In this document: in pieces, positions 1-64,000 of the stretch
How positions within the stretch are numbered: the stretch's first letter is position 1
Layout: every line of letters begins with the position of its first letter
Program-made: the position numbers and the translations under genes
Source: Anaerolineales bacterium
GTDB lineage: Bacteria > Chloroflexota > Anaerolineae > Anaerolineales > Villigracilaceae
Assembly: GCA_030583885.1 (NCBI GenBank)
Contig: CP129480.1
Coordinates: forward strand, 434,001-498,000
Length of the DNA stretch: 64,000 nucleotides
Direction of reading: 5' to 3'
Notes under the pieces: model-generated
Seen by the model: only the letters and a program-made list of their open reading frames with translations
Databases searched by the model: none
What the model was told of the DNA's origin: nothing

Positions 1-2091
1 AGCCATACCGCGCGGCTTAATAAAAGCGAACAGCGCTATCGAACCTTGTTTGAAGGTACGCCTGTCGCCATATGGGAGGAGGATTTTTCGCGGGTCAAAA
101 AACACCTCGACTCCCTGAAGCATCAGGGGATCACCGATTTCCATGCCCACTTTACCTCCGCTCCGAACGCCGCCGTGGAATGTCTGGGGATGATCAAGAT
201 CCTGGACGCCAACATTGCCGCGGTGCGCATGTACGGCGCAAAAAGCAAGGACGAATTGATCCGCAACACGAAACAGATCCTCGGCAGGGGTGAAATGGAA
301 CACATCCACGAGGACTTTATTGCAATTGCCGAGGGAAGGACCGGCAACTATTGGGAGGGGACGGATGAAACGCTCACGGGGGAGCCGCTTGAGATCAGCC
401 TGGGCTGGTCGGTTGTCCCCGGGCATGAAAAGGATTTCTCCAAAGTCATTGTCACCACCACCAATGTCACCGAACGAAAACGAGCCGAGCAAGTCCTGAA
501 AAACAGCGAGAGACGCCTGCACGTGCTGATCGAAAATGGTCTTGATAATATTTCACTGCTCGCCGCGGACGGCACCCTGTTGTGGGAAAGTCCCGCCACG
601 ATGCGAACCCTCGGATATGCCGCGGATGAATTCGTAGGCCGAAGCATCTTTGAATTGCTGCACCCGCAGGATGCGGAGACCGCACATGTCCGCTTTTTGG
701 AGCTTGTCAAAAATCCCAATAACGTCGAACGCGGCTTGTTCCGTATGAGACATTCCAGCGGCGCATGGCGCTGGGTTGAGGTGGTGGCGACCAACCTGCT
801 GGATGAACCGAGCGTCAATGCAATCGTCATCAATTACCGCGACGTCACAGAACGGAAAGAAGCCGAGGGAATGGTCAGGCAGCATGCCAGTGATCTGGAA
901 AGACGGGTGGAGGAGCGCACGGCCGAACTTACGTACGCGAACCGGGTCAAGAATGAGTTTCTGGCGAACATGAGTCACGAATTGCGCACGCCGCTCAACA
1001 GCATTTTGGGATTCTCCGAAACCCTGCTGGAGGGCATGCATGGTCCGCTCAACGATGACCAGAAAAACCGTATCGAGATCATTGCCTCCAGCGGAAGGCA
1101 CCTGCTGGACCTGATCAACGACATCCTGGACATATCCAAGATCGAAGCCGGCAAACTCGACATCATCCCGCAGACCGTCGGTGTGGACGAGATCTGCCGA
1201 GCAAGCCTGAATTTCATCCATGAACTGACCATGAGGAAATCCATCACCGTCGAATATTCACCTGCGCCGGAACAACCAAGCATCGTTGCGGACCCAAAAC
1301 GGCTCAAACAAATGCTGGTCAACCTGTTGCATAATGCGGCCAAATTCACGCCGCAACACGGGGAGATAAAACTGGAGGTTCAAACCGACACCGAACAAAA
1401 CCAGATCCGTTTCTCGGTTCTAGACACCGGCATTGGGATTTCAGCGGAGGACCTGCAAAAATTATTCAACCCCTTTGTTCAATTGGACAGCAGTCTATCG
1501 CGCCACCACGAAGGTTCAGGCCTGGGGCTGGCACTGGTCAGGAAACTGGCGGACATGCACGGCGGAGAGGTCGCAGCCGAAAGCAAGCTCGGCGGGGGCA
1601 GCCGCTTCACCTTGGTATTGCCCTGGAAGCAGACCCGGGTAATTCCCTCATCCGACACAGGCCTGCCTGACGTGCGGTTGAAGGAAGATGCGGGCGGGAT
1701 CGCAACAGGTTCCACTGTCACGCCTGCCCGGCTGGGGAGCATCCTGCTTGCAGAGGATAATGAAACCAATGTGATCGTGATAAAGGATTATCTGGAGGAC
1801 CGCGGATTCAACGTGAGCGTTGCACACAACGGATTGGAAGTGCTGGAGATCATGGAAGAGAGCGTTCCAGATGTCGTCCTGATGGACATTCAAATGCCGG
1901 GCATGGATGGCCTGGAGGCAACCCGCCGCCTGCGGTCAGACCCTCGTTTTGTTTCCATCCCCATTATTGCGATCACGGCCTTTGCCATGCCCGGCGACCG
2001 CGAGCGCTGTCTCAAGGCAGGCGCAAACGAATATATGAGCAAACCGATCAGCCTGAAAGCACTCCTGCAAACAATCCAGCGTTTTTTGTAA
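1..2091 (+). CDS. Hybrid sensor histidine kinase (5' end outside window)
   Basis: The reading frame is open from base 1, so the start lies upstream. The first residues (LNKSEQRYRTLFEG) are a typical PAS-domain entry. A second PAS/PAC unit follows at about 480-870, then a short coiled linker, a HisKA dimerisation domain whose phospho-acceptor His (FLANMSHELRTPLN) is at codon 976-978, and an HATPase_c domain with N, G1 and G2 boxes (LHNAAKFTP, LDTGIGIS, GSGLGLAL). A C-terminal receiver domain carries the phospho-Asp of VLMDIQMPG at 1885-1887. No membrane segment lies in the visible part, so sensing is probably cytoplasmic or sits upstream. With a receiver but no output domain, the phosphate probably passes to a separate Hpt or response regulator. 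The ligand is unknown. Confidence 0.9.
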   Translation, partial: SHTARLNKSEQRYRTLFEGTPVAIWEEDFSRVKKHLDSLKHQGITDFHAHFTSAPNAAVECLGMIKILDANIAAVRMYGAKSKDELIRNTKQILGRGEMEHIHEDFIAIAEGRTGNYWEGTDETLTGEPLEISLGWSVVPGHEKDFSKVIVTTTNVTERKRAEQVLKNSERRLHVLIENGLDNISLLAADGTLLWESPATMRTLGYAADEFVGRSIFELLHPQDAETAHVRFLELVKNPNNVERGLFRMRHSSGAWRWVEVVATNLLDEPSVNAIVINYRDVTERKEAEGMVRQHASDLERRVEERTAELTYANRVKNEFLANMSHELRTPLNSILGFSETLLEGMHGPLNDDQKNRIEIIASSGRHLLDLINDILDISKIEAGKLDIIPQTVGVDEICRASLNFIHELTMRKSITVEYSPAPEQPSIVADPKRLKQMLVNLLHNAAKFTPQHGEIKLEVQTDTEQNQIRFSVLDTGIGISAEDLQKLFNPFVQLDSSLSRHHEGSGLGLALVRKLADMHGGEVAAESKLGGGSRFTLVLPWKQTRVIPSSDTGLPDVRLKEDAGGIATGSTVTPARLGSILLAEDNETNVIVIKDYLEDRGFNVSVAHNGLEVLEIMEESVPDVVLMDIQMPGMDGLEATRRLRSDPRFVSIPIIAITAFAMPGDRERCLKAGANEYMSKPISLKALLQTIQRFL

Positions 2092-2137
2092 TCGTAACGA
2101 AAACCGCCTGTAAAAAGAGGCGGTTTTCGTTACGATT
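2090..2137. terminator. Strong bidirectional terminator between convergent genes
   Basis: A perfect 20-bp inverted repeat (2090-2109 and 2118-2137) with an 8-nt loop spans the gap between the kinase stop and the ftsK stop. Both arms carry an A/T block, so it can act in both directions. It overlaps the stop codons of both genes. Confidence 0.85.
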
Positions 2138-4445
2138 ACATACCGTCATCCTTTGGCGGCGCTGTGGGACCGTAATCCAACACCTGGCGCATTTGCGTGC
2201 CGCCCTGCGGCGGACTGACGATCTTCCCATCCTCCATCATATCCACGATGCGCGAGGCGCGCGTATACCCGATGCGCAGCCTTCTCTGCAGCATGGATAC
2301 GGAGGCGCGTCCCTCCTTGCGGACGATCTCCACCGCCTCATCGAACAGCGGATCCCCCTCCGCTTTTGCCATGTCCTCCCATAATGGGGTCTGCTTAAGC
2401 GGCACGTTCTGCGGGACAGCTTCCGCAGGCATCCCCGCCACCGCATAGGGACTTGCGCCGCCCGCCTGTGTGCGCCAGTATTCGACCAAATTCTGGATCT
2501 CATTATCGGAAACAAAGACACCCTGCAGACGCGAAGGCGCGGGAGCATCCGGCGCCTGATAGAGCATGTCACCGCGCCCGAGCAATCGTTCCGCACCGGG
2601 CTGGTCGAGAATAACGCGGCTGTCCGTATTGGACGCCACGGCAAAGGCAATGCGTGCGGGGAAGTTCGCCTTGATCAGACCGGTGACCACATCCACGGAG
2701 GGACGCTGCGTGGCCAGGATCATGTGAATGCCGGTGGCACGCGCCAGCTGAGCGAGACGCGTGATCGTCCTTTCCGTTTCATCCGGCGCGATCATCATCA
2801 AATCCGCCAGCTCATCGATGATGATGACGAGGTACGGCAGTTTCTTTTGTCCCTGTAATTTCATCTTCGCGTTGTAATCAATGATGTTGCGCGAGCCGGC
2901 CTGGGCAAACAGGTGATACCGTTTGTCCATTTCACGCGTCATCCATTGCAGCGCGCCGATGACACGGTCCATCTCGACGACGACGGGGCCCAGCAAATGA
3001 GGAATGCCGTTGTAACCGGTCAACTCGACGCGTTTCGGGTCCACCAGCACAAGCCGTAAATCATCGGGGGTGTTGAACAGCAGCATGCAGGTGAGGATGG
3101 AATTGACACACACCGACTTGCCGGAGCCCGTCGTCCCGGCGATCAGCAGGTGCGGCATGCTTTCAATGCTGGCGATGACCGGCAGGCCGGCCACGTCGCG
3201 CCCCAGGGCGAAGTTGAGCGGCTTCCGGTTGTTCTTATACACCTCGCCTTCCAGAATATCGCGCAGCGCCACCATCGTCATCTCTTCGTTCGGCACCTCA
3301 ATGCCGACGTAGCTGTGTCCCGGCACCGGCGCCTGAATGCGGATGCGCGGCGCGGCCAATGCAAGCGCAAGGTCATCGGACAGGGAGGCGATCTTGTTCA
3401 CGCGGACTCGTGTGCGCACCCCGCCGCGGGTCTCGACGAAGAGCGGCTCGACACCGAATTGCGTGATCGTCGGTCCGCGGCTGATCGCCACCACCTGCGC
3501 CGGCGCGCCAAAGGAAGCCAGCGTATCTTCAATTAATCGCGCACGCTGTTGAATGAACTCTTCATTGATCGACGGCGCATTGCCCGAATCGAGAATGTCG
3601 CCAACGCCGGGTAATTTCCAGTGGATGACGGCGGGACCGCTCGTCGTCCGCAGCGGCTGGACGGGAACAGGGGAGGTTGTCAGCTGCGGCATGGCGGATG
3701 GATCTATCGGCGTGAACCCGTTTTCGGAAACAGAATCAGGCCCGAACGGGGCGGGAGGCGGGATGGATATGTTCAGCATCTTCCGCAGGCTGGATGTCAA
3801 CGGCGCGAGCCAGAAGAACAAATCCGTGACGGGTTTATCCAGCATGACCGCAACACCGATGACAAACCATGCAAGCATGGCGATAACCGCCCCGCCGGGA
3901 CCAAACCCGGCCCACAGGAGGCGTTGAAAAAGTCCGCCAAAATAGCCGCCGCCCGCGCCTGTCAGGGCAACGACTTCGGCGGTTTCAACGGTGGCAACGA
4001 GGGAATGCAGGAGTGTCAGAAGCCAGAGGAAAAGGATGACGCTGCCGGTCGCGCGTTCAACGGAAAGCGGGGGGATGCGTTCGATCTTGCGGAAGACCAG
4101 CCAGAGGCCAAAGACCAGCAGGCCCAGGGGCAGGATGTACATGCCCCAGCCAAAGATCTGGGTCAGGAAAAAGATGATGCCGCCAATGAAGGCGGAACGG
4201 TTGGCGGAGACCAGACCCAAAAGGATGAGGATGCCGAGGAAGGCAAGGAGGATGCCGACCACATCCAATTTGCGTTCATCGGAGAGGCTTTCCCACCAGG
4301 AAGGTTCACGCGGCGGCACATGAGGCTGCGCCTTGCTTCGCGGCGCAGGTTTACTGCGCGGCGATCCCGCCTTTTTGGATGGCAGGCTTTTTCCCGCAGG
4401 TTTTGCATTTTTTCCGGGTGGGGTGGACGGTTTAAGGAGAGGCAT
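2136..4445 (-). CDS. ftsK: DNA translocase FtsK/SpoIIIE
   Basis: Septum-anchored ATP-driven DNA pump that moves chromosome ends during division. The N-terminal third holds several hydrophobic helices (about residues 65-205), followed by a short proline-rich linker. The alpha/beta motor has Walker A GTTGSGKS at about residues 437-444 and Walker B LVIIIDELADL about 95 residues later, then the conserved ATQRPS segment. The C-terminal gamma winged helix (EGRASVSMLQRRLRIGYTRA) would read polar DNA motifs. I chose the ATG at 4445 (MPLLKPSTP) because the upstream extension is low-complexity and not FtsK-like; this gives 769 aa, normal for the family with a short linker. A TATAAT lies about 50 nt upstream on this strand. 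Confidence 0.95.
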   Translation of the reverse strand: MPLLKPSTPPGKNAKPAGKSLPSKKAGSPRSKPAPRSKAQPHVPPREPSWWESLSDERKLDVVGILLAFLGILILLGLVSANRSAFIGGIIFFLTQIFGWGMYILPLGLLVFGLWLVFRKIERIPPLSVERATGSVILFLWLLTLLHSLVATVETAEVVALTGAGGGYFGGLFQRLLWAGFGPGGAVIAMLAWFVIGVAVMLDKPVTDLFFWLAPLTSSLRKMLNISIPPPAPFGPDSVSENGFTPIDPSAMPQLTTSPVPVQPLRTTSGPAVIHWKLPGVGDILDSGNAPSINEEFIQQRARLIEDTLASFGAPAQVVAISRGPTITQFGVEPLFVETRGGVRTRVRVNKIASLSDDLALALAAPRIRIQAPVPGHSYVGIEVPNEEMTMVALRDILEGEVYKNNRKPLNFALGRDVAGLPVIASIESMPHLLIAGTTGSGKSVCVNSILTCMLLFNTPDDLRLVLVDPKRVELTGYNGIPHLLGPVVVEMDRVIGALQWMTREMDKRYHLFAQAGSRNIIDYNAKMKLQGQKKLPYLVIIIDELADLMMIAPDETERTITRLAQLARATGIHMILATQRPSVDVVTGLIKANFPARIAFAVASNTDSRVILDQPGAERLLGRGDMLYQAPDAPAPSRLQGVFVSDNEIQNLVEYWRTQAGGASPYAVAGMPAEAVPQNVPLKQTPLWEDMAKAEGDPLFDEAVEIVRKEGRASVSMLQRRLRIGYTRASRIVDMMEDGKIVSPPQGGTQMRQVLDYGPTAPPKDDGM

Positions 4446-4904
4446 TGTACGGAATACGCGATTCGCAATACGCAAAAGAGCGAAGTCATTATAGCACAAA
4501 TGGTCTGTTTTTCCCGCAGGGGATCGCATCCGGGAGTGGCTGCTTTCGTGGGCCAACCACAAAGGCACTAAAGCACAAAGCCACCAGGAACCCTTTGAGT
4601 CTTCGAGCCTTTATGGTCCATGAAGAAAGACCATCCTTTTCGTCACTCTCTCGCGTCCCTGTCAAACATACGATGTCAAACCGCCCGCTATTTCGCGGAA
4701 AAATCAGTGCTTTTTGGGCAGGCGATAAGGTACAATTACAGGGTTATTAAGTTTTGTTTCACATAATCAACCGCAAAGAACCTGAAAGTAATTAAAACCC
4801 GGCGCTCTTTGCGATGAACCGAAGATGCGATCGGGACGGGTTTTTTAAACCCGTCCGCGAATTTTTTTTCTTCTGCGATCATCCGGCTGCAAGGACTCAA
4901 ACCA
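4446..4904. other. Divergent intergenic region, no gene seen
   Basis: About 460 bp between the divergent ftsK and rnz starts. It holds a low-complexity stretch rich in CACAAAG/CACTAAAG words (about 4556-4590), a type of short repeat also hinted at near 12183-12210. A 9-bp inverted repeat lies at 4835-4843/4847-4855, followed by a T-run at 4862-4869 that looks like a weak terminator or leader hairpin ahead of rnz. TACAAT at 4731 could be a -10 box. No ORF in it resembles a protein. Confidence 0.5.
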
Positions 4905-5825
4905 TTGTTCGAAATCCTTTTTCTTGGCACATCTGCATCTGCGCCCTCCGCGAAGCGCGGGTTATCCGCACAAATCGTATCCCACAACGAATATCGCTTC
5001 CTGGTGGACTGCGGCGAAGGCACGCAAAGACAGATCCTGCAATCCGGCATCGGCTTCAAACGCCTGACACGCGCCCTGCTCACACACGGACACCTGGACC
5101 ACATCCTGGGCCTGGGCGGTCTGCTTTCCACGTTCCTGCGCTGGGAGGCCATTGAGGAATTTGAGGTTTTTGGAAGCAAACGCGCTTTGGAGCGTGTGCG
5201 GGTGCTTCTTTATGATGTTGTCCTGCGCGGAAAGCAAACACCGATGCCGCTGCGTCTGGTGGAGGTCAAGCCCGGGATCATTTTCGAAGCGGATGACTTT
5301 ACGGTGACGGCCTTCGAGGTCTCGCATGGCAGGGCAGACAGCCTTGGATATGTATTTGAAGAGAAGGCACGGCGGCCGTTCCTTGCGGAAAGAGCGGATG
5401 CGCTTGGCGTACCGTTCGGGCCTGAACGCCGCGAGCTGGTTGCCGGCCGGGAGATCACCCTGGCGGACGGCAAGCGCGTCCGTCCGGACGATGTGCTGGG
5501 TGACTGGGAACGGGGCAGCAAGCTCGTCCTTGTGGGGGATGCCGGCCGGACGGACAACCTGCTCGAGGTCTGCAGGGATGCGGATGCGCTTGTGATCGAA
5601 TCCACCTATCTGGATGAAGAAGAGGATATGGCAGGGCAGTTCTCGCATCTCACCGCGCGCATGAGCGCGGAACTCGCCCAAAAAGCGGGGGTTAAAAAGT
5701 TGATCCTGACACATATTTCGCGCCGCTACCGCGCAAAAGACGTGACCGCGGAAGCGCAATCCGTTTTTGCCGACACCGTGGTGGCACGCGATTTCGACAC
5801 CTTTCAAATCAAGAGAGAAATTTAA
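4905..5825 (+). CDS. rnz: Ribonuclease Z
   Basis: Metallo-beta-lactamase-fold endonuclease that trims the 3' trailer of tRNA precursors. The N-terminus (MFEILFLGTSASAPSAKRG) is diagnostic, and the zinc signature is LTHGHLDHILGLGG, with further ligands in VSHGRADS and LVGDAGRTDN. HLTA and LTHISRRY near the C-terminus match the RNase Z tail. The start is TTG at 4905, preceded by AAGGA at 4891-4895; no ATG gives the conserved N-terminus. Length 306 aa is typical of the long bacterial form. It ends 1 nt before pfkA and is probably co-transcribed with it. Confidence 0.93.
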   Translation: MFEILFLGTSASAPSAKRGLSAQIVSHNEYRFLVDCGEGTQRQILQSGIGFKRLTRALLTHGHLDHILGLGGLLSTFLRWEAIEEFEVFGSKRALERVRVLLYDVVLRGKQTPMPLRLVEVKPGIIFEADDFTVTAFEVSHGRADSLGYVFEEKARRPFLAERADALGVPFGPERRELVAGREITLADGKRVRPDDVLGDWERGSKLVLVGDAGRTDNLLEVCRDADALVIESTYLDEEEDMAGQFSHLTARMSAELAQKAGVKKLILTHISRRYRAKDVTAEAQSVFADTVVARDFDTFQIKREI

Positions 5826-5826
5826 G

Positions 5827-6801
5827 ATGGCAGAGAAGATCAAGATAGGGGTGCTTACCTCCGGCGGGGATGCACCCGGCATGAACGCGGCCATCCGCGC
5901 CGTGGTACGGACGGCGCTTGGGAACAACATGGATGTGCTCGGCGTGATGCACGGCTTTGAGGGGCTGGTCAACGGCGAATTCAAGCCGCTCGGCGCGCGC
6001 GACGTGGGCAGCATTCTACAGCGCGGCGGGACCGTGCTGCAGACCAGCCGCAGCAAGCGCTTCATGGAACCGGCCGGCCAGCGCGATGCGATCCGCAGGA
6101 TGAACGAAGCCGCCATGGAAGCCCTGATCGTGATCGGCGGCGAGGGTTCGATGAACGGAGCGTACGCACTCGCGCAGCAGGGCGTGAAGGTGATCGGCAT
6201 CCCGGCCAGCATCGACAACGACATCTGGGGCACGAACATCGCCATCGGCACGGATACCGCCATGAACACCATCATGGACGCGGTGGATAAACTGCGCGAT
6301 ACGGCCTCCTCCCACCAGCGCGCGTTCCTGGTCGAAACGATGGGACGCAACAGCGGCTATCTGGCCGTGATGGCGGGCATTGTCTGCGGCGCGGAGATCG
6401 TCCTGATCCCCGAGGTGCCGGCCACCGTGGATGAAGTGGCAACCGCGATAGAGGAAGCCTACATGCGCGGCAAGACGCACGCCATCATCATCAACGCGGA
6501 GGGGTCGGCGATCCGCACGACCGAACTGGCGGAAAAAATCGACGGGATGGACGTCGGGTTCAAGACGCGCATGACGATCCTCGGCCACATCCAGCGCGGC
6601 GGTTCGCCGACCGCCTACGACCGCCTGCTGGCAGCCCGCATGGGAGTCAAAGCCGTGGAGGCGCTGGCGCAGGACAAACACGGCGTGATGACCGGCCTCA
6701 AAGGCAAGGGCATCGATTTCATCCCGCTGACGGATGTGATCTCGAATAAACGAAAAGTGAACATGGAATACGTGCACATGGCGGAGATTTTGGCGAGGTA
6801 A
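5827..6801 (+). CDS. pfkA: 6-phosphofructokinase (ATP-type PfkA)
   Basis: Phosphorylates fructose 6-phosphate to the 1,6-bisphosphate, the committed step of glycolysis. The phosphate-binding loop is TSGGDAPGMNAAIRAV, the catalytic block is IPASIDNDIWGTNIAIGTDTA, and the SSHQRAFLVETMGRNSGYLA segment is present. The nucleotide loop reads GGEGS. The Gly at the fourth position, and Ala rather than Lys before SIDND, argue for ATP and not pyrophosphate as donor. Glu replaces the usual Asp in GGDGS. The ATG at 5827 follows the rnz stop by 1 nt; a longer upstream frame overlaps rnz and lacks homology. Length 324 aa is standard. Confidence 0.94.
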   Translation: MAEKIKIGVLTSGGDAPGMNAAIRAVVRTALGNNMDVLGVMHGFEGLVNGEFKPLGARDVGSILQRGGTVLQTSRSKRFMEPAGQRDAIRRMNEAAMEALIVIGGEGSMNGAYALAQQGVKVIGIPASIDNDIWGTNIAIGTDTAMNTIMDAVDKLRDTASSHQRAFLVETMGRNSGYLAVMAGIVCGAEIVLIPEVPATVDEVATAIEEAYMRGKTHAIIINAEGSAIRTTELAEKIDGMDVGFKTRMTILGHIQRGGSPTAYDRLLAARMGVKAVEALAQDKHGVMTGLKGKGIDFIPLTDVISNKRKVNMEYVHMAEILAR

Positions 6802-6804
6802 TTC

Positions 6805-6832
6805 GTAGGGGCGACGCATGCGTCGCCCCTAC
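6805..6832. terminator. 28-bp perfect palindrome, likely bidirectional terminator
   Basis: Two 14-bp arms, GTAGGGGCGACGCA and its complement, meet without a loop between the convergent pfkA and the PBP-like gene. Related palindromes recur at 22362-22383, 41572-41601 and 57590-57623, all just after stop codons. Confidence 0.6.
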
Positions 6833-9384
6833 TTTATCGTCACCTGGATTACCGCTGTCTCCACCAGCTGGTCGTTCTGTACCACCACCAACTGCACGGC
6901 GTACAACCCGCTTAATCCCGTCGTATCCCACTCGGCCAGCTGACCACTCTCCACGGGTTCGAACGAATCGCTTCCCAACTGGATCCATTCCTGCGGATTC
7001 AAGCCCCTCCCCACCTGCACACGATAATAGAGAAAATCATCCCCGGAAGCCGTGCCGCTGATGCGGACCGTGCCGCTCACATCTGCGAAGAGCTGCGGGG
7101 AGGCGATGTTGACATTCGGGTTCAGCGGCGGCGGCTGGATGGCGTCATAGGTGGCCGGGGGAACCGCAAGCCCTGCGCTTTGCGCCCACTCCCGCGCGTT
7201 CTCAGGGACGAGCATATACACACGGGTATCGATCAATTCGGGCGGGGTAAAGACCGTGGCGAGCAGGCCCGTTTCACGGTTGACCGCAAACTCGCGGAAC
7301 ATCGTATCCGCCTGGGTGGGTTCACTGCCGGTGAGGAAAACCTCCGTCACCAGGTTCGGACATTCGCGCGTCGGCAGCAGGCCCGAGGGGTCGCAGACGG
7401 TCATGACCGCCACGCCCTGCGGAAGCGCCCAGCCGTCGGCGGGTTTGTCGGCGGAGGCGGCCTGCATCAGCGCATTCCACAATGCAGCGGGGAAGCGGGG
7501 AGTGATTTTTTCTCCCCCCACTTGTTGGGGGGATGCAAGGGGGGCACGCACACCGCTCCACGCAACCACCACATGCGAGGGGGTATATCCGATGACCCAC
7601 GCATCACTCCCCTCCACCGTCTGCCCGACCTTGACGCCGGCGGGCCTGTCGATCTCCAGCGCGTTCTGCCTGCCCCACGTTTCCCAGCGCGCGGGTTCGT
7701 CGCTGAGCACATGTGTCATCACGTAGGCCATCGCGGAAGTGACCACCGTCCGCGCCTGCGGGATGGACCAGTCGAGCAGCACGCCGCGGTCGGCGCCTTC
7801 CACACGCAGGACGGTTGACGGCGTGAAATCATCATTCAAGTCCCGGCCAAAATACACGCCCTGATTTGCAAACACACCGTACGCGCCCGCGAGGTCGAGC
7901 ATCGAGACATCCGAATTCAAATCCAGGCCGAACGACGACGCGATGGTCGTCACGTTCCCGATCCCCATCTGTCTCTTCAACGTTTCCACAGGCACTTGAT
8001 AATCGTTCGCCAATGCAATCCGCAAGCGGACGGGTCCGTGGAAGATGCCGTCAAAGTTTTGGATGGTTACTTCACTGGCGAAGTCCCCGAAGGGGGGGAT
8101 GTCCCACGTCAACGAGGCGGGACTCAAGCCGCGCGTGAATCCTGTCAGATAAACAAACGCATCGAGGCTTGACCCAGGCTTGTGTGCACTGACCAGTGGA
8201 GTTTCTTCTCCGCTGATGGTTTCTCCGACATACGCCAGGACCTGACCTGTCTTTGGGTCGAGGATCAATGCGCTGGCGGATGAATCTGTAAATGTGACCG
8301 CAGGCGGCAGGGACGGTAACAGCCGCGCCGAGTCGCAGTCTATTGCGGGGTCGGGAGTCCCTGCCAAACGCGCGGCGTAGACTTCGGTTGCGCAGGCGGC
8401 TTGTTTTTGCAGGTCGTAACTCAATGTGGTGATGATGACGATGCCGCCGCGTTCGATGCGTTCACGCGGGATGGAGGAATCCAATTGGGCGATGACGAGG
8501 TTGACAAAGGCAGGAGCAACTACGGGCGGAGTCTGCGGCGTTGTTTGGAAGGTGGGAGTCGCCAACAGCGCAGATTCCACTTCGGAGGTGGGAGCGAGTC
8601 CGAGGTCGTTCATCACATACAGCAGTTCGCGTCCGCGTTGAATGGCGACTTGCGGGGCGTCGAGCGGATTGAGCGCGGGCGATTGGCTGACGGCGGCAAG
8701 GATGGCGGATTCGGCGAGGGTCAGGTCGCTGGCGGGTTTGCCGAAGTACAACTGCGCGGCGGCTTCGACCCCGTAGGCGTGACTTCCAAAGTTGGCGCTG
8801 TTGAGATACCACTCGATGACCTGCGTGCGCCCGAATTGCGCGGTGATCTGTGCGGCGAGAATCCGTTCGCGGATGGCGCGGCGGAGGTCGGGCGGTTCGG
8901 CGAAAAGGAGCAAATCAAAAACGAGCCGCTGTGCAAGCGTGGCGTGTAACTCGTAACTCGTAACTTGATTCAGGGTAAAGCCCGAATGATCCCAGAAGTG
9001 CGGGTCGGCGGCGGCGATGACGGCGTTGACAAGGGTTTCGGGGATGTGCTGCGGGTTCTGGTCGCTGACGGGGATGTAACGGCGCGGGGTGTCTTCGGGG
9101 GCAAAGGTTGCGAGGAGCTGCGTGCCTGTGCGGTCATAGATGCGCGTGGGCTGGAGCAGCAAGCCATCCGGCGGGTTGAGCAGGCGCGGCAGGATCTCGA
9201 TGGAGGGCAGGTCGCGGGTGACGTCGGCGTAGGCGAAGGCGCCGAGCAGGATGGCGGCTGCCAGAATGATCGAAAGGACGATTCCCCCGCTGAGGACCGC
9301 GCCGCGGGCACGGTCTTCGCCGCGTTTTTGTTTGTCCAGCCGGCGTTCGCGGCGGGCACGGAGGATGGGCAGGGTGGAGGGCAT
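6829..9384 (-). CDS. Class A penicillin-binding protein homologue, apparently catalytically dead
   Basis: An 851-aa protein laid out like PBP1A: cytoplasmic basic tail, one membrane helix (about residues 31-53), GT51 domain (about 80-260), transpeptidase domain (about 365-640) and a C-terminal Ig-like extension from about 745. The fold signatures are clear (ILAAQITAQFGRTQVIEWYLN, AYGVEAAAQLYFGK, DAWVIGYTP). The active residues are not. The GT51 Glu in the ED..F motif is Ala126 (AADPHF), SxxK is S405-S-L-D408, SxN reads D461-Y-Q463, and KTG(T/S) reads K585-V-G-Q588. It may be a structural or regulatory partner of true synthases. The ATG at 9384 has no ribosome site but sits 6 nt after TACAAT, so the mRNA may be leaderless. 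Confidence 0.85.
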   Translation of the reverse strand: MPSTLPILRARRERRLDKQKRGEDRARGAVLSGGIVLSIILAAAILLGAFAYADVTRDLPSIEILPRLLNPPDGLLLQPTRIYDRTGTQLLATFAPEDTPRRYIPVSDQNPQHIPETLVNAVIAAADPHFWDHSGFTLNQVTSYELHATLAQRLVFDLLLFAEPPDLRRAIRERILAAQITAQFGRTQVIEWYLNSANFGSHAYGVEAAAQLYFGKPASDLTLAESAILAAVSQSPALNPLDAPQVAIQRGRELLYVMNDLGLAPTSEVESALLATPTFQTTPQTPPVVAPAFVNLVIAQLDSSIPRERIERGGIVIITTLSYDLQKQAACATEVYAARLAGTPDPAIDCDSARLLPSLPPAVTFTDSSASALILDPKTGQVLAYVGETISGEETPLVSAHKPGSSLDAFVYLTGFTRGLSPASLTWDIPPFGDFASEVTIQNFDGIFHGPVRLRIALANDYQVPVETLKRQMGIGNVTTIASSFGLDLNSDVSMLDLAGAYGVFANQGVYFGRDLNDDFTPSTVLRVEGADRGVLLDWSIPQARTVVTSAMAYVMTHVLSDEPARWETWGRQNALEIDRPAGVKVGQTVEGSDAWVIGYTPSHVVVAWSGVRAPLASPQQVGGEKITPRFPAALWNALMQAASADKPADGWALPQGVAVMTVCDPSGLLPTRECPNLVTEVFLTGSEPTQADTMFREFAVNRETGLLATVFTPPELIDTRVYMLVPENAREWAQSAGLAVPPATYDAIQPPPLNPNVNIASPQLFADVSGTVRISGTASGDDFLYYRVQVGRGLNPQEWIQLGSDSFEPVESGQLAEWDTTGLSGLYAVQLVVVQNDQLVETAVIQVTIK

Positions 9385-9390
9385 GGGGGG

Positions 9391-9396
9391 ATTGTA
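9391..9396 (-). promoter_or_regulatory. -10 box 6 nt upstream of the PBP-like start (leaderless)
   Basis: On the minus strand TACAAT is followed by six C and then the ATG at 9384. This places transcription start at or next to the start codon. Confidence 0.4.
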
Positions 9397-9407
9397 AAGG
9401 AATTTTG

Positions 9408-9502
9408 GGAAGTTGGTAGATTGGGAAGGGATGCAGGTTGGAGGGTTGGAAGGTTTGGGGGGTGAAGGTTGAAGGTCGAAAGTCGCAGGTTGAAGGTGAA
9501 TG
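9408..9502. repeat. G-rich degenerate tandem repeat (GGTTGAAGGT-like words)
   Basis: Between the PBP-like gene and the AbrB gene the plus strand is an irregular run of GGTTGGAGG, GGTTGGAAGG, GGTTGAAGG and similar words. No protein is encoded. It looks like slippage-grown filler DNA. Confidence 0.5.
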
Positions 9503-9534
9503 GTAGAATTCTTTCAGGTTTTGAAAGAGTCAAA

Positions 9535-9765
9535 ATGGAAACGATTGCCAATTCAAAGGGACAGATACGTATTCCATCCAAAATTCGTAAGCAGTTGGGC
9601 ATTACGGATGGAACGTATCTTCACGTTGAAGTGGATGCCGTCGCAAAGAAGATCATCCTTACGCCGATAACACGCGAGTACATTCATGGTCTACGCGGGA
9701 AATACAAGGGCAAAGGGTTGGTGAAGGCTTTGATGGTTGAGAAGAAATATGAAAAGAACTCCTAA
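9535..9765 (+). CDS. AbrB/MazE-type antitoxin-like DNA-binding protein (orphan)
   Basis: A 76-aa protein beginning METIANSKGQIRIPSKIRKQLGI, the swapped-hairpin AbrB/SpoVT fold that binds DNA as a dimer. Antitoxins of this family normally precede a PIN-domain or MazF toxin, but no toxin ORF follows: the frame ends at a terminator and the next gene is convergent. I chose the ATG at 9535, with GAAAGAG 6 nt upstream, over an upstream ATG that would add repeat-encoded residues. It could be a stranded antitoxin or a stand-alone regulator. Confidence 0.75.
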   Translation: METIANSKGQIRIPSKIRKQLGITDGTYLHVEVDAVAKKIILTPITREYIHGLRGKYKGKGLVKALMVEKKYEKNS

Positions 9766-9789
9766 AGAAATTCTAGGAGTTCTTTTTTT
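9755..9789 (+). terminator. Intrinsic terminator of the AbrB gene
   Basis: A 10-bp stem (AGAACTCCTA with its complement at 9774-9783) with a 9-nt loop, followed by a run of T to 9789. The stem includes the stop codon. Confidence 0.85.
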
Positions 9790-9792
9790 GTG

Positions 9793-11769
9793 TCAAATAA
9801 CATCAAACCCAATCTCTTGTAAATATTCAAAAATTGGATCGTAATATTCTTTCTTACGTGTGTGATCTTCTGCATCTCCTGATGGAACAACAATTACCAT
9901 ACCTTGTCTTGCACGAGTCAAAAGGACACGATAAGCATTCTTCAAGTAGTTTTGTCTCTCTGGCTTTCTGATTCTGTTCCACCGATCACCTACAAAGGAA
10001 CAGTGTTCCCAACCCTGCTTTGTATAACGGAAATCGGCATCCCAAGTCACACAAGCCCAATCCAATTCGAGACCTTGCACTTGAAACTCAGTAACAACAT
10101 CTTCAAGATAGTAAGAAGAACGAACATCGTCCTTTCTATCGAGAAACCAATGTATTGGATCAACGGGAGACTTAACATCTATGGCATGTGGTTTTAATCT
10201 TTCGGCTTGCGATGAAACGACAATTCCGTATCTTTCAGAACCACGCGCTTGAGTTTTTAGCCATTGTTTTGCTTTGGCAAGGTCGCGTGTAATTACAATT
10301 GGATACTTTCCTCTTATATTCGATAAAGTCTTTTTTGCTTCTTCAGGCTGTAAATCTAAAATCTGCTTAATTAACAGTGATACATTTTCGGCACGGAAAG
10401 AACGCATTGAAACAGCTAGATGCAATTCTTCTTTGTGAGTTACATTTTTTCGAGCCTTAATTTTATGCAGAATTTTTTCAGCACCATATTCGCTATCTGT
10501 TAGTTGTGGGGAAATATAAACATGCCAGTCAGGAAATGAGCGATCCAAAGCATCAATCCATTCACTGATCCCAGCTTCACCCGTATTAATTTCTTGTCCG
10601 CCACCCACAAGACAAACAACTACAGCCCAATCAGGATGACGATCAAGACAAGAAATCAAGAATTCTGGTTCAGACATATGGAAATTTACATATCCCCTCT
10701 TACGGCTCATGAAATTAACTGTTTGTTGTAAATCCCATGCACGCTGTGCTTCATCAAACAGCGTCACATGTTCAATTGGAGGCTTCTGGCTATCAATTAA
10801 ACCTTCGTCGCGGAAGTTATGAACGTTTTGAATGAACATTTTTACTTCACTCATAACCTCCCCTTTTTTCACTTTATTTCCAAGTTCTTTTTCACGCCGA
10901 ACTTTGTCGCGAGTTAAAGCTTCACGCAAAATAGCAACAAGAGGGCCATTACCTGAGAGAAAAACACTATACAAGTCGCTATCTTTATCTATGTGATTTG
11001 TAGCAATATTCAAACCCACCAAAGTTTTACCTGCGCCTGGCACACCCGTAACAAAACAAATAGATTTTACAGAATTTTGTTTAGAGAATTCGATAATCTC
11101 AGAAACCGCATCCGATGTTTGAGTGAGATTTATTGCACTTGCGTCACTTCGAGATATTTCACTAACAGAGTGTCCGTTGTATAAAGCCATTGCTGCTTCA
11201 ATGATATTTGGGGTAGGTTGATAACGCCCCGATTCCCAGTCATTTGGATTAATTTCCTCTCCATCAGAGAAAATTAAAACATCCGAAATCACCTGTTTTA
11301 GTAATTCTTCATTGCATTTGATTGGTGCAAGCAATTTGTCATTGTGAGCAGTAGTTGAAATAATAGCTTCCTGTGCTTTTGCATGGGTAGCAATCAAAAC
11401 TGGAGCAATGTATAAATCATGACTTGTTTCATGAAAATTTTTCAAATCAAGTGCGTAATCCCAAACTTGGTCAATCGCATAAGAAGGAAATTCTTTTTCT
11501 CCAACCTTAAATTCAAGAACAAAGATGACCGAATTTACAACCAAAACAACGTCAATTCGTTTTCCCATTCTTGGAATCGAATACTCGAAATAAATTGATC
11601 CGTTATAGGATTGTAAAACCTTTTTCAGAATGCGGATTTCTTCTAACCAAGCATCCCGTTGCATCTGTTCCAAAGCAAAATCATTGCCTTGCGCAAGTTT
11701 GCCGAGTATTTCATCGTTATTTCTTTTTAGGAAATCTGAAATCGTATCCGAATAATATTCTCGTCTCAT
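9793..11769 (-). CDS. DUF2075-family nuclease/helicase-like ATPase
   Basis: A 658-aa protein with two parts. The N-terminal part looks like a PD-(D/E)XK nuclease core: D73 in [10 protein letters not shown] followed by E86-F-K88 in FVLEFKVG. The second part is a superfamily-1-like motor with P-loop GVPGAGKT at 242-249, a Walker B-like [12 protein letters not shown], and a late motif [13 protein letters not shown] like helicase motif VI. Proteins of this DUF2075/Schlafen-helicase type are often found in defence islands. The ATG at 11769 is preceded by GAGGG on the minus strand; upstream residues overlap the vsr remnant. The gene is strikingly AT-rich against its GC-rich neighbours, which suggests recent transfer. 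Confidence 0.8.
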
Positions 11770-11827
11770 TAATCCCTCTATTTGAGTGGATTTGCTTGGT
11801 ACGACAAGGATACAGTGAAAAGGCGAG

Positions 11828-12046
11828 ATGGGCAAGCCTGATTTTGTTTTCCCCAAACAAAAAATCGCGCTGTTCGTGGATGGCTGTTTCTGGCATGGCT
11901 GTCCGCAGCATGCGACCATGCCGAAGAACAACCGTCCATTTTGGGAGAAGAAGTTAGGGGGTAACGTGGAGCGGGACAGGCAGGTCACACGTCAATTGCG
12001 CCCCTTCCCGTCCTCCCCCAAGTCCGACAATTTAGATTTTGAATGA
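11828..12046 (+). pseudogene. vsr: Truncated very-short-patch-repair endonuclease (Vsr) remnant
   Basis: About 57 residues match the core of Vsr-type mismatch endonucleases: [34 protein letters not shown], then [20 protein letters not shown]. The N-terminal helix region is missing in this frame; only an out-of-frame trace, DTVKRRD, lies just upstream. After RQL the frame runs into unrelated sequence. The C-terminal WEHEL-type segment of the family is absent. It diverges from the DUF2075 gene by under 60 bp. Vsr normally accompanies a cytosine methyltransferase, so this is probably a scar of a lost restriction-modification locus. Confidence 0.75.
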
Positions 12047-12077
12047 AGACAACAATCCCCATGTCGGACTTGGGGGA
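12014..12077. repeat. 16-bp perfect inverted repeat at the vsr truncation point
   Basis: TCCCCCAAGTCCGACA at 12014-12029 is complemented exactly at 12062-12077 with 32 nt between. It begins where Vsr homology stops, so it may mark a rearrangement endpoint or a small non-autonomous element. Confidence 0.6.
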
Positions 12078-12360
12078 CAGCGTGCCCTTTGGGTAGGTGC
12101 CCGACCGAAGGGAGTGGCGGAGGGGGCGGGAACACGAGTTGAAGGTCCCAGCGCGGGTGGGGCGAGGGTGCAAAGAGCGTTAAACACGACGGACACCAAG
12201 GTCACGAAGGGGAAGGGTAGCGGGCGTTAATCTACACGCAGTTTATGGTCTACCGTCCATACCCTCCGGGTACGATGTCGTCACGGTCAGGTTGTGATAC
12301 AATGACGGAAAATATACGTCATATGACGGCTTTTATCCGTCGCCGCTGAAAGGCTTTCCC
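12078..12360. other. Intergenic stretch, no gene seen
   Basis: Contains short repeat-like text (CACGACGGACACCAAGGTCACGAAGG type, 12183-12212) resembling words near 4556-4590. Just before the next gene, TGACGG and CGTCATATGACGG words (about 12304-12326) could be operator half-sites for the downstream winged-helix protein. GATACAATGAC near 12296 is a possible -10 region. Confidence 0.35.
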
Positions 12361-12690
12361 ATGATCGAAGTATTGCTTGGCTCAAAGAACGCAGAACGGG
12401 TGCTGATCTATATCTTCGCGCGCGCAGAGGGCTATGCGCGGGGGATCGCGCGTTTCTTCGAGGCTGATTTGAAATCCATTCAAAATCAACTGGATAAACT
12501 GGAGGCGGGCGGGGTGCTGGTCAGCCGCGAGGTGGGGCGGACGCGCCCGTACGTTTTCAATCCGCGTTACCCGTTTTTGAATGAATTGAAAGCCTTGTTG
12601 GAGAAGGCGCTCTCGTTCTATCCAGCCGCCGAGCGGGATGAACTGATGATGAACCGCCGCAGACCGCGCGCAAGAGGCAAGACGTTATGA
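12361..12690 (+). CDS. Winged-helix DNA-binding protein, partner of the nucleotidyltransferase
   Basis: A 109-aa protein with an ArsR/MarR-like winged helix: helices in SKNAERVLIYIFARAEGYARG and the recognition part ADLKSIQNQLDKLEAGGVLV, then the wing REVGRTRPYVFNPRYP. The C-terminus is basic. It starts at ATG 12361 with AAAGG upstream and overlaps the next gene by 4 nt (ATGA), so the two are translationally coupled. A small HTH protein coupled to a nucleotidyltransferase resembles the AbiE-like (type IV) toxin-antitoxin arrangement, with this one as repressor/antitoxin. That role is an inference. Confidence 0.7.
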   Translation: MIEVLLGSKNAERVLIYIFARAEGYARGIARFFEADLKSIQNQLDKLEAGGVLVSREVGRTRPYVFNPRYPFLNELKALLEKALSFYPAAERDELMMNRRRPRARGKTL

Positions 12691-13220
12691 AGCGCATCAA
12701 GTCCATGAGCCAGGCGGAATTGGCGGCATATATTCAGGATGCGCTGCAAGCGGAAGGAATCCATGTGGTGCTTTCAGGCGGGAGCGCGGTCTCGTTTTAC
12801 AGCGGGGATAAATATGTTTCAAAAGATCTGGACCTGGTCAACGCAGGCTTTGCAAGGCACGGCAGAATCAAGGCAGTGATGGAAAGTTTGGCGTTTCAGG
12901 AAAAGGGGCGGTACTTCACCCACCCTGAAACAGATTATTTTGTGGAGTTCCCTGATGGTCCGCTTTCAGTGGGCGAAGAACCTGTGGCGGAAGTCAGCGA
13001 GTTCGCGCTGTCAACAGGGACGTTAAAAATATTGTCTGCAACGGATTGTGTCAAAGACAGGCTGTGCGCCTTTTACTTCTGGAACGACTTGCAGGGATTG
13101 GAACAAGCGGTACTGGTGGCAAAAAACCAGCCAGTGAGGTTAAAAGATATCAAGCGCTGGTCAAAGGTTGAAGGAAAGGAAAAAGAATACGATTTGTTTG
13201 AGAAAAGACTTTCCACATAA
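12687..13220 (+). CDS. Nucleotidyltransferase-fold protein (putative toxin-like partner)
   Basis: A 177-aa protein with the NTase superfamily signature: the G-G-S of VVLSGGSAVSFYSG (residues 31-33) followed by the metal-binding Asp pair K-D47-L-D49-L. The remainder (VAEVSEFALSTGTLKILSAT, a helical C-terminus) resembles small stand-alone MNT/AbiEii-like domains, but it is shorter than classic AbiEii. It overlaps the winged-helix gene by 4 nt. It may be a nucleotidylating toxin or a small-molecule nucleotidyltransferase; the sequence does not decide. The third catalytic carboxylate may be the Asp or Glu of TDYFVEF. Confidence 0.65.
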   Translation: MKRIKSMSQAELAAYIQDALQAEGIHVVLSGGSAVSFYSGDKYVSKDLDLVNAGFARHGRIKAVMESLAFQEKGRYFTHPETDYFVEFPDGPLSVGEEPVAEVSEFALSTGTLKILSATDCVKDRLCAFYFWNDLQGLEQAVLVAKNQPVRLKDIKRWSKVEGKEKEYDLFEKRLST

Positions 13221-13265
13221 TGGCTAACGCAGTGGAAGGGACGATCTGTCGTCTATCGTCCGCGG

Positions 13266-14588
13266 TCAGTCTTTCAACAGATCTGCGAGAAAACTGAACA
13301 AGCCGCCTTCCTCGTCATCGTCCTTTTCGGGCAGGTCGCTGGCGACGATGCCGCTTTGACCGTTGATCAGCACGAGATGTTCGCGCCCGCCGAAGGGGAT
13401 CTCGGTCATCCACACGGGCAGCAGGTTGAGTTTGAAGGAGGTCACCAGCATGTTCGCGGAGGAGGTGTGGACGATGTTGAGTCCGCGCAACAGGGAAGGC
13501 AGGTCGCGCTTCAATTTGTTGTACGCCTGACTGCGCGCGTCGAGCGAGGCATCCGCCATCGGGACGTCGTAGATCTCCGCAGGCCAGGAGGCGAGGAAGC
13601 GCGGGTCGTACGGCTGGAACGGCTTCAGGTCAAAGGTGGGGATCAGCTTCGAGAAAACAGCAGACAGTTTGCGGGAGGCCGGCAGCGGCAGGTCGTCCAC
13701 CAGCACGGGATATTTTTCCGTGACGCGTCTCACCTTGCGCTCGCGCTGGCTGCCGAACGCCTGCTCTTCATATTCGACGACCTCAGCCGTGTAATCCAGC
13801 GTGCCGCCGATGTCGAAGGTCCACAGCGGCAGGTACAAGCCGCGCGGAAGTTCGACCTGCTTTTCAGGCGTGATGCCATTCCCTTCCACCCATTCGACGA
13901 GCAATTGCACGGCGCGTTTCTGGCTGAAGGCATGCGGGATGAGCGCGTCTGGCGCGAGAAGGTCTTTTGAGTTTTCAAGCCGAACGACGTGCGGCGAATC
14001 GCAGTACGCGCAGTCCGCGGAAATTTGTTTGGGCGGCAGGATGAACTTCGCGCCGCAGCCGTTGCAATGGAAGGCCTGCTCCTGCAAAGGCCTGCCGTGT
14101 CCTTTCAACGTTGCCATCGCAACGATGAAATCCTTTTCATCTTCCTTCTTCGCGCCCAGGCCCAGCGCATGCGCGCGCGTGCAATAATCACAGACCAGTG
14201 AGCCGCCGTCGGGCGCGAACGACATGCGTCCGCCGCACTTGGGGCACATGAAGCGCTCGGCATCCGCGCTGCGCAATCCATCGGGTGCAGGGGGCAGGTT
14301 GTCGGGATTCACCAACTCGTCGGCTTTGATCTTGCCGTCGAGGATTGCCAGTGCACGCCGCGCGCGGGTGTGATGCAGGTCATGCGAAAGGCAGTTCTCC
14401 AGGGCTTTTCGTTTTTCCGCCGCATCGTCGAGCGCCGCGCTCATCCAGAACCAGGCCTCGGCAAGCACCTCATGCGAACCCGCCATGTAAATGGCGCGGT
14501 CGAGATAGCGGCGGGCGGCATCCCGGTCGCCCGTCTTCGCTTCGATGATGCCGGTGCGGAGAAGTTCCCTGGCGTATGAGTTGCTCAA
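13266..14588 (-). CDS. TPR and double zinc-ribbon protein of unknown function
   Basis: A 440-aa protein. Residues 1-85 are TPR-like helices (ARELLRTGIIEAKTGDRDAA). Two zinc ribbons follow, CPKCGG...CDYC and CNGCG...CAYC, like those of zinc-ribbon membrane-associated proteins. The C-terminal 200 residues (LYLPLWTFDIGGTLDY, LNLLPVWMTEIPFGG) form a beta-rich domain. The last 15 residues are acidic. The start is TTG at 14588, overlapping the folP stop in a TTGA, with TGAGGA upstream; the pair is translationally coupled. No link to folate metabolism is visible. Confidence 0.7.
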   Translation of the reverse strand: MSNSYARELLRTGIIEAKTGDRDAARRYLDRAIYMAGSHEVLAEAWFWMSAALDDAAEKRKALENCLSHDLHHTRARRALAILDGKIKADELVNPDNLPPAPDGLRSADAERFMCPKCGGRMSFAPDGGSLVCDYCTRAHALGLGAKKEDEKDFIVAMATLKGHGRPLQEQAFHCNGCGAKFILPPKQISADCAYCDSPHVVRLENSKDLLAPDALIPHAFSQKRAVQLLVEWVEGNGITPEKQVELPRGLYLPLWTFDIGGTLDYTAEVVEYEEQAFGSQRERKVRRVTEKYPVLVDDLPLPASRKLSAVFSKLIPTFDLKPFQPYDPRFLASWPAEIYDVPMADASLDARSQAYNKLKRDLPSLLRGLNIVHTSSANMLVTSFKLNLLPVWMTEIPFGGREHLVLINGQSGIVASDLPEKDDDEEGGLFSFLADLLKD

Positions 14589-15469
14589 TTCATCCTCACC
14601 ATCGCATCCGTCATCTTCGCCACGCGCGCCATCGCCTTCACATCATGCACACGGATGATGTCTGCACCGCGCGTGATGCCCACCGCCACCGTCGCAGCAG
14701 TTCCTTCGATTCGTTGATCTGGAGGCAGGTCCAATGTAAATCCGATAAATGATTTGCGCGAAGTCCCCAACAGGATGGGATATCCCAGCGAGCGGATCTC
14801 TCCGAGTCGGTTGATCAGCTCGAGGTTATGCTCGCGCGTCTTTCCAAAGCCGATGCCTGGGTCAAGCAATATAACATTTTCCCGCACCCCGGCATTCTTC
14901 GCGATCTCCACACTGACGAGTAATTCGCGCTTCACATCTTCGAGCAGATTCCCGTACTCCGCGCCGAGGTACGTCCCGCCCAATTTCTCGCGTACCTCCA
15001 CGCTGGCAGGGTTGCTGCGGTTGTGCATCAAAATCACTGGCGTTTTATATTTCGCAGCCACAGACGCGATTCTCTCATCCGCGCGAAAGCCCCAGACATC
15101 ATTGACGATGTGCGCCCCCGCACGGATCGCCGTCTCCGCCACGCTGGCTTTATAGGTATCTATTGAAATGATCGCATTGGGGAAATTACTATGCAGCGCT
15201 TCGATGACGGGGATGACCCGCTCCGTCTCTTCCTCCGCATTCACGGGTGCGGAGCCCGGCCGCGTGGATTCGCCGCCAACATCCAGAATATCCGCGCCGC
15301 CTTCGAGGAAATCCGCAGCCTGTTTGACGGCCATTTCAATCACATCCCCTTTGGCAATGATGCCGTCCCCCGAAAACGAATCGGGAGTCACATTCAGGAT
15401 TCCCATCACATACGTGCGGGAACCCCAGTGGAATGTAAAACTCCCGATCGGAAGAGTGGGGGATTTCAT
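14585..15469 (-). CDS. folP: Dihydropteroate synthase
   Basis: Condenses 6-hydroxymethyl-7,8-dihydropterin diphosphate with p-aminobenzoate in folate synthesis; the sulfonamide target. The TIM-barrel signatures are all present: VMGILNVTPDSFSGDG, DILDVGGESTRPGS, ISIDTYKASVAETAI, NDVWGF, VILMHN, LLDPGIGFGKT, LLGTSRKSFIG and a final IRVHDV. I used the ATG at 15469 (MKSPTLPIG); an upstream TTG adds two residues. Length 294 aa is slightly above average. It is the first gene of a two-gene minus-strand operon. Confidence 0.95.
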   Translation of the reverse strand: MKSPTLPIGSFTFHWGSRTYVMGILNVTPDSFSGDGIIAKGDVIEMAVKQAADFLEGGADILDVGGESTRPGSAPVNAEEETERVIPVIEALHSNFPNAIISIDTYKASVAETAIRAGAHIVNDVWGFRADERIASVAAKYKTPVILMHNRSNPASVEVREKLGGTYLGAEYGNLLEDVKRELLVSVEIAKNAGVRENVILLDPGIGFGKTREHNLELINRLGEIRSLGYPILLGTSRKSFIGFTLDLPPDQRIEGTAATVAVGITRGADIIRVHDVKAMARVAKMTDAMVRMN

Positions 15470-15479
15470 AAACAATCAG

Positions 15480-15641
15480 GTCACACCTGCACTTGCGTCA
15501 GGTGCAAGTGTTGCGAGGGCTGGTGGTTGAGTAGGGGCGCCTGGGCGCCACGTATCGAAACCACACACAGCCCGAAGCAATCTCCTCACCGAGTTGGAGA
15601 TTACTTCGTCGTGACGCGGAGCGCCACTCCTCGCAATGACA
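15480..15641. repeat. Dispersed repeat (two families adjoining)
   Basis: Holds a GGTGGTTGAGTAGG...TATCGAAACC element with a CACTTGCG/CAGGTGCAAGTG hairpin, then a CCGAAGCAATC...CTCCTCGCAATGACAT element. Copies of one or both occur at 24467-24540, 38403-38492, 49718-49827 and 51779-51900, always between genes. Confidence 0.7.
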
Positions 15642-16064
15642 TCAAGGGATCTGATCCAACGGGCGCGCCAGCCAGGCTTCGGCTTCGTTGATATCGGTGA
15701 AGATCTTCAGCGCGGAGGCCAGCCCCGTCTCGGCGAGCGCCGCCACCTTGCGGATGCCCTCCGCGATGGATTGATCCGCCACCACCACCGCCACGCGGAT
15801 GTTGCGCGCGGACGGGTCGCTGTTCGCATCCACCGCCATGCGGATGGCTTTCTCCGGGATCTCCTTCACAGCCCGCAGGTCATACAGGTTGCGCGTGCGG
15901 CGGTCCATGCCGAGCAGGTGCTCCAGTGCGAACTTGTGCCAGTGCGCCATGGTCGCATCTGATAAATCGGTAAAGGTCAGGGTCATACCGCCGTCGCCGC
16001 GGCGGATGACGGAATATCCCGCATCGGGCGCGGGAGTCCAGTTAAGTGGTTTTGAGTCGGTCAT
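15642..16064 (-). CDS. STAS/SpoIIAA-like small protein
   Basis: A 140-aa protein starting MTDSKPLNWTPAP. The body (DGGMTLTFTDLSDATMAHWH, TRNLYDLRAVKEIPEKAI, IRVAVVVADQ) has the alternating strand-helix pattern of a STAS/SpoIIAA-like fold. The end (ALKIFTDINEAEAWLARP) is the typical terminal helix of this group. No phosphorylatable Ser is clearly placed, so anti-sigma-type regulation is only a guess. The start has AGGAG upstream, and TATAAT lies further out on the minus strand. It stands alone next to the divergent tRNA-Val. Confidence 0.65.
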   Translation of the reverse strand: MTDSKPLNWTPAPDAGYSVIRRGDGGMTLTFTDLSDATMAHWHKFALEHLLGMDRRTRNLYDLRAVKEIPEKAIRMAVDANSDPSARNIRVAVVVADQSIAEGIRKVAALAETGLASALKIFTDINEAEAWLARPLDQIP

Positions 16065-16116
16065 GGGTTTCTCCTGTTGATTGGCTGTGATTATAACGCA
16101 GGCGCGGGAAGGTAAT

Positions 16117-16145
16117 TTTTCAATTTTGGAATCGCATGCTATAAT
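16117..16145 (+). promoter_or_regulatory. Promoter of tRNA-Val
   Basis: TTTTCA at 16117-16122, a 17-nt spacer and a perfect TATAAT at 16140-16145. The tRNA begins 12 nt later. Confidence 0.6.
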
Positions 16146-16156
16146 GCGGTTCTCCC

Positions 16157-16230
16157 GGGCGCTTAGCTCAGTTGGTTAGAGCACTTCGTTTACACCGAAG
16201 GGGTCGGGGGTTCGAGTCCCTCAGCGCCCA
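16157..16230 (+). tRNA. tRNA-Val (anticodon TAC)
   Basis: A 74-nt cloverleaf. Acceptor stem GGGCGCT/AGCGCCC, D-arm GCTC...GAGC, anticodon stem CTTCG/CGAAG with loop TTTACAC (anticodon TAC, reads GUN valine codons), variable loop GGGTC and T-arm with TTCGAGT. The discriminator base is A. The 3' CCA is not encoded (CAA follows). Confidence 0.97.
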
Positions 16231-16282
16231 CAAAATCCTGCGCAAGCGTTTTTTTATTTTCAGGCCGCCTTTCCCCCTCTGC

Positions 16283-16288
16283 TATAAT
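16283..16288 (+). promoter_or_regulatory. TATAAT box 7 nt upstream of an ATG (leaderless)
   Basis: A perfect TATAAT lies 7 nt before the start codon at 16296 with no ribosome-binding site between. Confidence 0.5.
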
Positions 16289-16295
16289 CCTTCCC

Positions 16296-17255
16296 ATGAT
16301 TCTCGTCACCGGCGCGACCGGTTTCATCGGTCGTGCCCTCGTGCGCCAGTTATCGTCCATTGGACATCCGCTGCGCGCGTTGATCCGTCCTTCGCCGCGC
16401 ACACCGCGCCTGCCCAAAGGCGTCCCTGTGGAGGTGGCAGTAGTCTCCCTGGCGGATACACGCGGTCTGCGCGCAGCATTGCGCGATGTGGAAACCATCT
16501 TCCATCTTGCCAGCGCGGAGAACCAGGGCAGCCGCGGCGACCTGTTGACAGCGGATATCCGCGGCACGGAAAACCTCGTCGAAGCCGCAACAGATGCGGG
16601 CGTGGATCGGATCGTCTATCTCAGTCACATCGGCGCGGCAGGCACCTCGGCATATCCTGCCTTCAAGGCAAAAGGGCTGGCCGAGGAGCACATCCGCAAC
16701 GGGAAGGTGCCCTACACGATATTGCGGACGTCGCTCGTCTACGGACCGGAAGACCATTTCACCAACAACCTTTCACGGCTGATCCAATCTTCCTTTGGGG
16801 TCTTTCCCATCCCGTCCGGCGGGCGGGCGGTGGTACAGCCCGTCTGGGTGGAGGACCTGGTGACCTGCATGTTGTGGTCGCTGGAAAATGAGGGGATGCT
16901 CAACCAGGTGTATGAGATCGGCGGCAGTGAATTTTTCACCCTGCAGCAGATCATCGAGATCATCATGGATGTGACGCGCAGGCGCCGCTATCTTCTGACG
17001 TTATCACCGGTCACCCTGCGTGCCATGACGGTCTTCCTCGAGGGCATCATCCCCAATTTTCCGATCTCCTCCTTCTGGCTCGATTACTTCGCCGTGAACC
17101 GCACCTGTGCCATCGATTCCATGCCGCGCCATTTTGGGCTGATGCCGGCGCGCTTCATCTACCGCCTCGATTACCTGATCCGCAGGCCCTGGTATCAGCG
17201 TGCATGGGAGGGCATCACGAAGCGAGTTGCCTCCCTGCGTCCCCGCCAGCCATGA
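16296..17255 (+). CDS. Atypical SDR / NDUFA9-like NAD(P)-binding epimerase
   Basis: A 319-aa Rossmann protein starting MILVTGATGFIGRALVRQL, with the TGATGFIG dinucleotide loop. It continues with IFHLAS, the VDRIVYLSHIGA strand and ILRTSLVYGPEDHFTN, as in the NDUFA9/YcfH-like atypical SDRs that bind NAD(P)H and often act on lipids or quinone complexes. The canonical YxxxK is degenerate (S-A-Y-P-A-F-K). The C-terminal 90 residues are hydrophobic and basic, suggesting membrane association. It overlaps the GNAT gene downstream by 4 nt. Confidence 0.8.
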   Translation: MILVTGATGFIGRALVRQLSSIGHPLRALIRPSPRTPRLPKGVPVEVAVVSLADTRGLRAALRDVETIFHLASAENQGSRGDLLTADIRGTENLVEAATDAGVDRIVYLSHIGAAGTSAYPAFKAKGLAEEHIRNGKVPYTILRTSLVYGPEDHFTNNLSRLIQSSFGVFPIPSGGRAVVQPVWVEDLVTCMLWSLENEGMLNQVYEIGGSEFFTLQQIIEIIMDVTRRRRYLLTLSPVTLRAMTVFLEGIIPNFPISSFWLDYFAVNRTCAIDSMPRHFGLMPARFIYRLDYLIRRPWYQRAWEGITKRVASLRPRQP

Positions 17256-18130
17256 CAGATTTCACCATTCGTTTCATTGAAAGCCCCGAAGAGATGCGCC
17301 TTGTGGAGGAGCTTCAGCGCGATGTCTGGCCCGGCTCCGAAACGGATGTCGTTCCGCTGCATATGCTCATCACCGCCGTACACAACGGCGGCATTGTGCT
17401 GGGCGCCTTCAGCGGGGAAAAAATCGCCGGTTTTGTGTTTGGCTTTGCGGGACTGGAGGAAACGCCGGACGGTCCGCGCTTGAAACATTGCTCGCACATG
17501 ATGGGTATTCATCCCGATCACCGCAGCGGCGGCATCGGCTTCGCGCTCAAACGTGCGCAATGGCAGATGGTGCGGCATCAGGGACTCGATCACATCACAT
17601 GGACATACGATCCCCTGCTCAGCCGCAATGCCTATCTCAACATCGCCAAACTCGGCGCGGTCTGCACCACCTATCGCCGCTCGGAATACGGCGAAATGCG
17701 CGACGGCCTCAACGCCGGCCTGCCTTCCGACCGTTTTCAGGTGGATTGGTGGATCAACACACGCCGCGTCGAAAGCAGATTGGGCAAACGCCCGCGCCCC
17801 ACCCTCAAAATGACCCACATCGCCCGCAGCGGACTCCGTCCCTTTTACGCGCTTCACCATGCGGAGGATGGCCTGCCTCGGCCGCCCGAGCAAGTGCCGC
17901 CCTTCGAAGACCGCCTGCTCCTAGCCGAAATCCCCGGCGATTTCCTCGACTTGAAATCAAGGGACTTTTCGCTGGCGCGTGACTGGCGCTTCTTCACCCG
18001 CGAACTCTTTGAAACCGCCTTCAAGGCAGACTACATCGTCACCGATTTCATCCACGATCAGAACGACGGCAGTCCGCGCGGACTGTATGTATTGACCCAC
18101 GGCAAGAGCACGCTGGATGAATTTGAATAA
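17252..18130 (+). CDS. GNAT-family N-acetyltransferase (COG3375-like)
   Basis: A 292-aa protein. The N-terminal 150 residues are a GNAT domain: FIESPEEMRLVEELQRDVWP, GIVLGAFSGEKIAGFVFGF, and the acetyl-CoA loop MMGIHPDHRSGGIGFALKRA. The second half (ITWTYDPLLSRNAYLNIAKL, EIPGDFLDLKS) is typical of a group of large, poorly characterised acetyltransferases. The ATG at 17252 overlaps the previous stop (ATGA), so it is coupled to the SDR gene. The substrate is unknown. Confidence 0.8.
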   Translation: MTDFTIRFIESPEEMRLVEELQRDVWPGSETDVVPLHMLITAVHNGGIVLGAFSGEKIAGFVFGFAGLEETPDGPRLKHCSHMMGIHPDHRSGGIGFALKRAQWQMVRHQGLDHITWTYDPLLSRNAYLNIAKLGAVCTTYRRSEYGEMRDGLNAGLPSDRFQVDWWINTRRVESRLGKRPRPTLKMTHIARSGLRPFYALHHAEDGLPRPPEQVPPFEDRLLLAEIPGDFLDLKSRDFSLARDWRFFTRELFETAFKADYIVTDFIHDQNDGSPRGLYVLTHGKSTLDEFE

Positions 18131-18218
18131 TTAACGCATGAGACGCCCTTGCGGACGTCCCAGCGGTTCGCCCAGAGGGCGTGGAGGAGAGGAAACGAAA
18201 CCTTGTTCAGGACAAGGA

Positions 18219-18947
18219 CTACCTCCGCGTGGAAGGATTGTTTCGAGTACGGTTCATCGCGCTCATGCCGACGGGATGATAAGTTGGCTCGGGAATGTTC
18301 ACTCCATAGCTGGAAGCGGGAGCCGGCCGCGGCTTGGGCGCGGGACGGGGATAATTCGTGGAGGGCAGGTTCGAGGCGCGCGGTTGAGGCGCGGAATAGG
18401 CGGGTTCATTGCGGTACGCGGAGTATCGGACAGGCGCATCCGCGAGACTGAAGAGTCGTTCGCCAGCCAGTGAGATGGTACCGATGATCAGTACGCGGAT
18501 CAACCAGACCATCGTCGCCACAAAGATCGGCACGGCCTTTGTCATGGTCGCCTGACCCAGCAGGGCGCCGCCCTGGATGTTATGGTTATTAATGGCCACA
18601 GACACACCCCACCAGGTCAGGATGGCATTGAACCCAGCCGCAAGCAGCCACGCGCCAAAGAGATAGTACACTTCGACGGGTTCGTCGCGCCCCTGTTCAG
18701 GGGTGAAGATGCGGGCGATCCCGGCAAAGTCGATGCCGCAAAAGGCAAAGGCCAGGATGGATGCCCAGCGTATGCCCGCGAACTGCAGATCGCCGAGGAT
18801 ATCCCGCAGGGTGTACGAGGTTATGCCAAAATTGGACACCTCGAAGGCCAGCAGTGCGGCAACAAGAATAGTTCCAAAGATCGCGCCGCGCTTCAGGGAG
18901 ACGCCCCTGAGGAATGGGATCAATTGAAAATTAAGGGAACGGTTCAT
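18219..18947 (-). CDS. Four-helix membrane protein with proline-rich tail
   Basis: A 242-aa protein of unknown function. Four hydrophobic segments are visible at about residues 22-42, 57-75, 94-116 and 138-160. The C-terminal 75 residues are a cytoplasmic-looking Pro/Ala/Asn-rich tail (NYPRPAPKPRPAPASSYG). AAGGAGA precedes the ATG at 18947. It faces the squalene/phytoene synthase gene across a shared upstream region that carries the GAAC-N4-GTTC palindrome. Confidence 0.65.
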   Translation of the reverse strand: MNRSLNFQLIPFLRGVSLKRGAIFGTILVAALLAFEVSNFGITSYTLRDILGDLQFAGIRWASILAFAFCGIDFAGIARIFTPEQGRDEPVEVYYLFGAWLLAAGFNAILTWWGVSVAINNHNIQGGALLGQATMTKAVPIFVATMVWLIRVLIIGTISLAGERLFSLADAPVRYSAYRNEPAYSAPQPRASNLPSTNYPRPAPKPRPAPASSYGVNIPEPTYHPVGMSAMNRTRNNPSTRR

Positions 18948-18998
18948 GGGAATTCTCCTTTTGGAACCCTGGGTGGGAAAAGCCGTCTGCCCTTAATA

Positions 18999-19014
18999 TA
19001 GAACATATGTTCTA
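18999..19014. promoter_or_regulatory. LexA/DinR-like palindrome
   Basis: TAGAACATATGTTCTA is a perfect 16-bp palindrome with the GAAC-N4-GTTC core of Gram-positive-type SOS boxes. It lies between divergent genes, 52 bp from the membrane-protein start and 101 bp from the synthase start. No lexA is in the window, so the assignment rests on the motif alone. Confidence 0.4.
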
Positions 19015-19114
19015 ATTTGTCAAGGGGATCAGTCCCCTTTCCAACCCCCATCCCATCGGTACCATTTGGGTCAAAAATCGCCAAAGTGGGTTATAAATAA
19101 TTCAAGGAGAGACG

Positions 19115-20086
19115 ATGAACCTACGAGACCTGCTGAGGATCACCAGCCGAACGTTCGCGCTTGGCATCGAACGCCTGCCCCGTATTTTGTGTGACGCGAC
19201 CACCATCGCCTATCTGCTCCTGAGGGTGTCGGACTATCTTGAAGATAATGACGAGATGGAAGCCGAACAAAAAGTCAGACTGTTGAATTTATGGATCAAC
19301 ATCCTGCGTGAGCAGGAGGATGTCATCCGTCTCACCAGTCAACTAAAGGACTCTGCCACCGGCAATCCGGATGCGATCGTGGCGCAGCATTCAGGGGAGA
19401 TCCTGCTGCATCTGCTCTCCCTGCCGTATCAAGTCCAGGAGATCATCGTCCATCACGTCATCAACAGCACACAGGGCATGGCGCGCTGGACGCAAAAAGG
19501 CTCCACGGTGAACGACGAAAAAGACCTGGACGATTACATGTTCGAGGTGGCGGGCCGCGTTGGATATCTGGTGACGCAGTTGTTTGCCTGGTATTCCGTC
19601 ACCATCCGCCGCAGGGAAAAGGAGATCATGCCGCTCGCTCGCGAATTTGGGCTGGCCCTGCAGACCGTGAACGTCATCCGCGGCATGCGCGAGGATTACG
19701 ACCGCGGCTGGATCTACATCCCCAAAAAATTCCTCGCGGAAACCGGCATCTCCGCCGACCAGCTCTTCGACCCGGACTATCGCCAGCAGGCGCTTCAAGT
19801 CCTGGACCGAATGACGGAGAAGGCCGAACGTCATTTAAGACACGCGTTGACCTATGTAAAAGCCCTGCCCTGGTGGCAGCACGGCATCCGGCTGGGCTGC
19901 ATCTTTCCATTGATGTTCGCCATCCGCACACTGGCGGTCAGCCGCAATAATGCGGATGTGTTTGGCAATGAAACCAAGATCACGCGCGAAGAAGTAAAAA
20001 GAATCGTGCTGGATTCAACCCTGTGGGGATGGTCGAACCAGTGGCTGGATCGTTATTATCAAAAGTTGAACATGGCCAGGGATTGA
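19115..20086 (+). CDS. Squalene/phytoene synthase family protein
   Basis: Head-to-head prenyl transferase of the trans-isoprenyl diphosphate synthase fold, 323 aa. It has SRTFALGIERLP, the first Asp-rich motif in LLLRVSDYLEDN, and EVAGRVGYLVTQLF before the second motif. The second motif reads NVIRGMREDYDRGWIYIP, where the family has N.IRD..ED; the leading Asp is Gly here. It most resembles squalene synthase, so hopanoid or carotenoid precursors are plausible, but no other terpenoid gene is nearby. AAGGAGA precedes the ATG. Confidence 0.85.
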   Translation: MNLRDLLRITSRTFALGIERLPRILCDATTIAYLLLRVSDYLEDNDEMEAEQKVRLLNLWINILREQEDVIRLTSQLKDSATGNPDAIVAQHSGEILLHLLSLPYQVQEIIVHHVINSTQGMARWTQKGSTVNDEKDLDDYMFEVAGRVGYLVTQLFAWYSVTIRRREKEIMPLAREFGLALQTVNVIRGMREDYDRGWIYIPKKFLAETGISADQLFDPDYRQQALQVLDRMTEKAERHLRHALTYVKALPWWQHGIRLGCIFPLMFAIRTLAVSRNNADVFGNETKITREEVKRIVLDSTLWGWSNQWLDRYYQKLNMARD

Positions 20087-20094
20087 CCGTCCTG

Positions 20095-20877
20095 CTATGG
20101 GGTAACCACCGCAAGTTCTTCGATCGGCGCTGAGAGCTGTAATAGCCCGGCATATATCCAGGCGGTTTGTGCGGGCTGTTCCGGCATCTCCACCAGCAGC
20201 CATTGGTCATCCTGTGTTTTTCCAAGCGCAAGTACAGAGCCCTGCACTGCAAGGACGCCCACTTGAGGCGCATTAAAATCCGGCGCGCTGCGCAGGTTCA
20301 CCACATTGGGGCCTGGATTTATCACGGTGTGTACGGGAGGGCCTGCCGGCATTTCCGGAGGAAGATTGGATCCCGGTGTTGGCGGGGCAGATGTGGGCGC
20401 TGGAGGAACCGTCAATGTCACCCCGAGCAAACGTGCGAGCTCAACGTCATACTGTAAATGCAGGTCACGGGCCTGCGAAATGCCGGCATTGATCAGGTTC
20501 ACATCCGAACTGCCCATAAACGCGATCAGAGTCTGGACAACCACTGTCATGTGCGAGATCTGTAATTTTTTTAGCCCATCCAGACAGAGCGGCACGGACT
20601 GGTCCTGCGCCTCGCGCAGGACACGCTGTAATTCGGGGATGACCGTGACGAGTTGAGCCTGCGGCGTATTGGATGCCAGTGTGGAATAGTCGTCAAATTC
20701 ACGCATCAATTTATTGACCTTTGCCGCTTCCGCCGGCAAATTTTCATCCGAACACAGGTCTGGCGTGGGGGTGAAGACCGGTGGTTGCGGAGTGACGGCA
20801 GCTGTTGATTTTCCACTGCAGGCCGCAAGCAGGACCGGCAAACATAAAAGGATGAAAAAGGGAGTGCGTAGTTTCAT
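20095..20877 (-). CDS. SH3b-domain lipoprotein
   Basis: A 260-aa exported lipoprotein. The signal sequence ends in a lipobox, VLLAACSGKS, followed by a Thr/Pro-rich linker. The middle is helical (AAKVNKLMREFDDYST to ARDLHLQYDVELARLL). The C-terminus is a bacterial SH3 domain (NVVNLRSAPDFNAPQVGVL...WLLVEM), which often binds cell-wall peptides. I used the ATG at 20877; the longer frame upstream crosses the Rrf2 promoter. It is convergent with the synthase gene, 8 bp apart. Confidence 0.8.
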   Translation of the reverse strand: MKLRTPFFILLCLPVLLAACSGKSTAAVTPQPPVFTPTPDLCSDENLPAEAAKVNKLMREFDDYSTLASNTPQAQLVTVIPELQRVLREAQDQSVPLCLDGLKKLQISHMTVVVQTLIAFMGSSDVNLINAGISQARDLHLQYDVELARLLGVTLTVPPAPTSAPPTPGSNLPPEMPAGPPVHTVINPGPNVVNLRSAPDFNAPQVGVLAVQGSVLALGKTQDDQWLLVEMPEQPAQTAWIYAGLLQLSAPIEELAVVTP

Positions 20878-20958
20878 ATATTGTCCATGGATCGCAGGGA
20901 TAAGGTACATCGGCAACATTGTAACAAAATAACAGGCTGGTTTCCAAACAAAATGCCC

Positions 20959-21010
20959 TTGACATAATTCAGCCTCTGAATTATGATTGCGTCCAATAAA
21001 GTCTATTGGA
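20959..21010 (+). promoter_or_regulatory. Rrf2 gene promoter with embedded palindromic operator
   Basis: TTGACA (20959-20964), a 17-nt spacer and TATGAT (20982-20987) form a near-consensus promoter. CATAATTCAG at 20963-20972 is complemented exactly at 20976-20985, with CCT between, covering the spacer. A second inverted repeat, TCCAATA/TATTGGA, occupies 20992-21010. This is a layout for autorepression by the Rrf2 protein encoded next. Confidence 0.75.
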
Positions 21011-21031
21011 TTACTAGGAGTTAGATCGGGA

Positions 21032-21487
21032 ATGAGACTTTCCAAACGCGGCGAGTACGGCCTGCGGGCAATGATCGCGCTGGCGGAGCCCGCTGAAAAA
21101 AGCAGCGCCCCACAGATGCTGCAGATCAAGGAGATCGCGCTTCGCGAGCAGATCTCCCCCAAGTTCCTTGAGCAGATATTGCTGGCGCTCAAGAACGCGG
21201 GTCTGCTTCACAGCAAGATGGGCGTTGGCGGCGGATACTACCTGGCCAGGTCTGCCAAAGAGATCACGCTCGGGCAAGTTTTTCGCGTGCTGGATGGTCC
21301 TGTGGCCCCGATCAAGTGTGTCAGCCAGATGTCGTATGAACATTGCGGCTGCCCCGATGAAGCGACCTGCGGCCTGCGGCTGGTGATGGGTGATGTGCGC
21401 AATGCCATTGTCGATATTCTCGATCACACCTCATTGGCGGATGTAACGAAAAGACAGAGCGCAGTCCGGAAAAAGCTGGGGTTATAG
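21032..21487 (+). CDS. Rrf2-family transcriptional regulator
   Basis: A 151-aa winged-helix protein starting MRLSKRGEYGLRAMIALAEP, the family hallmark, followed by QISPKFLEQILLALKNAGLL and the wing MGVGGGYYLARS. Three or four Cys lie in the segment CVSQMSYEHCGCPDEATC, where IscR/NsrR bind an Fe-S cluster, so redox or sulfur sensing is plausible. The ATG at 21032 is chosen because the longer frame starts inside the operator. A palindromic operator overlaps its own promoter, and a related palindrome precedes the TauE/SafE gene downstream. Confidence 0.9.
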   Translation: MRLSKRGEYGLRAMIALAEPAEKSSAPQMLQIKEIALREQISPKFLEQILLALKNAGLLHSKMGVGGGYYLARSAKEITLGQVFRVLDGPVAPIKCVSQMSYEHCGCPDEATCGLRLVMGDVRNAIVDILDHTSLADVTKRQSAVRKKLGL

Positions 21488-21495
21488 TAGGCGCA

Positions 21496-21516
21496 CGCAT
21501 GCCATGCGCTTTTTTT
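21496..21516 (+). terminator. Short terminator after the Rrf2 gene
   Basis: A CGCAT/ATGCG stem with a 3-nt loop followed by a run of seven T. The stem is short, so some read-through into the exporter gene is likely. Confidence 0.55.
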
Positions 21517-21535
21517 GAATCCATAAAGACTACTA

Positions 21536-21547
21536 ATTCTATAGAAT
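21536..21547 (+). promoter_or_regulatory. Palindrome upstream of the TauE/SafE gene
   Basis: ATTCTATAGAAT is a perfect 12-bp palindrome set in TAATTCTATAGAATATAT. It shares the TAATTC word with the operator at 20963-20985, so the Rrf2 protein may bind both. It is 50 bp before the start codon. Confidence 0.4.
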
Positions 21548-21597
21548 ATATTTCACTTTGACAATCCAGAGTAAGAAACTACAAAAAGGAGAACTTC

Positions 21598-22353
21598 ATG
21601 GAACTTTCCATCCTTCTGTATGTGCTGGTGGGGTTCATCGCACAACTCATCGACGGCGCCCTGGGCATGGCGTACGGCGTCAGTTCAAACACCTTTCTGC
21701 TAAGTCTGGGCATCCCCCCTGCGGCGGCTTCCGCCAGCGTACACATGTCGGAGGTGGTGACCACAGGCGTTTCCGGCCTGGCGCATCGGAAATTGGGCAA
21801 TGTGGATTGGAAACTTGTAAAACGGCTGTTGATTCCCGGTGTGATCGGCGGTGTGGCGGGCGCATATGTGCTCACGTCCATCGATGGGGATGTCATCAAG
21901 CCCTATATCTCAGCATACCTGCTGATCATGGGCGGCGTGATCGTCTACAAAGCCTTCACCATCGTTCCGCGCCACAAACCGGACGGGTATCATGGTCCGC
22001 GCATCAGCCTGCTCGGTCTCTTTGGCGGATTCTGTGACGCCATCGGCGGCGGTGGTTGGGGACCGGTGGTTACATCCACGCTGGTGGCACGCGGCAAGAA
22101 TCCGCGCATGACCATCGGCTCGGTCAATTTTTCGGAATTTTTTGTCACCCTGGGACAATCCATCTTGTTCGTACTTACGCTGAGTCTCGGGCAATACTGG
22201 CAGATCATTGTTGGCTTGCTCATTGGAGGAGCGGTTGCCGCGCCGATTGCGGCAAAACTGACGCAGAAATTGCCCTTGAAGGTATTGATGATCTTTGTCG
22301 GCGTTTTGATCATTGGGTTAAGCATCCGCACGCTGGTGCTTGCGTTGAGATAA
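21598..22353 (+). CDS. TauE/SafE-family sulfite/anion exporter
   Basis: A 251-aa integral membrane protein with about eight helices in two halves, starting MELSILLYVLVGFIAQLIDG. The paired family motifs GALGMAYGVSSNTFLLSLGI and FGGFCDAIGGGGWGPVVTST are present, one per half. Family members export sulfite, sulfonates or organosulfur anions. Its position after an Rrf2 regulator with a related upstream palindrome supports a sulfur role, but the substrate is not shown by sequence. AAAGGAGAA precedes the ATG. Confidence 0.88.
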   Translation: MELSILLYVLVGFIAQLIDGALGMAYGVSSNTFLLSLGIPPAAASASVHMSEVVTTGVSGLAHRKLGNVDWKLVKRLLIPGVIGGVAGAYVLTSIDGDVIKPYISAYLLIMGGVIVYKAFTIVPRHKPDGYHGPRISLLGLFGGFCDAIGGGGWGPVVTSTLVARGKNPRMTIGSVNFSEFFVTLGQSILFVLTLSLGQYWQIIVGLLIGGAVAAPIAAKLTQKLPLKVLMIFVGVLIIGLSIRTLVLALR

Positions 22354-22361
22354 AAAAGAAT

Positions 22362-22383
22362 GGGGCGGCCACATGGCCGCCCC
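22362..22383. terminator. GGGGCGGCC palindrome between convergent genes
   Basis: A 9-bp perfect stem with a 4-nt loop just after the TauE/SafE stop and before the ICMT-like gene's stop. It belongs to the GGGGCG/CGCCCC palindrome set. Confidence 0.6.
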
Positions 22384-22393
22384 TGCGGGAGTT

Positions 22394-23092
22394 TCACCAA
22401 ATTCCCGGGATTAACCGATACCGCGTTTTCTGCGCGAATTCCTTGTAGCCGGGCAGTTCGGCTTGCAGGGTTCTATCCTCCAACGCGGTGCGGACGATCA
22501 TGACCGTCATCAACAGGATGGTGGGAATCCACGCCCAGAGCGAATCCAACAACAAGGGAATGCATATATAGCCAAGCAGGCCGCCGGCGTAGCCGGGATG
22601 GCGGAGGATGCGGTACGGTCCCGTGGAGATGACGTGATGTCCGCGCTCGGTTTGGATGCGGACGGTGCCGGAGAAGAAGCGGTTCTCGATCAGCGCCCAG
22701 GAGGAAAAACCATAGCCAAGGAGAATGCCGGTCAGCGCAAGCAGGTGTAGGGTCGGGTGAGAAACGGGCGAGAGGGCGTAATATTTATCCACCCCCGCAA
22801 CGACTGGAATCAAGATCGAGCCAATCCCAAGCAATGGGGCGAGGACTTTGTCCCATGGTTTCGTGTCCTTTGCCTGCATGAAACGGGCGCGTTCCTTTAA
22901 TAGATCCGGGTGGCGGCGGCCGGCAAGGGCGCGGCTGACCACGAAGGACAGAATGCTCACAAGGGCATATGCCCACGCCTGCCACCAATTCCACACGCCG
23001 GAGACGATCATCGGGAGCAAGGGCGCAATGACCACAACCAGCAACAACTGGAAAATGACGCGAAACGCAATAGTTTTCTTAGCATCGGACAT
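22394..23092 (-). CDS. Isoprenylcysteine carboxyl methyltransferase-like membrane protein
   Basis: A 232-aa protein with about six membrane segments. The C-terminal block (HHVISTGPYRILRHPGYAG, ALEDRTLQAELPGYKEFAQK, TRYRLIPGIW) is the SAM-binding and catalytic region of the ICMT/NnrU-like methyltransferases. Bacterial members have mostly unknown lipophilic substrates. GGAGG precedes the ATG. It is divergent from nfeD, and TATAAT-like sequences lie in the 48-bp gap. Confidence 0.82.
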   Translation of the reverse strand: MSDAKKTIAFRVIFQLLLVVVIAPLLPMIVSGVWNWWQAWAYALVSILSFVVSRALAGRRHPDLLKERARFMQAKDTKPWDKVLAPLLGIGSILIPVVAGVDKYYALSPVSHPTLHLLALTGILLGYGFSSWALIENRFFSGTVRIQTERGHHVISTGPYRILRHPGYAGGLLGYICIPLLLDSLWAWIPTILLMTVMIVRTALEDRTLQAELPGYKEFAQKTRYRLIPGIW

Positions 23093-23140
23093 GATTCGCC
23101 TCCACTGCCATTATAATAATCTCATGACGGAGAACAAGTG

Positions 23141-24460
23141 ATGAAACACATCCGCCGGACATTCGGCTTGTTACTGATAATTTTTGCCTCGTTCGTGCTG
23201 GTCTTCCAGCCTGCCGCGGCGCAAAACGAAGACCCGCTCGCCATCGTGCTGACTGCCGAGGGACCGATCATGCCGCCCATGCGGGAATACATCCAACGCG
23301 GCATCCAAACCGCGGAACGCGATAATGCGGAACTGCTCATCATCGAATTGAACACGCCCGGCGGCAGTGTCGCCACCATGCTGGAGATCATCGAAGCGAT
23401 GGGCAACAGCCGGGTGCCGGTCGTGGTGTACGTCTCACCGCGCGACGCGCAGGCGGCAAGCGCCGGTGCGTTGATCACGATGGCGGGAGACGCCTCCGCG
23501 ATGGCTCCGCGCACGGTGATCGGCGCGGCAAGCCCCATCGGCGGTTCGGGCGAGGACCTGGGGTCGGATGCAAGGGCAAAAGCCGTGAACGACCTGAAAG
23601 CCGTTGCGCGCGGACTGGTGGAACGTCGCGGTGCCGACGTGGTTGCGCTTGCCGAAGCGATGATCGAGGAGGCGGTGGCGGTCACTGCAACCGAAGCGCT
23701 GGAGATCGGTTTGATCGACTTCATCGCGGACGATACCGAAGGCCTGCTGCAATTATTGGATGGCATGCAGGTGGACGTGCGCGGCGAGACGCGCACCCTG
23801 AACACGGAGAACATCCGCGTCCGCCCGCTGGAAATGAGCTTCATCGAGGGGATCCTGCTCCTGCTCACCAACCCGAACATCGCCTTCCTTCTGCTTGCGA
23901 TCGGCGTTCAGGCGATACTGATCGAACTCTCCAGCCCCGGCGGATGGTTCGCAGGCTTCCTCGGCGCGGTATTGCTCACGCTCGCGATCTACGGTCTGGG
24001 CGTGCTGCCGATCAACTGGTTCGGTCTTATCTTCATGGCAATTGCCTTCGTCCTATTCGTTCTCGAATTCAATACGCCAACGTATGGCGCGCTCACGGCG
24101 GCTGGCGCGGCGTCCTTCATCGTCGGCGCGCTGGTCTTGTTCAACTCGCCCGGCACGCCGGAGTTCCAGCGTGTGTCCGTTCCACTTGTGGTTGGCGTGG
24201 GCGTTTTCTTCGGCTTGATCTCCTTCGCCGTCATCATGTTCGCCGTGCGCGCATTTCGTTCGCCGGTCCGCATCGGGCAGGAGTCCATGCTTGGGCAGAC
24301 GGGAACAGCCGTCCTGTTCAAGCGAGGCGCGGGACAGGTGCAGGTGGGGAGTGAATTGTGGAGCGCGGAAAAAGCCGCAGACTCGGAAAATATCCGCAAG
24401 GGCGATTCCGTCGAGGTTGTCGAAGTTCGAGGATTGAGATTGGTTGTGAGGAAGAAATAA
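23141..24460 (+). CDS. NfeD-family membrane-bound serine protease
   Basis: A 439-aa protein with a signal sequence, an N-terminal ClpP-like protease domain and a C-terminal multi-helix plus OB-fold NfeD domain. The Ser-Lys dyad is likely S107 in AQAASAGALITMAG and K147 in DARAKAVNDLK, matching the layout of archaeal PH1510. The oxyanion loop NTPGGSVATM is intact. Four hydrophobic helices span about 245-375, and the end (AGQVQVGSELWSA...VEVVEVRGLRLVV) is the OB fold. Long NfeD proteins usually work with an SPFH (stomatin) partner; one is at 40632-41567, unlinked. GGAGA precedes the ATG. Confidence 0.9.
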   Translation: MKHIRRTFGLLLIIFASFVLVFQPAAAQNEDPLAIVLTAEGPIMPPMREYIQRGIQTAERDNAELLIIELNTPGGSVATMLEIIEAMGNSRVPVVVYVSPRDAQAASAGALITMAGDASAMAPRTVIGAASPIGGSGEDLGSDARAKAVNDLKAVARGLVERRGADVVALAEAMIEEAVAVTATEALEIGLIDFIADDTEGLLQLLDGMQVDVRGETRTLNTENIRVRPLEMSFIEGILLLLTNPNIAFLLLAIGVQAILIELSSPGGWFAGFLGAVLLTLAIYGLGVLPINWFGLIFMAIAFVLFVLEFNTPTYGALTAAGAASFIVGALVLFNSPGTPEFQRVSVPLVVGVGVFFGLISFAVIMFAVRAFRSPVRIGQESMLGQTGTAVLFKRGAGQVQVGSELWSAEKAADSENIRKGDSVEVVEVRGLRLVVRKK

Positions 24461-24466
24461 TTACAT

Positions 24467-24540
24467 GTCGTTGCGAGGGCGACAGCCCGAAGCAACCTCC
24501 CGTTGAGTCGGAGATTGCTTTGCTGCGCGCGCAATGACAT
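24467..24540. repeat. Dispersed repeat (GCGAGG...GAAGCAA...GCAATGACAT)
   Basis: A partly self-complementary element between nfeD and lipA, related to those at 15480-15641, 38403-38492 and 49718-49827. Confidence 0.65.
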
Positions 24541-24560
24541 AAACGCTTCAAGAGGAGCCC

Positions 24561-25499
24561 ATGCCTGTTACCCCGACGAGAGACAGAGTCAACCCCCAAA
24601 CAGATTCGCGTCCGCTGCGCCGCCCGGATTGGATCAAAGTCCGCGCGCCTTCGGGCGAGACCTACGAATGGCTGCACGGACTCATGCGCAAGAAGGAACT
24701 GCACACCGTGTGCGAGGAAGCCATGTGCCCGAACCTCGGCGAATGCTGGGGCAGCGGCACCGCGACGTTTTTGATGCTCGGCGACGTTTGCACGCGCACC
24801 TGCGCCTTCTGCGACATCAAACACGGCAAGCCCGCTTTGCTGGACTGGAACGAAGCCGAGCGCGTGGCACAGGCCGTGAAAGCCATGGAATTGAAGCACG
24901 CCGTCATCACGTCCGTGAACCGCGATGAACGCCGCGACGGCGGCGCGCCCATCTTCGCGATGGTCATCCGCCGCATCCGCGAGCTGCTGCCCGGCTGCTC
25001 CATCGAAGTGTTGATCCCCGATTTCAAGGGCAGCATCGAAGCCTTGAAGATCGTCATGGACGCCCGCCCCGAAATCCTGAATCACAACGTGGAAACCGTG
25101 CCGCGTTTGTTCAAAGCCGTCCAGCCGCAGGATAACTACGAATGGGCGGCGGCGACCCTGTCCAATGCAAAGAAACTCGACCCCGAGGTGTTAACCAAGT
25201 CCGGCATCATGCTCGGCTTGGGCGAAACCATGGACGAGGTTAAAGCCGTGATGCGCGACCAGCGCAGTTGGGGCGTGGACATTTTGACCATCGGTCAATA
25301 CCTACAGCCGAGCAAGAAACACCTTGCCATGCAGCGTTATTACACCATGGAGGAATTCGCCGAATTGCGCGAGTATGGCAAAGAGATCGGCTTCAAGTGG
25401 GTGGAGTCGAATCCGCTGGTGCGGTCTTCGTATCATGCGGCGGAGCAGGTCCGCGCATTGAGCGTGGTGCATCGCAAGTTGTATGGGGAAACCCAGTGA
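24561..25499 (+). CDS. lipA: Lipoyl synthase
   Basis: Radical SAM enzyme that inserts two sulfurs into octanoyl groups on lipoyl domains. It has both clusters: the auxiliary C51-x4-C56-x5-C62 ([12 protein letters not shown]) and the radical SAM C77-x3-C81-x2-C84 (CTRTCAFC). The C-terminal Ser ligand motif [10 protein letters not shown] is present. Length 312 aa is normal. AGAGGAG precedes the ATG. The last residues ([16 protein letters not shown]) recur in variant form at 27323-27390 beyond the next three genes, so the gene end appears to have been exchanged. No lipB or lipoyl-dependent enzyme is adjacent. Confidence 0.95.
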
Positions 25500-25524
25500 G
25501 TAGTGGACGGTAATCAGGTAATCC

Positions 25525-26325
25525 ATGTCCATCGACGACCTCTCCACCCAATTCCCAACTTTTCAACGGGAACTAAAATCCTTCCTGTTGCGCATCACCG
25601 CAAGCATGCAGGATGCCGAGGATATCGTTCAAGAAACCTATCTCAAAGCCCAATTGAAATCTGACACGTTCAATGGCGAGTCGTCGTTGAAAACGTGGGT
25701 ATTCAGCATTGCATCCAATCTTGCCAAGGATTTGCTTCGTTCACAAAAACGCTGGCCCGAAACTGTGACCGATATTTGCAGGGAAGAATCCCTGGGCAAC
25801 CACGAATTCTTTCAAGAAGCCATGCACATTCGGCAAACGTCACCGCAGGGACAATTTGAAATCAAGGAACACATCGCTTTCTGTTTTACATGCATCTCCA
25901 AGTCGCTTCCGCTGGAGGGACATCTCGTCATTTTGCTAAAAGAGGTTTATGACTTCAAGGTCAAGGAGATCGCGCAGATACTGCAACTCTCCGAAGCCAT
26001 GGCAAAATATCACCTGCACGCCAGCCGAACCAAGATGATGGACATTTTCGATCATCGTTGTTCACTCATCAACAAAGAGGGCATTTGCCACCAGTGCACC
26101 GAGTTGAACGGCATCTTCAACCCAAAGCAAAAAACTCAGGAAGAATTGATCAAACTTGAATTGGTGAGGGAAGCAGAACATCGAAGCCGGGACGAACTGC
26201 TCGACTTGCGGATGAATATCCTGCGTGAACTCGATCCGTTCACTTCTGGTGCGGCGGAACTGCAACTGCACCACCTTGAGCACAACCGCCAGGTGATGGC
26301 GAAATACCTCGAAGAAAACGCTTAA
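25525..26325 (+). CDS. ECF-type RNA polymerase sigma factor with Cys-rich C-terminal extension
   Basis: A 266-aa protein. Region 2 is DAEDIVQETYLKAQLKSDTF followed by KTWVFSIASNLAKDLLRSQK. Region 4 is LKEVYDFKVKEIAQILQLSE with AMAKYHLHASRTKM. Beyond region 4 lies an unusual 80-residue extension starting HRCSLINKEGICHQCTELN, whose Cys-x8-Cys-x2-Cys pattern could bind zinc and act as a built-in sensor; no anti-sigma gene is adjacent. The following SRPBCC and DUF6855-like genes probably belong to the same unit. The ribosome site is weak. Confidence 0.85.
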   Translation: MSIDDLSTQFPTFQRELKSFLLRITASMQDAEDIVQETYLKAQLKSDTFNGESSLKTWVFSIASNLAKDLLRSQKRWPETVTDICREESLGNHEFFQEAMHIRQTSPQGQFEIKEHIAFCFTCISKSLPLEGHLVILLKEVYDFKVKEIAQILQLSEAMAKYHLHASRTKMMDIFDHRCSLINKEGICHQCTELNGIFNPKQKTQEELIKLELVREAEHRSRDELLDLRMNILRELDPFTSGAAELQLHHLEHNRQVMAKYLEENA

Positions 26326-26440
26326 GGGCCGCCCGTCAGGGCTGGTTCACTTCACTGCTTTGCTGGTTTGCTGGACAGGTTGCCCTACACCCTATCATTT
26401 TCTGATCCCCAATCGTCTAAATAAGAAAAGGAGATCAACC

Positions 26441-26893
26441 GTGAACCAAAAAGCAACAACCTTAAAGAGGACATTCAGCAGAGAGACCTCGGTCAGCGCG
26501 TCCATTGCGGCTGACCCCGCCACCGTATGGGCATTACTCACCCACGCCGCGGACTACCCGCGCTGGAACTCGACCGTCACTTCTATTCAAGGTGAGATCA
26601 AGGCAGGTGCGACCATCGAACTCAAGTCGACGCTGGATGCGAAGCGGACGTTCAAATTGAAGGTCAAGGAGTTCGAGCCGCAGAAACGACTGGTGTGGGG
26701 CGACGCCATGGGAAGCCGCGTGTACAGCATCGAAAAAGTGGCAAGCGGTGTGAACTTTTCGATGACCGAGAGAATCGGCGGTCCGTTGTTCCCGCTGTTT
26801 GCAGGGATGATTCCCTCCTTCGATAAGTCGTTCGACAAATTCGCCGCCGACCTGAAGAAGGAAGCTGAATCCATCCAACGTTCGAAGAAGTAA
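26441..26893 (+). CDS. SRPBCC/START-like lipid- or ligand-binding protein
   Basis: A 150-aa protein with the helix-grip START fold: SVSASIAADPATVWALLTHA, DYPRWNSTVTSIQGEIKAGA, and a long C-terminal helix (FDKSFDKFAADLKKEAES). Such proteins bind hydrophobic ligands; some in this group are annotated as polyketide cyclases. The start is GTG at 26441 with AAGGAG upstream; the ATG further upstream would add an unrelated leader. It sits between the sigma factor gene and a small conserved gene. Confidence 0.8.
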   Translation: MNQKATTLKRTFSRETSVSASIAADPATVWALLTHAADYPRWNSTVTSIQGEIKAGATIELKSTLDAKRTFKLKVKEFEPQKRLVWGDAMGSRVYSIEKVASGVNFSMTERIGGPLFPLFAGMIPSFDKSFDKFAADLKKEAESIQRSKK

Positions 26894-26911
26894 TGTTTAA
26901 GGAGAAAGAAC

Positions 26912-27313
26912 ATGGAAAAGCGTACGAAAGACAAGCCCTGGAAGTTGAAAACACCTCCGCTCACATCGGACTATGAAATGTATGTGGATATGAAGGACGG
27001 CAGAGAGATCATTGTCTGCACAGTTGGCTCAACCGTCCTGCACTACGATTATCGCTGTCTCGCCGACCTGTATGCCATGCTGAAGAAACACGGCGATTGG
27101 ATGGAGTTGGGAAGCAAGGACGAAAAACAGGAACCCGTGCAGGGCACCGTGGAATATTGGGGACGCTCGCCCAATAATCCAATTGGCGGGTGGTATGGAC
27201 TCAAGAAAGGCTTCCGCGGGAGATTTGCGATGTACATGCCGCCCTTGATGGAGGCGCTGGGCTTGGCTGAAGTGGAGCACAATCCGCGAAATAATCGAAT
27301 GAGGGCGAAGTAG
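26912..27313 (+). CDS. Small conserved protein (DUF6855-like)
   Basis: A 133-aa soluble protein, MEKRTKDKPWKLKTPPLTSD, with conserved-looking segments EIIVCTVGSTVLHYDYRCL, HGDWMELGS and MYMPPLMEALGLAEVEHNPR. I recognise it as the small family that travels with such sigma-factor/SRPBCC pairs, probably DUF6855, but no function is known to me. AAGGAGA precedes the ATG, 18 nt after the SRPBCC stop, so the three genes look like one operon. Confidence 0.7.
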   Translation: MEKRTKDKPWKLKTPPLTSDYEMYVDMKDGREIIVCTVGSTVLHYDYRCLADLYAMLKKHGDWMELGSKDEKQEPVQGTVEYWGRSPNNPIGGWYGLKKGFRGRFAMYMPPLMEALGLAEVEHNPRNNRMRAK

Positions 27314-27322
27314 GCATCCATA

Positions 27323-27390
27323 GCAAGTCCGCGCGTTGAGTGTGGCGCATCGCAAGTTGTACGCCGAGCCGGCGCCGATGATGAAGTAAG
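27323..27390 (+). pseudogene. lipA: Stranded 3' end of a lipA gene
   Basis: In frame this encodes QVRALSVAHRKLY then a short tail and TAA. It matches the last residues of lipA ([13 protein letters not shown]) and about 36 of 40 nt of 25445-25484. It has no start and no upstream lipA sequence. It is followed at once by a strong terminator that lipA itself lacks, so it looks like the original end of lipA displaced by the 1.8-kb cassette. Confidence 0.75.
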
Positions 27391-27396
27391 CCCTTG

Positions 27397-27425
27397 AACC
27401 CCCGCACCAGCGGGGGTTTTTCTTG
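27397..27425 (+). terminator. Intrinsic terminator after the lipA stub
   Basis: AACCCCCGC at 27397-27405 pairs with GCGGGGGTT at 27410-27418, closed by a 4-nt loop and followed by a T-run. Confidence 0.85.
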
Positions 27426-27527
27426 TGTTCATCTTGTCGGCGAATTTACCCCCGCTGAACGTCAGTGATTGAAGTTGACTATTTATGTAAGCTCTGTCCA
27501 AATATCTATCCGTTGAAAAATTCTTAC

Positions 27528-27556
27528 TTGAAATCTTTCGGTAAAGTGACTATACT
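27528..27556 (+). promoter_or_regulatory. Promoter of the exported-protein pair
   Basis: TTGAAA at 27528-27533, a 17-nt spacer, and TATACT at 27551-27556, 63 nt before the ATG at 27619. Confidence 0.55.
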
Positions 27557-27618
27557 TTTTTTAATCCCAGGCATTACGGTCTTTGTCACCCCATGCAGGA
27601 CATCGAAAGGAGCAATCG

Positions 27619-28557
27619 ATGAAACATGCATGCAAGTTTTCATGCCAGGCGCTGTTTTTGCTACTGATCCTGTCTCTCGCCTTTCTCGCAGACTCGCGGC
27701 CGGTGGCGGCCCGGACTGATCCACCAAAAGGCCCCAGCCCGCTCTTCGTGGGATTGATGACACCGGACATTCCCTCAGAAATTTGCATGGGGCAGAAATT
27801 AACAATTGAATTTTATTTCGTATATTTACGGGGAAGTAAAGCGCCCCCATTAGTTCCTCGGATGAATGAAGCAGAAGCAAGGCTATCTTCGAAAGTGGGC
27901 ACTGTTTCTCCAAAACTCTTCCGTTATACGAACGCCAAAGTTGGTGGTTCAGTGAACATAGAGAAATTCTCGTACGCCACCGGAAAGAAGGAGGGCAATG
28001 AAACCATCAACATTACAGTGTCTATGTTCGGCGAAAAAGTTGATCTTAAACCGCCGATCACGTTTAAGGTCAAAAAATGCAGCGCTTCAATGAAGTTCCA
28101 TCAACGGACGAGCTTTTCATACATGATGGCGTCGGTGATCACCACCTACAGCGGCAGCGGTACCCTCAAGATGGATGAAAACGGGGGGATCAGCGGCAGC
28201 GGCACCCAGGCGATATGGAGCGATATCCCGCCCTATTCCCTGGATGGAGGTTCGTGCGTGCACAGCCCGCCTTGGGAGGGCAGTTCGGGCATCACCTTCA
28301 GCGGCCAGATGGACGACGACGGCGCCGCCGTGGTGAGCATGGAATTGGCGGCCCTGAGCGTGAACAGTACCACGCTCACCTGCACCGGCGAAGATCACAG
28401 CGCCAGTATGTCTTTTCCGGGTTATACCTACGGCGCCTGCCAGATCGTGCTGGATGATTTTAGCTTTGAATCAGGGACGTTGGACGTTCCCTTTAACTGC
28501 CCCGGTGAGGAGCCGTACACCGTTCCGATCACGATCATTCCAAGGAGGGGATCATGA
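27619..28557 (+). CDS. Secreted protein of unknown function
   Basis: A 312-aa protein with a clear signal sequence (CQALFLLLILSLAFLADSRP). Two parts are visible. A first half of Ig-like strands (residues about 45-165) has ordinary, more AT-rich codons. A second half (from about 170) has strands rich in Gly, Ser and Thr (TYSGSGTLKMDENGGISGSG) and four Cys that could pair, in GC-rich DNA. The change in composition near 28110 hints at a mosaic gene. It overlaps the next lipoprotein gene by 4 nt. GAAAGGAG precedes the ATG. I do not recognise the family. Confidence 0.65.
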   Translation: MKHACKFSCQALFLLLILSLAFLADSRPVAARTDPPKGPSPLFVGLMTPDIPSEICMGQKLTIEFYFVYLRGSKAPPLVPRMNEAEARLSSKVGTVSPKLFRYTNAKVGGSVNIEKFSYATGKKEGNETINITVSMFGEKVDLKPPITFKVKKCSASMKFHQRTSFSYMMASVITTYSGSGTLKMDENGGISGSGTQAIWSDIPPYSLDGGSCVHSPPWEGSSGITFSGQMDDDGAAVVSMELAALSVNSTTLTCTGEDHSASMSFPGYTYGACQIVLDDFSFESGTLDVPFNCPGEEPYTVPITIIPRRGS

Positions 28558-29585
28558 ACCGCGCCGCAGTTGCAGTGACCTGCCTGGCGCTGCTTGCGTT
28601 GTCATGCCGCGCCTTCGGCGTTGGAACCGATAACCAGAACGGGAACATACCACAGGCCGGGAATGTTGACCTGAGCGGCTACTTTTTACCCGACCCGACC
28701 GCGGGGCTGGATGGGCTGCAAAGTTATGTCCAGACCCTTTCCATTTCCTTCCGTGGATCGCAGAACGGAATCGCGTTTGAGTACATCGATACTTACCGCC
28801 AGGAAGCCAACCGCCAAATCAACGCGCAATTCACCTTTGTGGATATTGCCAGGCTTGAAGGCGGCCGGGATAACATTCTCTCCGGGCACCTTGGCGAGGC
28901 CTATTACTCACAAATGGATGACGGCGAATGCCGTGTTTCATGGGGCGAGCGCGCGGAAGGTAGCCAGCCATTTGTGCCGGCACGATTGCTGCCTCCCCTG
29001 CTTTCCGCCAGGGAGGGCGGCCAGGAGCCGGTGAATGGAGTCCAGGCCCGGCGCTATGATTTCGATGCCGCTGTCTTGGAATATCCACCCAGCACAACCG
29101 TGGAGGGGCAGGTATGGCTGGCTGAAGCGGGCGGATATGTGGTGAAGTACTCGATGCGGATTCAGGGCGCAGGTGATTTTTTTGGGGAGGGTGTGCAGGG
29201 GGAACAGGCATTTGAATATGAACTTGACCAGGTGGACACGTTCGAAGGTCCGCAGCTGCCGCAGGGTTGCCTGGCGGTGCTGACCGATTTCCCGATCATG
29301 GATGACGCGTTCGACATCCAGCGGTTACCGGGCGTGCTGGCCTATACCAGTTCCTCCGACACAGCGCAAATCAAGGATTTTCACGAACAGCAACTTCAGG
29401 ATAGGGGTTGGGGGGCCGGCAGTACGCATTTCATCCCGGATGGTGGAACCACGCTGGTGTTCATGCATATGGAGGAACTGCATATCACCTACGTCACCTT
29501 GCAGGCCGCTGCGGCCGGTACTTGGGTGACGGTGAAGGTCGAGCCAATGCAGCCATCCCTGCCGGGCCTGATGCCGCTACCTTGA
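28554..29585 (+). CDS. Lipoprotein of unknown function
   Basis: A 343-aa protein with lipobox LLALSCRAFG near residue 18. The body is beta-rich and resembles LolA/LppX-type lipid-carrying lipoproteins in layout (QTLSISFRGSQNGIAFEYID, VNGVQARRYDFDA, VWLAEAGGYVVKYSMRIQGA). The end (IKDFHEQQLQDRGW...TTLVFMHMEELHITY) resembles a small alpha/beta domain seen at the end of other exported proteins of this type. It overlaps the preceding secreted protein gene (ATGA), and the two probably act together at the cell surface. Function unknown. Confidence 0.65.
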   Translation: MNRAAVAVTCLALLALSCRAFGVGTDNQNGNIPQAGNVDLSGYFLPDPTAGLDGLQSYVQTLSISFRGSQNGIAFEYIDTYRQEANRQINAQFTFVDIARLEGGRDNILSGHLGEAYYSQMDDGECRVSWGERAEGSQPFVPARLLPPLLSAREGGQEPVNGVQARRYDFDAAVLEYPPSTTVEGQVWLAEAGGYVVKYSMRIQGAGDFFGEGVQGEQAFEYELDQVDTFEGPQLPQGCLAVLTDFPIMDDAFDIQRLPGVLAYTSSSDTAQIKDFHEQQLQDRGWGAGSTHFIPDGGTTLVFMHMEELHITYVTLQAAAAGTWVTVKVEPMQPSLPGLMPLP

Positions 29586-29661
29586 AGAAACGAACTCCGC
29601 GCGGGGATGACCGGGGGGAGCCATTGTCTGTGGTGAAATAAATGGTGAATGTAAAACGAGG

Positions 29662-29693
29662 AACTCCCGGCACAAATGTGCCGGGAGTTTTTT
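29662..29693 (+). terminator. Intrinsic terminator of the exported-protein operon
   Basis: A 12-bp stem (AACTCCCGGCAC with its complement at 29678-29689), an AAAT loop and a T-run. Confidence 0.88.
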
Positions 29694-29699
29694 GTAAAA

Positions 29700-29742
29700 A
29701 TGCTCGCCGCCAGGGTGAGGGGGGCACCCTAACGACGAGCAG
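29700..29742. repeat. Nested hairpin, possible RNA structure
   Basis: TGCTCG near 29701 pairs with CGAGCA near 29741, and inside it AGGGTG pairs with CACCCT around a G-rich loop. There is no T-run, so it is not a standard terminator. It may be an RNA element ahead of the small ORF. Confidence 0.4.
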
Positions 29743-29793
29743 GTACATTCTATCAGAAAATCAATGGTAAAACCAGTCCGTGCGGAGGCGAGC

Positions 29794-29895
29794 GTGAGCG
29801 CGGGCAGTTATATCGTTTTCGACATCGGCCTGCTCTTCGTCGCCTTGACACTGGGATTGACTCCCATTGCCTTCGTCCTGCGCAATAAAGGGTGA
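29794..29895 (+). CDS. Candidate 33-aa single-helix membrane peptide
   Basis: A short frame reads from GTG 29794 (or from ATG 29764, giving 43 aa). GGAGG stands at 29784-29788, 5 nt before the GTG. The peptide has one strong hydrophobic segment, VFDIGLLFVALTLGLTPIAF, and ends VLRNKG with a positive tail, so it would sit in the membrane with the C-terminus inside. It lies between the exported-protein operon and the phn genes. The evidence is composition and ribosome site only. Confidence 0.35.
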   Translation: MSAGSYIVFDIGLLFVALTLGLTPIAFVLRNKG

Positions 29896-30032
29896 TCTTT
29901 TCAGGAGATACAGTAGCCTGGTAAACTTTTTTAAGAATAGCGTACTTGTTCTTACCGCGACTTTGCGTTATCATGATTCTGTCAGGGGTGGCTGCACCCC
30001 ACAAATCCCATTATCTCTTAAGAGGAGAAGAT

Positions 30033-31124
30033 ATGAACAAACGTTTGTCTTTCGTCCTGCTGGCGATCTTCGTTTCCGTTGCGATGATCCTCAGCGCCTG
30101 CGGCGCTCCTGCCACAGAAGCCCCCGCTCCCACTGCAGTTCCGCCCACCGCAGAGCCTACTGAAGAGCCAACTCCTGAACTTGGTTCACCTGAACAACCG
30201 ATCAAGGTACTCTTCGTTCCATCCGTGGATGTAGACTTCATGATCGAGAGCGGCGCCCTGATTGAACAAGCATTGAATGAAGCCACCGGTCTGACCTTCG
30301 AGGTCAGCGTGCCCACCTCCTACGCCGCAACTATTGAGGAAATGTGCGCTTCGCCTGATGACACCATCGGGTTTATCCCGGCAGTCCCTTATGTGCTTGC
30401 CAATCAACTGTGTGGCGTTCAGCCCGGCTTAGCGGCCGAACGCCGCGGCTGGAATATCTACTGGACCGGCTTCTTCGTCGCCCGCGACAGCGAATTCCAG
30501 ACCCTCGAGGATCTGGCTGGCGCCAAGTGGGCTTACCCGGATGCCAGCTCCACTTCAGGTTACCTGTACCCCGCATCCATCTTTTCTGATTTGGGCATCG
30601 AAGTTGGCGAAACAGTCGAGGCTGGCGGTCACCCACAGTCCATCCTGGCGGTATATAACGGACAGGCTGATGTCGCCACCGCCTTCTTCAGCCCTCCCTT
30701 GTTGCCGGAAGGCCGTTGGGCAATAGGTGATTCCCCAGAGGTTCCTGATGATGTGCTGGATTCCTGCGCCCCGAATGCAGAGGGTGAGTTGTGGTGCGGT
30801 GACTACCGTGTGCTGGATGCCCGCGGAAGCGTAACCGGTGATGCGCCTGACATCGTCCAGAAGGTCCGTCTCCTGACCCTCTCCAAGGAAATTCCCAACG
30901 ATACCATGTCCTTCTCCCCGAATTTCCCTGACGAGTTGAAGCAGGTCATCATTGATGCTTTGATCGAATTTATCGATCTCGAAAACCCGGCCTGCGCCGA
31001 CTCCCTTTGCAACGAGAAATTCTACAGCTGGACCGCAGCCGGACCAATCGCAGATGAGAACTTTGACGGCGTCCGCATTCTGGTTGCCCAACAAGGGATC
31101 ACTCTCGAAAACCTTGGTGAGTAG
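30033..31124 (+). CDS. phnD: Phosphonate/phosphite-type ABC transporter substrate-binding lipoprotein
   Basis: A 363-aa lipoprotein: signal sequence, lipobox MILSACGAPA, a Pro/Glu/Thr-rich linker, then a PhnD-type periplasmic-binding fold (KVLFVPSVDVDFMIESGALI, GLTFEVSVPTSYAATIEEM, AKWAYPDASSTSGYLYPASI). The ligand may be phosphonate, phosphite or another oxyanion. AGAGGAGAAG precedes the ATG at 30033. The phnC and phnE genes follow after a hairpin at 31145-31170, which may let this gene be expressed above the other two. Like the rest of the phn block it is lower in GC than its surroundings. Confidence 0.9.
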   Translation: MNKRLSFVLLAIFVSVAMILSACGAPATEAPAPTAVPPTAEPTEEPTPELGSPEQPIKVLFVPSVDVDFMIESGALIEQALNEATGLTFEVSVPTSYAATIEEMCASPDDTIGFIPAVPYVLANQLCGVQPGLAAERRGWNIYWTGFFVARDSEFQTLEDLAGAKWAYPDASSTSGYLYPASIFSDLGIEVGETVEAGGHPQSILAVYNGQADVATAFFSPPLLPEGRWAIGDSPEVPDDVLDSCAPNAEGELWCGDYRVLDARGSVTGDAPDIVQKVRLLTLSKEIPNDTMSFSPNFPDELKQVIIDALIEFIDLENPACADSLCNEKFYSWTAAGPIADENFDGVRILVAQQGITLENLGE

Positions 31125-31144
31125 TATTAGACGCTTTACCATTT

Positions 31145-31170
31145 CTTGCCCCAGGGAAACCTGGGGCAAG
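31145..31170 (+). terminator. Hairpin between phnD and phnC
   Basis: CTTGCCCCAGG pairs exactly with CCTGGGGCAAG around a GAAA tetraloop. The following sequence is A/T-rich rather than a T-run, so it may be a partial terminator or a 3' stabiliser of phnD mRNA. Confidence 0.65.
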
Positions 31171-31221
31171 ATTTAAATATGGGTATTATTCATTTCTAAA
31201 TTTATTCTTTTCGCCCACATT

Positions 31222-31249
31222 TTTAAAATTGAACATTTAAAATTGAACA
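31222..31249 (+). repeat. 14-bp tandem direct repeat upstream of phnC
   Basis: TTTAAAATTGAACA occurs twice head to tail, about 20 bp before the phnC start. Tandem half-sites of this kind are typical of response-regulator (for example PhoP-like) binding sites. Confidence 0.6.
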
Positions 31250-31270
31250 CAAGAAAGGCGGTCTTTCACC

Positions 31271-32023
31271 ATGCTAGAAGTCAAAAACCTCTCCAAAGTG
31301 TATGATGGTGACGTGCAGGCCCTTAAGAACGTCAGTTTTAACGTGAAGCAGGGTGAATTCCTGGCCGTGATCGGATTAAGTGGCTCTGGAAAATCCACTC
31401 TCTTGCGCTGTATCAACCGTCTGATCGAACCCACGGAAGGACAGATCATTTGGAACGGGCAGGATGTTACCGCTGCCAGTCAGGATGAGATGCGCCGCAT
31501 CCGTCGCAAGATCGGTATGGTTTTTCAGCACTTTAATCTGGTATCCCGTTCAAAAGTCATCACCAATGTCCTGGCGGGGAGGCTTGGATATGTCCACCCC
31601 ATGTTGAGCGCCTTTAACCGCTTCCCAAAAAGCGATATTGAAATGGCTCTCGCCCAACTCGACAAAGTTGGCATTATGAACCAGGCATACAAGCGCGCTG
31701 ACGAACTCAGCGGTGGTCAACAGCAACGGGTGGGGATCGCGCGCGCCATGATGCAGGAACCCGCCATGATCCTGGCAGATGAACCTGTCGCCAGTTTGGA
31801 CCCCGTCCTAGCTCATTCCATCATGCAACACCTCGAGAAGATCAACAAGGAAGACGGCGTCACCGTCATTTGCAGTCTGCACTTCCTGGACTTGGTACAC
31901 CGATACGCCGACCGAGCCATTGCGCTCAACGATGGAATATTAATGTTCGATGGACCACCCAATCAAATCGACGACGAAAAATTCCGGGAAATCTACGGCA
32001 AAGACGCAGAGCGTGTGGGATAA
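31271..32023 (+). CDS. phnC: Phosphonate-type ABC transporter ATP-binding protein
   Basis: A 250-aa ATPase. Walker A GLSGSGKSTL, Q-loop in GMVFQHFNLV, signature LSGGQQQRVGIARAMMQEP, Walker B AMILADEPVASLD, and H-loop in VICSLHFLDL. The RLGYVHPMLSAFNRF insert after the Q-loop is typical of PhnC. It energises uptake through the PhnE protein encoded 11 nt downstream. AAGGCGG precedes the ATG. Confidence 0.93.
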   Translation: MLEVKNLSKVYDGDVQALKNVSFNVKQGEFLAVIGLSGSGKSTLLRCINRLIEPTEGQIIWNGQDVTAASQDEMRRIRRKIGMVFQHFNLVSRSKVITNVLAGRLGYVHPMLSAFNRFPKSDIEMALAQLDKVGIMNQAYKRADELSGGQQQRVGIARAMMQEPAMILADEPVASLDPVLAHSIMQHLEKINKEDGVTVICSLHFLDLVHRYADRAIALNDGILMFDGPPNQIDDEKFREIYGKDAERVG

Positions 32024-32034
32024 AGGAGTTTTCA

Positions 32035-33870
32035 ATGAAAAATAAATCATTACTGCGATCTCTATTTGTTGGGCTGCTAACTCTCCTTGTCTTCATCACA
32101 TTCGCGTATGGCTTTTCGGTCACCAACATTAACTTCGAAGAGACCCGCTCTGAAAGACGTGTGGCTTCACTTACGCGAATTCTCAGGGCTTTGGCGCATC
32201 CAAAAATTCTCGATTACGAATTTGAGTCGGTGGATGTTGAGATACCCTTCTATTTGGGATGTCCCGAAGAAGGCGTTACACCCCATCAAGTAGAACGCTC
32301 AGGGGCGTTCATCCTGACCAGTGTCGCATGTGCCGATCCCAAGGAAACCATCATAGTGGAAGGATACAACTTCCAGGAAAACTCATCCGGACCCATCAAC
32401 TTCATCGGGTTCAGCCCCGATGCTCCTGACGGGGTTCCTTTGCAGATGGGAAGTTTTCAGGCGGATGCACAGGGAAATTTCCGGGTAGAAGTCACCATCC
32501 CCAACCGTCAGGTCAAGGAAGAACCGCAAGCCATCCGCGCCACCGGAAGAGTGCCAGTTGGAGTTCCCATGATCTCCCGGGAAGCCCTGGTCACCTGGGA
32601 AAAAATTGTTGAAACTGTGTTTATGGCGCTGCTTGCCACTGCTTTTGGCACTTTATTAGCCATCCCAATCAGCTTCTTTGCCGCCCGCAACTTGATGTCG
32701 GATATAAAGAGTACGCTCAGCCATATTTCCCTTTCGCTGATTGGATGGCCTCTGGGTATCTGGCTGGGGATTAAGGCTAGTGACCTTCTCACGACCTTGT
32801 TATCGCCCCTCTTAAATACGTTTCTTCCCACGCTGGTGGGCGCAATCATCCTGCCGGTTTTGGGATTTTGGTTCGTAAGGTGGTTCCTTTCCATCCAGGA
32901 TGATGATGCAGAGTCACAATTAAAAAAACGGCTCTCAAATCTACTCTACACATTGATCGCAGCCATCCTGGTACTTGCCTCGATTAAGTTCTTTGGAGAT
33001 ATTTTCCTTCAGGCTGGCCGTTACCTTACGCAAAATCAAGAGGCTCCGCTTTTCTTCATTCGAAAGTTTGTTTTCCAAGTGGGTGACATCGTGACCATGG
33101 TGTTACCCGCCCTTGCCGGCGTGATCGGCGGTGGGATTTTTGGCGGACTATTTGGTAATTTTGGTCAGACAATCAGCGACAGAATCGCTCCCGCAACTGG
33201 GAAAGTCATCAACCTGATCGTCACCCCGCTTGCCGGTGCTTTGGTAGCGGTTCTGACCATGCAGGGAATAGATTGGTTGTATCAGTTCAACAACCCGTCC
33301 ATCACAGTCCACTGGCCCGCTGGGATTGGCGCGATCATCGGACTGGCCCTGGCAATCACAGCCTCGCCAAAGAAATCGCTGCCAATCGGGATCATCTTCT
33401 ACGGAATCATCCGCACCATTCTAAATGGTACCCGTTCCATCGAAGCCCTTGTCATGGCAATCGTTTTTGTCGCCTGGGTGGGTCTTGGACCATTTGCAGG
33501 TGCGCTTGCGTTGGGACTGCATACGATCGCCTCGCTTGCAAAATTGTATTCCGAACAGGTGGAAAGCATCATGTCCGGACCTATAGAAGCCATACAAGCC
33601 ACCGGCGCAAATCGTTTACAGACCATCATCTACGCTGTCGTCCCGCAGATCGTCCCGCCTTATATTTCCTATACCATGTACCGCTGGGACATCAACGTAC
33701 GCATGTCAACGATCATTGGTTTTGTCGGCGGCGGCGGAATTGGTTTCATCCTTCAGCAGAACATCAACCTGCTTAACTACCGGGCGGCCAGTGTCAACAT
33801 GCTGGCCATTGCGATCGTTGTTTCCATGATGGATTACATATCATCCAAGATCAGGGAAAAATATGTGTAA
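32035..33870 (+). CDS. phnE: PhnE-type ABC permease with large insertion and N-terminal extracytoplasmic domain
   Basis: A 611-aa permease, more than twice the usual ~270. Residues 1-30 hold one helix, and 60-180 form a probable extracytoplasmic beta domain (ETIIVEGYNFQENSSGPINF). The PhnE permease begins at about 190 (VFMALLATAFGTLLAIPISF, FAARNL), is interrupted by about 225 residues with extra helices (about 223-447), and resumes at IRTILNGTRSIEALVMAIVF through the EAA-like GPIEAIQATGANRLQTIIYA to the end. AAAGGAG precedes the ATG at 32035. The DNA is AT-richer than neighbouring housekeeping genes. Confidence 0.88.
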   Translation: MKNKSLLRSLFVGLLTLLVFITFAYGFSVTNINFEETRSERRVASLTRILRALAHPKILDYEFESVDVEIPFYLGCPEEGVTPHQVERSGAFILTSVACADPKETIIVEGYNFQENSSGPINFIGFSPDAPDGVPLQMGSFQADAQGNFRVEVTIPNRQVKEEPQAIRATGRVPVGVPMISREALVTWEKIVETVFMALLATAFGTLLAIPISFFAARNLMSDIKSTLSHISLSLIGWPLGIWLGIKASDLLTTLLSPLLNTFLPTLVGAIILPVLGFWFVRWFLSIQDDDAESQLKKRLSNLLYTLIAAILVLASIKFFGDIFLQAGRYLTQNQEAPLFFIRKFVFQVGDIVTMVLPALAGVIGGGIFGGLFGNFGQTISDRIAPATGKVINLIVTPLAGALVAVLTMQGIDWLYQFNNPSITVHWPAGIGAIIGLALAITASPKKSLPIGIIFYGIIRTILNGTRSIEALVMAIVFVAWVGLGPFAGALALGLHTIASLAKLYSEQVESIMSGPIEAIQATGANRLQTIIYAVVPQIVPPYISYTMYRWDINVRMSTIIGFVGGGGIGFILQQNINLLNYRAASVNMLAIAIVVSMMDYISSKIREKYV

Positions 33871-33906
33871 TTTTGCTGATATACAACAACAGGAAAAACT
33901 GATAGA

Positions 33907-34149
33907 GTGAAAAGCATTGTGCCGCAGATCGTCCCGCCGTATATTTCCTACACCATGTACCGCTGGGACATCAACGTGCGCATGTCCACCATCATCGGTT
34001 TCGTGGGCGGTGGCGGGATCGGCTTCCTGCTCCAGCAGAACATCAATCTGTTGAACTGCCGCGCGGCCAGCGCGCAGATGATCGCCATCGCGGTCGTTGT
34101 CTCGTTGATGGATTACATCAGCTCGGTGATGCGCGAAAAGGTCGTATAA
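33907..34149 (+). pseudogene. phnE: 3' stub of a second phnE
   Basis: Eighty residues, from IVPQIVPPYISYTMYRWDIN to the end, closely match the C-terminus of the complete phnE just upstream. Codons are GC-richer, like the rest of the chromosome. There is no upstream permease sequence. A terminator follows at 34165. It is best read as the tail of the ancestral resident phnE left behind when the present phn block arrived. Confidence 0.8.
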
Positions 34150-34164
34150 AATATCTGGGAAACA

Positions 34165-34198
34165 AAAAGGACTGGCTCTTTGAAGCCAGTCCTTTTTG
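34165..34198. terminator. Bidirectional terminator between phn and desaturase genes
   Basis: AAGGACTGGCT at 34167-34177 pairs with AGCCAGTCCTT at 34184-34194, with A-runs before and T-runs after. Confidence 0.88.
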
Positions 34199-34199
34199 T

Positions 34200-35213
34200 T
34201 TATGTTTTATCGCCCTGCATTTGCATTTTGTATTTTTTCACGGCGCGCCAGCCGACCAGCATCTTTTCCTTTTCATCCCACAGACGGAAGTAGAGCGACT
34301 TCAAACTGTCTCGAAAGGTAAGCGGCTCGATCTGGAAAATCGGGTTTTCATTGTGGCATTCCTCCAGCTTGTAGTTCGGAATCTTCGGGCTGAGGTGGTG
34401 GATATGATGGAATCCGATGTTGCCGGTGAACCACTGCAGGACTTTGGGAAGTTTATAGAACGAACTGCCGTCCATGCCGGCCCTGAAGAACTCCCAGTTC
34501 TGGTGCCGTTCCCAGTAGGTCGGCTCGAAGTTATGCTGGACGTAGAACAACCACACACCCGCACCGCATGCCATGAGCAGAATGGGGATCTCGACCAGTA
34601 AATATGCCTGCCAGCCGATGTGATAGACCGCCCAGCCGACAAATGCGAAGAGGGCGATGTTCGTCCAGATCACGCTGTTCTTCTCGCGTTTGCCTGCGTC
34701 TTTTTCCCAGAAGCGGTGCGCAAATACGAAGACGATCAGCGCGCCCACGGTGAAGAGGATCAACGGACTTCGCATGATGCGGTAGCCGATCTTCTTATAC
34801 CAGGGCGCAGCCAGGTATTCCTCCACCGTCATGGTATAGACATCGCCGATGCCGCGGCGGTCCAGGTCACCGGCGGTGGCATGGTGAATCGCATGGGAAT
34901 GTTTCCATGCAAAATAGGGAGTCCATACAGCCACACCAAGCAAAAGCCCCAATCGGTTGTTTGCCAGCGGCGTGCGGAAGAAGGAACCGTGACAACAATC
35001 ATGGAAGATGATGAACATGCGCACCATGAAGCCCGCCGCAGGGACGGTCAACAGGAGGGTCAGCCAGTAGCCAACTTCCAGACTGCGGTATGCGAGATAC
35101 CACAACACGAAGAACGGGATGACCGAATTAAACACCTGCCATACACTGCGCCATGTTTCCGGGTAGGCATATTTTGAAACAACCGACTGCCATTTTATTT
35201 TTCCAATACTCAT
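34200..35213 (-). CDS. Membrane fatty acid desaturase
   Basis: A 337-aa di-iron desaturase with the three His boxes: HDCCH (71-75), HSHAIHH (105-111) and HHIHH (about 272). Four to six hydrophobic segments are arranged as in the acyl-lipid (delta-12/omega-6) desaturase family. It introduces a double bond into membrane acyl chains using O2 and an electron donor, implying at least microaerobic life. AGGAGA precedes the ATG. It is a single-gene unit by its spacing. Confidence 0.92.
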   Translation of the reverse strand: MSIGKIKWQSVVSKYAYPETWRSVWQVFNSVIPFFVLWYLAYRSLEVGYWLTLLLTVPAAGFMVRMFIIFHDCCHGSFFRTPLANNRLGLLLGVAVWTPYFAWKHSHAIHHATAGDLDRRGIGDVYTMTVEEYLAAPWYKKIGYRIMRSPLILFTVGALIVFVFAHRFWEKDAGKREKNSVIWTNIALFAFVGWAVYHIGWQAYLLVEIPILLMACGAGVWLFYVQHNFEPTYWERHQNWEFFRAGMDGSSFYKLPKVLQWFTGNIGFHHIHHLSPKIPNYKLEECHNENPIFQIEPLTFRDSLKSLYFRLWDEKEKMLVGWRAVKKYKMQMQGDKT

Positions 35214-35269
35214 TTTTATCTCCTATTTAAACAAAAAACAGCCGGAACACTGTAACATGGCCGCAGAGG

Positions 35270-36481
35270 CTACCTTGTCCCTATCATACCCTGATATTCC
35301 AGATATGCGGTAACACCATTGACCCAATGCTGAACGCCGTCAATGCGGATGGAGGGATCGTCACAACTGCTGAATACGCCGCCGGTATACTTTAATGTAA
35401 TTTCGTCGCTGATGTCAAAGTTGCAGTTGTTATCCGGCAATTGCCGCGCGCGGACGAACGCGATGAACGTGCGGATCTCGCGGTCCAGCCACTGATGCTC
35501 CGCGCCGGAGAGATAAAACGCCTGGGCCAGCGCCGCGAGCGCCTCCACTTTGGTGGCGGCGGAAATGCTGGTATTGCCGGAATTCAGCGAGCGGACCTGC
35601 CCGGCAAGGATGGTGTCTGCGATCTGCATTGCATAGCTTTTATCGGTATTGTTGAGTGTGTCCAGGCGGGCAAGCATGGCAAATGCATAACTGTGCCAGT
35701 GGTCCTCCGTGACGGGCTGTGCGACCATGTACGCATTCACTTCACGTGCCTGTTCAAGCCAGAAATCGTTACCCGTCATTTCGTTGAGCTGTAAAAGCGC
35801 AAATAAACTTTCGCCGGGAAAATAGGTGACAAAATAATCAGGGTCCATTGTGCCGGCAAAATGCGGGTCAAACAAATGGTGGAAACCGCCGTCAGGCTTT
35901 CGCATGGACACGATGAAATTTCCCAGATCCGTGGCGGTTGTGAGCAGGTTGCGGTTCTTCAACATAAACCTGCCGCTGGCCTGCCAGCGCTTGTAGATGG
36001 CGTCAACGGTCAATGCCGCACCGCCCAATGGGCAGCCGCCGTTCGTATATAGACATGTCCCCTTGAATCTTTGCGGGTCACTCACCAGCAATTCAAGGTA
36101 ATGGTTCAACGCGCGGTCTCCCGCTTCGCAATATTTTGAATCCCCCGAAACCCGGCAAATGGTATAAAGAGCCCCCGTCCCTGCGATCAGGCGGATATCC
36201 GAGGGAACATACGACCTCTGGTTGTTCAGGAAATTCACCTGATAGGAAAGTTCGCCGTTTGCCAGTTGCTGGCGCACCAAATAATCAGCGGAGGCGATCA
36301 CCGCCTCCTTGAGCGGGCTGTCTTCAATGGGAATGACCTCAGGGGTACGCGCAGGCGTCAATGTGGGCGTGGATGGTAAAACCACAGGCGGGGCCACGAC
36401 GGCCACTGGCTGCTCCCTGCCCATCGCCCCCAAAAAATAAAACACCAGCATGATCCCCGCCACAAGAATTTTTTTAGGCAT
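35270..36481 (-). CDS. Secreted six-hairpin-type (alpha/alpha toroid) protein, unknown function
   Basis: A 403-aa protein with a signal-like N-terminus (KKILVAGIMLVFYFLGAMG), a Pro/Thr-rich linker, and then repeated helical pairs (EAVIASADYLVRQQLANGEL, RLIAGTGALYTICRVSGD, FPGESLFALLQLNEMTGND). This pattern, with YVPSDIRL and GGFHHL motifs, resembles toroid enzymes such as uronate epimerases, glycoside hydrolases or terpenoid cyclases. No family-specific catalytic set is recognisable to me. It lies between the desaturase and a HAD phosphatase on the same strand. Confidence 0.6.
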   Translation of the reverse strand: MPKKILVAGIMLVFYFLGAMGREQPVAVVAPPVVLPSTPTLTPARTPEVIPIEDSPLKEAVIASADYLVRQQLANGELSYQVNFLNNQRSYVPSDIRLIAGTGALYTICRVSGDSKYCEAGDRALNHYLELLVSDPQRFKGTCLYTNGGCPLGGAALTVDAIYKRWQASGRFMLKNRNLLTTATDLGNFIVSMRKPDGGFHHLFDPHFAGTMDPDYFVTYFPGESLFALLQLNEMTGNDFWLEQAREVNAYMVAQPVTEDHWHSYAFAMLARLDTLNNTDKSYAMQIADTILAGQVRSLNSGNTSISAATKVEALAALAQAFYLSGAEHQWLDREIRTFIAFVRARQLPDNNCNFDISDEITLKYTGGVFSSCDDPSIRIDGVQHWVNGVTAYLEYQGMIGTR

Positions 36482-36500
36482 GCATTTTCATTCCATTCTT

Positions 36501-37163
36501 TCAGGGAACTTTTGCCATCAAATCCCGCAGGGATAATTCAGCCAGGGATGAAATCGTCATATCACCGGAGACACCCATCTTCGCCGTCAATGGGTTGGGA
36601 ACAGCCACCACGAAGATCCCCGCATGGCGGGCAGCCTGCACACCATTGGGAGAATCCTCGAAGACGACCGCCTCCGTGTTCTGGACTTTGAGCCGCTCCA
36701 GGACCTTCAAATAAATATCCGGGTTGGGTTTTGTCCTGCCGGGCGCCACATCCTCCTGACAGATAATATGCTTGAAACAATGAAAGATGCCGAGTCGTTT
36801 TGCGTGCGCATCCACCCATGAATGAGGGGAACTGGAACCAATGGCAATCTGCAATCCCGTCTCTCTGGCCTGTTCGATTAAGTTCAATACTCCGGGCATC
36901 ACCGAACTGGCGTGGATGAGCAGGTCTGATTCTCTTCGGTAGCGCGTGCGCATCGCCGCAGGATCCAGCCGTCTCTGGGAAAGAAGCGAGAGATGATCCG
37001 CCGCGTCGAAGGTCGAGATGCCGTATCCGCCGATCGTCTTTTCCCATTCATGGACGGGGAGTTCAAATCCGTGTTCGCGGTAAATGGACTGCCAGACCAG
37101 GACCTCAGGCGTCTCGGTGTCGAGAATCAGCCCGTCGAAATCAAAGATAAGTGCCTTAAGCAT
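36501..37163 (-). CDS. HAD-superfamily hydrolase (beta-phosphoglucomutase-like)
   Basis: A 220-aa class I HAD with helical cap. Motif I DFDGLILDTE, motif II AIGSSS, the Lys in RTKPNPDIYLKVLERL, and motif IV VFEDSPNGVQAARHAG. The motif I Leu at +4 and the small helical cap fit sugar-phosphate phosphatases or phosphoglucomutases. It directly abuts the gene upstream in the operon (37164-37484). The substrate is unknown. Confidence 0.85.
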   Translation of the reverse strand: MLKALIFDFDGLILDTETPEVLVWQSIYREHGFELPVHEWEKTIGGYGISTFDAADHLSLLSQRRLDPAAMRTRYRRESDLLIHASSVMPGVLNLIEQARETGLQIAIGSSSPHSWVDAHAKRLGIFHCFKHIICQEDVAPGRTKPNPDIYLKVLERLKVQNTEAVVFEDSPNGVQAARHAGIFVVAVPNPLTAKMGVSGDMTISSLAELSLRDLMAKVP

Positions 37164-37484
37164 TTATGGAAACCGCCTGACAAATTCTGAAATTGCTTCC
37201 CATATTTTTATATCCTTCACACCGTCGGTGTTGATCACCGCCAGCACTTCATCGAGCATGGCCTTCATGGCCGCATACTCACGCTGGGCCTCGGAATCCG
37301 AGCCAAAGAAACGCGTATGATCCATCCAGCCGTACAGATTGCATGAAACTGAAATATACCCCCTGCCGCGTTTTAATATAATGCGCGCACCATTGGGATG
37401 TTCTTCATCGTTCATGATCACAGCGCCCTCGGCGCCCACCATGCCGATGCTGCGGCCATCATCAAACGCAGACCAATTACTCAT
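37164..37484 (-). CDS. Small protein of unknown function
   Basis: A 106-aa protein, MSNWSAFDDGRSIGMVGAEG..., predicted soluble, with a beta-rich first half (ARIILKRGRGYISVSCNLYG) and a C-terminal helix pair. I chose the ATG at 37484; the longer frame overlaps the GNAT-like gene deeply. It overlaps that gene's end by 8 nt and abuts the HAD gene, so the three are probably one operon. Not recognised. Confidence 0.6.
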   Translation of the reverse strand: MSNWSAFDDGRSIGMVGAEGAVIMNDEEHPNGARIILKRGRGYISVSCNLYGWMDHTRFFGSDSEAQREYAAMKAMLDEVLAVINTDGVKDIKIWEAISEFVRRFP

Positions 37485-38394
37485 CCACTTCCATTCTGCT
37501 GATGCGCGAAGGCTGCACACCCACATGTGTCGGGACCGCACGCACGGTCTGGCCGTTCCTCACCAGATGCGCAAGATGTTTTACCATCACGGCCTGCCGC
37601 GCGGAAGCCTTTGCCCCAAGATCTTCCAACACCGGTTCTAGCCAGGCTTGATACGAACGCACATTCAAATAGACGGGACGTCCGCCGCGGTCCGTCAGGC
37701 CTGAAACAAGCGATGCGATTTTTTGACTGACCTTGTTCTCATCCGGATGAATGAACGGCGTCAGCACCATGCCATACATTCCAGAAGTCACACTTGCAAA
37801 ACACTTCATCTCCTGATGCACGAAACCGATCACACGGTTCGGCGCAGGTTCAACAGGATGCAATAACTGCGGGACAATTTGATAATGCAGACTTTGCACC
37901 GCGTGCAAATCGACGGACCGCATCCGCCTCCAGTCTCCGCCGCTGCCTGCCTTCGCCTTTTCCAGCAGACTCGCATCCCAGACCCTCTGCCACGCATAGA
38001 CGGAAAAACCGGTCATCCGCAACGCGGGGAAGACGTCACTCGTTTCGTCCACTTCTGCAATCACATGAAACGCCTGCCATTCGCCAGCCTGAAGTGCAAG
38101 ATGCTCGATCAAGACAGGCAGTTGCGGATCATACAATCTGGATGAAGGCGCGAGATACAACAACTTTGCAAAGGTCTCACCGCGGGTGTGGATGACGCCC
38201 CCCAATAAAACAGACTCACCGCCGTTGTCAACCGCCGCATACAAATGACGCGCCGGGTTGATGTAGGCCAGCAGTCCCATCGCACCCAGGGGATGGCCGC
38301 GCGTGAGGGCGCGCGCGCTATCGAGGGTAAGCACATCGTTTCGATAGCGTGCGATGGTGGGGAGGTCGAGAAAATCAAGTGGGCGAATGGTCAT
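37477..38394 (-). CDS. GNAT-like acetyltransferase, possibly two-domain
   Basis: A 305-aa protein starting MTIRPLDFLDLPTIARYRND, the usual GNAT opening. The central part (KLLYLAPSSRLYDPQLPVLI, GEWQAFHVIAEVDETSD) and the C-terminal part (IGFVHQEMKCFASVTSGMYG, ASLVSGLTDRGGRPVYLNVR) look like two GNAT halves. The acetyl-CoA loop is not well conserved, so activity is uncertain. First gene of a three-gene minus-strand unit. Confidence 0.65.
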   Translation of the reverse strand: MTIRPLDFLDLPTIARYRNDVLTLDSARALTRGHPLGAMGLLAYINPARHLYAAVDNGGESVLLGGVIHTRGETFAKLLYLAPSSRLYDPQLPVLIEHLALQAGEWQAFHVIAEVDETSDVFPALRMTGFSVYAWQRVWDASLLEKAKAGSGGDWRRMRSVDLHAVQSLHYQIVPQLLHPVEPAPNRVIGFVHQEMKCFASVTSGMYGMVLTPFIHPDENKVSQKIASLVSGLTDRGGRPVYLNVRSYQAWLEPVLEDLGAKASARQAVMVKHLAHLVRNGQTVRAVPTHVGVQPSRISRMEVDE

Positions 38395-38402
38395 TGGATG
38401 TT

Positions 38403-38492
38403 TTATGTCATTGCGAGCGCACTTTGCGAAGCAATCCCCTGATATGAGGAGCTTGCATCGTCGTTCACTTTGTTCGCTCCTCGCAACGACAT
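38403..38492. repeat. Dispersed repeat with imperfect hairpin
   Basis: Begins TTTATGTCATTGCGAGCG and ends GCTCCTCGCAACGACATG, so its ends are nearly complementary. Member of the family described at 15480. Confidence 0.7.
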
Positions 38493-38493
38493 G

Positions 38494-39072
38494 TCAACTT
38501 GCGAGCGAAATAAAATACTCATGAAAGCGCGTATCGTCCGTCAACTCAGGATGGAACGAGGTCGCCAGCAAATGGCCCTGCTGCGCCGCGACGATGCGTC
38601 CATCTTCCAGTTTCGAAAGCACCTTCACTTTTTTACCAACCGAGTCAATGATCGGTGCGCGGATGAAGACCGCGTGATAGGAATGTTCCGTGCCGGTGAC
38701 GTTGAACAACTCATCGATCTCAAGATCGGTCTCGAACGAGTCCACCTGCCGTCCAAACGCATTGCGCCGGATCTTGATATCCATCAACCCAAGCAGGGGC
38801 TGGTCGCGCCCGATATCCCTGGAAAGGAAGATCGCACCCGCACACGTTCCCCAAATGGCATGGGACTTTCCAAACTCGCGCAACGGTTCCATCAACTCGT
38901 ACGCCACCGCCAGTTTGCCGATCGTCGTGGATTCGCCGCCGGGCATGATCAATCCATCCAATCCATCGAGATGTTTCGGTAAACGTACTTCGGCAGTCTC
39001 CATGCCGATTCTTTTGAGCATGGAACTATGTTCTGAAAAATCGCCCTGCAGGGCGAGAACTCCAATTTTCAT
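38494..39072 (-). CDS. pdxT: Pyridoxal 5'-phosphate synthase glutaminase subunit
   Basis: A 192-aa class I glutaminase that feeds ammonia to PdxS. It has MKIGVLALQGDFSEH, LIMPGGESTT, the nucleophile C77 in WGTCAGAIFL, and the His-Glu pair in SFHPELTDD. The ATG at 39072 is used, since the residues before it are not PdxT-like. It lies 31 nt after pdxS on the same strand; the two subunits form the 12+12 synthase complex. Confidence 0.96.
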   Translation of the reverse strand: MKIGVLALQGDFSEHSSMLKRIGMETAEVRLPKHLDGLDGLIMPGGESTTIGKLAVAYELMEPLREFGKSHAIWGTCAGAIFLSRDIGRDQPLLGLMDIKIRRNAFGRQVDSFETDLEIDELFNVTGTEHSYHAVFIRAPIIDSVGKKVKVLSKLEDGRIVAAQQGHLLATSFHPELTDDTRFHEYFISLAS

Positions 39073-39103
39073 TTTTGGACCATGGACGGTAGACCGTTCG
39101 GTT

Positions 39104-39991
39104 TTACCAGCCACGCACTGCCAGACGTTCCGCTTCTGGCATTTGTGCGGCATTGCGGCCCACCATGGCTTCGCCGAGATTCTTGCTCACTTCCGCGAGG
39201 ATGGAGGCATCCTGATAATGCGTCACCGCTTTGACGATGGCTTGTGCACGCTGGGTGGGGTTGCCGCTCTTGAAGATGCCCGAGCCAACGAACACGCCGT
39301 CGACGCCGAGCTGCATCATCAAGGCCGCATCCGCGGGAGTCGCAACACCGCCCGCCGCAAAATTGACCACGGGCATGCGTCCGAGTTCCTTGGTCTCTTT
39401 CACCCATTCATACGGCGCGCCGTTGTTCCTGGCGAAGGTCATCAATTCTTCATCGCTCATCGTCTGCAACTGGCGGATCGCACCAATCACCGTACGGGCA
39501 TGACGCACCGCTTCGACCACGTCGCCGGTGCCTGCTTCACCCTTCGTACGGATCATCGCCGCGCCCTCACCGATGCGGCGCAATGCCTCGCCGATGTTGC
39601 GGCATCCGCATACGAACGGCACTTTGAAGTTGTGTTTCAAAATATGATGTTCTTCATCTGCGGGGGTGAGCACTTCGGATTCGTCGATGTAGTCCACGCC
39701 AAGCGATTCGAGAATCTGTGCTTCCACGAAATGACCGATGCGACACTTCGCCATCACCGGGATGGACACCGCATCCATGATCTTCAGGATCATGTCGGGG
39801 TCGGACATGCGCGCCACACCGCCGTCCGCGCGGATATCGGCAGGCACACGTTCCAACGCCATCACCGCGCACGCACCCGCATCCTCCGCGATCTTGGCCT
39901 GCTCGGCATTCACCACATCCATGATGACGCCGCCTTTCAACATTTGGGCTAAACCTTTTTTCTCTGTCCAGGTACCAGTCTTTGCTTCCAT
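39104..39991 (-). CDS. pdxS: Pyridoxal 5'-phosphate synthase lyase subunit
   Basis: A 295-aa TIM barrel that makes PLP from ribose 5-phosphate, glyceraldehyde 3-phosphate and ammonia. D25 ([20 protein letters not shown]) and K82 ([10 protein letters not shown]) match the catalytic residues, and [20 protein letters not shown] holds the second Lys. Sequence conservation is very high throughout. AAGGAG precedes the ATG. Divergent from the GntR gene, with a 197-bp shared upstream region. Confidence 0.97.
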
Positions 39992-40122
39992 TGAGTTACT
40001 CCTTGTAGTAATTGCATATAAATTCTACCATGCAGACTATCTTTAAATCATAAGAGGACTGTAAACACGAATCGCCTCGCCTTGGCTGAAACCTGACACT
40101 GCGAAAGAGCAGGATTCTCCTC

Positions 40123-40177
40123 TTGACAAAATACACCGGAGTGCTACAATGCATACAATGATACAATTAGTACAATA
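40123..40177 (+). promoter_or_regulatory. GntR gene promoter and TACAAT operator array
   Basis: TTGACA (40123-40128), a 16-nt spacer and TACAAT (40145-40150). From there TACAAT-containing words repeat four times within 32 nt (40145, 40154, 40162, 40171), just before the start codon. This is probably the binding site of the encoded GntR/YtrA-type repressor. Confidence 0.65.
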
Positions 40178-40188
40178 AAGGATCGCCC

Positions 40189-40614
40189 ATGAAAGAAAAA
40201 CAACTCACCCTGCAACTTGACTTTCATTCAGGGCTGCCCATCTACACCCAGATCGTGAACCAGATCCAAAGTCAACTGGTGAACGGGATATTGAAACCAG
40301 GCGATCAACTGCCGACCATCCGTGCATTGGCCTTGGAACTACGTGTCAACTTCAACACCGTGGCACGTGCCTATCGTATCCTGGACGAAGCCCGCATCAT
40401 CTCCACGCAACAAGGACGCGGAACATTCATCACAGAGATCCCGCCGCCAGAGGTCAGTGAAAAACTGCGCAGCGAGTCCCTGCTGGAACTGACAGACCGA
40501 TTCATCAGCGAGGCTGTTCGGTTGGGATTTTCGAAGCGCGAGGTCAGCCTGATGGTCGGAGGCAGGTTGAAGTCCAGAAAAGAAGCGAATGACGAAGATG
40601 GTGAAGAATCATGA
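40189..40614 (+). CDS. GntR-family (YtrA subfamily) transcriptional regulator
   Basis: A 141-aa repressor. The winged helix is QIVNQIQSQLVNGILKPGDQ with LPTIRALALELRVNFNTVAR, and the wing is GRGTFITEIP. The short C-terminal helical part, without a ligand-binding domain, marks the YtrA subfamily, whose members usually repress adjacent ABC exporter genes in response to cell-envelope antibiotics. It heads the 40.2-46.0 kb cassette and overlaps or abuts the SPFH gene. Its own promoter carries TACAAT repeats. Confidence 0.9.
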   Translation: MKEKQLTLQLDFHSGLPIYTQIVNQIQSQLVNGILKPGDQLPTIRALALELRVNFNTVARAYRILDEARIISTQQGRGTFITEIPPPEVSEKLRSESLLELTDRFISEAVRLGFSKREVSLMVGGRLKSRKEANDEDGEES

Positions 40615-40631
40615 AGAAGGAGAATGTCAAA

Positions 40632-41567
40632 ATGAATTCAAGATACCTTAAGTCGCTTGTTCAAAACAAAAAGGAAGACCAGCACATCCCGCCAATTGCA
40701 GGGACTATTTTTGCCGTGTTCCTGTTGATCTCCGTTCTCGGCGCGATCCTTGGTGACGGGAAATATTCCGATGCCATGCTTGGCGGCTGGGTTGTTTTTT
40801 GGATGTTGATCGGCGTGTATATTTTGTTCGCGTTGAAGGTCGCATCGCAATGGGAGAAGGTCATCGTGTTGCGGCTCGGCAAGTTTCACGGGCTGAAGGG
40901 ACCCGGCTTGTTCTGGATCATTCCCATCGTGGACACGACCCCAACGTGGATCGATCACCGCGTGATGGTCACGCCGTTCGCCGCGCAGAAAACGCTGACA
41001 AAAGACACCGTGCCTGTAGACGTGGATGCTGTATTATTTTGGGTGGTATGGGATGCCGAGAAAGCCGCGTTGGAAGTGGAAGACTACCGCGCCGCCGTGG
41101 ACTGGGCGGCACAGACCGCGCTGCGTGACATCATCGGCAAGAAGATGCTGGCGGATATTCTCGTCGGGCGCAGTTCGATCGATCAGGAACTGCAACAGGT
41201 CATTGACGAGCGCACAACGCCGTGGGGTGTGACGGTTCAGTCGGTGGAGATTCGCGATATCGTCATCCCGCAGGATCTGGAAGATGCCATGTCGCGGCAG
41301 GCACAGGCGGAACGCGAACGTCAAGCGCGTGTCATCCTCGGCGAATCCGAAAAGCAGATCGCAGCGTCCTTTGCAGAAGCTTCACAGGCATACATCAACA
41401 ATCCCACGGCGCTGCATCTGCGCGCCATGAACATGCTCTTCGAAGGTCTGAAGGAAAAGGGTGCGCTGATCATCGTACCGTCGTCCGCAGTGGATACGAT
41501 GAATCTCGGCGGGCTGAGCGGCATGGTTGCGCTGGGACAGAGCCACCTGCCGAAGGAAGATAAATAA
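40632..41567 (+). CDS. SPFH/band-7 domain protein (slipin-like)
   Basis: A 311-aa membrane-anchored stomatin homologue. Two hydrophobic segments at the N-terminus are followed by the SPFH domain (EKVIVLRLGKFHGLKGPGLF, DTVPVDVDAVLFWVVWDAEK, RDIIGKKMLADILVGRSSID) and a coiled-coil-like Ala/Glu/Arg-rich helix (QAQAERERQARVILGESEKQ). Such proteins form membrane microdomains and partner NfeD proteases. I prefer ATG 40632, with AAGGAG upstream; ATG 40611, overlapping the GntR stop, adds seven residues. Confidence 0.88.
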   Translation: MNSRYLKSLVQNKKEDQHIPPIAGTIFAVFLLISVLGAILGDGKYSDAMLGGWVVFWMLIGVYILFALKVASQWEKVIVLRLGKFHGLKGPGLFWIIPIVDTTPTWIDHRVMVTPFAAQKTLTKDTVPVDVDAVLFWVVWDAEKAALEVEDYRAAVDWAAQTALRDIIGKKMLADILVGRSSIDQELQQVIDERTTPWGVTVQSVEIRDIVIPQDLEDAMSRQAQAERERQARVILGESEKQIAASFAEASQAYINNPTALHLRAMNMLFEGLKEKGALIIVPSSAVDTMNLGGLSGMVALGQSHLPKEDK

Positions 41568-41571
41568 TCCC

Positions 41572-41601
41572 GCAGGGGCGCATGCGGCACGGCGCCCCTG
41601 C
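41572..41601. terminator. GCAGGGGCGC palindrome after the SPFH gene
   Basis: GCAGGGGCGC at 41572-41581 pairs with GCGCCCCTGC at 41592-41601 around a 10-nt loop. There is no T-run. Member of the GGGGCG palindrome set. Confidence 0.55.
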
Positions 41602-41607
41602 AAATAA

Positions 41608-41623
41608 CGTTTCACGTGAAACA
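41608..41623. promoter_or_regulatory. parS-like ParB-binding site (15/16)
   Basis: CGTTTCACGTGAAACA differs from the canonical chromosomal parS TGTTTCACGTGAAACA at the first base only; the inner 14 bp are a perfect palindrome. It lies 17 bp before the SdpI-like start. Confidence 0.7.
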
Positions 41624-41639
41624 ACAGAAAGGAAATCGA

Positions 41640-42290
41640 ATGTCAACCAAACTCACCGCCATCCTCGTTCTCATCTTGGTCGCCGCGGCCGTCATTGCGG
41701 GCGCGCTCTTGTGGAATCAACTGCCTGGGCAGATGGCTTCGCATTGGAATGCGAACGACGAAGTGGACGGCTATATGTCCAAATTCTGGGGCGTGTGGAT
41801 GATGCCGCTGGTTACGCTCGGCATGTTCGCGCTGTTCCTCGCCATCCCAAACATCGACCCGCTCAAGGCGAACATCGCGCAATTCCGCGGCGTATTCAAT
41901 CTCTTTATCCTGTTCATCACCGCGTTCATGCTCTATATCCACGGGCTGACGCTCGCCTGGAACCTCGGGTATCAAAACTTCAGGATGAGCGCTGCGATGC
42001 TGCCGTTCATGGGCATCCTGTTCATTGCCGTCGGTTACATGCTCAGGCAGGCGAAGCGCAACTGGTTCATCGGGATTCGGACTCCCTGGACTCTCTCCAG
42101 CGATACCGTTTGGGACAAGACGCATCAACTCGGCTCGGTGTTGTTCATGGCTTCGGGAGTTTTCGCCTTCCTTGGAGCCTTCTTCGGCGGTCCAACCGCT
42201 GTATGGCTGACGCTTGCGCCCGTCCTTGGCTCGGCGGTCTTCCTGGTGATCTACTCCTTTGTGCTGTACCAGCGCGAGACGAAAGCGTAG
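41640..42290 (+). CDS. SdpI-family membrane protein
   Basis: A 216-aa protein with about six helices. It has DUF1648 at the N-terminus (NQLPGQMASHWNANDEVDGY) and the SdpI signature further on (RNWFIGIRTPWTLSSDTVWD, KTHQLGSVLFMASG). The Bacillus SdpI gives immunity to a killing peptide and also signals by binding a repressor. Here it sits between an SPFH gene and a CPBP protease gene under a GntR regulator. A parS-like palindrome lies just upstream; GAAAGGA precedes the ATG. Confidence 0.88.
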   Translation: MSTKLTAILVLILVAAAVIAGALLWNQLPGQMASHWNANDEVDGYMSKFWGVWMMPLVTLGMFALFLAIPNIDPLKANIAQFRGVFNLFILFITAFMLYIHGLTLAWNLGYQNFRMSAAMLPFMGILFIAVGYMLRQAKRNWFIGIRTPWTLSSDTVWDKTHQLGSVLFMASGVFAFLGAFFGGPTAVWLTLAPVLGSAVFLVIYSFVLYQRETKA

Positions 42291-42297
42291 CCAAACC

Positions 42298-42313
42298 TGT
42301 TTCACGTGAAACA
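42298..42313. promoter_or_regulatory. parS-like ParB-binding site (16/16)
   Basis: TGTTTCACGTGAAACA is an exact copy of canonical chromosomal parS. It is in the 34-bp gap between the SdpI and CPBP genes, 690 bp from the first site. Confidence 0.8.
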
Positions 42314-42324
42314 AGGAAAACAAC

Positions 42325-43116
42325 ATGAAAAAACCGTTCAACTGGAAGATCTTTTTCATCGTATGGATCGCGGCAGTCTTTGGTGTTATTGCCGTCATCC
42401 CATACACGCTGACGTTACAAGGCACAATCTTGCAGGAACTGGAATTACCAATTCCTGTACCGCTTCTTCTCGCCATTCAAATTGGTCAGAACGCCGTGAT
42501 GTTTGCCATACTGACAGCGCTCGGCCTCTTCTTCGCCAACCGCGTCGGTCTTGGAACCCCGATCCTGGAGGCGAAACTGGCAGGAGAATCCGTCGCTGAC
42601 AAAGTGCGGGCGATCCTGCCGATGAGCATCGGCATCGGCGTGGCTGCGGCAGGGCTTATCCTCGTGTTAGACGTCGCCATCTTTCAACCTGCCTTGCTAC
42701 GCGAGTTGGGTGATGCCGCAGAAGCCCTGGCAAGCGGATCCGTAAAGCCGCCTGCATGGCAGGGATTTCTTGCATCGTTCTATGGCGGAATCACTGAAGA
42801 GATTCTACTGCGCCTGTTCGTCATGTCGCTGTTCGTGTGGCTTGGTTCGTTTATCAGCAAAACCGCGGAAGGCAAACCAACCAGTGCAGTGTTCTGGGTT
42901 GCAAACATTCTTGCGGCTGTCCTTTTTGGTCTGGGGCATTTGCCTGCCACGGCAAATCTTCTTCCGCTCACGCCACTGGTCATCACACGCGCCATCATTC
43001 TGAACGGCGTGGCGGGTGTCGCGTTCGGCTGGCTGTACTGGAAACGCGGACTTGAATCCGCGATCATTGCGCATTTCTCAGCAGATATTGTTTTGCATGT
43101 GTTGCTGGCGTTATAA
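42325..43116 (+). CDS. CPBP-family intramembrane metalloprotease
   Basis: A 263-aa protein with about seven helices and the Abi/CPBP motifs: EEILLR at 158-163, a second motif FGLGHLP, and HFSADIVLHVL near the end. CPBP proteases cleave membrane anchors and often act in bacteriocin immunity or peptide maturation. It follows the SdpI-like gene and precedes an ABC exporter. The start is supported by AAGGAAA. A second CPBP gene closes the cassette. Confidence 0.88.
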   Translation: MKKPFNWKIFFIVWIAAVFGVIAVIPYTLTLQGTILQELELPIPVPLLLAIQIGQNAVMFAILTALGLFFANRVGLGTPILEAKLAGESVADKVRAILPMSIGIGVAAAGLILVLDVAIFQPALLRELGDAAEALASGSVKPPAWQGFLASFYGGITEEILLRLFVMSLFVWLGSFISKTAEGKPTSAVFWVANILAAVLFGLGHLPATANLLPLTPLVITRAIILNGVAGVAFGWLYWKRGLESAIIAHFSADIVLHVLLAL

Positions 43117-43152
43117 CCTTCACGTTCAATGTAATACTAGAGTGTGGAAACC

Positions 43153-44079
43153 ATGAAAATACGAGAAACCATTGTGGTTGAAGCAAGAGGTCTGCTCAAA
43201 AAATACCCGGGCGTGACTGCTGTAAACAATGTATCTTTTGAAGTGCATGAAGGAGAAATCTTTGGAATGGTGGGACCAAACGGAGCCGGAAAAACAACAG
43301 CCATTGAGTGCATAGAGGGTCTACGCAAACCGGATCGGGGCAGCATACGAGTACTGGGCTTGGACCCGCAGCAGGATGGATATGAGCTGCGGGAACGCAT
43401 CGGCATCCAGTTTCAGTCCGCCGCTCTTCCTCCTCGAATCAAGGTGGGAGAAGCGTTAGATCTTTTCGCCTCCTTCTACCGAAAATCGGTGGAATGGCGA
43501 CAACTGTTGGAACAAGTAGGGTTAGAATCGAAGGATGGCGCCTACGTTGATAAGCTTTCCGGCGGGCAAAGACAGCGGGTGTTCATTGCCATGGCGCTGC
43601 TCAACGACCCGGAACTGGTCTTCCTGGACGAATTAACCACAGGGTTGGATCCTCAATCACGGCGGGCAGTATGGGACCTGATAGAGGACATCCGCAAGCG
43701 GGGGAGGACCGTCTTCCTCAGCACGCATTTTATGGAAGAAGCGGAGCGCCTATGTGACCGGGTGGCAATCGTGGATCATGGGAAAATTGTGGCACTTGAC
43801 ACGCCGGGCAGTCTGATCGCTTCACTACGAGCGGAAAACAGGGTGGTCTTCAATGTTGTTGAACCTTTCGACGAAGAATCCCTGCGGCGGATCCCCAGTG
43901 TCAGTCGGGTTGAGCGGATCGGCGAACGAGTCATTGTCTACGGACAAAGGGAGGGATTGGTCAGCGGTGTGGTCAACGCCCTAGACTCCGGCGCCACGCG
44001 CTTCAATGATCTGCGCACCGAACAACCGACGTTGGAAGACGTATTCCTGGCATTGACTGGAAAGAAAATGAGGAATTAA
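43153..44079 (+). CDS. ABC exporter ATP-binding protein
   Basis: A 308-aa CcmA/DrrA-type ATPase. Walker A GPNGAGKTT, Q-loop IQFQSAALPP, signature LSGGQRQRVFIAMALL, Walker B LVFLDELTTGLDPQ, H-loop FLSTHF. The C-terminal extension (VVFNVVEPFDEESLRRIPSV) is typical of drug or lipid exporters. ATG 43153 is preferred to GTG 43144. It abuts the permease gene (stop at 44079, start at 44080). Confidence 0.92.
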   Translation: MKIRETIVVEARGLLKKYPGVTAVNNVSFEVHEGEIFGMVGPNGAGKTTAIECIEGLRKPDRGSIRVLGLDPQQDGYELRERIGIQFQSAALPPRIKVGEALDLFASFYRKSVEWRQLLEQVGLESKDGAYVDKLSGGQRQRVFIAMALLNDPELVFLDELTTGLDPQSRRAVWDLIEDIRKRGRTVFLSTHFMEEAERLCDRVAIVDHGKIVALDTPGSLIASLRAENRVVFNVVEPFDEESLRRIPSVSRVERIGERVIVYGQREGLVSGVVNALDSGATRFNDLRTEQPTLEDVFLALTGKKMRN

Positions 44080-44832
44080 ATGATACAAATCCGAGCTTTA
44101 CAGAAACTTGTAATTGCCCAGGTCAGGCTTTCCCTGCGGGATCCGATGGGTGTGTTCTTTATACTGTTGTTTGCTCCCTTGCTGTTGATCTTTATGGGAT
44201 TCATTTTTGGGAACGAACCTGACCCAATGTCCGGCGGACGCGGGGCACTGGATGTTTTTCTGCCATCCTATGCGGCGATCGTCATCGCCGTGGTTGGGTT
44301 GATGAGCGTGTCCGTCGAAACCACGGGTCGGCGGGAGGCAGGGGTCCTGCGTCGGTTCCGCGCCACGCCATTGCGTCCGCTCACCTATATCCTTGGCGAC
44401 GTGTTGACACACTTTGCAATGACGATTCTGGGTATTTTCCTGCTGTTCCTTCTTGGCGTCACCGTGTATAAAGTTCGTTTTGACGGCAGTCCATTGCCTC
44501 TCATCATGGGAATTTGCCTGAGTACTGCCGCGTTTATTTCCCTCGGGTTTGTTCTTGCGAGCCTCGCTCCCAACCCCCGCACAGCGACGATCATCGGGAA
44601 TGTGCTTCTTTTTCCTATGATGGCACTTTCCGGAACGACCTTTCCGCTGGAGTTGATGCCGGAGGCGGTTCGCAACACATCCCGGTTTGTTCCTATGACC
44701 CATGTGGTCACGCTGCTAAGAGGGTTATGGTTCGGCGAAACGTTCGGTGAACACCTTATGGAAGTGGCTGTGCTTGGTGGGATCATTATCATGGGAACGA
44801 TCATTGCGACGTGGACATTTCGCTGGGAATAG
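44080..44832 (+). CDS. ABC-2 type exporter permease
   Basis: A 250-aa protein with six hydrophobic helices and the ABC-2 layout (FFILLFAPLLLIFMGFIFGN, RREAGVLRRFRATPLRPLTY, ALSGTTFPLELMPEAVRNTS). It forms a homodimeric channel for the ATPase encoded immediately upstream. The exported substrate is unknown; the GntR/YtrA, SdpI and CPBP neighbours suggest antimicrobial peptides or envelope-active drugs. Confidence 0.9.
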   Translation: MIQIRALQKLVIAQVRLSLRDPMGVFFILLFAPLLLIFMGFIFGNEPDPMSGGRGALDVFLPSYAAIVIAVVGLMSVSVETTGRREAGVLRRFRATPLRPLTYILGDVLTHFAMTILGIFLLFLLGVTVYKVRFDGSPLPLIMGICLSTAAFISLGFVLASLAPNPRTATIIGNVLLFPMMALSGTTFPLELMPEAVRNTSRFVPMTHVVTLLRGLWFGETFGEHLMEVAVLGGIIIMGTIIATWTFRWE

Positions 44833-44879
44833 CAACGATGTTTCGCCAGAACCTCAAGCAAAACGATAAGGAAACGATG

Positions 44880-45110
44880 ATGAACGATCAACTTCAAAAA
44901 TGGGAATACCGCGTGCAAACCGTCGGCGGATTTTTCAAAGGAGTCCCCGCCGATGAATTGGAGACACTTCTCAATGAATGGGGCGAGGAAGGTTGGGAGG
45001 TCGTGTCCACACACATCCTTGAGAACGCGAACAAGATCAATGTGATCGCAAAACGTCCGCTCACGCGTGAGACGATCCGACGGCGCTCGATGCCACAGTA
45101 CAAATATTAA
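44880..45110 (+). CDS. DUF4177 small protein
   Basis: A 76-aa protein. WEYRVQTVGG followed by DELETLLNEWGEEGWEVVST is the DUF4177 signature, a small alpha/beta fold of unknown role. AAGGA lies 7 nt before the chosen ATG; ATG 44877 is equally possible. It is 47 nt after the permease stop and just ahead of the second CPBP gene, within the same run of genes. Confidence 0.8.
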   Translation: MNDQLQKWEYRVQTVGGFFKGVPADELETLLNEWGEEGWEVVSTHILENANKINVIAKRPLTRETIRRRSMPQYKY

Positions 45111-45123
45111 TGTTGGAGGAAAA

Positions 45124-46040
45124 ATGTTGGAAAAAAATCCCTGACCTGGTTTCTGGTCATCACGTTCATCTTCTCGTGGACGTTGTTCATTGCACCACTG
45201 GCATTCGGTGATATGGATGCCACAACCAAACAACTGGCGATACAGGGTTTATGGGCAACTGCCATGTGGGGACCGGGCATCGCCGCAATCATCGTCACGT
45301 TATTCGTTGCGAAGAAACCGTTCAGCAGTCTGCGGTTGAATACGCTGGGACCGAAACGCTTCTATTTGTGGGCATGGCTGCTGCCAATTCCCCTGACCAT
45401 TTTCGGCGGTCTGCTGACAGTGCTGTTCGGCATGGCAGTACTGGACTTGGAGTTTACGATGATGCGCAGTGCAATGGAGTCTGCGGCGGGCGGCGGAGCA
45501 ATTCCGGTCGGCTTGATCGTTCTCGTCCAGATCGCTTTCGCATTTACGCTGGGACCATTGATCAACGTCGTATTTGCGCTGGGCGAGGAATTGGGCTGGC
45601 GCGGGTATTTACTTCCGCAGTTGCTGCCACTCGGACAATGGAAGGCGATGGTGGTCAGCGGGGCGATATGGGGAGTCTGGCATGCGCCTGCGATCTTGCA
45701 GGGACATAACTATCCGGGCTATCCGGTATTGGGTGTGTTCATGATGATCATCTTTTGCGTGCTGCTCGGCATCATCATTTCGTGGATGTACTTGAACACA
45801 AAGAGTCCCTGGGCGGCGGCGCTGGCGCATGGATCGGTCAATGCGGTGGCGGGACTGCCGGTGCTGTTCCTTGTGCCGGGCTTTAACATGGCATTCGGCG
45901 GAACGCTGGCCGCACCGACGGCATGGATCGGCATGTTGTTGTTCATCACATGGCTGGTTTGGACGAAACGGCTCCCAGTGCAGGATCAGGTTGGGGAAAC
46001 AGAGGCAGCCGTCCCTGAAGGGGAGGCGCAAACAAAATAG
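45124..46040 (+). CDS. CPBP-family intramembrane protease with poly-A frameshift near its start
   Basis: The protease body reads in frame from about 45132 (KKSLTWFLVITFIFSW) to 46040, with EELGWR, WGVWHAP and AHGSVNAVAG motifs and about eight helices. The only good start, ATG 45124 with GGAGGA upstream, is in another frame and stops after MLEKNP. One more A in the A7 run at 45131-45137 would join them as MLEKKSLTWF. It may be a sequencing error, a phase-variable switch or transcriptional slippage. The alternative TTG at 45183 would remove most of the first helix. The intact protein would be about 305 aa. Confidence 0.75.
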
Positions 46041-46067
46041 AACGTTTGTTCTTTTTGCAGGTCACCA

Positions 46068-46098
46068 AAGTTGGGCGACACATCATCGCCCAATTTTG
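46068..46098. terminator. Bidirectional terminator
   Basis: TTGGGCGA at 46071-46078 pairs with TCGCCCAA at 46086-46093, with A-rich and T-rich flanks. It lies between the convergent CPBP and PEP-synthase-like genes. Confidence 0.75.
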
Positions 46099-46099
46099 T

Positions 46100-48451
46100 T
46101 TATTCCTCCTCCTCTAAAATTTCCCCTGGCTCATCCTCGACCAGAAATGCAACGGCACGACTCTTTTGAGAATCCATGACCAAATCGATGTGATGATTTT
46201 GGCGGTAATCCTGGACGGCAATCAATCGCAGAGCGGAAAGAACCTGCCGGTTGTCAACGGAGATGAATTCTTCGATGCGGTTTGGGGTGTCGTGGAAAAT
46301 TTCGCGATTGAAGATGGCGTCCTTGTCATCGAGGAAAACTACCAGCGGATAGATCTCTGCTTCCATCAGATCCTGAAAGAAGTGGGTCCCAAAGGACGGT
46401 TCGGATGACGCGCCAACAGTTTCACCCGCCAGTTCAACCAACGCACGTGCATTATAAATATCGCTGTAGGCAACATGCACGCCGAGATCGGGCGTGGAGG
46501 TGCCCCAGCGGCCGGGACCAACAGCAATGAAGGTTTCATCCTTTAGCGCAGCATTGAGTTGACCGATGGCACGTTCCAGCGCGACACGCTCGACCTGCGA
46601 TGCGAGTCTGAAATACCCTTCAGACGGAACATAAAGAATATAGCGGATATTTTGCACCGCGCCCTGCGGGACCATGCGCTGGGAGGAGAAAACGATATTT
46701 TCACGCCGCAGGTCGCTTGGGATCTGCACTTCACCGGAATCCTGAATATGGCTTTGCGGGCGGCATTGCAGAAGTGTGATGCGAACGTCCGAGCGTTGTT
46801 CTTCGGGTTCGAGAATTTCAACCGTGAACTCGGTATCCACCGGGGAGTGGTAGTGCGTTTCCAATAATTTCAATGCGTCGCGGATGGTTTCCGCAAAGGA
46901 TGTACGGGACAACAACCCGTCGAAGGTAATGACCATTTTTTCAGGCTCTGCCATCGTTGAACGGATAGGCGCCAGGTAACCATCCTGTTCAGTCTGGGCA
47001 ATGAAGCGAAGCACACGATAATCGCCATGAATGATCTGATGCACTGGGGCGGTGATGAATTTATTGTTTTTGAGATCGATCACATCCACGCTTTGCTGGG
47101 AATACGTTTTTGTCCTGCGAATATCAGATGAAGGATACAAAGCCGGATGACTGAGCGCCACAAGGCGCGGATAATCATCCGCCACCATGTCCACCGCGCG
47201 GGTTCCCAATCCCCAGACGAGACGCAGGAATCCATCCTCCTGTTTGATCTGAGGCGACCAGCGGTACAGGTTGCGGCTGAAGGCGACTCCCGCCGCATGC
47301 GGAAGGTAATACTGCCTCATCTTTTCCCCTTCCACGAACTGGATCAGGATGCCTATGCGCTCATCATAATCAACCAATTCCTTGTGGTGGCGATAGAGCA
47401 GGGCATCCGGGTCCAGGACACTTGCATAGATCTTTTTAATGGCATCCGTCAGTGCTATGAGTTTCCGCTTCCGGCTTCCTTGATTGGGGAGAAAGACACT
47501 TTCATATTTGCCCGCAAAGGAGGTGCCAAAGTTATCCTCCAACAAACTGGAGGAACGAACAATCAGGGGGGTATTCCCCGCTTTAACAAGAATCTCCTCC
47601 AGTCGTTTGATGATCTCCGCGGGGAACTGCCCTTTTGAAAATTCGGCGCACAGCATGGAATAATCCGCCCTCATCTGATCTTCGCTCTTGTATTTCTGGT
47701 CGTTCCAGTGCATCAGCCCGTTGAACGACATGAAGTTATAGAATACATCCGAGCCGAGGTAGTAAGAGACCGGGATCTTGAAGCGTTCACGGACCTGCGG
47801 CGGCGCGGTCTCCTTGAGGATGCGCATGGCCAGCAGCATCCCTGCCGCTTTTCCGCCGATCTTTCCCCCGCCGATCTTGCGTTTGCGGATTTCCTTCAAG
47901 TCCCCCGCGGTAAACCAGCGGCGCGCGATCTTGATATATTTCAACTGATCGCTGATCATGGTGCGGATGAGCACCACGATGATCTCCTGTAAACGCGCCC
48001 CATACTTCTCCCTTTCTTCGGGCGGCATCAATTCAATGACTTCAGCCTGTTCGAAGAGCATATCCTGCGGGGAAAGCTCCGGGTTGAACCACACAAAATC
48101 CGATTCAGAACTGCCCTGCTCTGTCAGCGCCTGGCGGACGATGTTTTCAAATTCGGCATAGGGCAGGTTGTAGGCAAAATAAAAATCGGTGAGCGAGTCC
48201 CGTACACGCGCAAGCCGGGTCTCCCAGACTTCGGCGCTTTCTTCGACAACCGGATCGTGCAGTCCCTCGCGTTCCTGTGACTCGATAGCCTTGTTCCGCG
48301 CCTCCGTCTCGAACACGGCCTTTGCGATGATGCCGCGCGTGAACAATTCCTTCCTCATACGCGAACGGATGCGCCCACTTAAAATGGGATACTGGCTCAA
48401 CGAGAGCAATATTTTTAACACGCTGTCCATGGAAATGCTGGGGAATGTCAT
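46100..48451 (-). CDS. PEP synthase/PPDK N-terminal-like ATP-grasp protein
   Basis: A 783-aa protein. The first 190 residues are helical and unrecognised. A pyruvate-phosphate-dikinase nucleotide-binding domain follows (GGGKIGGKAAGMLLAMRILK, PLIVRSSSLLEDNFGTSFAG, KYESVFLPNQ), with QCRPQSH near the end of that domain. It lacks the swivelling phospho-His and the PEP-binding TIM barrel, so it cannot be a complete PEP synthase. About 150 extra C-terminal residues (VGPGRWGTSTPDLGVHVAYS) may be a separate domain. It may phosphorylate an unknown acceptor. ATG 48451 is tentative; ATG 48430 is possible. Confidence 0.75.
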   Translation of the reverse strand: MTFPSISMDSVLKILLSLSQYPILSGRIRSRMRKELFTRGIIAKAVFETEARNKAIESQEREGLHDPVVEESAEVWETRLARVRDSLTDFYFAYNLPYAEFENIVRQALTEQGSSESDFVWFNPELSPQDMLFEQAEVIELMPPEEREKYGARLQEIIVVLIRTMISDQLKYIKIARRWFTAGDLKEIRKRKIGGGKIGGKAAGMLLAMRILKETAPPQVRERFKIPVSYYLGSDVFYNFMSFNGLMHWNDQKYKSEDQMRADYSMLCAEFSKGQFPAEIIKRLEEILVKAGNTPLIVRSSSLLEDNFGTSFAGKYESVFLPNQGSRKRKLIALTDAIKKIYASVLDPDALLYRHHKELVDYDERIGILIQFVEGEKMRQYYLPHAAGVAFSRNLYRWSPQIKQEDGFLRLVWGLGTRAVDMVADDYPRLVALSHPALYPSSDIRRTKTYSQQSVDVIDLKNNKFITAPVHQIIHGDYRVLRFIAQTEQDGYLAPIRSTMAEPEKMVITFDGLLSRTSFAETIRDALKLLETHYHSPVDTEFTVEILEPEEQRSDVRITLLQCRPQSHIQDSGEVQIPSDLRRENIVFSSQRMVPQGAVQNIRYILYVPSEGYFRLASQVERVALERAIGQLNAALKDETFIAVGPGRWGTSTPDLGVHVAYSDIYNARALVELAGETVGASSEPSFGTHFFQDLMEAEIYPLVVFLDDKDAIFNREIFHDTPNRIEEFISVDNRQVLSALRLIAVQDYRQNHHIDLVMDSQKSRAVAFLVEDEPGEILEEEE

Positions 48452-48476
48452 CGGAAACCTGTTGACCCAATGATAA

Positions 48477-48511
48477 CAAAAATCCGCCAGAGCAAACTGC
48501 CTGACGGATTT
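48477..48511 (-). terminator. Terminator of dnaN
   Basis: AAATCCGCCAG at 48480-48490 pairs (one G-T) with CTGACGGATTT at 48501-48511; on the minus strand it ends in a T-run. It separates dnaN from the PEP-synthase-like gene. Confidence 0.8.
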
Positions 48512-48530
48512 GGATTCGTTCTACATTTAA

Positions 48531-49664
48531 TCATCCCAGGTGCATCGGCATGATGACGTGCAGGAACCCCTCGTCACCGACGGGCTTGACCACCCCGGGC
48601 GCATTCGCCGCGGATGTTTCCAGCGCGACATTCGGGGTGCGGATGACCTCCAGCGCTTCACGCAGGAATTTGACATTGAAGGCGATCAACACGCTGCCGC
48701 CATCCACCGTGGCTTCGACGATGGTTTCATTCTTCCCCGTCTCCTCGGATGTCGCCGAGATTTCCACTTCGCTCGGCTGCATTTCGCCCCTGGATTCCTT
48801 GATGTCCAGCCGCGCAACATTCGAGCCCTCCCGTGCAAAAATCTCGGCTTGTTTGCAGGCCTTGAGCAATGCCGCCGTGGAGATCAGCGTGCGGGACTTG
48901 TAACTGCGCGGAATGATCTGATGGTAATCCGGGAACGTGCCGTCAATCAACTGCGAAACCACCTCCACATCCTTGACGCGGAAGAGCACCTGTCCGCGGT
49001 TCTTCGGCACAACCATGTAGATGGGTTCCTCGCCGTCGCCAGCCACCCGTGCAAGTTCGTTCAACGCGCGGGCGGGGATGATGACATTGAGCGGCTGCGG
49101 CACCGCCTGTGAAAGCTGTGCCTTGCGCACGGAAAGACGGAAACCATCCGCCGCCGCCATCGTCACCTTATCCTTTTCCACGTTCATCAACACCCCCATC
49201 AATACCGGGCGGGCTTCATCGGTCGAGGCGGCAAACGCAACCTGATGGATCATCTCCTTGAAATCAGCCACATTCAATTGGACTGCGCCGTCCATTTCAG
49301 GCGTGGGCAGCGGAGGAAACTCCTGTGCATCGATGCACTTGATGTCGTTATTCGAAGCACCGCCCTTCACATGTAAACTCTGCGTCTTCAGATCGAGGCT
49401 CAATTGCACCTGATCGTTCGGCATGGCGCTCACCAGGTCCGAAAACGTGCGCGCGGGCACGGTCGTCGAACCGTCTTCATCGATGCGCGCGGCGATCCAG
49501 CAGGTAATACCCAATTCAAGATTGGTGGCGGAGAGCCGCAGGCGGCCCTCATCGGTTGCGATCAAAATGTTCGATAAAACGGGAAGTGTACTGCGCGGCG
49601 ATACAGCGCGTGAAACAATGCTCAGTCCGCGTGCAAGGTTTTCTTGAAGGACAGTTACTTTCAT
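48531..49664 (-). CDS. dnaN: DNA polymerase III sliding clamp
   Basis: The 377-aa beta clamp that tethers the polymerase to DNA. Three repeated domains are recognisable, opening MKVTVLQENLARGLSIVSRA and with TLPVLSNILI, ADGFRLSVRK, TFPDYHQIIP and a terminal VIMPMHLG that closes the protein-binding pocket. Length is normal. GAGGG precedes the ATG. It is often next to dnaA and oriC, but here it stands between unrelated genes, with a dispersed repeat upstream and no dnaA or recF in view. Confidence 0.96.
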   Translation of the reverse strand: MKVTVLQENLARGLSIVSRAVSPRSTLPVLSNILIATDEGRLRLSATNLELGITCWIAARIDEDGSTTVPARTFSDLVSAMPNDQVQLSLDLKTQSLHVKGGASNNDIKCIDAQEFPPLPTPEMDGAVQLNVADFKEMIHQVAFAASTDEARPVLMGVLMNVEKDKVTMAAADGFRLSVRKAQLSQAVPQPLNVIIPARALNELARVAGDGEEPIYMVVPKNRGQVLFRVKDVEVVSQLIDGTFPDYHQIIPRSYKSRTLISTAALLKACKQAEIFAREGSNVARLDIKESRGEMQPSEVEISATSEETGKNETIVEATVDGGSVLIAFNVKFLREALEVIRTPNVALETSAANAPGVVKPVGDEGFLHVIMPMHLG

Positions 49665-49717
49665 GGCGTTCGCCCTCGGTTTCGTGGAATAATTTTCAAA
49701 AGTATATCATTAACTTC

Positions 49718-49827
49718 CATGTCATTGCGGGCCGCGAAGCGGCGAAGCAATCCTCCGCTGGGATGAAGATTGCTTCGCTTCGTGGTGCACGTCATCGGTG
49801 CTCCCCGCCTCCTTGCAATGAAGCAGG
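49718..49827. repeat. Dispersed repeat upstream of dnaN
   Basis: CATGTCATTGCGGGCC, GAAGCAATCCTCC, AAGATTGCTTCGCTTCG and CTTGCAATGA form an imperfect long hairpin. Member of the family described at 15480. Confidence 0.7.
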
Positions 49828-51750
49828 CTAAAACCCCGTCACCATCGAAACCCCAAATAGGATCAACATGAACAACAACTGGCACGCAAACAATGCCGCG
49901 AACACATAGGCTACATACGCCCACAGCGGTGTGCTTCGGGCTGCGGATTGCGGGCGGACCTCCAGCCCTTCCGCCATCGCCTTCGCGAAATCGGCTGTCT
50001 GCTCAAAATCATTCATCCAGCACACGCCCGCCGCCTCATCCGGGACGATGAGCCTGTTCCCATCAAATGACCGAATCCACGCTTCGAGGTTTGGCGAAGC
50101 CGGCGTATTCACCGCCAGTGACCCGGGCAGGATGATTGCATCCGCTTTTACACTGTTTGCGATTCTTTCATTGGCATTGGTCACCGTCAATTGCAGTTTC
50201 GGCGCACGTTTTGCAAACACGGTCCTGACGGATTCGCCGAACTTGCCATCATGGTCGAAGACCAGCACCTTGAATTGTGACTGTTTTTCCTCCAGCATAT
50301 CAGCATGGGCTGTGCCATCCTTTCGCAGGGCCGAGAGGTGATACAGCAATAACACAACGAACAATACGAGCGTTTGCAGGGTGTTAAGAACGGAATTGAC
50401 AAAGTTTCCCGTCCCGCCGCCAAGCGCGGCGTTGATGAGCGTGAAGATCAAACCGCCCGCCGAAACCATCCCGCCAATGACGGCAGCGAAGAGGACAAGA
50501 TAGAGATACGTCTTGCGGATCACCGATCGGCGTGCATGCTCGCCTTCATCATTCTCCAACATCGCCTGCGCCTGGGCCGGCCGCCACGTCAACAGCCAGA
50601 GCGGGAGTCCCACCACAAGGAACGCCAGCGCGCTGGAAAGCGGTGATGCAAATCCGCTGCTGCCTAGATACGCCCTGCCCGTGAGCAGGTCGATCACCAC
50701 GGAAAGCAGGGATTGCACTGCGAAGAACACCGCCGCAAGACCAAGGAAGGAGAGGATGTAGGAGTACAGTCTCTGTTTGCCGGCGCGGCGCGGCGCGTTT
50801 TCATCGAATGCGAATTGCTGATTCAGCCACGTCCTATAGTATGCCGAGATGACTGCGAAGGGCACACCGATGGAAATCGGAGCGCCGATGTCTTGCACGA
50901 ATTCCGTCCAGGTTTCCCCATCAGCGAACAAACGCATCAGGATCATGTAGAGCAGGTTCCCGCCCGCCGTCAGGACAATGACCACGCCGCCGAGCGAAAG
51001 CAGGTAGAGAATGCCGAGGCGGAGATAAGAGTCCCTTTCAGCCGAAACAGTCAGCCCGTCCTGTAAGACGCGCCAGGAGAAGAACCAGATCGGCCCGCCG
51101 ATCATGAGCATGGCAATCGCATTGACGGCTGTCTCCCGTCCGACAGTCCCCAACAGCGTGCCAGTGGACAGGGTAAAGGCATAATCCAATGCCTGCTGTG
51201 CACCATAGACGACCATGAGCAGGCCGTAGAGCATCCAGATGAAGCGGTAGAGGCGGCGGACCTCGGCATAGTTTTCAGTTTCGGAAAGCGAGCGCCATTC
51301 CTCCTTGAGAATGTTCCAAAAATAGGCCGCAAGCAGCAGGTTGATGACAATGGCGATCAGGTTATCGCTCCACGTCTGAGCACCGCCGACGATGGCACGG
51401 GTGGTGTACAGGTTCGCCGCGGAGAGGAAGATGCGGTCAATCAGCGCAAGCGTGTTTTGCACCACAGGAATAAGCGTGCCGAGCAGGATGCCATACAAAA
51501 ATATGGCGCGCAGGCTTGCCGTTTTTTCCTCCTCGTCCTTTGCAGAGGCGCGCTGCGCCCACAGCCAGTGGATCAGGAAGATCGGCACACCCACCAGGAT
51601 TAGCGATAAGGCCTGCGCTAGTGTGGAAGCACTGTCCACGACTTGTTTGGAGTTGAAGATCGAGCGCAACAGGCTGATGACGCCCCACAGCACCACTTCG
51701 ATGCTGATGACGGCGACGGCGTAAAAGTATAGTCGTCGAATGGTTTTCAT
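49828..51750 (-). CDS. DUF5671 multi-repeat membrane protein
   Basis: A 640-aa protein with at least six copies of a two-helix unit, each starting with an Arg-Leu-Tyr-type motif (RRLYFYAVAVISIEVVLWGV, RRLYRFIWMLYGLLMVVYGA, QRLYSYILSFLGLAAVFFAV, RKTYLYLVLFAAVIGGMVSA) and most ending in a GVPIFLIHWLW/GLPLWLLTWR-type helix. This is the DUF5671 unit in tandem. The last 170 residues form a soluble Rossmann-like domain (KVLVFDHDGKFGESVRTVFA, AIILPGSLAVNTPASP) and a final helix. Function unknown. AAGGGA precedes the ATG. Confidence 0.75.
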   Translation of the reverse strand: MKTIRRLYFYAVAVISIEVVLWGVISLLRSIFNSKQVVDSASTLAQALSLILVGVPIFLIHWLWAQRASAKDEEEKTASLRAIFLYGILLGTLIPVVQNTLALIDRIFLSAANLYTTRAIVGGAQTWSDNLIAIVINLLLAAYFWNILKEEWRSLSETENYAEVRRLYRFIWMLYGLLMVVYGAQQALDYAFTLSTGTLLGTVGRETAVNAIAMLMIGGPIWFFSWRVLQDGLTVSAERDSYLRLGILYLLSLGGVVIVLTAGGNLLYMILMRLFADGETWTEFVQDIGAPISIGVPFAVISAYYRTWLNQQFAFDENAPRRAGKQRLYSYILSFLGLAAVFFAVQSLLSVVIDLLTGRAYLGSSGFASPLSSALAFLVVGLPLWLLTWRPAQAQAMLENDEGEHARRSVIRKTYLYLVLFAAVIGGMVSAGGLIFTLINAALGGGTGNFVNSVLNTLQTLVLFVVLLLYHLSALRKDGTAHADMLEEKQSQFKVLVFDHDGKFGESVRTVFAKRAPKLQLTVTNANERIANSVKADAIILPGSLAVNTPASPNLEAWIRSFDGNRLIVPDEAAGVCWMNDFEQTADFAKAMAEGLEVRPQSAARSTPLWAYVAYVFAALFACQLLFMLILFGVSMVTGF

Positions 51751-51778
51751 CGGTTTCCCTTTCCGGCATTGCGAACAA

Positions 51779-51900
51779 AGCAGGTGGTTGAGTAGGCGGC
51801 GGGTTCCGATACGCCCTTCGGGCTACTCAACCAGCGCCGCCGTACACTTGCACCAGCACGCAAGTGCAGGTGTCGAAACCGCAAGTTCGCAATGACATGA
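51779..51900. repeat. Dispersed repeat (GGTGGTTGAGTAGG...GTCGAAACC)
   Basis: Contains GGTTGAGTAGG and its near-complement CTACTCAACC, followed by a CACTTGCACC/GTGCAGGTG hairpin and GCAATGACATG. The same two modules adjoin at 15480-15641. Confidence 0.7.
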
Positions 51901-51902
51901 AA

Positions 51903-52376
51903 CTATGGCTGATACGGCTCCTGATACCAACTGTAATCCCAGAAGTTATACGGCATGGAATTCAACTTCCACGCGCCGTTCTGCTTCACCAGCAGGGCGC
52001 GGTCGGAGTTTGAATAACGGCTGGAAAAAGGATCGGTGTTGGAATAATAGATCGCGAGCGAGACAATCGCCTCATCATCATGGATCTCCACCGAACCGAT
52101 ATCCACGCCCACATCGCCGGGGTTGACCATGCCATTAAAAAAGGAACGGCGGAACTCTTCATAGGCCGGTTTGTGTTCCAGGTCTGCAAGGTAGCCGTAG
52201 GCTTTCTGGTAATCCTTGTTCAAAACAGCCAGTACATAGTTATGCACCACGCCGTCCGGAGCGGAATCTGCAACATAATCCCGCCCATCCTGCCGCGTGA
52301 AGAACAGTCCCAGCGCGAGCAGGATGAGGGCGCCGATGCCTATCAGAATGCCGGTCAAAAATCTATCCTGTTTCAT
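51903..52376 (-). CDS. Membrane-anchored NTF2-like protein
   Basis: A 157-aa protein with one N-terminal helix (TGILIGIGALILLALGLFF) and an extracytoplasmic alpha/beta domain (VVHNYVLAVLNKDYQKAYGY, EAIVSLAIYYSNTDPF, SDRALLVKQNGAWKLNSMPY) that resembles the NTF2/DUF4878 fold. No catalytic residues are evident. GGAGG lies 7 nt before the ATG at 52376, so I use it rather than an ATG 18 nt upstream. Probably a surface accessory factor. Confidence 0.65.
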   Translation of the reverse strand: MKQDRFLTGILIGIGALILLALGLFFTRQDGRDYVADSAPDGVVHNYVLAVLNKDYQKAYGYLADLEHKPAYEEFRRSFFNGMVNPGDVGVDIGSVEIHDDEAIVSLAIYYSNTDPFSSRYSNSDRALLVKQNGAWKLNSMPYNFWDYSWYQEPYQP

Positions 52377-52585
52377 AAATACCTCCAGTTCCATCTTAAC
52401 TGTACTCCAAATTGACGAAAAAAACTGCCAAAAAGTTTCAGCGCTGGCTCTACCCTATTGGGTGGTGTATTTGTACTGCCAGAGAAACAAGATTTACTAT
52501 AGGTAACACCTGCGAGAGAATTATTTGACAAATCTGGGCAACCCGAATCTCATCTTTTTCCCTACATGATTATTAAGGTTTTCCA

Positions 52586-52614
52586 TTGACTCCGACCGCT
52601 GAAAGCCGTAAAAT
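52586..52614 (+). promoter_or_regulatory. Promoter of the beta-helix exoprotein
   Basis: TTGACT at 52586-52591, 17-nt spacer, TAAAAT at 52609-52614, 58 nt before the ATG. The rest of the gap from 52377 shows nothing else. Confidence 0.6.
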
Positions 52615-52672
52615 GGATAAATCTTATCAGATTTGCAAGGTTTTCTCCTATTTGAGGATTGAGGAGTTAAAG

Positions 52673-54442
52673 ATGAAACTTAATGATCGCTTTCTTGTTC
52701 CCGGTCTTATTATTATATTGACCCTGCTTGCGAGCCTGATCCTCCCGGTCGCCGTCCTGGCGGACGAGGTGAATCCGCCCGAGGAACCGGTCGTGGAGGA
52801 AACAATTGACGGGGACCCCGCGCCCCCGTCCGTTTCGGAAATATTAGAGGATCTCCCAGAGAACACCGAAGTGGTTGTTCTGGATGAGGAGGGCACCCTC
52901 CTGCCGCTTGCCAGCGAGGCGGCGGCAGAGATCATCACAGATACCGACCCCATGTGGTGTCCGGTGGGGGTATTGCCCGGCGGTGCCGGCTGCACGATCA
53001 ATTTCGCCACCCCCCAACTCCTCATCAACGACATGGACAGCAGCAACCCGGCCACCAGCGCCTCCATGTATGAGCAGGACGGAATTATCTACTTCACTGC
53101 CAGTCCGGGCGGTTCATTCGTGCTGGTACCCGGCGGCGGTAATCATAACATTGCCTTCCTTGGAGGGAATCCCATTTATGAACCGGACTATAATGCGCTA
53201 AAAGGTTTTAACCTGACTCTTCAAGGCGGGTGGAACGGCGATACAGTAACCCCCGCCTTCAGCGGACAGACCGATTTTGATTCGAATCGCATCCAGATCG
53301 GTACAAGTGCCAATCCGTGGGTTGGCGATATTACGCTGAATGACCTCGCCTTTAACGAGGTCTTGTTTGGGAATAGCGTGACAATCCATACAACCAGCGG
53401 GGATATCACCCTGAACAATGTTGATGTCCAGGAGCAACGAAGTATCATCCTGAACAACACAGCCCTGCTCAGTTCCGACTCCGGGGATATCACGGTGAGC
53501 AACAGCAGTTTCGACGGAGACAATACCGGGTTAAGCCACAGTAACGGCTTCTATGCAAATACCAATTCCGGTTCGATCAATATTTCGAATACAAGCTTCA
53601 CGGATGCACGCGGGTTGATCCTGGACCGCGACGGCGCAACGTTGAGCGGTGTGAACATTACCCTGAACAACGTGACCGCCAGCGGCAACGACGGGAACGG
53701 CATTGTGATCAACGCCAGCGGTGACGCGACCGTCACCTGCAGCTTCTTCCAGAACAACGCAAACGGCTATGGCATTGAGGCCGGCTCGAATGGCACGCTG
53801 CATTTCAATGGTGTCACCTTCGGCGGGAACGGCTCAGGCGATTACAACATCTTCAATGGCAGCCTGGTCGAGGATCCAAACTGCGCCCCGATCCCGGGCG
53901 GGGGAGGTGGCGGGAGTGGAGGCAGCAAGAGTTTATTATCCGCGATCATCCCGGTTACCGGCGACGAGAAGGTCACCTGCGATGGCTCCATGACCAATAT
54001 TACGGTGCATCTGCCCAACGGCGATCATGTAATCCTGCCCTGTCCGATCAACGACTTTGCCTTCATAAACAGTCTGCCTGCCGGGGGCTTGCCCGCCGCG
54101 CTTGACCCAGGCTATGAATTCATATCGGCTCTTACCGCCAATGTACTCAAGGATAATGCCCTCATAAAGACCATGGAGGATTTCATGGTCGTATCCTTCA
54201 TCATCCCCGTAGGGATGGAAAACGAGGAATTCGCCATACTCTATTGGGATGAAACCGCCGAAAATGGCTCCGGCGGCTGGGTTGAACTTCCCCTTCAACC
54301 TCTTGACGGGAACGGTATCCCCACAGACCTGCATGACCCCTCTGATGGGAAAAAGATCTCCGTCGGTGTACATACAACCGAAGATGGCTATGTTTCCGTC
54401 AGCGTCAATTTCACGGGATCCTTCATACTGGTAAAGAAATAA
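52673..54442 (+). CDS. Secreted right-handed beta-helix protein
   Basis: A 589-aa protein. It has a signal sequence (VPGLIIILTLLASLILPVAV), an acidic linker (EEPVVEETIDGDPAPP), and then parallel beta-helix coils with repeating SGDI/SGSI-type rungs (TSGDITLNNVDVQE, DSGDITVSNSSFDGD, NSGSINISNTSFTDA, GDATVTCSFFQNNANG) over about 190-430. A Gly-rich hinge (GGGGGGSGG) leads to a C-terminal beta domain. It may be an adhesin or polysaccharide-interacting surface protein; no catalytic site is apparent and no sorting signal is seen. GAGGAG precedes the ATG. Confidence 0.75.
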   Translation: MKLNDRFLVPGLIIILTLLASLILPVAVLADEVNPPEEPVVEETIDGDPAPPSVSEILEDLPENTEVVVLDEEGTLLPLASEAAAEIITDTDPMWCPVGVLPGGAGCTINFATPQLLINDMDSSNPATSASMYEQDGIIYFTASPGGSFVLVPGGGNHNIAFLGGNPIYEPDYNALKGFNLTLQGGWNGDTVTPAFSGQTDFDSNRIQIGTSANPWVGDITLNDLAFNEVLFGNSVTIHTTSGDITLNNVDVQEQRSIILNNTALLSSDSGDITVSNSSFDGDNTGLSHSNGFYANTNSGSINISNTSFTDARGLILDRDGATLSGVNITLNNVTASGNDGNGIVINASGDATVTCSFFQNNANGYGIEAGSNGTLHFNGVTFGGNGSGDYNIFNGSLVEDPNCAPIPGGGGGGSGGSKSLLSAIIPVTGDEKVTCDGSMTNITVHLPNGDHVILPCPINDFAFINSLPAGGLPAALDPGYEFISALTANVLKDNALIKTMEDFMVVSFIIPVGMENEEFAILYWDETAENGSGGWVELPLQPLDGNGIPTDLHDPSDGKKISVGVHTTEDGYVSVSVNFTGSFILVKK

Positions 54443-54457
54443 CCTTCCATTCAATGG

Positions 54458-54495
54458 AAACGCCCGTCTGAGCATGGTTCAGACGGGTGTTTTTG
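54458..54495 (+). terminator. Intrinsic terminator of the beta-helix gene
   Basis: CGCCCGTCTGA at 54461-54471 pairs with TCAGACGGGTG at 54479-54489 and is followed by a T-run. Confidence 0.85.
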
Positions 54496-54544
54496 TTTTC
54501 CAATCACGGTATACTTAATCCATCATTTCACAAGGAGCACCCAT

Positions 54545-56347
54545 ATGACCATTTCCGCACCCCGCTGGGATATGACCAACGTCTATCCTTCGCTTGATTC
54601 AAAGCAATTCAAGAATGCCGTCAAGAAATACACGTCTGCGCTGGATGAACTGGAAACCTTCTTCCAAAAAGCCGGCAAAGCCAATGCAAATACCGAGCCG
54701 AAGAAACTTGGCATACTGCTCGGCGAATCCGTGGACCGTTTCAACGCACTTTTTGAACTTTCGAACACCCTGGATCCCTACATCTATTCCTTCATCTCCA
54801 CCGACTCGCGGGACAAGGAGGCCATGCGCATCCTTTCCGAATTCGAACAAATGTCAGTGCAGGCGAACATCCTCAACACCAAATTCCGCGCCTGGGTCGG
54901 AAAGCTCGGCAAGCCCGCCGTCAGGAAAGCTGCGAAGACCAACCTTTCAGCAAAGGCACACGAATTCGCCCTGCTCGAAAACGCGGAACAATCCAAATAT
55001 CTGATGAGCGAAGCGGAGGAAGCCCTCGCCGCCGAACTGACCTTGAGCGGGGGCAACGCCTTCGGAAAATTGCAGGGGACGATCACTTCGCAGCTCAGCG
55101 TGGACTTTGAGCTGGACGGCACGCCCCAGAAGATGCCCATGCCCGCGCTGATCAATCTGCGCTCGCATCCCGACGAAGCCACCCGCCGCCGCGGCTATGA
55201 AGCGGAGAATGCCGCCTGGGAGGGGGTCAAGGAAACATTGACGGCCTGCATGAACGGCGTCAAGGGTGAGACGCTCGCGCTCGATAAAAAGCGCGGACGC
55301 GAGGATGCCGTCCACGCCTCGCTCGACTTTGCCCGCATCGACCGCGCCACATTGGATGCCATGCTCGGCGCGATGAAGGATTCCTTCCCGATGTTCGAGC
55401 GCTACTTCAAACATAAAGCCAAACTGCTTGGCAAGGAAAAACTCGCCTGGTGGGATCTCTTCGCGCCGATGGGCAGGACCGACAAGGTCTATTCATGGGA
55501 CGAGGCGCGCGATTTCATCGTCAACAACTTCAACAAGTTCTCCCCCGAACTTGGGACATTCGCCAAACGCGCCTTCGATAACAACTGGATCGATGCCGAA
55601 CAGCGCGACGGCAAGCGCGGCGGCGCGTTCTGCATGGGCGTGGAAGCCGTGAAGGAAAGCCGCATCCTCAGCAACTTCGACGGCTCGTTCGACCAGGTCA
55701 GCACGCTGGCGCATGAGCTCGGCCATGCCTTCCACAATGAGTGCGCCTATCAGGCGGGCAAGACCCCGCTCCAGCAGCAAACGCCGATGACCCTGGCGGA
55801 AACCGCCTCCATCATGTGCGAGACCATCGTCACCGAAGCCGTGCTGGAGCAGGTCACCGACCCGCAGGAGGTCCTGGCCGTGCTCGAAGCGCAATTGAAC
55901 AACGCCTCACAGGTGGTCGTGGATATCTACTCACGCTACCTCTTCGAGAAGGAAGTCTTCGAACGCCGCGCCCAGTCCGAACTCTCCGCAGATGATCTCA
56001 ACGACATCATGGAACGCGCGCAGAAGGCCTCCTACGGTGAAGGACTGGATGGGAAGTATCTGCAAAAATTCATGTGGACGTGGAAACCTCACTACTACAC
56101 CAGCGGCTTCTCGTTCTACAACTATCCCTATACCTTCGGCCTGCTCTTTGCCACAGGTTTGTATGCCATCTACCAGAAACGCGGCGCGGAGTTCGTACCG
56201 GAGTACAAGAAACTGCTCGCGTCCACGGGCGAAGCGCGCGCGGCGGAACTCGCCGACCAGTTCGGCATCAACATCCGCACCAAAAAATTCTGGACAGACA
56301 GCCTTGCCATCATCGGCAGGCGTGTGGACCGCTACTGCCAGTTGTAA
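54545..56347 (+). CDS. pepF: M3-family oligoendopeptidase F
   Basis: A 600-aa cytoplasmic zinc peptidase that degrades short peptides. The zinc site is H390-E391-L-G-H394 in STLAHELGHAFHNE, with the third ligand Glu in MTLAETASIMCETIV. PHYYTSGFSFYNYPYTFGLL contains the substrate Tyr/His residues typical of PepF. The N-terminal half is the helical lobe (YIYSFISTDSRDKEAM). AAGGAG precedes the ATG, and a TATACT lies upstream. A 14-bp inverted repeat follows the stop. Confidence 0.92.
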   Translation: MTISAPRWDMTNVYPSLDSKQFKNAVKKYTSALDELETFFQKAGKANANTEPKKLGILLGESVDRFNALFELSNTLDPYIYSFISTDSRDKEAMRILSEFEQMSVQANILNTKFRAWVGKLGKPAVRKAAKTNLSAKAHEFALLENAEQSKYLMSEAEEALAAELTLSGGNAFGKLQGTITSQLSVDFELDGTPQKMPMPALINLRSHPDEATRRRGYEAENAAWEGVKETLTACMNGVKGETLALDKKRGREDAVHASLDFARIDRATLDAMLGAMKDSFPMFERYFKHKAKLLGKEKLAWWDLFAPMGRTDKVYSWDEARDFIVNNFNKFSPELGTFAKRAFDNNWIDAEQRDGKRGGAFCMGVEAVKESRILSNFDGSFDQVSTLAHELGHAFHNECAYQAGKTPLQQQTPMTLAETASIMCETIVTEAVLEQVTDPQEVLAVLEAQLNNASQVVVDIYSRYLFEKEVFERRAQSELSADDLNDIMERAQKASYGEGLDGKYLQKFMWTWKPHYYTSGFSFYNYPYTFGLLFATGLYAIYQKRGAEFVPEYKKLLASTGEARAAELADQFGINIRTKKFWTDSLAIIGRRVDRYCQL

Positions 56348-56364
56348 ATGAAACTGTAGATCAT

Positions 56365-56410
56365 GCTTGCAGCGTGACAAGTTCCATCAGCGCTTCGTCA
56401 CGCTGCAAGC
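56365..56410. repeat. 14-bp perfect inverted repeat after pepF
   Basis: GCTTGCAGCGTGAC at 56365-56378 is complemented exactly at 56397-56410 around an 18-nt loop. No T-run follows. It ends 28 nt before the rhodanese start codon. Confidence 0.7.
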
Positions 56411-56438
56411 GTAACCTACAAACCAATTGAGGAGAGAG

Positions 56439-56900
56439 ATGAAAAAACGCAAAACCCTTTTAGCGGTATCGATCCTTTTGCTTACCGCCCTTGCCTGCAA
56501 TGTCGTTTCACCGCAGGCGGAATCGCCCGCGCCGCCCGCCCAACCGCAAAACAACACCATCCTGCAGTCTGAAGACGAAGCTCCGCGCATCAGCGTGCAG
56601 GATTCGAAAGCCGCGCTTGACGCCGGCCAGGCCGTCATCGTCGATGTGCGCAGCGCGGAATCCTACGCCGCAAACCATGTTGCAGGCGCCATTTCGATTC
56701 CCCTGCAAAATTTCGAGAACAACATCAACAACCTTTCGCTCGAAAAAGACCAGTGGATCATCACCTATTGCACCTGACCGAACGAACATACGAGCGCCCG
56801 TGCGGCGTTCCTTCTGATCAACAACGGCTACACCAACGTCCAGGCCATGCTTGGCGGATTCGAAGCCTGGCTCAATGCAGGCTACCCCGCCCAACCGTAG
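56439..56900 (+). CDS. Rhodanese-domain lipoprotein with in-frame TGA (candidate selenoprotein)
   Basis: A 153-residue frame if TGA 56775-56777 is read through. It has a signal sequence and lipobox (LLTALACNVVS, Cys about residue 17), then a single rhodanese domain: AVIVDVRSAESYAANHVAGA, the active loop at 108-116, and NVQAMLGGFEAWLNAGYP. The loop reads ITYCT, then TGA as residue 113, then PNEHTSARAAFLL. Homologues I know with this loop have YC.CPNE, so the TGA stands where a Cys is expected. Homology continues in frame on both sides to a normal TAG. A hairpin about 20 nt after the TGA could be a SECIS. The alternative is a Cys-to-stop pseudogene. GGAGAG precedes the ATG. Confidence 0.8.
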
Positions 56901-57278
56901 ATGAAAATCCTCTCGATTGACCATGTGCAAATCGCAATACCGCAGGGCGGGGAAGGGAAGGCCCGCGGGTTCTATATCAATGGGCTTGGTTTCATCGAAA
57001 TACCAAAGCCGCCCGAACTCGCCAAACGCGGCGGCGCGTGGTTCCAGTCTGGAAATGTACAACTGCACCTCGGCGTCGAAGCGGATTTTCGCCCCGCGCG
57101 CAAGGCGCATCCCGCCTTCATCGTGGATGACCTTGAAGGCTTGATTGCAAAGATCCAGTCGGTTGGATCGGTTGGATACGAAACCGACACATCCCAGCCG
57201 CCGCTGGATGGATACAAACGCGCGCACGTCTTCGACCCATTTGGAAATCGCATCGAACTGATGGAAAAAATCAGATGA
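56901..57278 (+). CDS. Glyoxalase/VOC-superfamily protein
   Basis: A 125-aa VOC-fold metalloprotein-like sequence: MKILSIDHVQIAIPQGGEGK with a first metal-site His, GNVQLHLGVEADF, and FDPFGNRIELME with the last Glu ligand. Such domains act as dioxygenases, isomerases or resistance proteins; this one cannot be placed. Its ATG directly follows the TAG of the rhodanese gene, and it overlaps the cupin gene by 4 nt, so the three are likely co-transcribed. Tight coupling to the frame after the TGA is further evidence that the rhodanese frame is used. Confidence 0.85.
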   Translation: MKILSIDHVQIAIPQGGEGKARGFYINGLGFIEIPKPPELAKRGGAWFQSGNVQLHLGVEADFRPARKAHPAFIVDDLEGLIAKIQSVGSVGYETDTSQPPLDGYKRAHVFDPFGNRIELMEKIR

Positions 57279-57589
57279 CAACCCTGCCTTGCGTCACACC
57301 CTGGGCTGGTTCTGAGCCCCCGACACGCATTACGCTCCGGCAGTTGATGGCGGACGAAGGTCTTGATCCATATTCATGGTCAAATGGACCGTATGATACC
57401 TACTCCGCACACAAGCACAGTTTTGACAAAGTCATCTACGTTGTGCAGGGAAGCATCACCTTCGGCTTGCCCGAACTGAATCAATCGCTGACATTGAAAG
57501 CAGGAGACAGATTGGATTTGCCCGCAGGAGTGTCGCATAACGCCACTGTCGGCGCGGAGGGTGTGGTCTGTTTGGAAGGTCATATATAA
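57275..57589 (+). CDS. Small cupin-domain protein
   Basis: A 104-aa single-domain cupin. Motif 1 is approximated by AHKHSFDKVIYVVQGSITFG with His, His and Glu-like positions partly replaced, and motif 2 is AGDRLDLPAGVSHNA. The end (TVGAEGVVCLEGHI) closes the barrel. The start ATG overlaps the VOC stop (ATGA). Function unknown; small cupins often bind a metal or a small acid. Confidence 0.8.
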   Translation: MTTLPCVTPWAGSEPPTRITLRQLMADEGLDPYSWSNGPYDTYSAHKHSFDKVIYVVQGSITFGLPELNQSLTLKAGDRLDLPAGVSHNATVGAEGVVCLEGHI

Positions 57590-57623
57590 TTTGTAGGGGC
57601 GGCGCTGCGTCGCCCTTACAAAA
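57590..57623. terminator. TTTGTAGGGGCG palindrome between convergent genes
   Basis: TTGTAGGGGCG and CGCCCTTACAA pair with one G-T, between the cupin stop and the acyl-CoA dehydrogenase stop. Member of the GGGGCG palindrome set; T/A-rich on both sides. Confidence 0.6.
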
Positions 57624-58799
57624 TTATGAGAACGCTTGAATCCCCGTTTGCGCCCTTCCCAAGATCAGTGCATGGATGTCATGCGTGCCCTCATACGTAT
57701 TGACCGATTCCAGATTCATTACATGACGGATGACATGATACTCATCCGAAACGCCGTTGCCGCCGTGCATATCGCGGGAGGTACGGGCGATGTCCAGCGA
57801 CTTGCCGCAGGAGTTGCGTTTGACCAGTGAGATCATCTCGGGGGTTCCCTTGTCTTCGTCGATCAAACGTCCCACGCGCAGAACGGACTGTAATCCCAGC
57901 GTGATCTCGGTCATCATGTTTGCCAATTTCAGTTGAATGATCTGGTTTGCCGCCAGCGGACGCCCGAACTGCGGACGGTCGAGCGTGTATTGCCGTGCCG
58001 CATGCCAGCAGAATTCCGCTGCGCCCAAGGCACCCCAGGCAATGCCATAACGCGCCTTGTTCAAACACCCGAACGGGCCTTTCAAGCCCTTAACCTCGGG
58101 AAAGATATTTTCTTCAGGGACAAAGACTTCGTCCATGACGATCTCGCCCGTGGAACTGGCACGCAGGCTGAACTTGCCCTCGATCTTCGGCGCGCTCAAG
58201 CCCTTCATCCCCTTTTCGAGGATGAAGCCGCGGATCTCACCGTCCAATTTCGCCCAAATTACGAACACATCCGCGATCGGGGAGTTGGTGATCCACATCT
58301 TGTTGCCATGCAGGATATAACCGCCATCGGTTTTCTTTGCACGGGTTTCCATGCTGGCGGGGTCACTGCCGTGATTCGGTTCGGTCAGCCCGAAACAGCC
58401 AACCCACTCCCCACTGGCAAGTTTCGGCAGGTATTTCTTGCGTTGTTCTTCCGTGCCGTAGGTGAATATCGGATACATCACCAGCGAACTTTGTACGCTC
58501 ATCGCGGAGCGGTAGCCGCTATCCACGCGCTCGACTTCGCGGGCAATGAGTCCGTAGGCAACGTGGTTCAACCCAGCCCCGCCATATTCCTCGGGGATGG
58601 TGGCGCCGAGGAAACCCATGCTCCCCATTTCATCCATGATCCTGCGCTCGAAGACTTCACTGCGATTTGCTTCAAGGATGCGCGGCATCAACTTGTCCTG
58701 ACAATACTTCCGCGCCGTATCCCGGATCATGCGTTCCTCGTCGGTCAGTTGGTCGTTGAAAAGGAGGGGGTCGTCCCATTTGAAATTCTGTTTTGCCAT
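57624..58799 (-). CDS. gcdH: Glutaryl-CoA dehydrogenase-like acyl-CoA dehydrogenase
   Basis: A 391-aa FAD enzyme. The GCDH-specific Arg is R97 in [13 protein letters not shown], and the catalytic base is E370 in [15 protein letters not shown], both as in glutaryl-CoA dehydrogenase. FAD-binding segments [14 protein letters not shown] and MWITNSP are intact. It would oxidise and decarboxylate glutaryl-CoA to crotonyl-CoA in Lys/Trp or aromatic degradation. AGAGG precedes the ATG. The enoyl-CoA hydratase at 60529 could act on its product, but no other pathway gene is adjacent. Confidence 0.92.
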
Positions 58800-58926
58800 G
58801 TGAGCCTCTGTCAGCTAACAGCCGTTGGCGATTAGCGTTTGGTTTTAGGTGATTGTATCAAATGTTTAGGTGCAGGATTCTGGTAGAGAAAACAGGAGCA
58901 GGTTTGGGGCAGGGAGGAAGCGTCCA

Positions 58927-58963
58927 TCAAAAAGAGGATGCGGCCTCGCAGGCGCATCCTCTT
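58927..58963 (-). terminator. Terminator of the glutamate dehydrogenase gene
   Basis: AAGAGGATGCG at 58932-58942 pairs with CGCATCCTCTT at 58953-58963; on the minus strand it is followed by T residues. Confidence 0.85.
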
Positions 58964-58989
58964 AATCGCCAACTGTTAATCACGAAAAG

Positions 58990-60288
58990 CTATGCGCTGC
59001 CGGTCAACCAGCCGCGCATTTCCATGGCTTTGACCACGCGATCGATCGCAACCATGTAGGCCGCATCGCGCATGTAGACTTTCTCCGAGGCGCTGCGCTC
59101 GAGCACGCCGTGGAAGGCGGAGGTCATCTTCTGGTCAAGTTTTTCCAGCACTTCCTGCTTGGACCAGTAGAAGTTCATGTCGTTCTGCACCTGTTCGAAG
59201 TAGGATGTGGTCACACCGCCGGCATTGCACAGGAAGTCGGGGATGTTGAAGACCTTATTCTTCTTGAAGAATTCGTCCGCTTCGGGGGTGGTGGGACCGT
59301 TCGCGCCTTCGGCGACGATCTTCACGTTCTTGGAAATCTTCTTGACCGTGTCGACATTGATCTGGCCTTCGAGCGCGGCGGGGATCAACACATCGGCTTC
59401 GAACTCGATCCATTTGTCGCCGTCGCTGACTTCGTAGCCGGAGTCCATGGCTTTCTTCTTATCGATGGTTCCGTATTGATCCACGATGGAAAGCAGGAAA
59501 CGCGGGTCGATACCGCCCTTCTTGCTGTAGGTGTAGGCTTTCTTGTCGTGGCGGTCATAGCAGGAGACACAGGCAATGCTGCCGCCGAGCATCTCGACAA
59601 AGCCGATGGCTGCGTATTGCGAAACATTTCCAAAGCCCTGCAACGCGGCAACGGATTTCTTCGAGTCCATGCCGAGGTGCTTCATCGCTTCGCGCACGGT
59701 GTAAATGACGCCATAGCCTGTGGCTTCGGTGCGGCCAAGCGAGCCGCCGCCGCCGACAGGTTTGCCGGTGAACACACCCGGCGTAAATTGACCGACAAGG
59801 CGGGAATATTCGTCCATCATCCAGCCCATCATCTGCGGGGTGGTACCGACATCCGGAGCAGGAACATCATTGCGCGGACCGATGTTCTTCCACATGGCGC
59901 GCACCCAGCCGCGGCACAATTCTTCCTTCTCGACGACCGAGAGCGTGGACGGGTCCACAATGATGCCGCCCTTGCCGCCGCCGAGAGGGATGTCCGCCAC
60001 GGCGCATTTCCAGGTCATCCAGGTCGCCAGGGCGCGGACGGTGTCCATCGTTTCGGCAGGGTGGAAGCGGATGCCGCCCTTGTTGGGTCCGCGCGCATCG
60101 TTGTGTTGAACCCGGAAGCCCTGAAAAACTTTCAGTGAGCCATCGTCCATGCGCACAGGGATACGGAAGGAATACTCGCGCATGGGCCAGCGTAATACTT
60201 CCGCCACACCCGAATCGAGTTTCAATTGTTTGGCAACCGCATCGAATTGCTCCTGCGCCATTTCAAAGGCATTGATTTGTCCTGACAT
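58990..60288 (-). CDS. gdhA: Glutamate dehydrogenase (Glu/Leu/Phe/Val family)
   Basis: A 432-aa hexameric-type dehydrogenase linking 2-oxoglutarate, ammonia and glutamate. It has RVQHNDARGPNKGGIRFHP, the catalytic-Lys segment MTWKCAVADIPLGGGKGGII, and the Rossmann GFGNVSQYAA. Length and order fit catabolic or archaeal-type GDH. AGGAGA precedes the ATG. A promoter (60419-60447) and a strong hairpin (60323-60353) lie in its 240-bp upstream region; the hairpin would be in the leader RNA, allowing attenuation. Confidence 0.93.
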   Translation of the reverse strand: MSGQINAFEMAQEQFDAVAKQLKLDSGVAEVLRWPMREYSFRIPVRMDDGSLKVFQGFRVQHNDARGPNKGGIRFHPAETMDTVRALATWMTWKCAVADIPLGGGKGGIIVDPSTLSVVEKEELCRGWVRAMWKNIGPRNDVPAPDVGTTPQMMGWMMDEYSRLVGQFTPGVFTGKPVGGGGSLGRTEATGYGVIYTVREAMKHLGMDSKKSVAALQGFGNVSQYAAIGFVEMLGGSIACVSCYDRHDKKAYTYSKKGGIDPRFLLSIVDQYGTIDKKKAMDSGYEVSDGDKWIEFEADVLIPAALEGQINVDTVKKISKNVKIVAEGANGPTTPEADEFFKKNKVFNIPDFLCNAGGVTTSYFEQVQNDMNFYWSKQEVLEKLDQKMTSAFHGVLERSASEKVYMRDAAYMVAIDRVVKAMEMRGWLTGSA

Positions 60289-60322
60289 GATGTTCTCCTA
60301 GGTAGGTTATAGAGAAAAATAT

Positions 60323-60353
60323 AAGCGGGCACCCCGGACGGGGTTGCCCGCTT
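60323..60353 (-). terminator. Hairpin in the leader of the glutamate dehydrogenase gene
   Basis: AAGCGGGCA pairs with TGCCCGCTT, and inside CCCC pairs with GGGG with a one-base bulge. On the minus strand a T-rich ATATTTTT follows, 35 nt before the start codon. It may terminate read-through from the enoyl-CoA hydratase gene or attenuate gdhA. Confidence 0.75.
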
Positions 60354-60418
60354 TAAGCACGATGTTTGTCAACTCGCTGGGTCATACGATTAATCCGATA
60401 ATTCACAAGTACCATCAA

Positions 60419-60447
60419 ACTTTACACGAGAATCAACCTTGCGTCAA
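60419..60447 (-). promoter_or_regulatory. Likely promoter of the glutamate dehydrogenase gene
   Basis: On the minus strand TTGACG (60447-60442), a 17-nt spacer and TAAAGT (60424-60419). Confidence 0.5.
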
Positions 60448-60528
60448 TATGACAAAAATCCGCTTATTTTTGGCAAAATGATGGCTTTTGATGAATATAA
60501 AAACCCCCGCCATTCGTGAAAGGTTGCG

Positions 60529-61299
60529 CTAATTGAATTTTGTCGCGCGTTTCTCGAAAAAGGCCGCCACACCCTCGCGATGCTCCGCCGACCTGCCTGC
60601 CTTCTCCTGCAGGCTGCCTTCGTAGTTCAGGACTTCCTCGAGATTGGGCAGGATCGCCTGATTGAACGCCTGCTTCCCCGCCGCAAACGCCTCACGCGGA
60701 CCCCGAGCCAGTTCCTGCGCCCACTGCCTGACCAGCCGCTGATAGGTGAATCCGCCCACCTGGTTGACCATGCCCCATTGATATGCCAACTGCGCGGAAA
60801 TCTTTTTATTGGAATAAAAATATTCCTGTGCACGCCCAAGCCCGATGTGTTTCGGCAGGAATAGCGAAACACCCGAATCGGGCGCGAGCGCAATGCCGCT
60901 AAAGCCCACTACAAAATATGCATTGGATTTGGCAATGCGCAGATCACATGCAAGCGCGATCCCAAACGCCGCGCCAGCGCACGCGCCATTGACCGCGGCG
61001 ATGACTGGCTTGCCCATCCGCCGGATTTGCAGGATGAGCGGGTTGTAGGTCTTTTCCAAATGTCCGCGGTAGGAAATTTCCCCGCCGCTTTTTTTCATTT
61101 CACTGATATCCTGCCCCGCGCTGAAGATTTTCCCTGACCCGGTGATGACCACGCACTTCACCTGCGGGTCATTCTCCGCAGCAACGAGTGCGTTTTGCAG
61201 GGCTGTGGTCATTTCATAATTGAAGGCGTTGGCGCGTTCGGGGCGATTCAGCCTCAGGATAACAGAGCCAGCTTGCATCGAGGGGAGAAGCGTTGTCAT
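60529..61299 (-). CDS. Enoyl-CoA hydratase/isomerase
   Basis: A 256-aa crotonase-fold protein. It has VILRLNRPERANAFNYEM, the oxyanion-hole segments KIFSAGQDISEM and VNGACAGAAFGIALACDLRI, and FSGIALAPDSGVSLFLPKHI. The Asp in LAPDSG is the position used by isomerases such as PaaG, and the Glu pair of true hydratases is not obvious, so an isomerase role in aromatic or fatty acid degradation is possible. I use the ATG at 61299; a TTG nine bases upstream is the alternative. Confidence 0.85.
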   Translation of the reverse strand: MTTLLPSMQAGSVILRLNRPERANAFNYEMTTALQNALVAAENDPQVKCVVITGSGKIFSAGQDISEMKKSGGEISYRGHLEKTYNPLILQIRRMGKPVIAAVNGACAGAAFGIALACDLRIAKSNAYFVVGFSGIALAPDSGVSLFLPKHIGLGRAQEYFYSNKKISAQLAYQWGMVNQVGGFTYQRLVRQWAQELARGPREAFAAGKQAFNQAILPNLEEVLNYEGSLQEKAGRSAEHREGVAAFFEKRATKFN

Positions 61300-61305
61300 G
61301 TTAAT

Positions 61306-61342
61306 CAAAAAGGTGACAGCCGCTTAAGGGCGGCTGTCACCT
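61306..61342 (-). terminator. Terminator of the 61352-61717 gene
   Basis: AGGTGACAGCCGC at 61311-61323 is complemented exactly at 61330-61342, with TTTT beyond it on the minus strand. Confidence 0.88.
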
Positions 61343-61351
61343 CATTCCTTT

Positions 61352-61717
61352 CTATTCGTCGGGGAAATCGTCCAGCTGGTCGTCGTCGCCGGCGTCCATT
61401 TCGTATTCCACACCCTCGCCGTCAAGATAGATCCACAGGAGCAAAACATTCCCTTCGGGGGTGTCCACGTTGCGGGCGGCAAGGATGGGTGCGGTCTGTT
61501 CGAGGCCCATCTCGTTGCGGTAGTGCAGGTGAATGGAGGCCTTGCTGTGCCAGGCGGTGTAGCATCTCTGCACGAGCGCGGGACCGTTAAAGGTTCGCAA
61601 TCGCGTCAGCGCAGGGACGGAGAGTGTCGGGCTTTCGTTCAAGCCCATTGCCCAACCATCATTCACATGCTCGAAGATCGGGGGCGGTCCTTCAATGATT
61701 GTGATTTTATCGTCCAT
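61352..61717 (-). CDS. Small acidic-tailed protein of unknown function
   Basis: A 121-aa protein starting MDDKITIIEGPPPIFEHVND. The middle (SVPALTRLRTFNGPALVQRC) resembles a short helical adaptor, and VLLLWIYLDGEGVEYEMDAG leads into a Glu/Asp-rich end. The ATG at 61717 is chosen over one 30 bases upstream. It is flanked by its own terminator. I do not recognise it. Confidence 0.6.
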   Translation of the reverse strand: MDDKITIIEGPPPIFEHVNDGWAMGLNESPTLSVPALTRLRTFNGPALVQRCYTAWHSKASIHLHYRNEMGLEQTAPILAARNVDTPEGNVLLLWIYLDGEGVEYEMDAGDDDQLDDFPDE

Positions 61718-61855
61718 AAGATTACCTTTACGGTGGGAATATACCACAATTGCACGGACGTTTCGTTTCAGAAATTTATCAGAATTTTTAACAGGACAAA
61801 TGGGCTATAAAAACCGAGTCCGGCCATGCCGTCCACGGCCTCTGGTCCTCCGTCA

Positions 61856-61861
61856 TATAAT
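61856..61861 (+). promoter_or_regulatory. TATAAT box 6 nt upstream of an ATG (leaderless)
   Basis: A perfect TATAAT ends 6 nt before the start at 61868. Confidence 0.5.
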
Positions 61862-61867
61862 AGCCGC

Positions 61868-62497
61868 ATGCCCAAACTGACCCCCAAGATCATCCTCGAA
61901 GGCACGCGCCTGACCTTCAAGACCGACATCGCCTTCGCGCTGAACGAGCATCCGCGTATTGTGGGACCGCGCAAGTACAAATACCATTCGCCGCTGATCA
62001 GCGGCGAATGGTGCGCCTTCACCAACCTCCCCTGGGGGCGCGGACTGATCAACTTTGAGCCGCACGAGGCGTCCCTTGCAATGGAAACCTACAAGACGTG
62101 GGTGAAACTTTTCGAGTTACAGCGCTATTATTCCTGGATCATCGACCGCTTCCATCTCTCCACGCGCATGTATCAGCTGAATACATACAACAAGGATTAC
62201 GATTTCCGCTGGCTGGAGGAGCGTTTGCTGCCGCTCAATTTTCGGCTGGTGCTGTTGACGCGCTCGCCTGAATCCTTTGCCGACGCACGGCTTGAACGGT
62301 TGAAGGTCTCTGGCAATCCCTCGCAATACGATGATCTGAACCTGTTCATCGATGAACAGAAGTTGATCCGCGAACTTTTTGACGAATCGCTTCTGCCCAA
62401 ACTGGAATTTGATATCTCCGACAATGACATTCCCGCCGCCGTGGAAAGGATTGCGGACTGGATGGAATCCACGGGCGGGCTGTACATGACCTCTTAA
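61868..62497 (+). CDS. Kinase-like P-loop protein with altered Walker A
   Basis: A 209-aa protein. The N-terminus KIILEGTRLTFKTDIAFALN has the shape of a small-molecule-kinase P-loop (IxxEGxxxxGKT), but the Gly before Lys is Phe. The following parts (YYSWIIDRFHLSTRMYQLNT, LPLNFRLVLLTRSPESFADA, FDISDNDIPAAVERIADW) match thymidylate-kinase-like folds, including a possible DR.H..T lid-region motif. It may be a pseudokinase or use an unusual loop. It precedes the Ser/Thr kinase gene by 59 nt. Transcription looks leaderless. Confidence 0.6.
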   Translation: MPKLTPKIILEGTRLTFKTDIAFALNEHPRIVGPRKYKYHSPLISGEWCAFTNLPWGRGLINFEPHEASLAMETYKTWVKLFELQRYYSWIIDRFHLSTRMYQLNTYNKDYDFRWLEERLLPLNFRLVLLTRSPESFADARLERLKVSGNPSQYDDLNLFIDEQKLIRELFDESLLPKLEFDISDNDIPAAVERIADWMESTGGLYMTS

Positions 62498-62543
62498 GAA
62501 AATTGCAACGTTTTTTCAGAACGTATTCCCCCTGAATCTTAGG

Positions 62544-62549
62544 TATACT
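62544..62549 (+). promoter_or_regulatory. TATACT box 7 nt upstream of an ATG (leaderless)
   Basis: TATACT ends 7 nt before the kinase start codon at 62557, with no ribosome-binding site between. Confidence 0.45.
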
Positions 62550-62556
62550 TGCCCGC

Positions 62557-64000
62557 ATGCAACCTGAAAAGATCGGGCGCTACGAAATCAGATCGGAATT
62601 GGGACGCGGGGGCATGGCAACCGTCTACCACGGCTACGATCCGCGCTTTGAGCGCGAGGTTGCCATCAAATTCCTGCCGCCCGAACTCGTGCACGCAGAC
62701 CCCAACTTCAAAGTGCGCTTCGAGCGCGAGGCAAAGATCATCGCCCAGCTGGAGCATCCCTCGATTGTGCCGGTCTATGATGTGGGCGAGGAAAATAACC
62801 AGCCGTATTTCGTCATGCGCTACATGGGCGGAGGCTCGCTCTCTGAACGCATCAAAACCGGTTCCACCTTCAGCATCCAGGACACGGTAAAAATCCTCGA
62901 CCAGATCGCGCCGGGCATGGACGAAGCGCATGCCCGCGGCGTTGTCCACCGCGACCTCAAGCCGGGCAACATCCTTTTTACCAGCAAGGGCGTCCCGCTC
63001 ATTTCCGATTTCGGGATCGCCAAGTTCACACAAGGCGAAGCGGGCAGCGTCACCGGGAGCGCCATCATCGGCACCCCGGCCTACATGGCGCCGGAACAGG
63101 CAAGCGGGGAAGCCACCGTTGACGGGCGCGCCGACATTTACGCGCTCGGCGTCATCCTGTATGAAATGCTGACGGGCAGGCAGCCCTATCAGGCGGATAC
63201 TCCGCTGGGCGTGGCGATCAAACACATCACCGAACCGGTCCCGCGCATCCTGGAGGCAAACCCGAACCTGCCCGCGTGGATGGAGAAGGTCATTGCCACA
63301 GCCATGGCAAAGGACAGGGACGACCGCTTCTCCACCGCCGTTGAAATGACCGAGACCATCAAAGCCTTTCTGCGCGGTGAATCCCCGCTCGAAACGGTTA
63401 AGCAAAGCAAGCCGACCGTGAAAATCTCGCCCTATAACAGGACCACGATCTCAAAACCTTCCAATGAGAAGACATTTACGGCTAGGAAAAAGAGGTTTGG
63501 TCCCCTGGCTGTGTTTGCGGGGTTGTTTGTGTTGATCCTGCTTGGCGGCGGCGTATATTTATTGGGCGGAAGCCTGCTTCCGTTTTTGCGTGCGGCGCCC
63601 ACGCCACCTGTCATTCAGACGCAAGATGCCGCCTCCGCGGCCCTCATCCAAACCACCGAAACTGCCTCCATCCCGGAAACAGCCACCTCGGCGCCGACGG
63701 AAGAAGCAGCCGCAGCATTACTCCCCGCGATCGGCGGTGCGGATAAGATCGCCTTCCTGCGCAACAACGACATCTGGATCATGAACGTGGACGGCACAGA
63801 GCTGATCCCCGTCACCAACGATGGTGCCGCAAAGTTCAACCTGCAATGGCTTCCTGACGGCAGGACCATCCTTTACATAAGCGGCAAGACCGCAAAAACA
63901 GTGGACATCGAAACACTGCGCGAGGAGAACATATTCAATTATCTTTCGGCTGAATATTTCGAGTCCTTCCATGTCTCGCCGGACGGAAAGCAGGCTGCCA
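62557..64000 (+). CDS. PknB-type Ser/Thr protein kinase with propeller-like ectodomain (3' end outside window)
   Basis: The frame is open to the window end. A full Hanks kinase domain opens the protein: Gly loop LGRGGMATVY, catalytic K38 (VAIKF), H131-R-D133-LKPGN, DFGIAK and the GTPAYMAPEQ P+1 region. A juxtamembrane linker of about 50 residues and one helix (FGPLAVFAGLFVLILLGGGV) follow. Outside, a Thr/Ala-rich stalk leads to the first blades of a TolB/WD40-like propeller (KIAFLRNNDIWIMNVDGTEL, LQWLPDGRTILYIS). It is a transmembrane sensor kinase; the stimulus is unknown. Confidence 0.92.
   Translation, partial: MQPEKIGRYEIRSELGRGGMATVYHGYDPRFEREVAIKFLPPELVHADPNFKVRFEREAKIIAQLEHPSIVPVYDVGEENNQPYFVMRYMGGGSLSERIKTGSTFSIQDTVKILDQIAPGMDEAHARGVVHRDLKPGNILFTSKGVPLISDFGIAKFTQGEAGSVTGSAIIGTPAYMAPEQASGEATVDGRADIYALGVILYEMLTGRQPYQADTPLGVAIKHITEPVPRILEANPNLPAWMEKVIATAMAKDRDDRFSTAVEMTETIKAFLRGESPLETVKQSKPTVKISPYNRTTISKPSNEKTFTARKKRFGPLAVFAGLFVLILLGGGVYLLGGSLLPFLRAAPTPPVIQTQDAASAALIQTTETASIPETATSAPTEEAAAALLPAIGGADKIAFLRNNDIWIMNVDGTELIPVTNDGAAKFNLQWLPDGRTILYISGKTAKTVDIETLREENIFNYLSAEYFESFHVSPDGKQAA

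Follow-up and report, generated by a model that had tools for sequence, protein, structure and literature searches.

In the genome of an Anaerolineales bacterium (one contig of 4,403,799 bases, 99.8% complete), a rhodanese gene contains an in-frame UGA codon that, with strong support from comparative genomics, is almost certainly decoded as selenocysteine (Sec). The gene lies in the window, the whole stretch of 64,000 nucleotides that was analyzed, and its product is very probably a selenorhodanese, predicted to be exported and membrane-anchored, with a mechanism of the Cys-x-Sec (CxU) type suggested by its motif. The first-pass annotation of this DNA had put the gene forward as a candidate selenoprotein, a proposal now borne out by the presence of the decoding machinery, the retention of the TGA in homologues, and a covarying hairpin at the expected distance.

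The reading frame continues without a break across the TGA up to a TAG (56898-56900) that abuts the ATG of the next gene (56901), as had been annotated and as was seen again when the sequence was re-read, and the TGA, located in the loop YCT-U-PNE, is the only stop inside it. The translation reads MKKRKTLLAVSILLLTALAC...WIITYCT up to the TGA and PNEHTSARAAFLLINNGYTNVQAMLGGFEAWLNAGYPAQP from the TGA to the TAG. The Pfam rhodanese profile matches the protein on both sides of the TGA with a score of 62.2 bits (cut-off 22.2, E-value 6.7e-17), and the PDB fold matches correspond to the rhodanese fold, so that both score and fold place the protein in the rhodanese superfamily. An open stretch of 40 codons past the TGA is expected by chance in about 15% of cases and is weak evidence if taken alone; the reading across the TGA becomes decisive because homology spans the TGA and the TGA itself is conserved. 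A reassigned genetic code was rejected, since TGA is the normal stop of 13 of the 45 long open reading frames (ORFs) in the window. The features of the locus are listed in Table 1.

Table 1. Positions in the window of the selenorhodanese gene, its elements and its neighbors
Feature	Positions	Strand	Details or basis
M3 family oligoendopeptidase, upstream neighbor	54545..56347	+	Conserved neighbor of window-type orthologs
Selenorhodanese gene	56439..56900	+	153 aa, TGA read as Sec113 (predicted), TAG included
N-terminal signal, lipobox-like TALA-C20	56439..56498	+	By eye; probable lipid anchor
Rhodanese domain, residues 53-146	56595..56876	+	Pfam PF00581, AlphaFold model, PDB fold matches
Cys111 codon, probable rhodanese nucleophile, strand end	56769..56771	+	AlphaFold, BH2092 alignment, TGA in UxU relatives
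TGA codon, predicted to be read as Sec113	56775..56777	+	Homologue conservation
SECIS-like hairpin GAGCGCC-CGTGC-GGCGTTC	56792..56810	+	Conserved core 56794-56808
Glyoxalase-fold protein, downstream neighbor, ATG abuts TAG	56901..57278	+	Sequence and Pfam
Cupin-like protein	57275..57589	+	Below Pfam cut-off; near 10 related loci

Conservation of the TGA was found both within the genome and among its relatives. Two further rhodaneses of the same genome carry a TGA at the same loop position, namely C1:35249-35716 (YCTUPSEESSARAA) and C1:2327755-2328225 (YCTUPSEELSARAA). A profile search of 121 related genomes gave 76 matches, of which 75 contain exactly one TGA, the exception being a plain rhodanese with the loop VVVCRSGNRS (L167), and the TGA is present in each of the 57 distinct orthologs read from fetched loci. 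Neither Cys nor any other sense codon was found at the site among the 57, and Chloroflexota yielded no ortholog with Cys. The search for relatives, of which the named ones are Anaerolineales MAGs, was not biased towards TGA, because it used the loop back-translated with Cys codons together with a peptide outside the loop (QWII). The relatives keep the same TGA and show no decay elsewhere, which had been named beforehand as a check on the proposal. A Cys-x-Cys counterpart occurs outside the phylum, on a Caballeronia plasmid (YCSCPNE, 36% identity), in agreement with the earlier suggestion that the TGA replaces a Cys; the hairpin motif described below is absent from the corresponding place of that gene.

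The region downstream of the TGA is constrained at the level of nucleotides as well as protein. In a set of 48 non-redundant orthologs, synonymous codon choice is frozen from position +6 to position +10 past the TGA, where the same codon is used in 92-100% of same-amino-acid pairs against 25-51% expected, and the freezing is back near background by +12; the ACC directly 5' of the TGA is invariant too. The frozen stretch, AGC GCC CGT GCG GCG, is able to form a hairpin composed of GAGCGCC (56792-56798), the loop CGTGC (56799-56803) and GGCGTTC (56804-56810), whose core GCGCC-CGUGC-GGCGU lies 18 to 33 nt downstream of the TGA. A hairpin within the distance range of bacterial SECIS elements had already been annotated here and proved to be real, although its pairing differs slightly, being GAGCGCC with GGCGTTC at 56792-56810 and not the stems placed at 56790-56808.

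Folding energy of the single sequence compared with shuffles gave only modest values (z of -1.1 for 40 nt and -2.5 for 31 nt), and, as this is unconvincing alone, covariation and codon-null tests were used. In a set of 84 distinct sequences that extends to more distant Chloroflexota, every loop keeps the GU (84/84), even where Arg CGT is replaced by Gly GGT, and all five stem pairs are preserved in 79. When synonymous codons were resampled with the proteins fixed, 2000 runs gave on average 0.6 intact stems and never more than 5 among the 84. Two-sided changes were seen at four of the five stem pairs (55 distinct rows); none of 500 shuffles was as good on any of five measures, and slid pairings were worse. 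Relatedness inflates these covariation counts, but independent changes nonetheless occur among distant members. In one relative (L132), the stem is rewritten as UCAGCC-CGUGC-GGCUGA with Ser-Ala-Arg-Ala-Ala kept. A pattern combining the TGA and the hairpin has exactly three matches in the host genome, which are the three rhodaneses, and the reversed control pattern has none. An Rfam search over the hairpin returned no SECIS and no other meaningful match. Bacterial SECIS elements have been described as carrying a guanosine in a small apical loop (PMC1088965), and the structure at 56792-56810, just after the UGA, has such a loop; judged from these comparisons, it is almost certainly a bacterial SECIS.

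The genome also contains the components required for Sec insertion. The four that the first-pass annotation had named as a check are all present: a tRNA-Sec with TCA anticodon (C1:1382792-1382884), selA (C1:2279754-2281082; 541.6 bits, cut-off 267.9), selB (C1:2952894-2954777; 356.3 bits, cut-off 242.25) and selD (C1:3730448-3731374, L042; 354.8 bits, cut-off 125). As selD has an in-frame TGA of its own near its start (CAGU), a second gene of the genome points to Sec decoding, and the host SelD would be a selenoprotein too. selA was detected in 50 of the 52 genomes with the selenorhodanese gene and in 51 of the 69 without it (Fisher p 0.001, with genomes counted as independent and kinship ignored). 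Of the two gene-bearing genomes in which selA is missing, one (G033) has tRNA-Sec and the other (G055) is only 53% complete.

Two readings that dispense with selenium can be set against this evidence. That the TGA is an ordinary stop, leaving a truncated rhodanese, a pseudogene or a sequencing error, draws on the standard reading of the codon and on the other ORFs of the window that end with it, and on nothing more. It is in effect refuted, with a probability close to zero, by the frozen synonymous codons, the covarying hairpin, and the conservation of the TGA together with the protein downstream of it in all 57 distinct orthologs, a conservation on which a pseudogene was rejected; a sequencing error was rejected because the same TGA recurs in many independent assemblies. 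Readthrough with another amino acid, for example by Trp suppression or programmed readthrough, is scarcely more credible. Protein conservation by itself indicates only that the codon is read through, which this explanation accommodates, whereas a hairpin located 18-33 nt downstream whose loop GU never varies, a full Sec machinery, co-occurrence with selA, and the Cys at this site in the out-of-phylum homologue all argue for Sec. In the preferred reading, SelB and tRNA-Sec would decode the UGA as Sec, guided by the hairpin at 56792-56810.

The genomic context and the N-terminus distinguish two types of the gene. An AC ending of the signal recurs in window-type orthologs and corresponds, in the window protein, to the TALA-C20 seen by eye. 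The upstream M3 oligoendopeptidase gene falls in a gene cluster represented in 26 of the loci compared, and the cupin-like gene in one represented in 10. The paralog type has a single hydrophobic N-terminal anchor in place of the lipoprotein-like signal. Its immediate downstream neighbor encodes another rhodanese lipoprotein, whose loop contains one Cys (VYCLSGG or VYCLTSG) and whose cluster covers 11 loci. Such a gene directly follows each of the two paralogs of the host genome (L032:7716-8174 with VYCLTSG and L031:5314-5751 with VYCLSGG), and its product may act together with the paralog; the window copy has no such gene downstream. In both types, the N-terminal sequences suggest that the rhodanese domain is situated outside the membrane. 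By inspection, genes around the paralogs appear copper-related (SCO1-like, PCuAC-like, cupredoxin-like) or CDF/ArsR/Feo-like, and the window copy is adjoined by M3 peptidase, glyoxalase-fold and cupin-like genes.

Within the active loop, the roles of Cys111 and Sec113 can be considered from the predicted structure and from alignment. The AlphaFold model (mean pLDDT 85.9, mostly above 90 in the domain) places a strand at residues 106-110, followed by Cys111, Thr112, Sec113 (modelled as Cys) and a helix from 114, and the family profile alignment sets YC on the YC of BH2092 (PDB 3nhv/3o3w), with the same longer loop and no gaps. Because Cys111 follows the strand in the model and aligns to the YC of BH2092, it is most likely the rhodanese nucleophile, with Sec113 at +2, in a register of which we are reasonably but not fully confident. 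The TGA had been annotated as occupying the active-site Cys position, which is imprecise in that the catalytic Cys is most likely the retained Cys111, while the Cys-x-Sec arrangement described in the same annotation was correct. As a tentative proposal, slightly less probable than its alternatives taken together, the motif may support a redox-coupled CxU mechanism, consistent with the one-residue gap between Cys and Sec in the active loop and with the presence of Sec at position 111 in UxU relatives. In such a mechanism, Cys111 at the end of the core strand would take up sulfane sulfur from thiosulfate, polysulfide or persulfide, Sec113 would resolve the Cys persulfide (or other oxidized Cys) to give a Cys111-Sec113 selenenylsulfide, and a reductant would recycle the latter, so that the enzyme outside the membrane would act as a persulfide or thiol reductase and not as a plain sulfurtransferase.

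Among selenoprotein readings, the reverse assignment, with Sec113 as the nucleophile and Cys111 as the resolving residue, is rather unlikely but deserves consideration. Sec usually takes the place of the attacking residue, and position 113, counted back from the helix, falls on the Cys site of classical six-residue loops; set against this are the profile alignment, in which Cys111 matches the YC of BH2092 with equal loop length, and the location of Cys111 directly after the strand in the model. It is more doubtful still that the Cys-x-Sec pair serves to bind or sense a metal in place of sulfur chemistry. The seemingly copper-related or CDF/ArsR/Feo-like genes near the paralogs would fit such a role, yet the neighbors of the window copy include no metal gene and the fold is that of a rhodanese. 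Sulfur chemistry initiated at Cys111 is the reading preferred here.

A scan of 400 genomes across the phylum revealed related selenorhodaneses in other Chloroflexota groups. In six deeper relatives (L142, L143, L144, L148, L154 and L159), the loop reads Y-U-T-U-P or Y-U-A-U-P (UxU), with the positions of both Cys111 and Sec113 encoded by TGA codons six nucleotides apart and a single hairpin downstream, as in the CxU genes. tRNA-Sec is present in all five UxU genomes with a completeness of 93% or more, and none was found in the sixth (G241), which is 82% complete. In a tree of 108 columns, which is poorly resolved, the UxU sequences do not form one clade; the motif may have been gained or lost repeatedly, a suggestion that long branches make unsure. 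The UxU motif is absent from PMC13188914 by word search. The chances appear about even that these genes represent a widespread, surface-exposed and essentially Sec-only Chloroflexota family missed by Sec/Cys-pair searches, in which some lineages would be double-Sec and diselenide-capable, with two UGAs served by one SECIS. Other rhodanese architectures were also observed. Three related exported Chloroflexota rhodaneses (L146, L147 and L168) lack both Cys and Sec in their loop, which reads AYGDAERPES, and are possibly catalytically altered, and one 587-aa open frame (G000:C1:2314739-2316226, L012-L016) contains four successive rhodanese domain matches. In the host genome, C1:1923586-1923855 (L024) and C1:2295586-2295834 (L025) are rhodanese domain fusions, whose partner regions appear from their sequences to be a membrane transporter of the YeeE/YedE type and an enzyme resembling cysteine desulfurases.

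These genes are of interest for annotation as well as for selenium biochemistry. Ordinary gene calling would truncate them at the TGA, and a published Sec/Cys-pair procedure needs at least two Cys homologues (PMC1088965), which the Chloroflexota selenorhodanese family largely lacks; for these two reasons, part of the Chloroflexota selenoproteome may be unannotated. An exported CxU or UxU rhodanese raises the question, open to a clear test, of whether selenium allows a sulfurtransferase fold to work outside the cytoplasm as a reductase of persulfides or disulfides. In addition, the small and strongly conserved hairpin offers a clean SECIS model for Chloroflexota, including cases in which one hairpin apparently serves two close UGAs.

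Apart from general reviews, a literature search found no paper naming this Chloroflexota family, and comparison with known systems places it near several described rhodaneses. The single-domain thiosulfate sulfurtransferases GlpE and PspE share the superfamily with the window protein but have a shorter loop and no Sec, and the window protein scores below their NCBIfam cut-offs. BH2092 of Bacillus halodurans (PDB 3nhv, 3o3w) shares the fold, and its active loop (YCWGPACNGA) has the same greater length and aligns in register, although it is not a selenoprotein, lacking Sec and having Gly at the +2 residue. Among rhodanese selenoproteins, TsoB (NF045694), a rhodanese/DsbD fusion-like selenoprotein, likewise has a rhodanese domain with Sec but is a 572-position fusion with UxxxxU spacing, against which the window protein scores 35.4 bits (cut-off 805). 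Rhodanese-like forms 1, 2 and 4 (PMC13188914) also place one Sec in the loop region of a rhodanese domain, whereas in their motifs, UxxS and UxxG, the Sec is not preceded by a Cys at -2. The best named match (E-value 4e-25) is NF041203, rhodanese_LYCAU, an NCBIfam "rhodanese-related (seleno)protein" family that corresponds to the already known "Rhodanese-like form 3, CxU" (PMC13188914). The Cys-x-Sec rhodanese loop is common to both, as YCTU in the window protein and LYCAU in the family. At 87.9 bits (75.1 and 69.9 bits for the two paralogs), the window protein falls short of the curated cut-off of 115 bits and is not a member by that test, and the cut-off was reached in none of the 400 Chloroflexota genomes. 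The 126-position model of NF041203 is too short to include a long signal, whereas the window protein appears to be exported. The window protein probably works like this family, and its presumably exported form represents a variant of the known CxU rhodanese kind, the CxU motif itself not being new.
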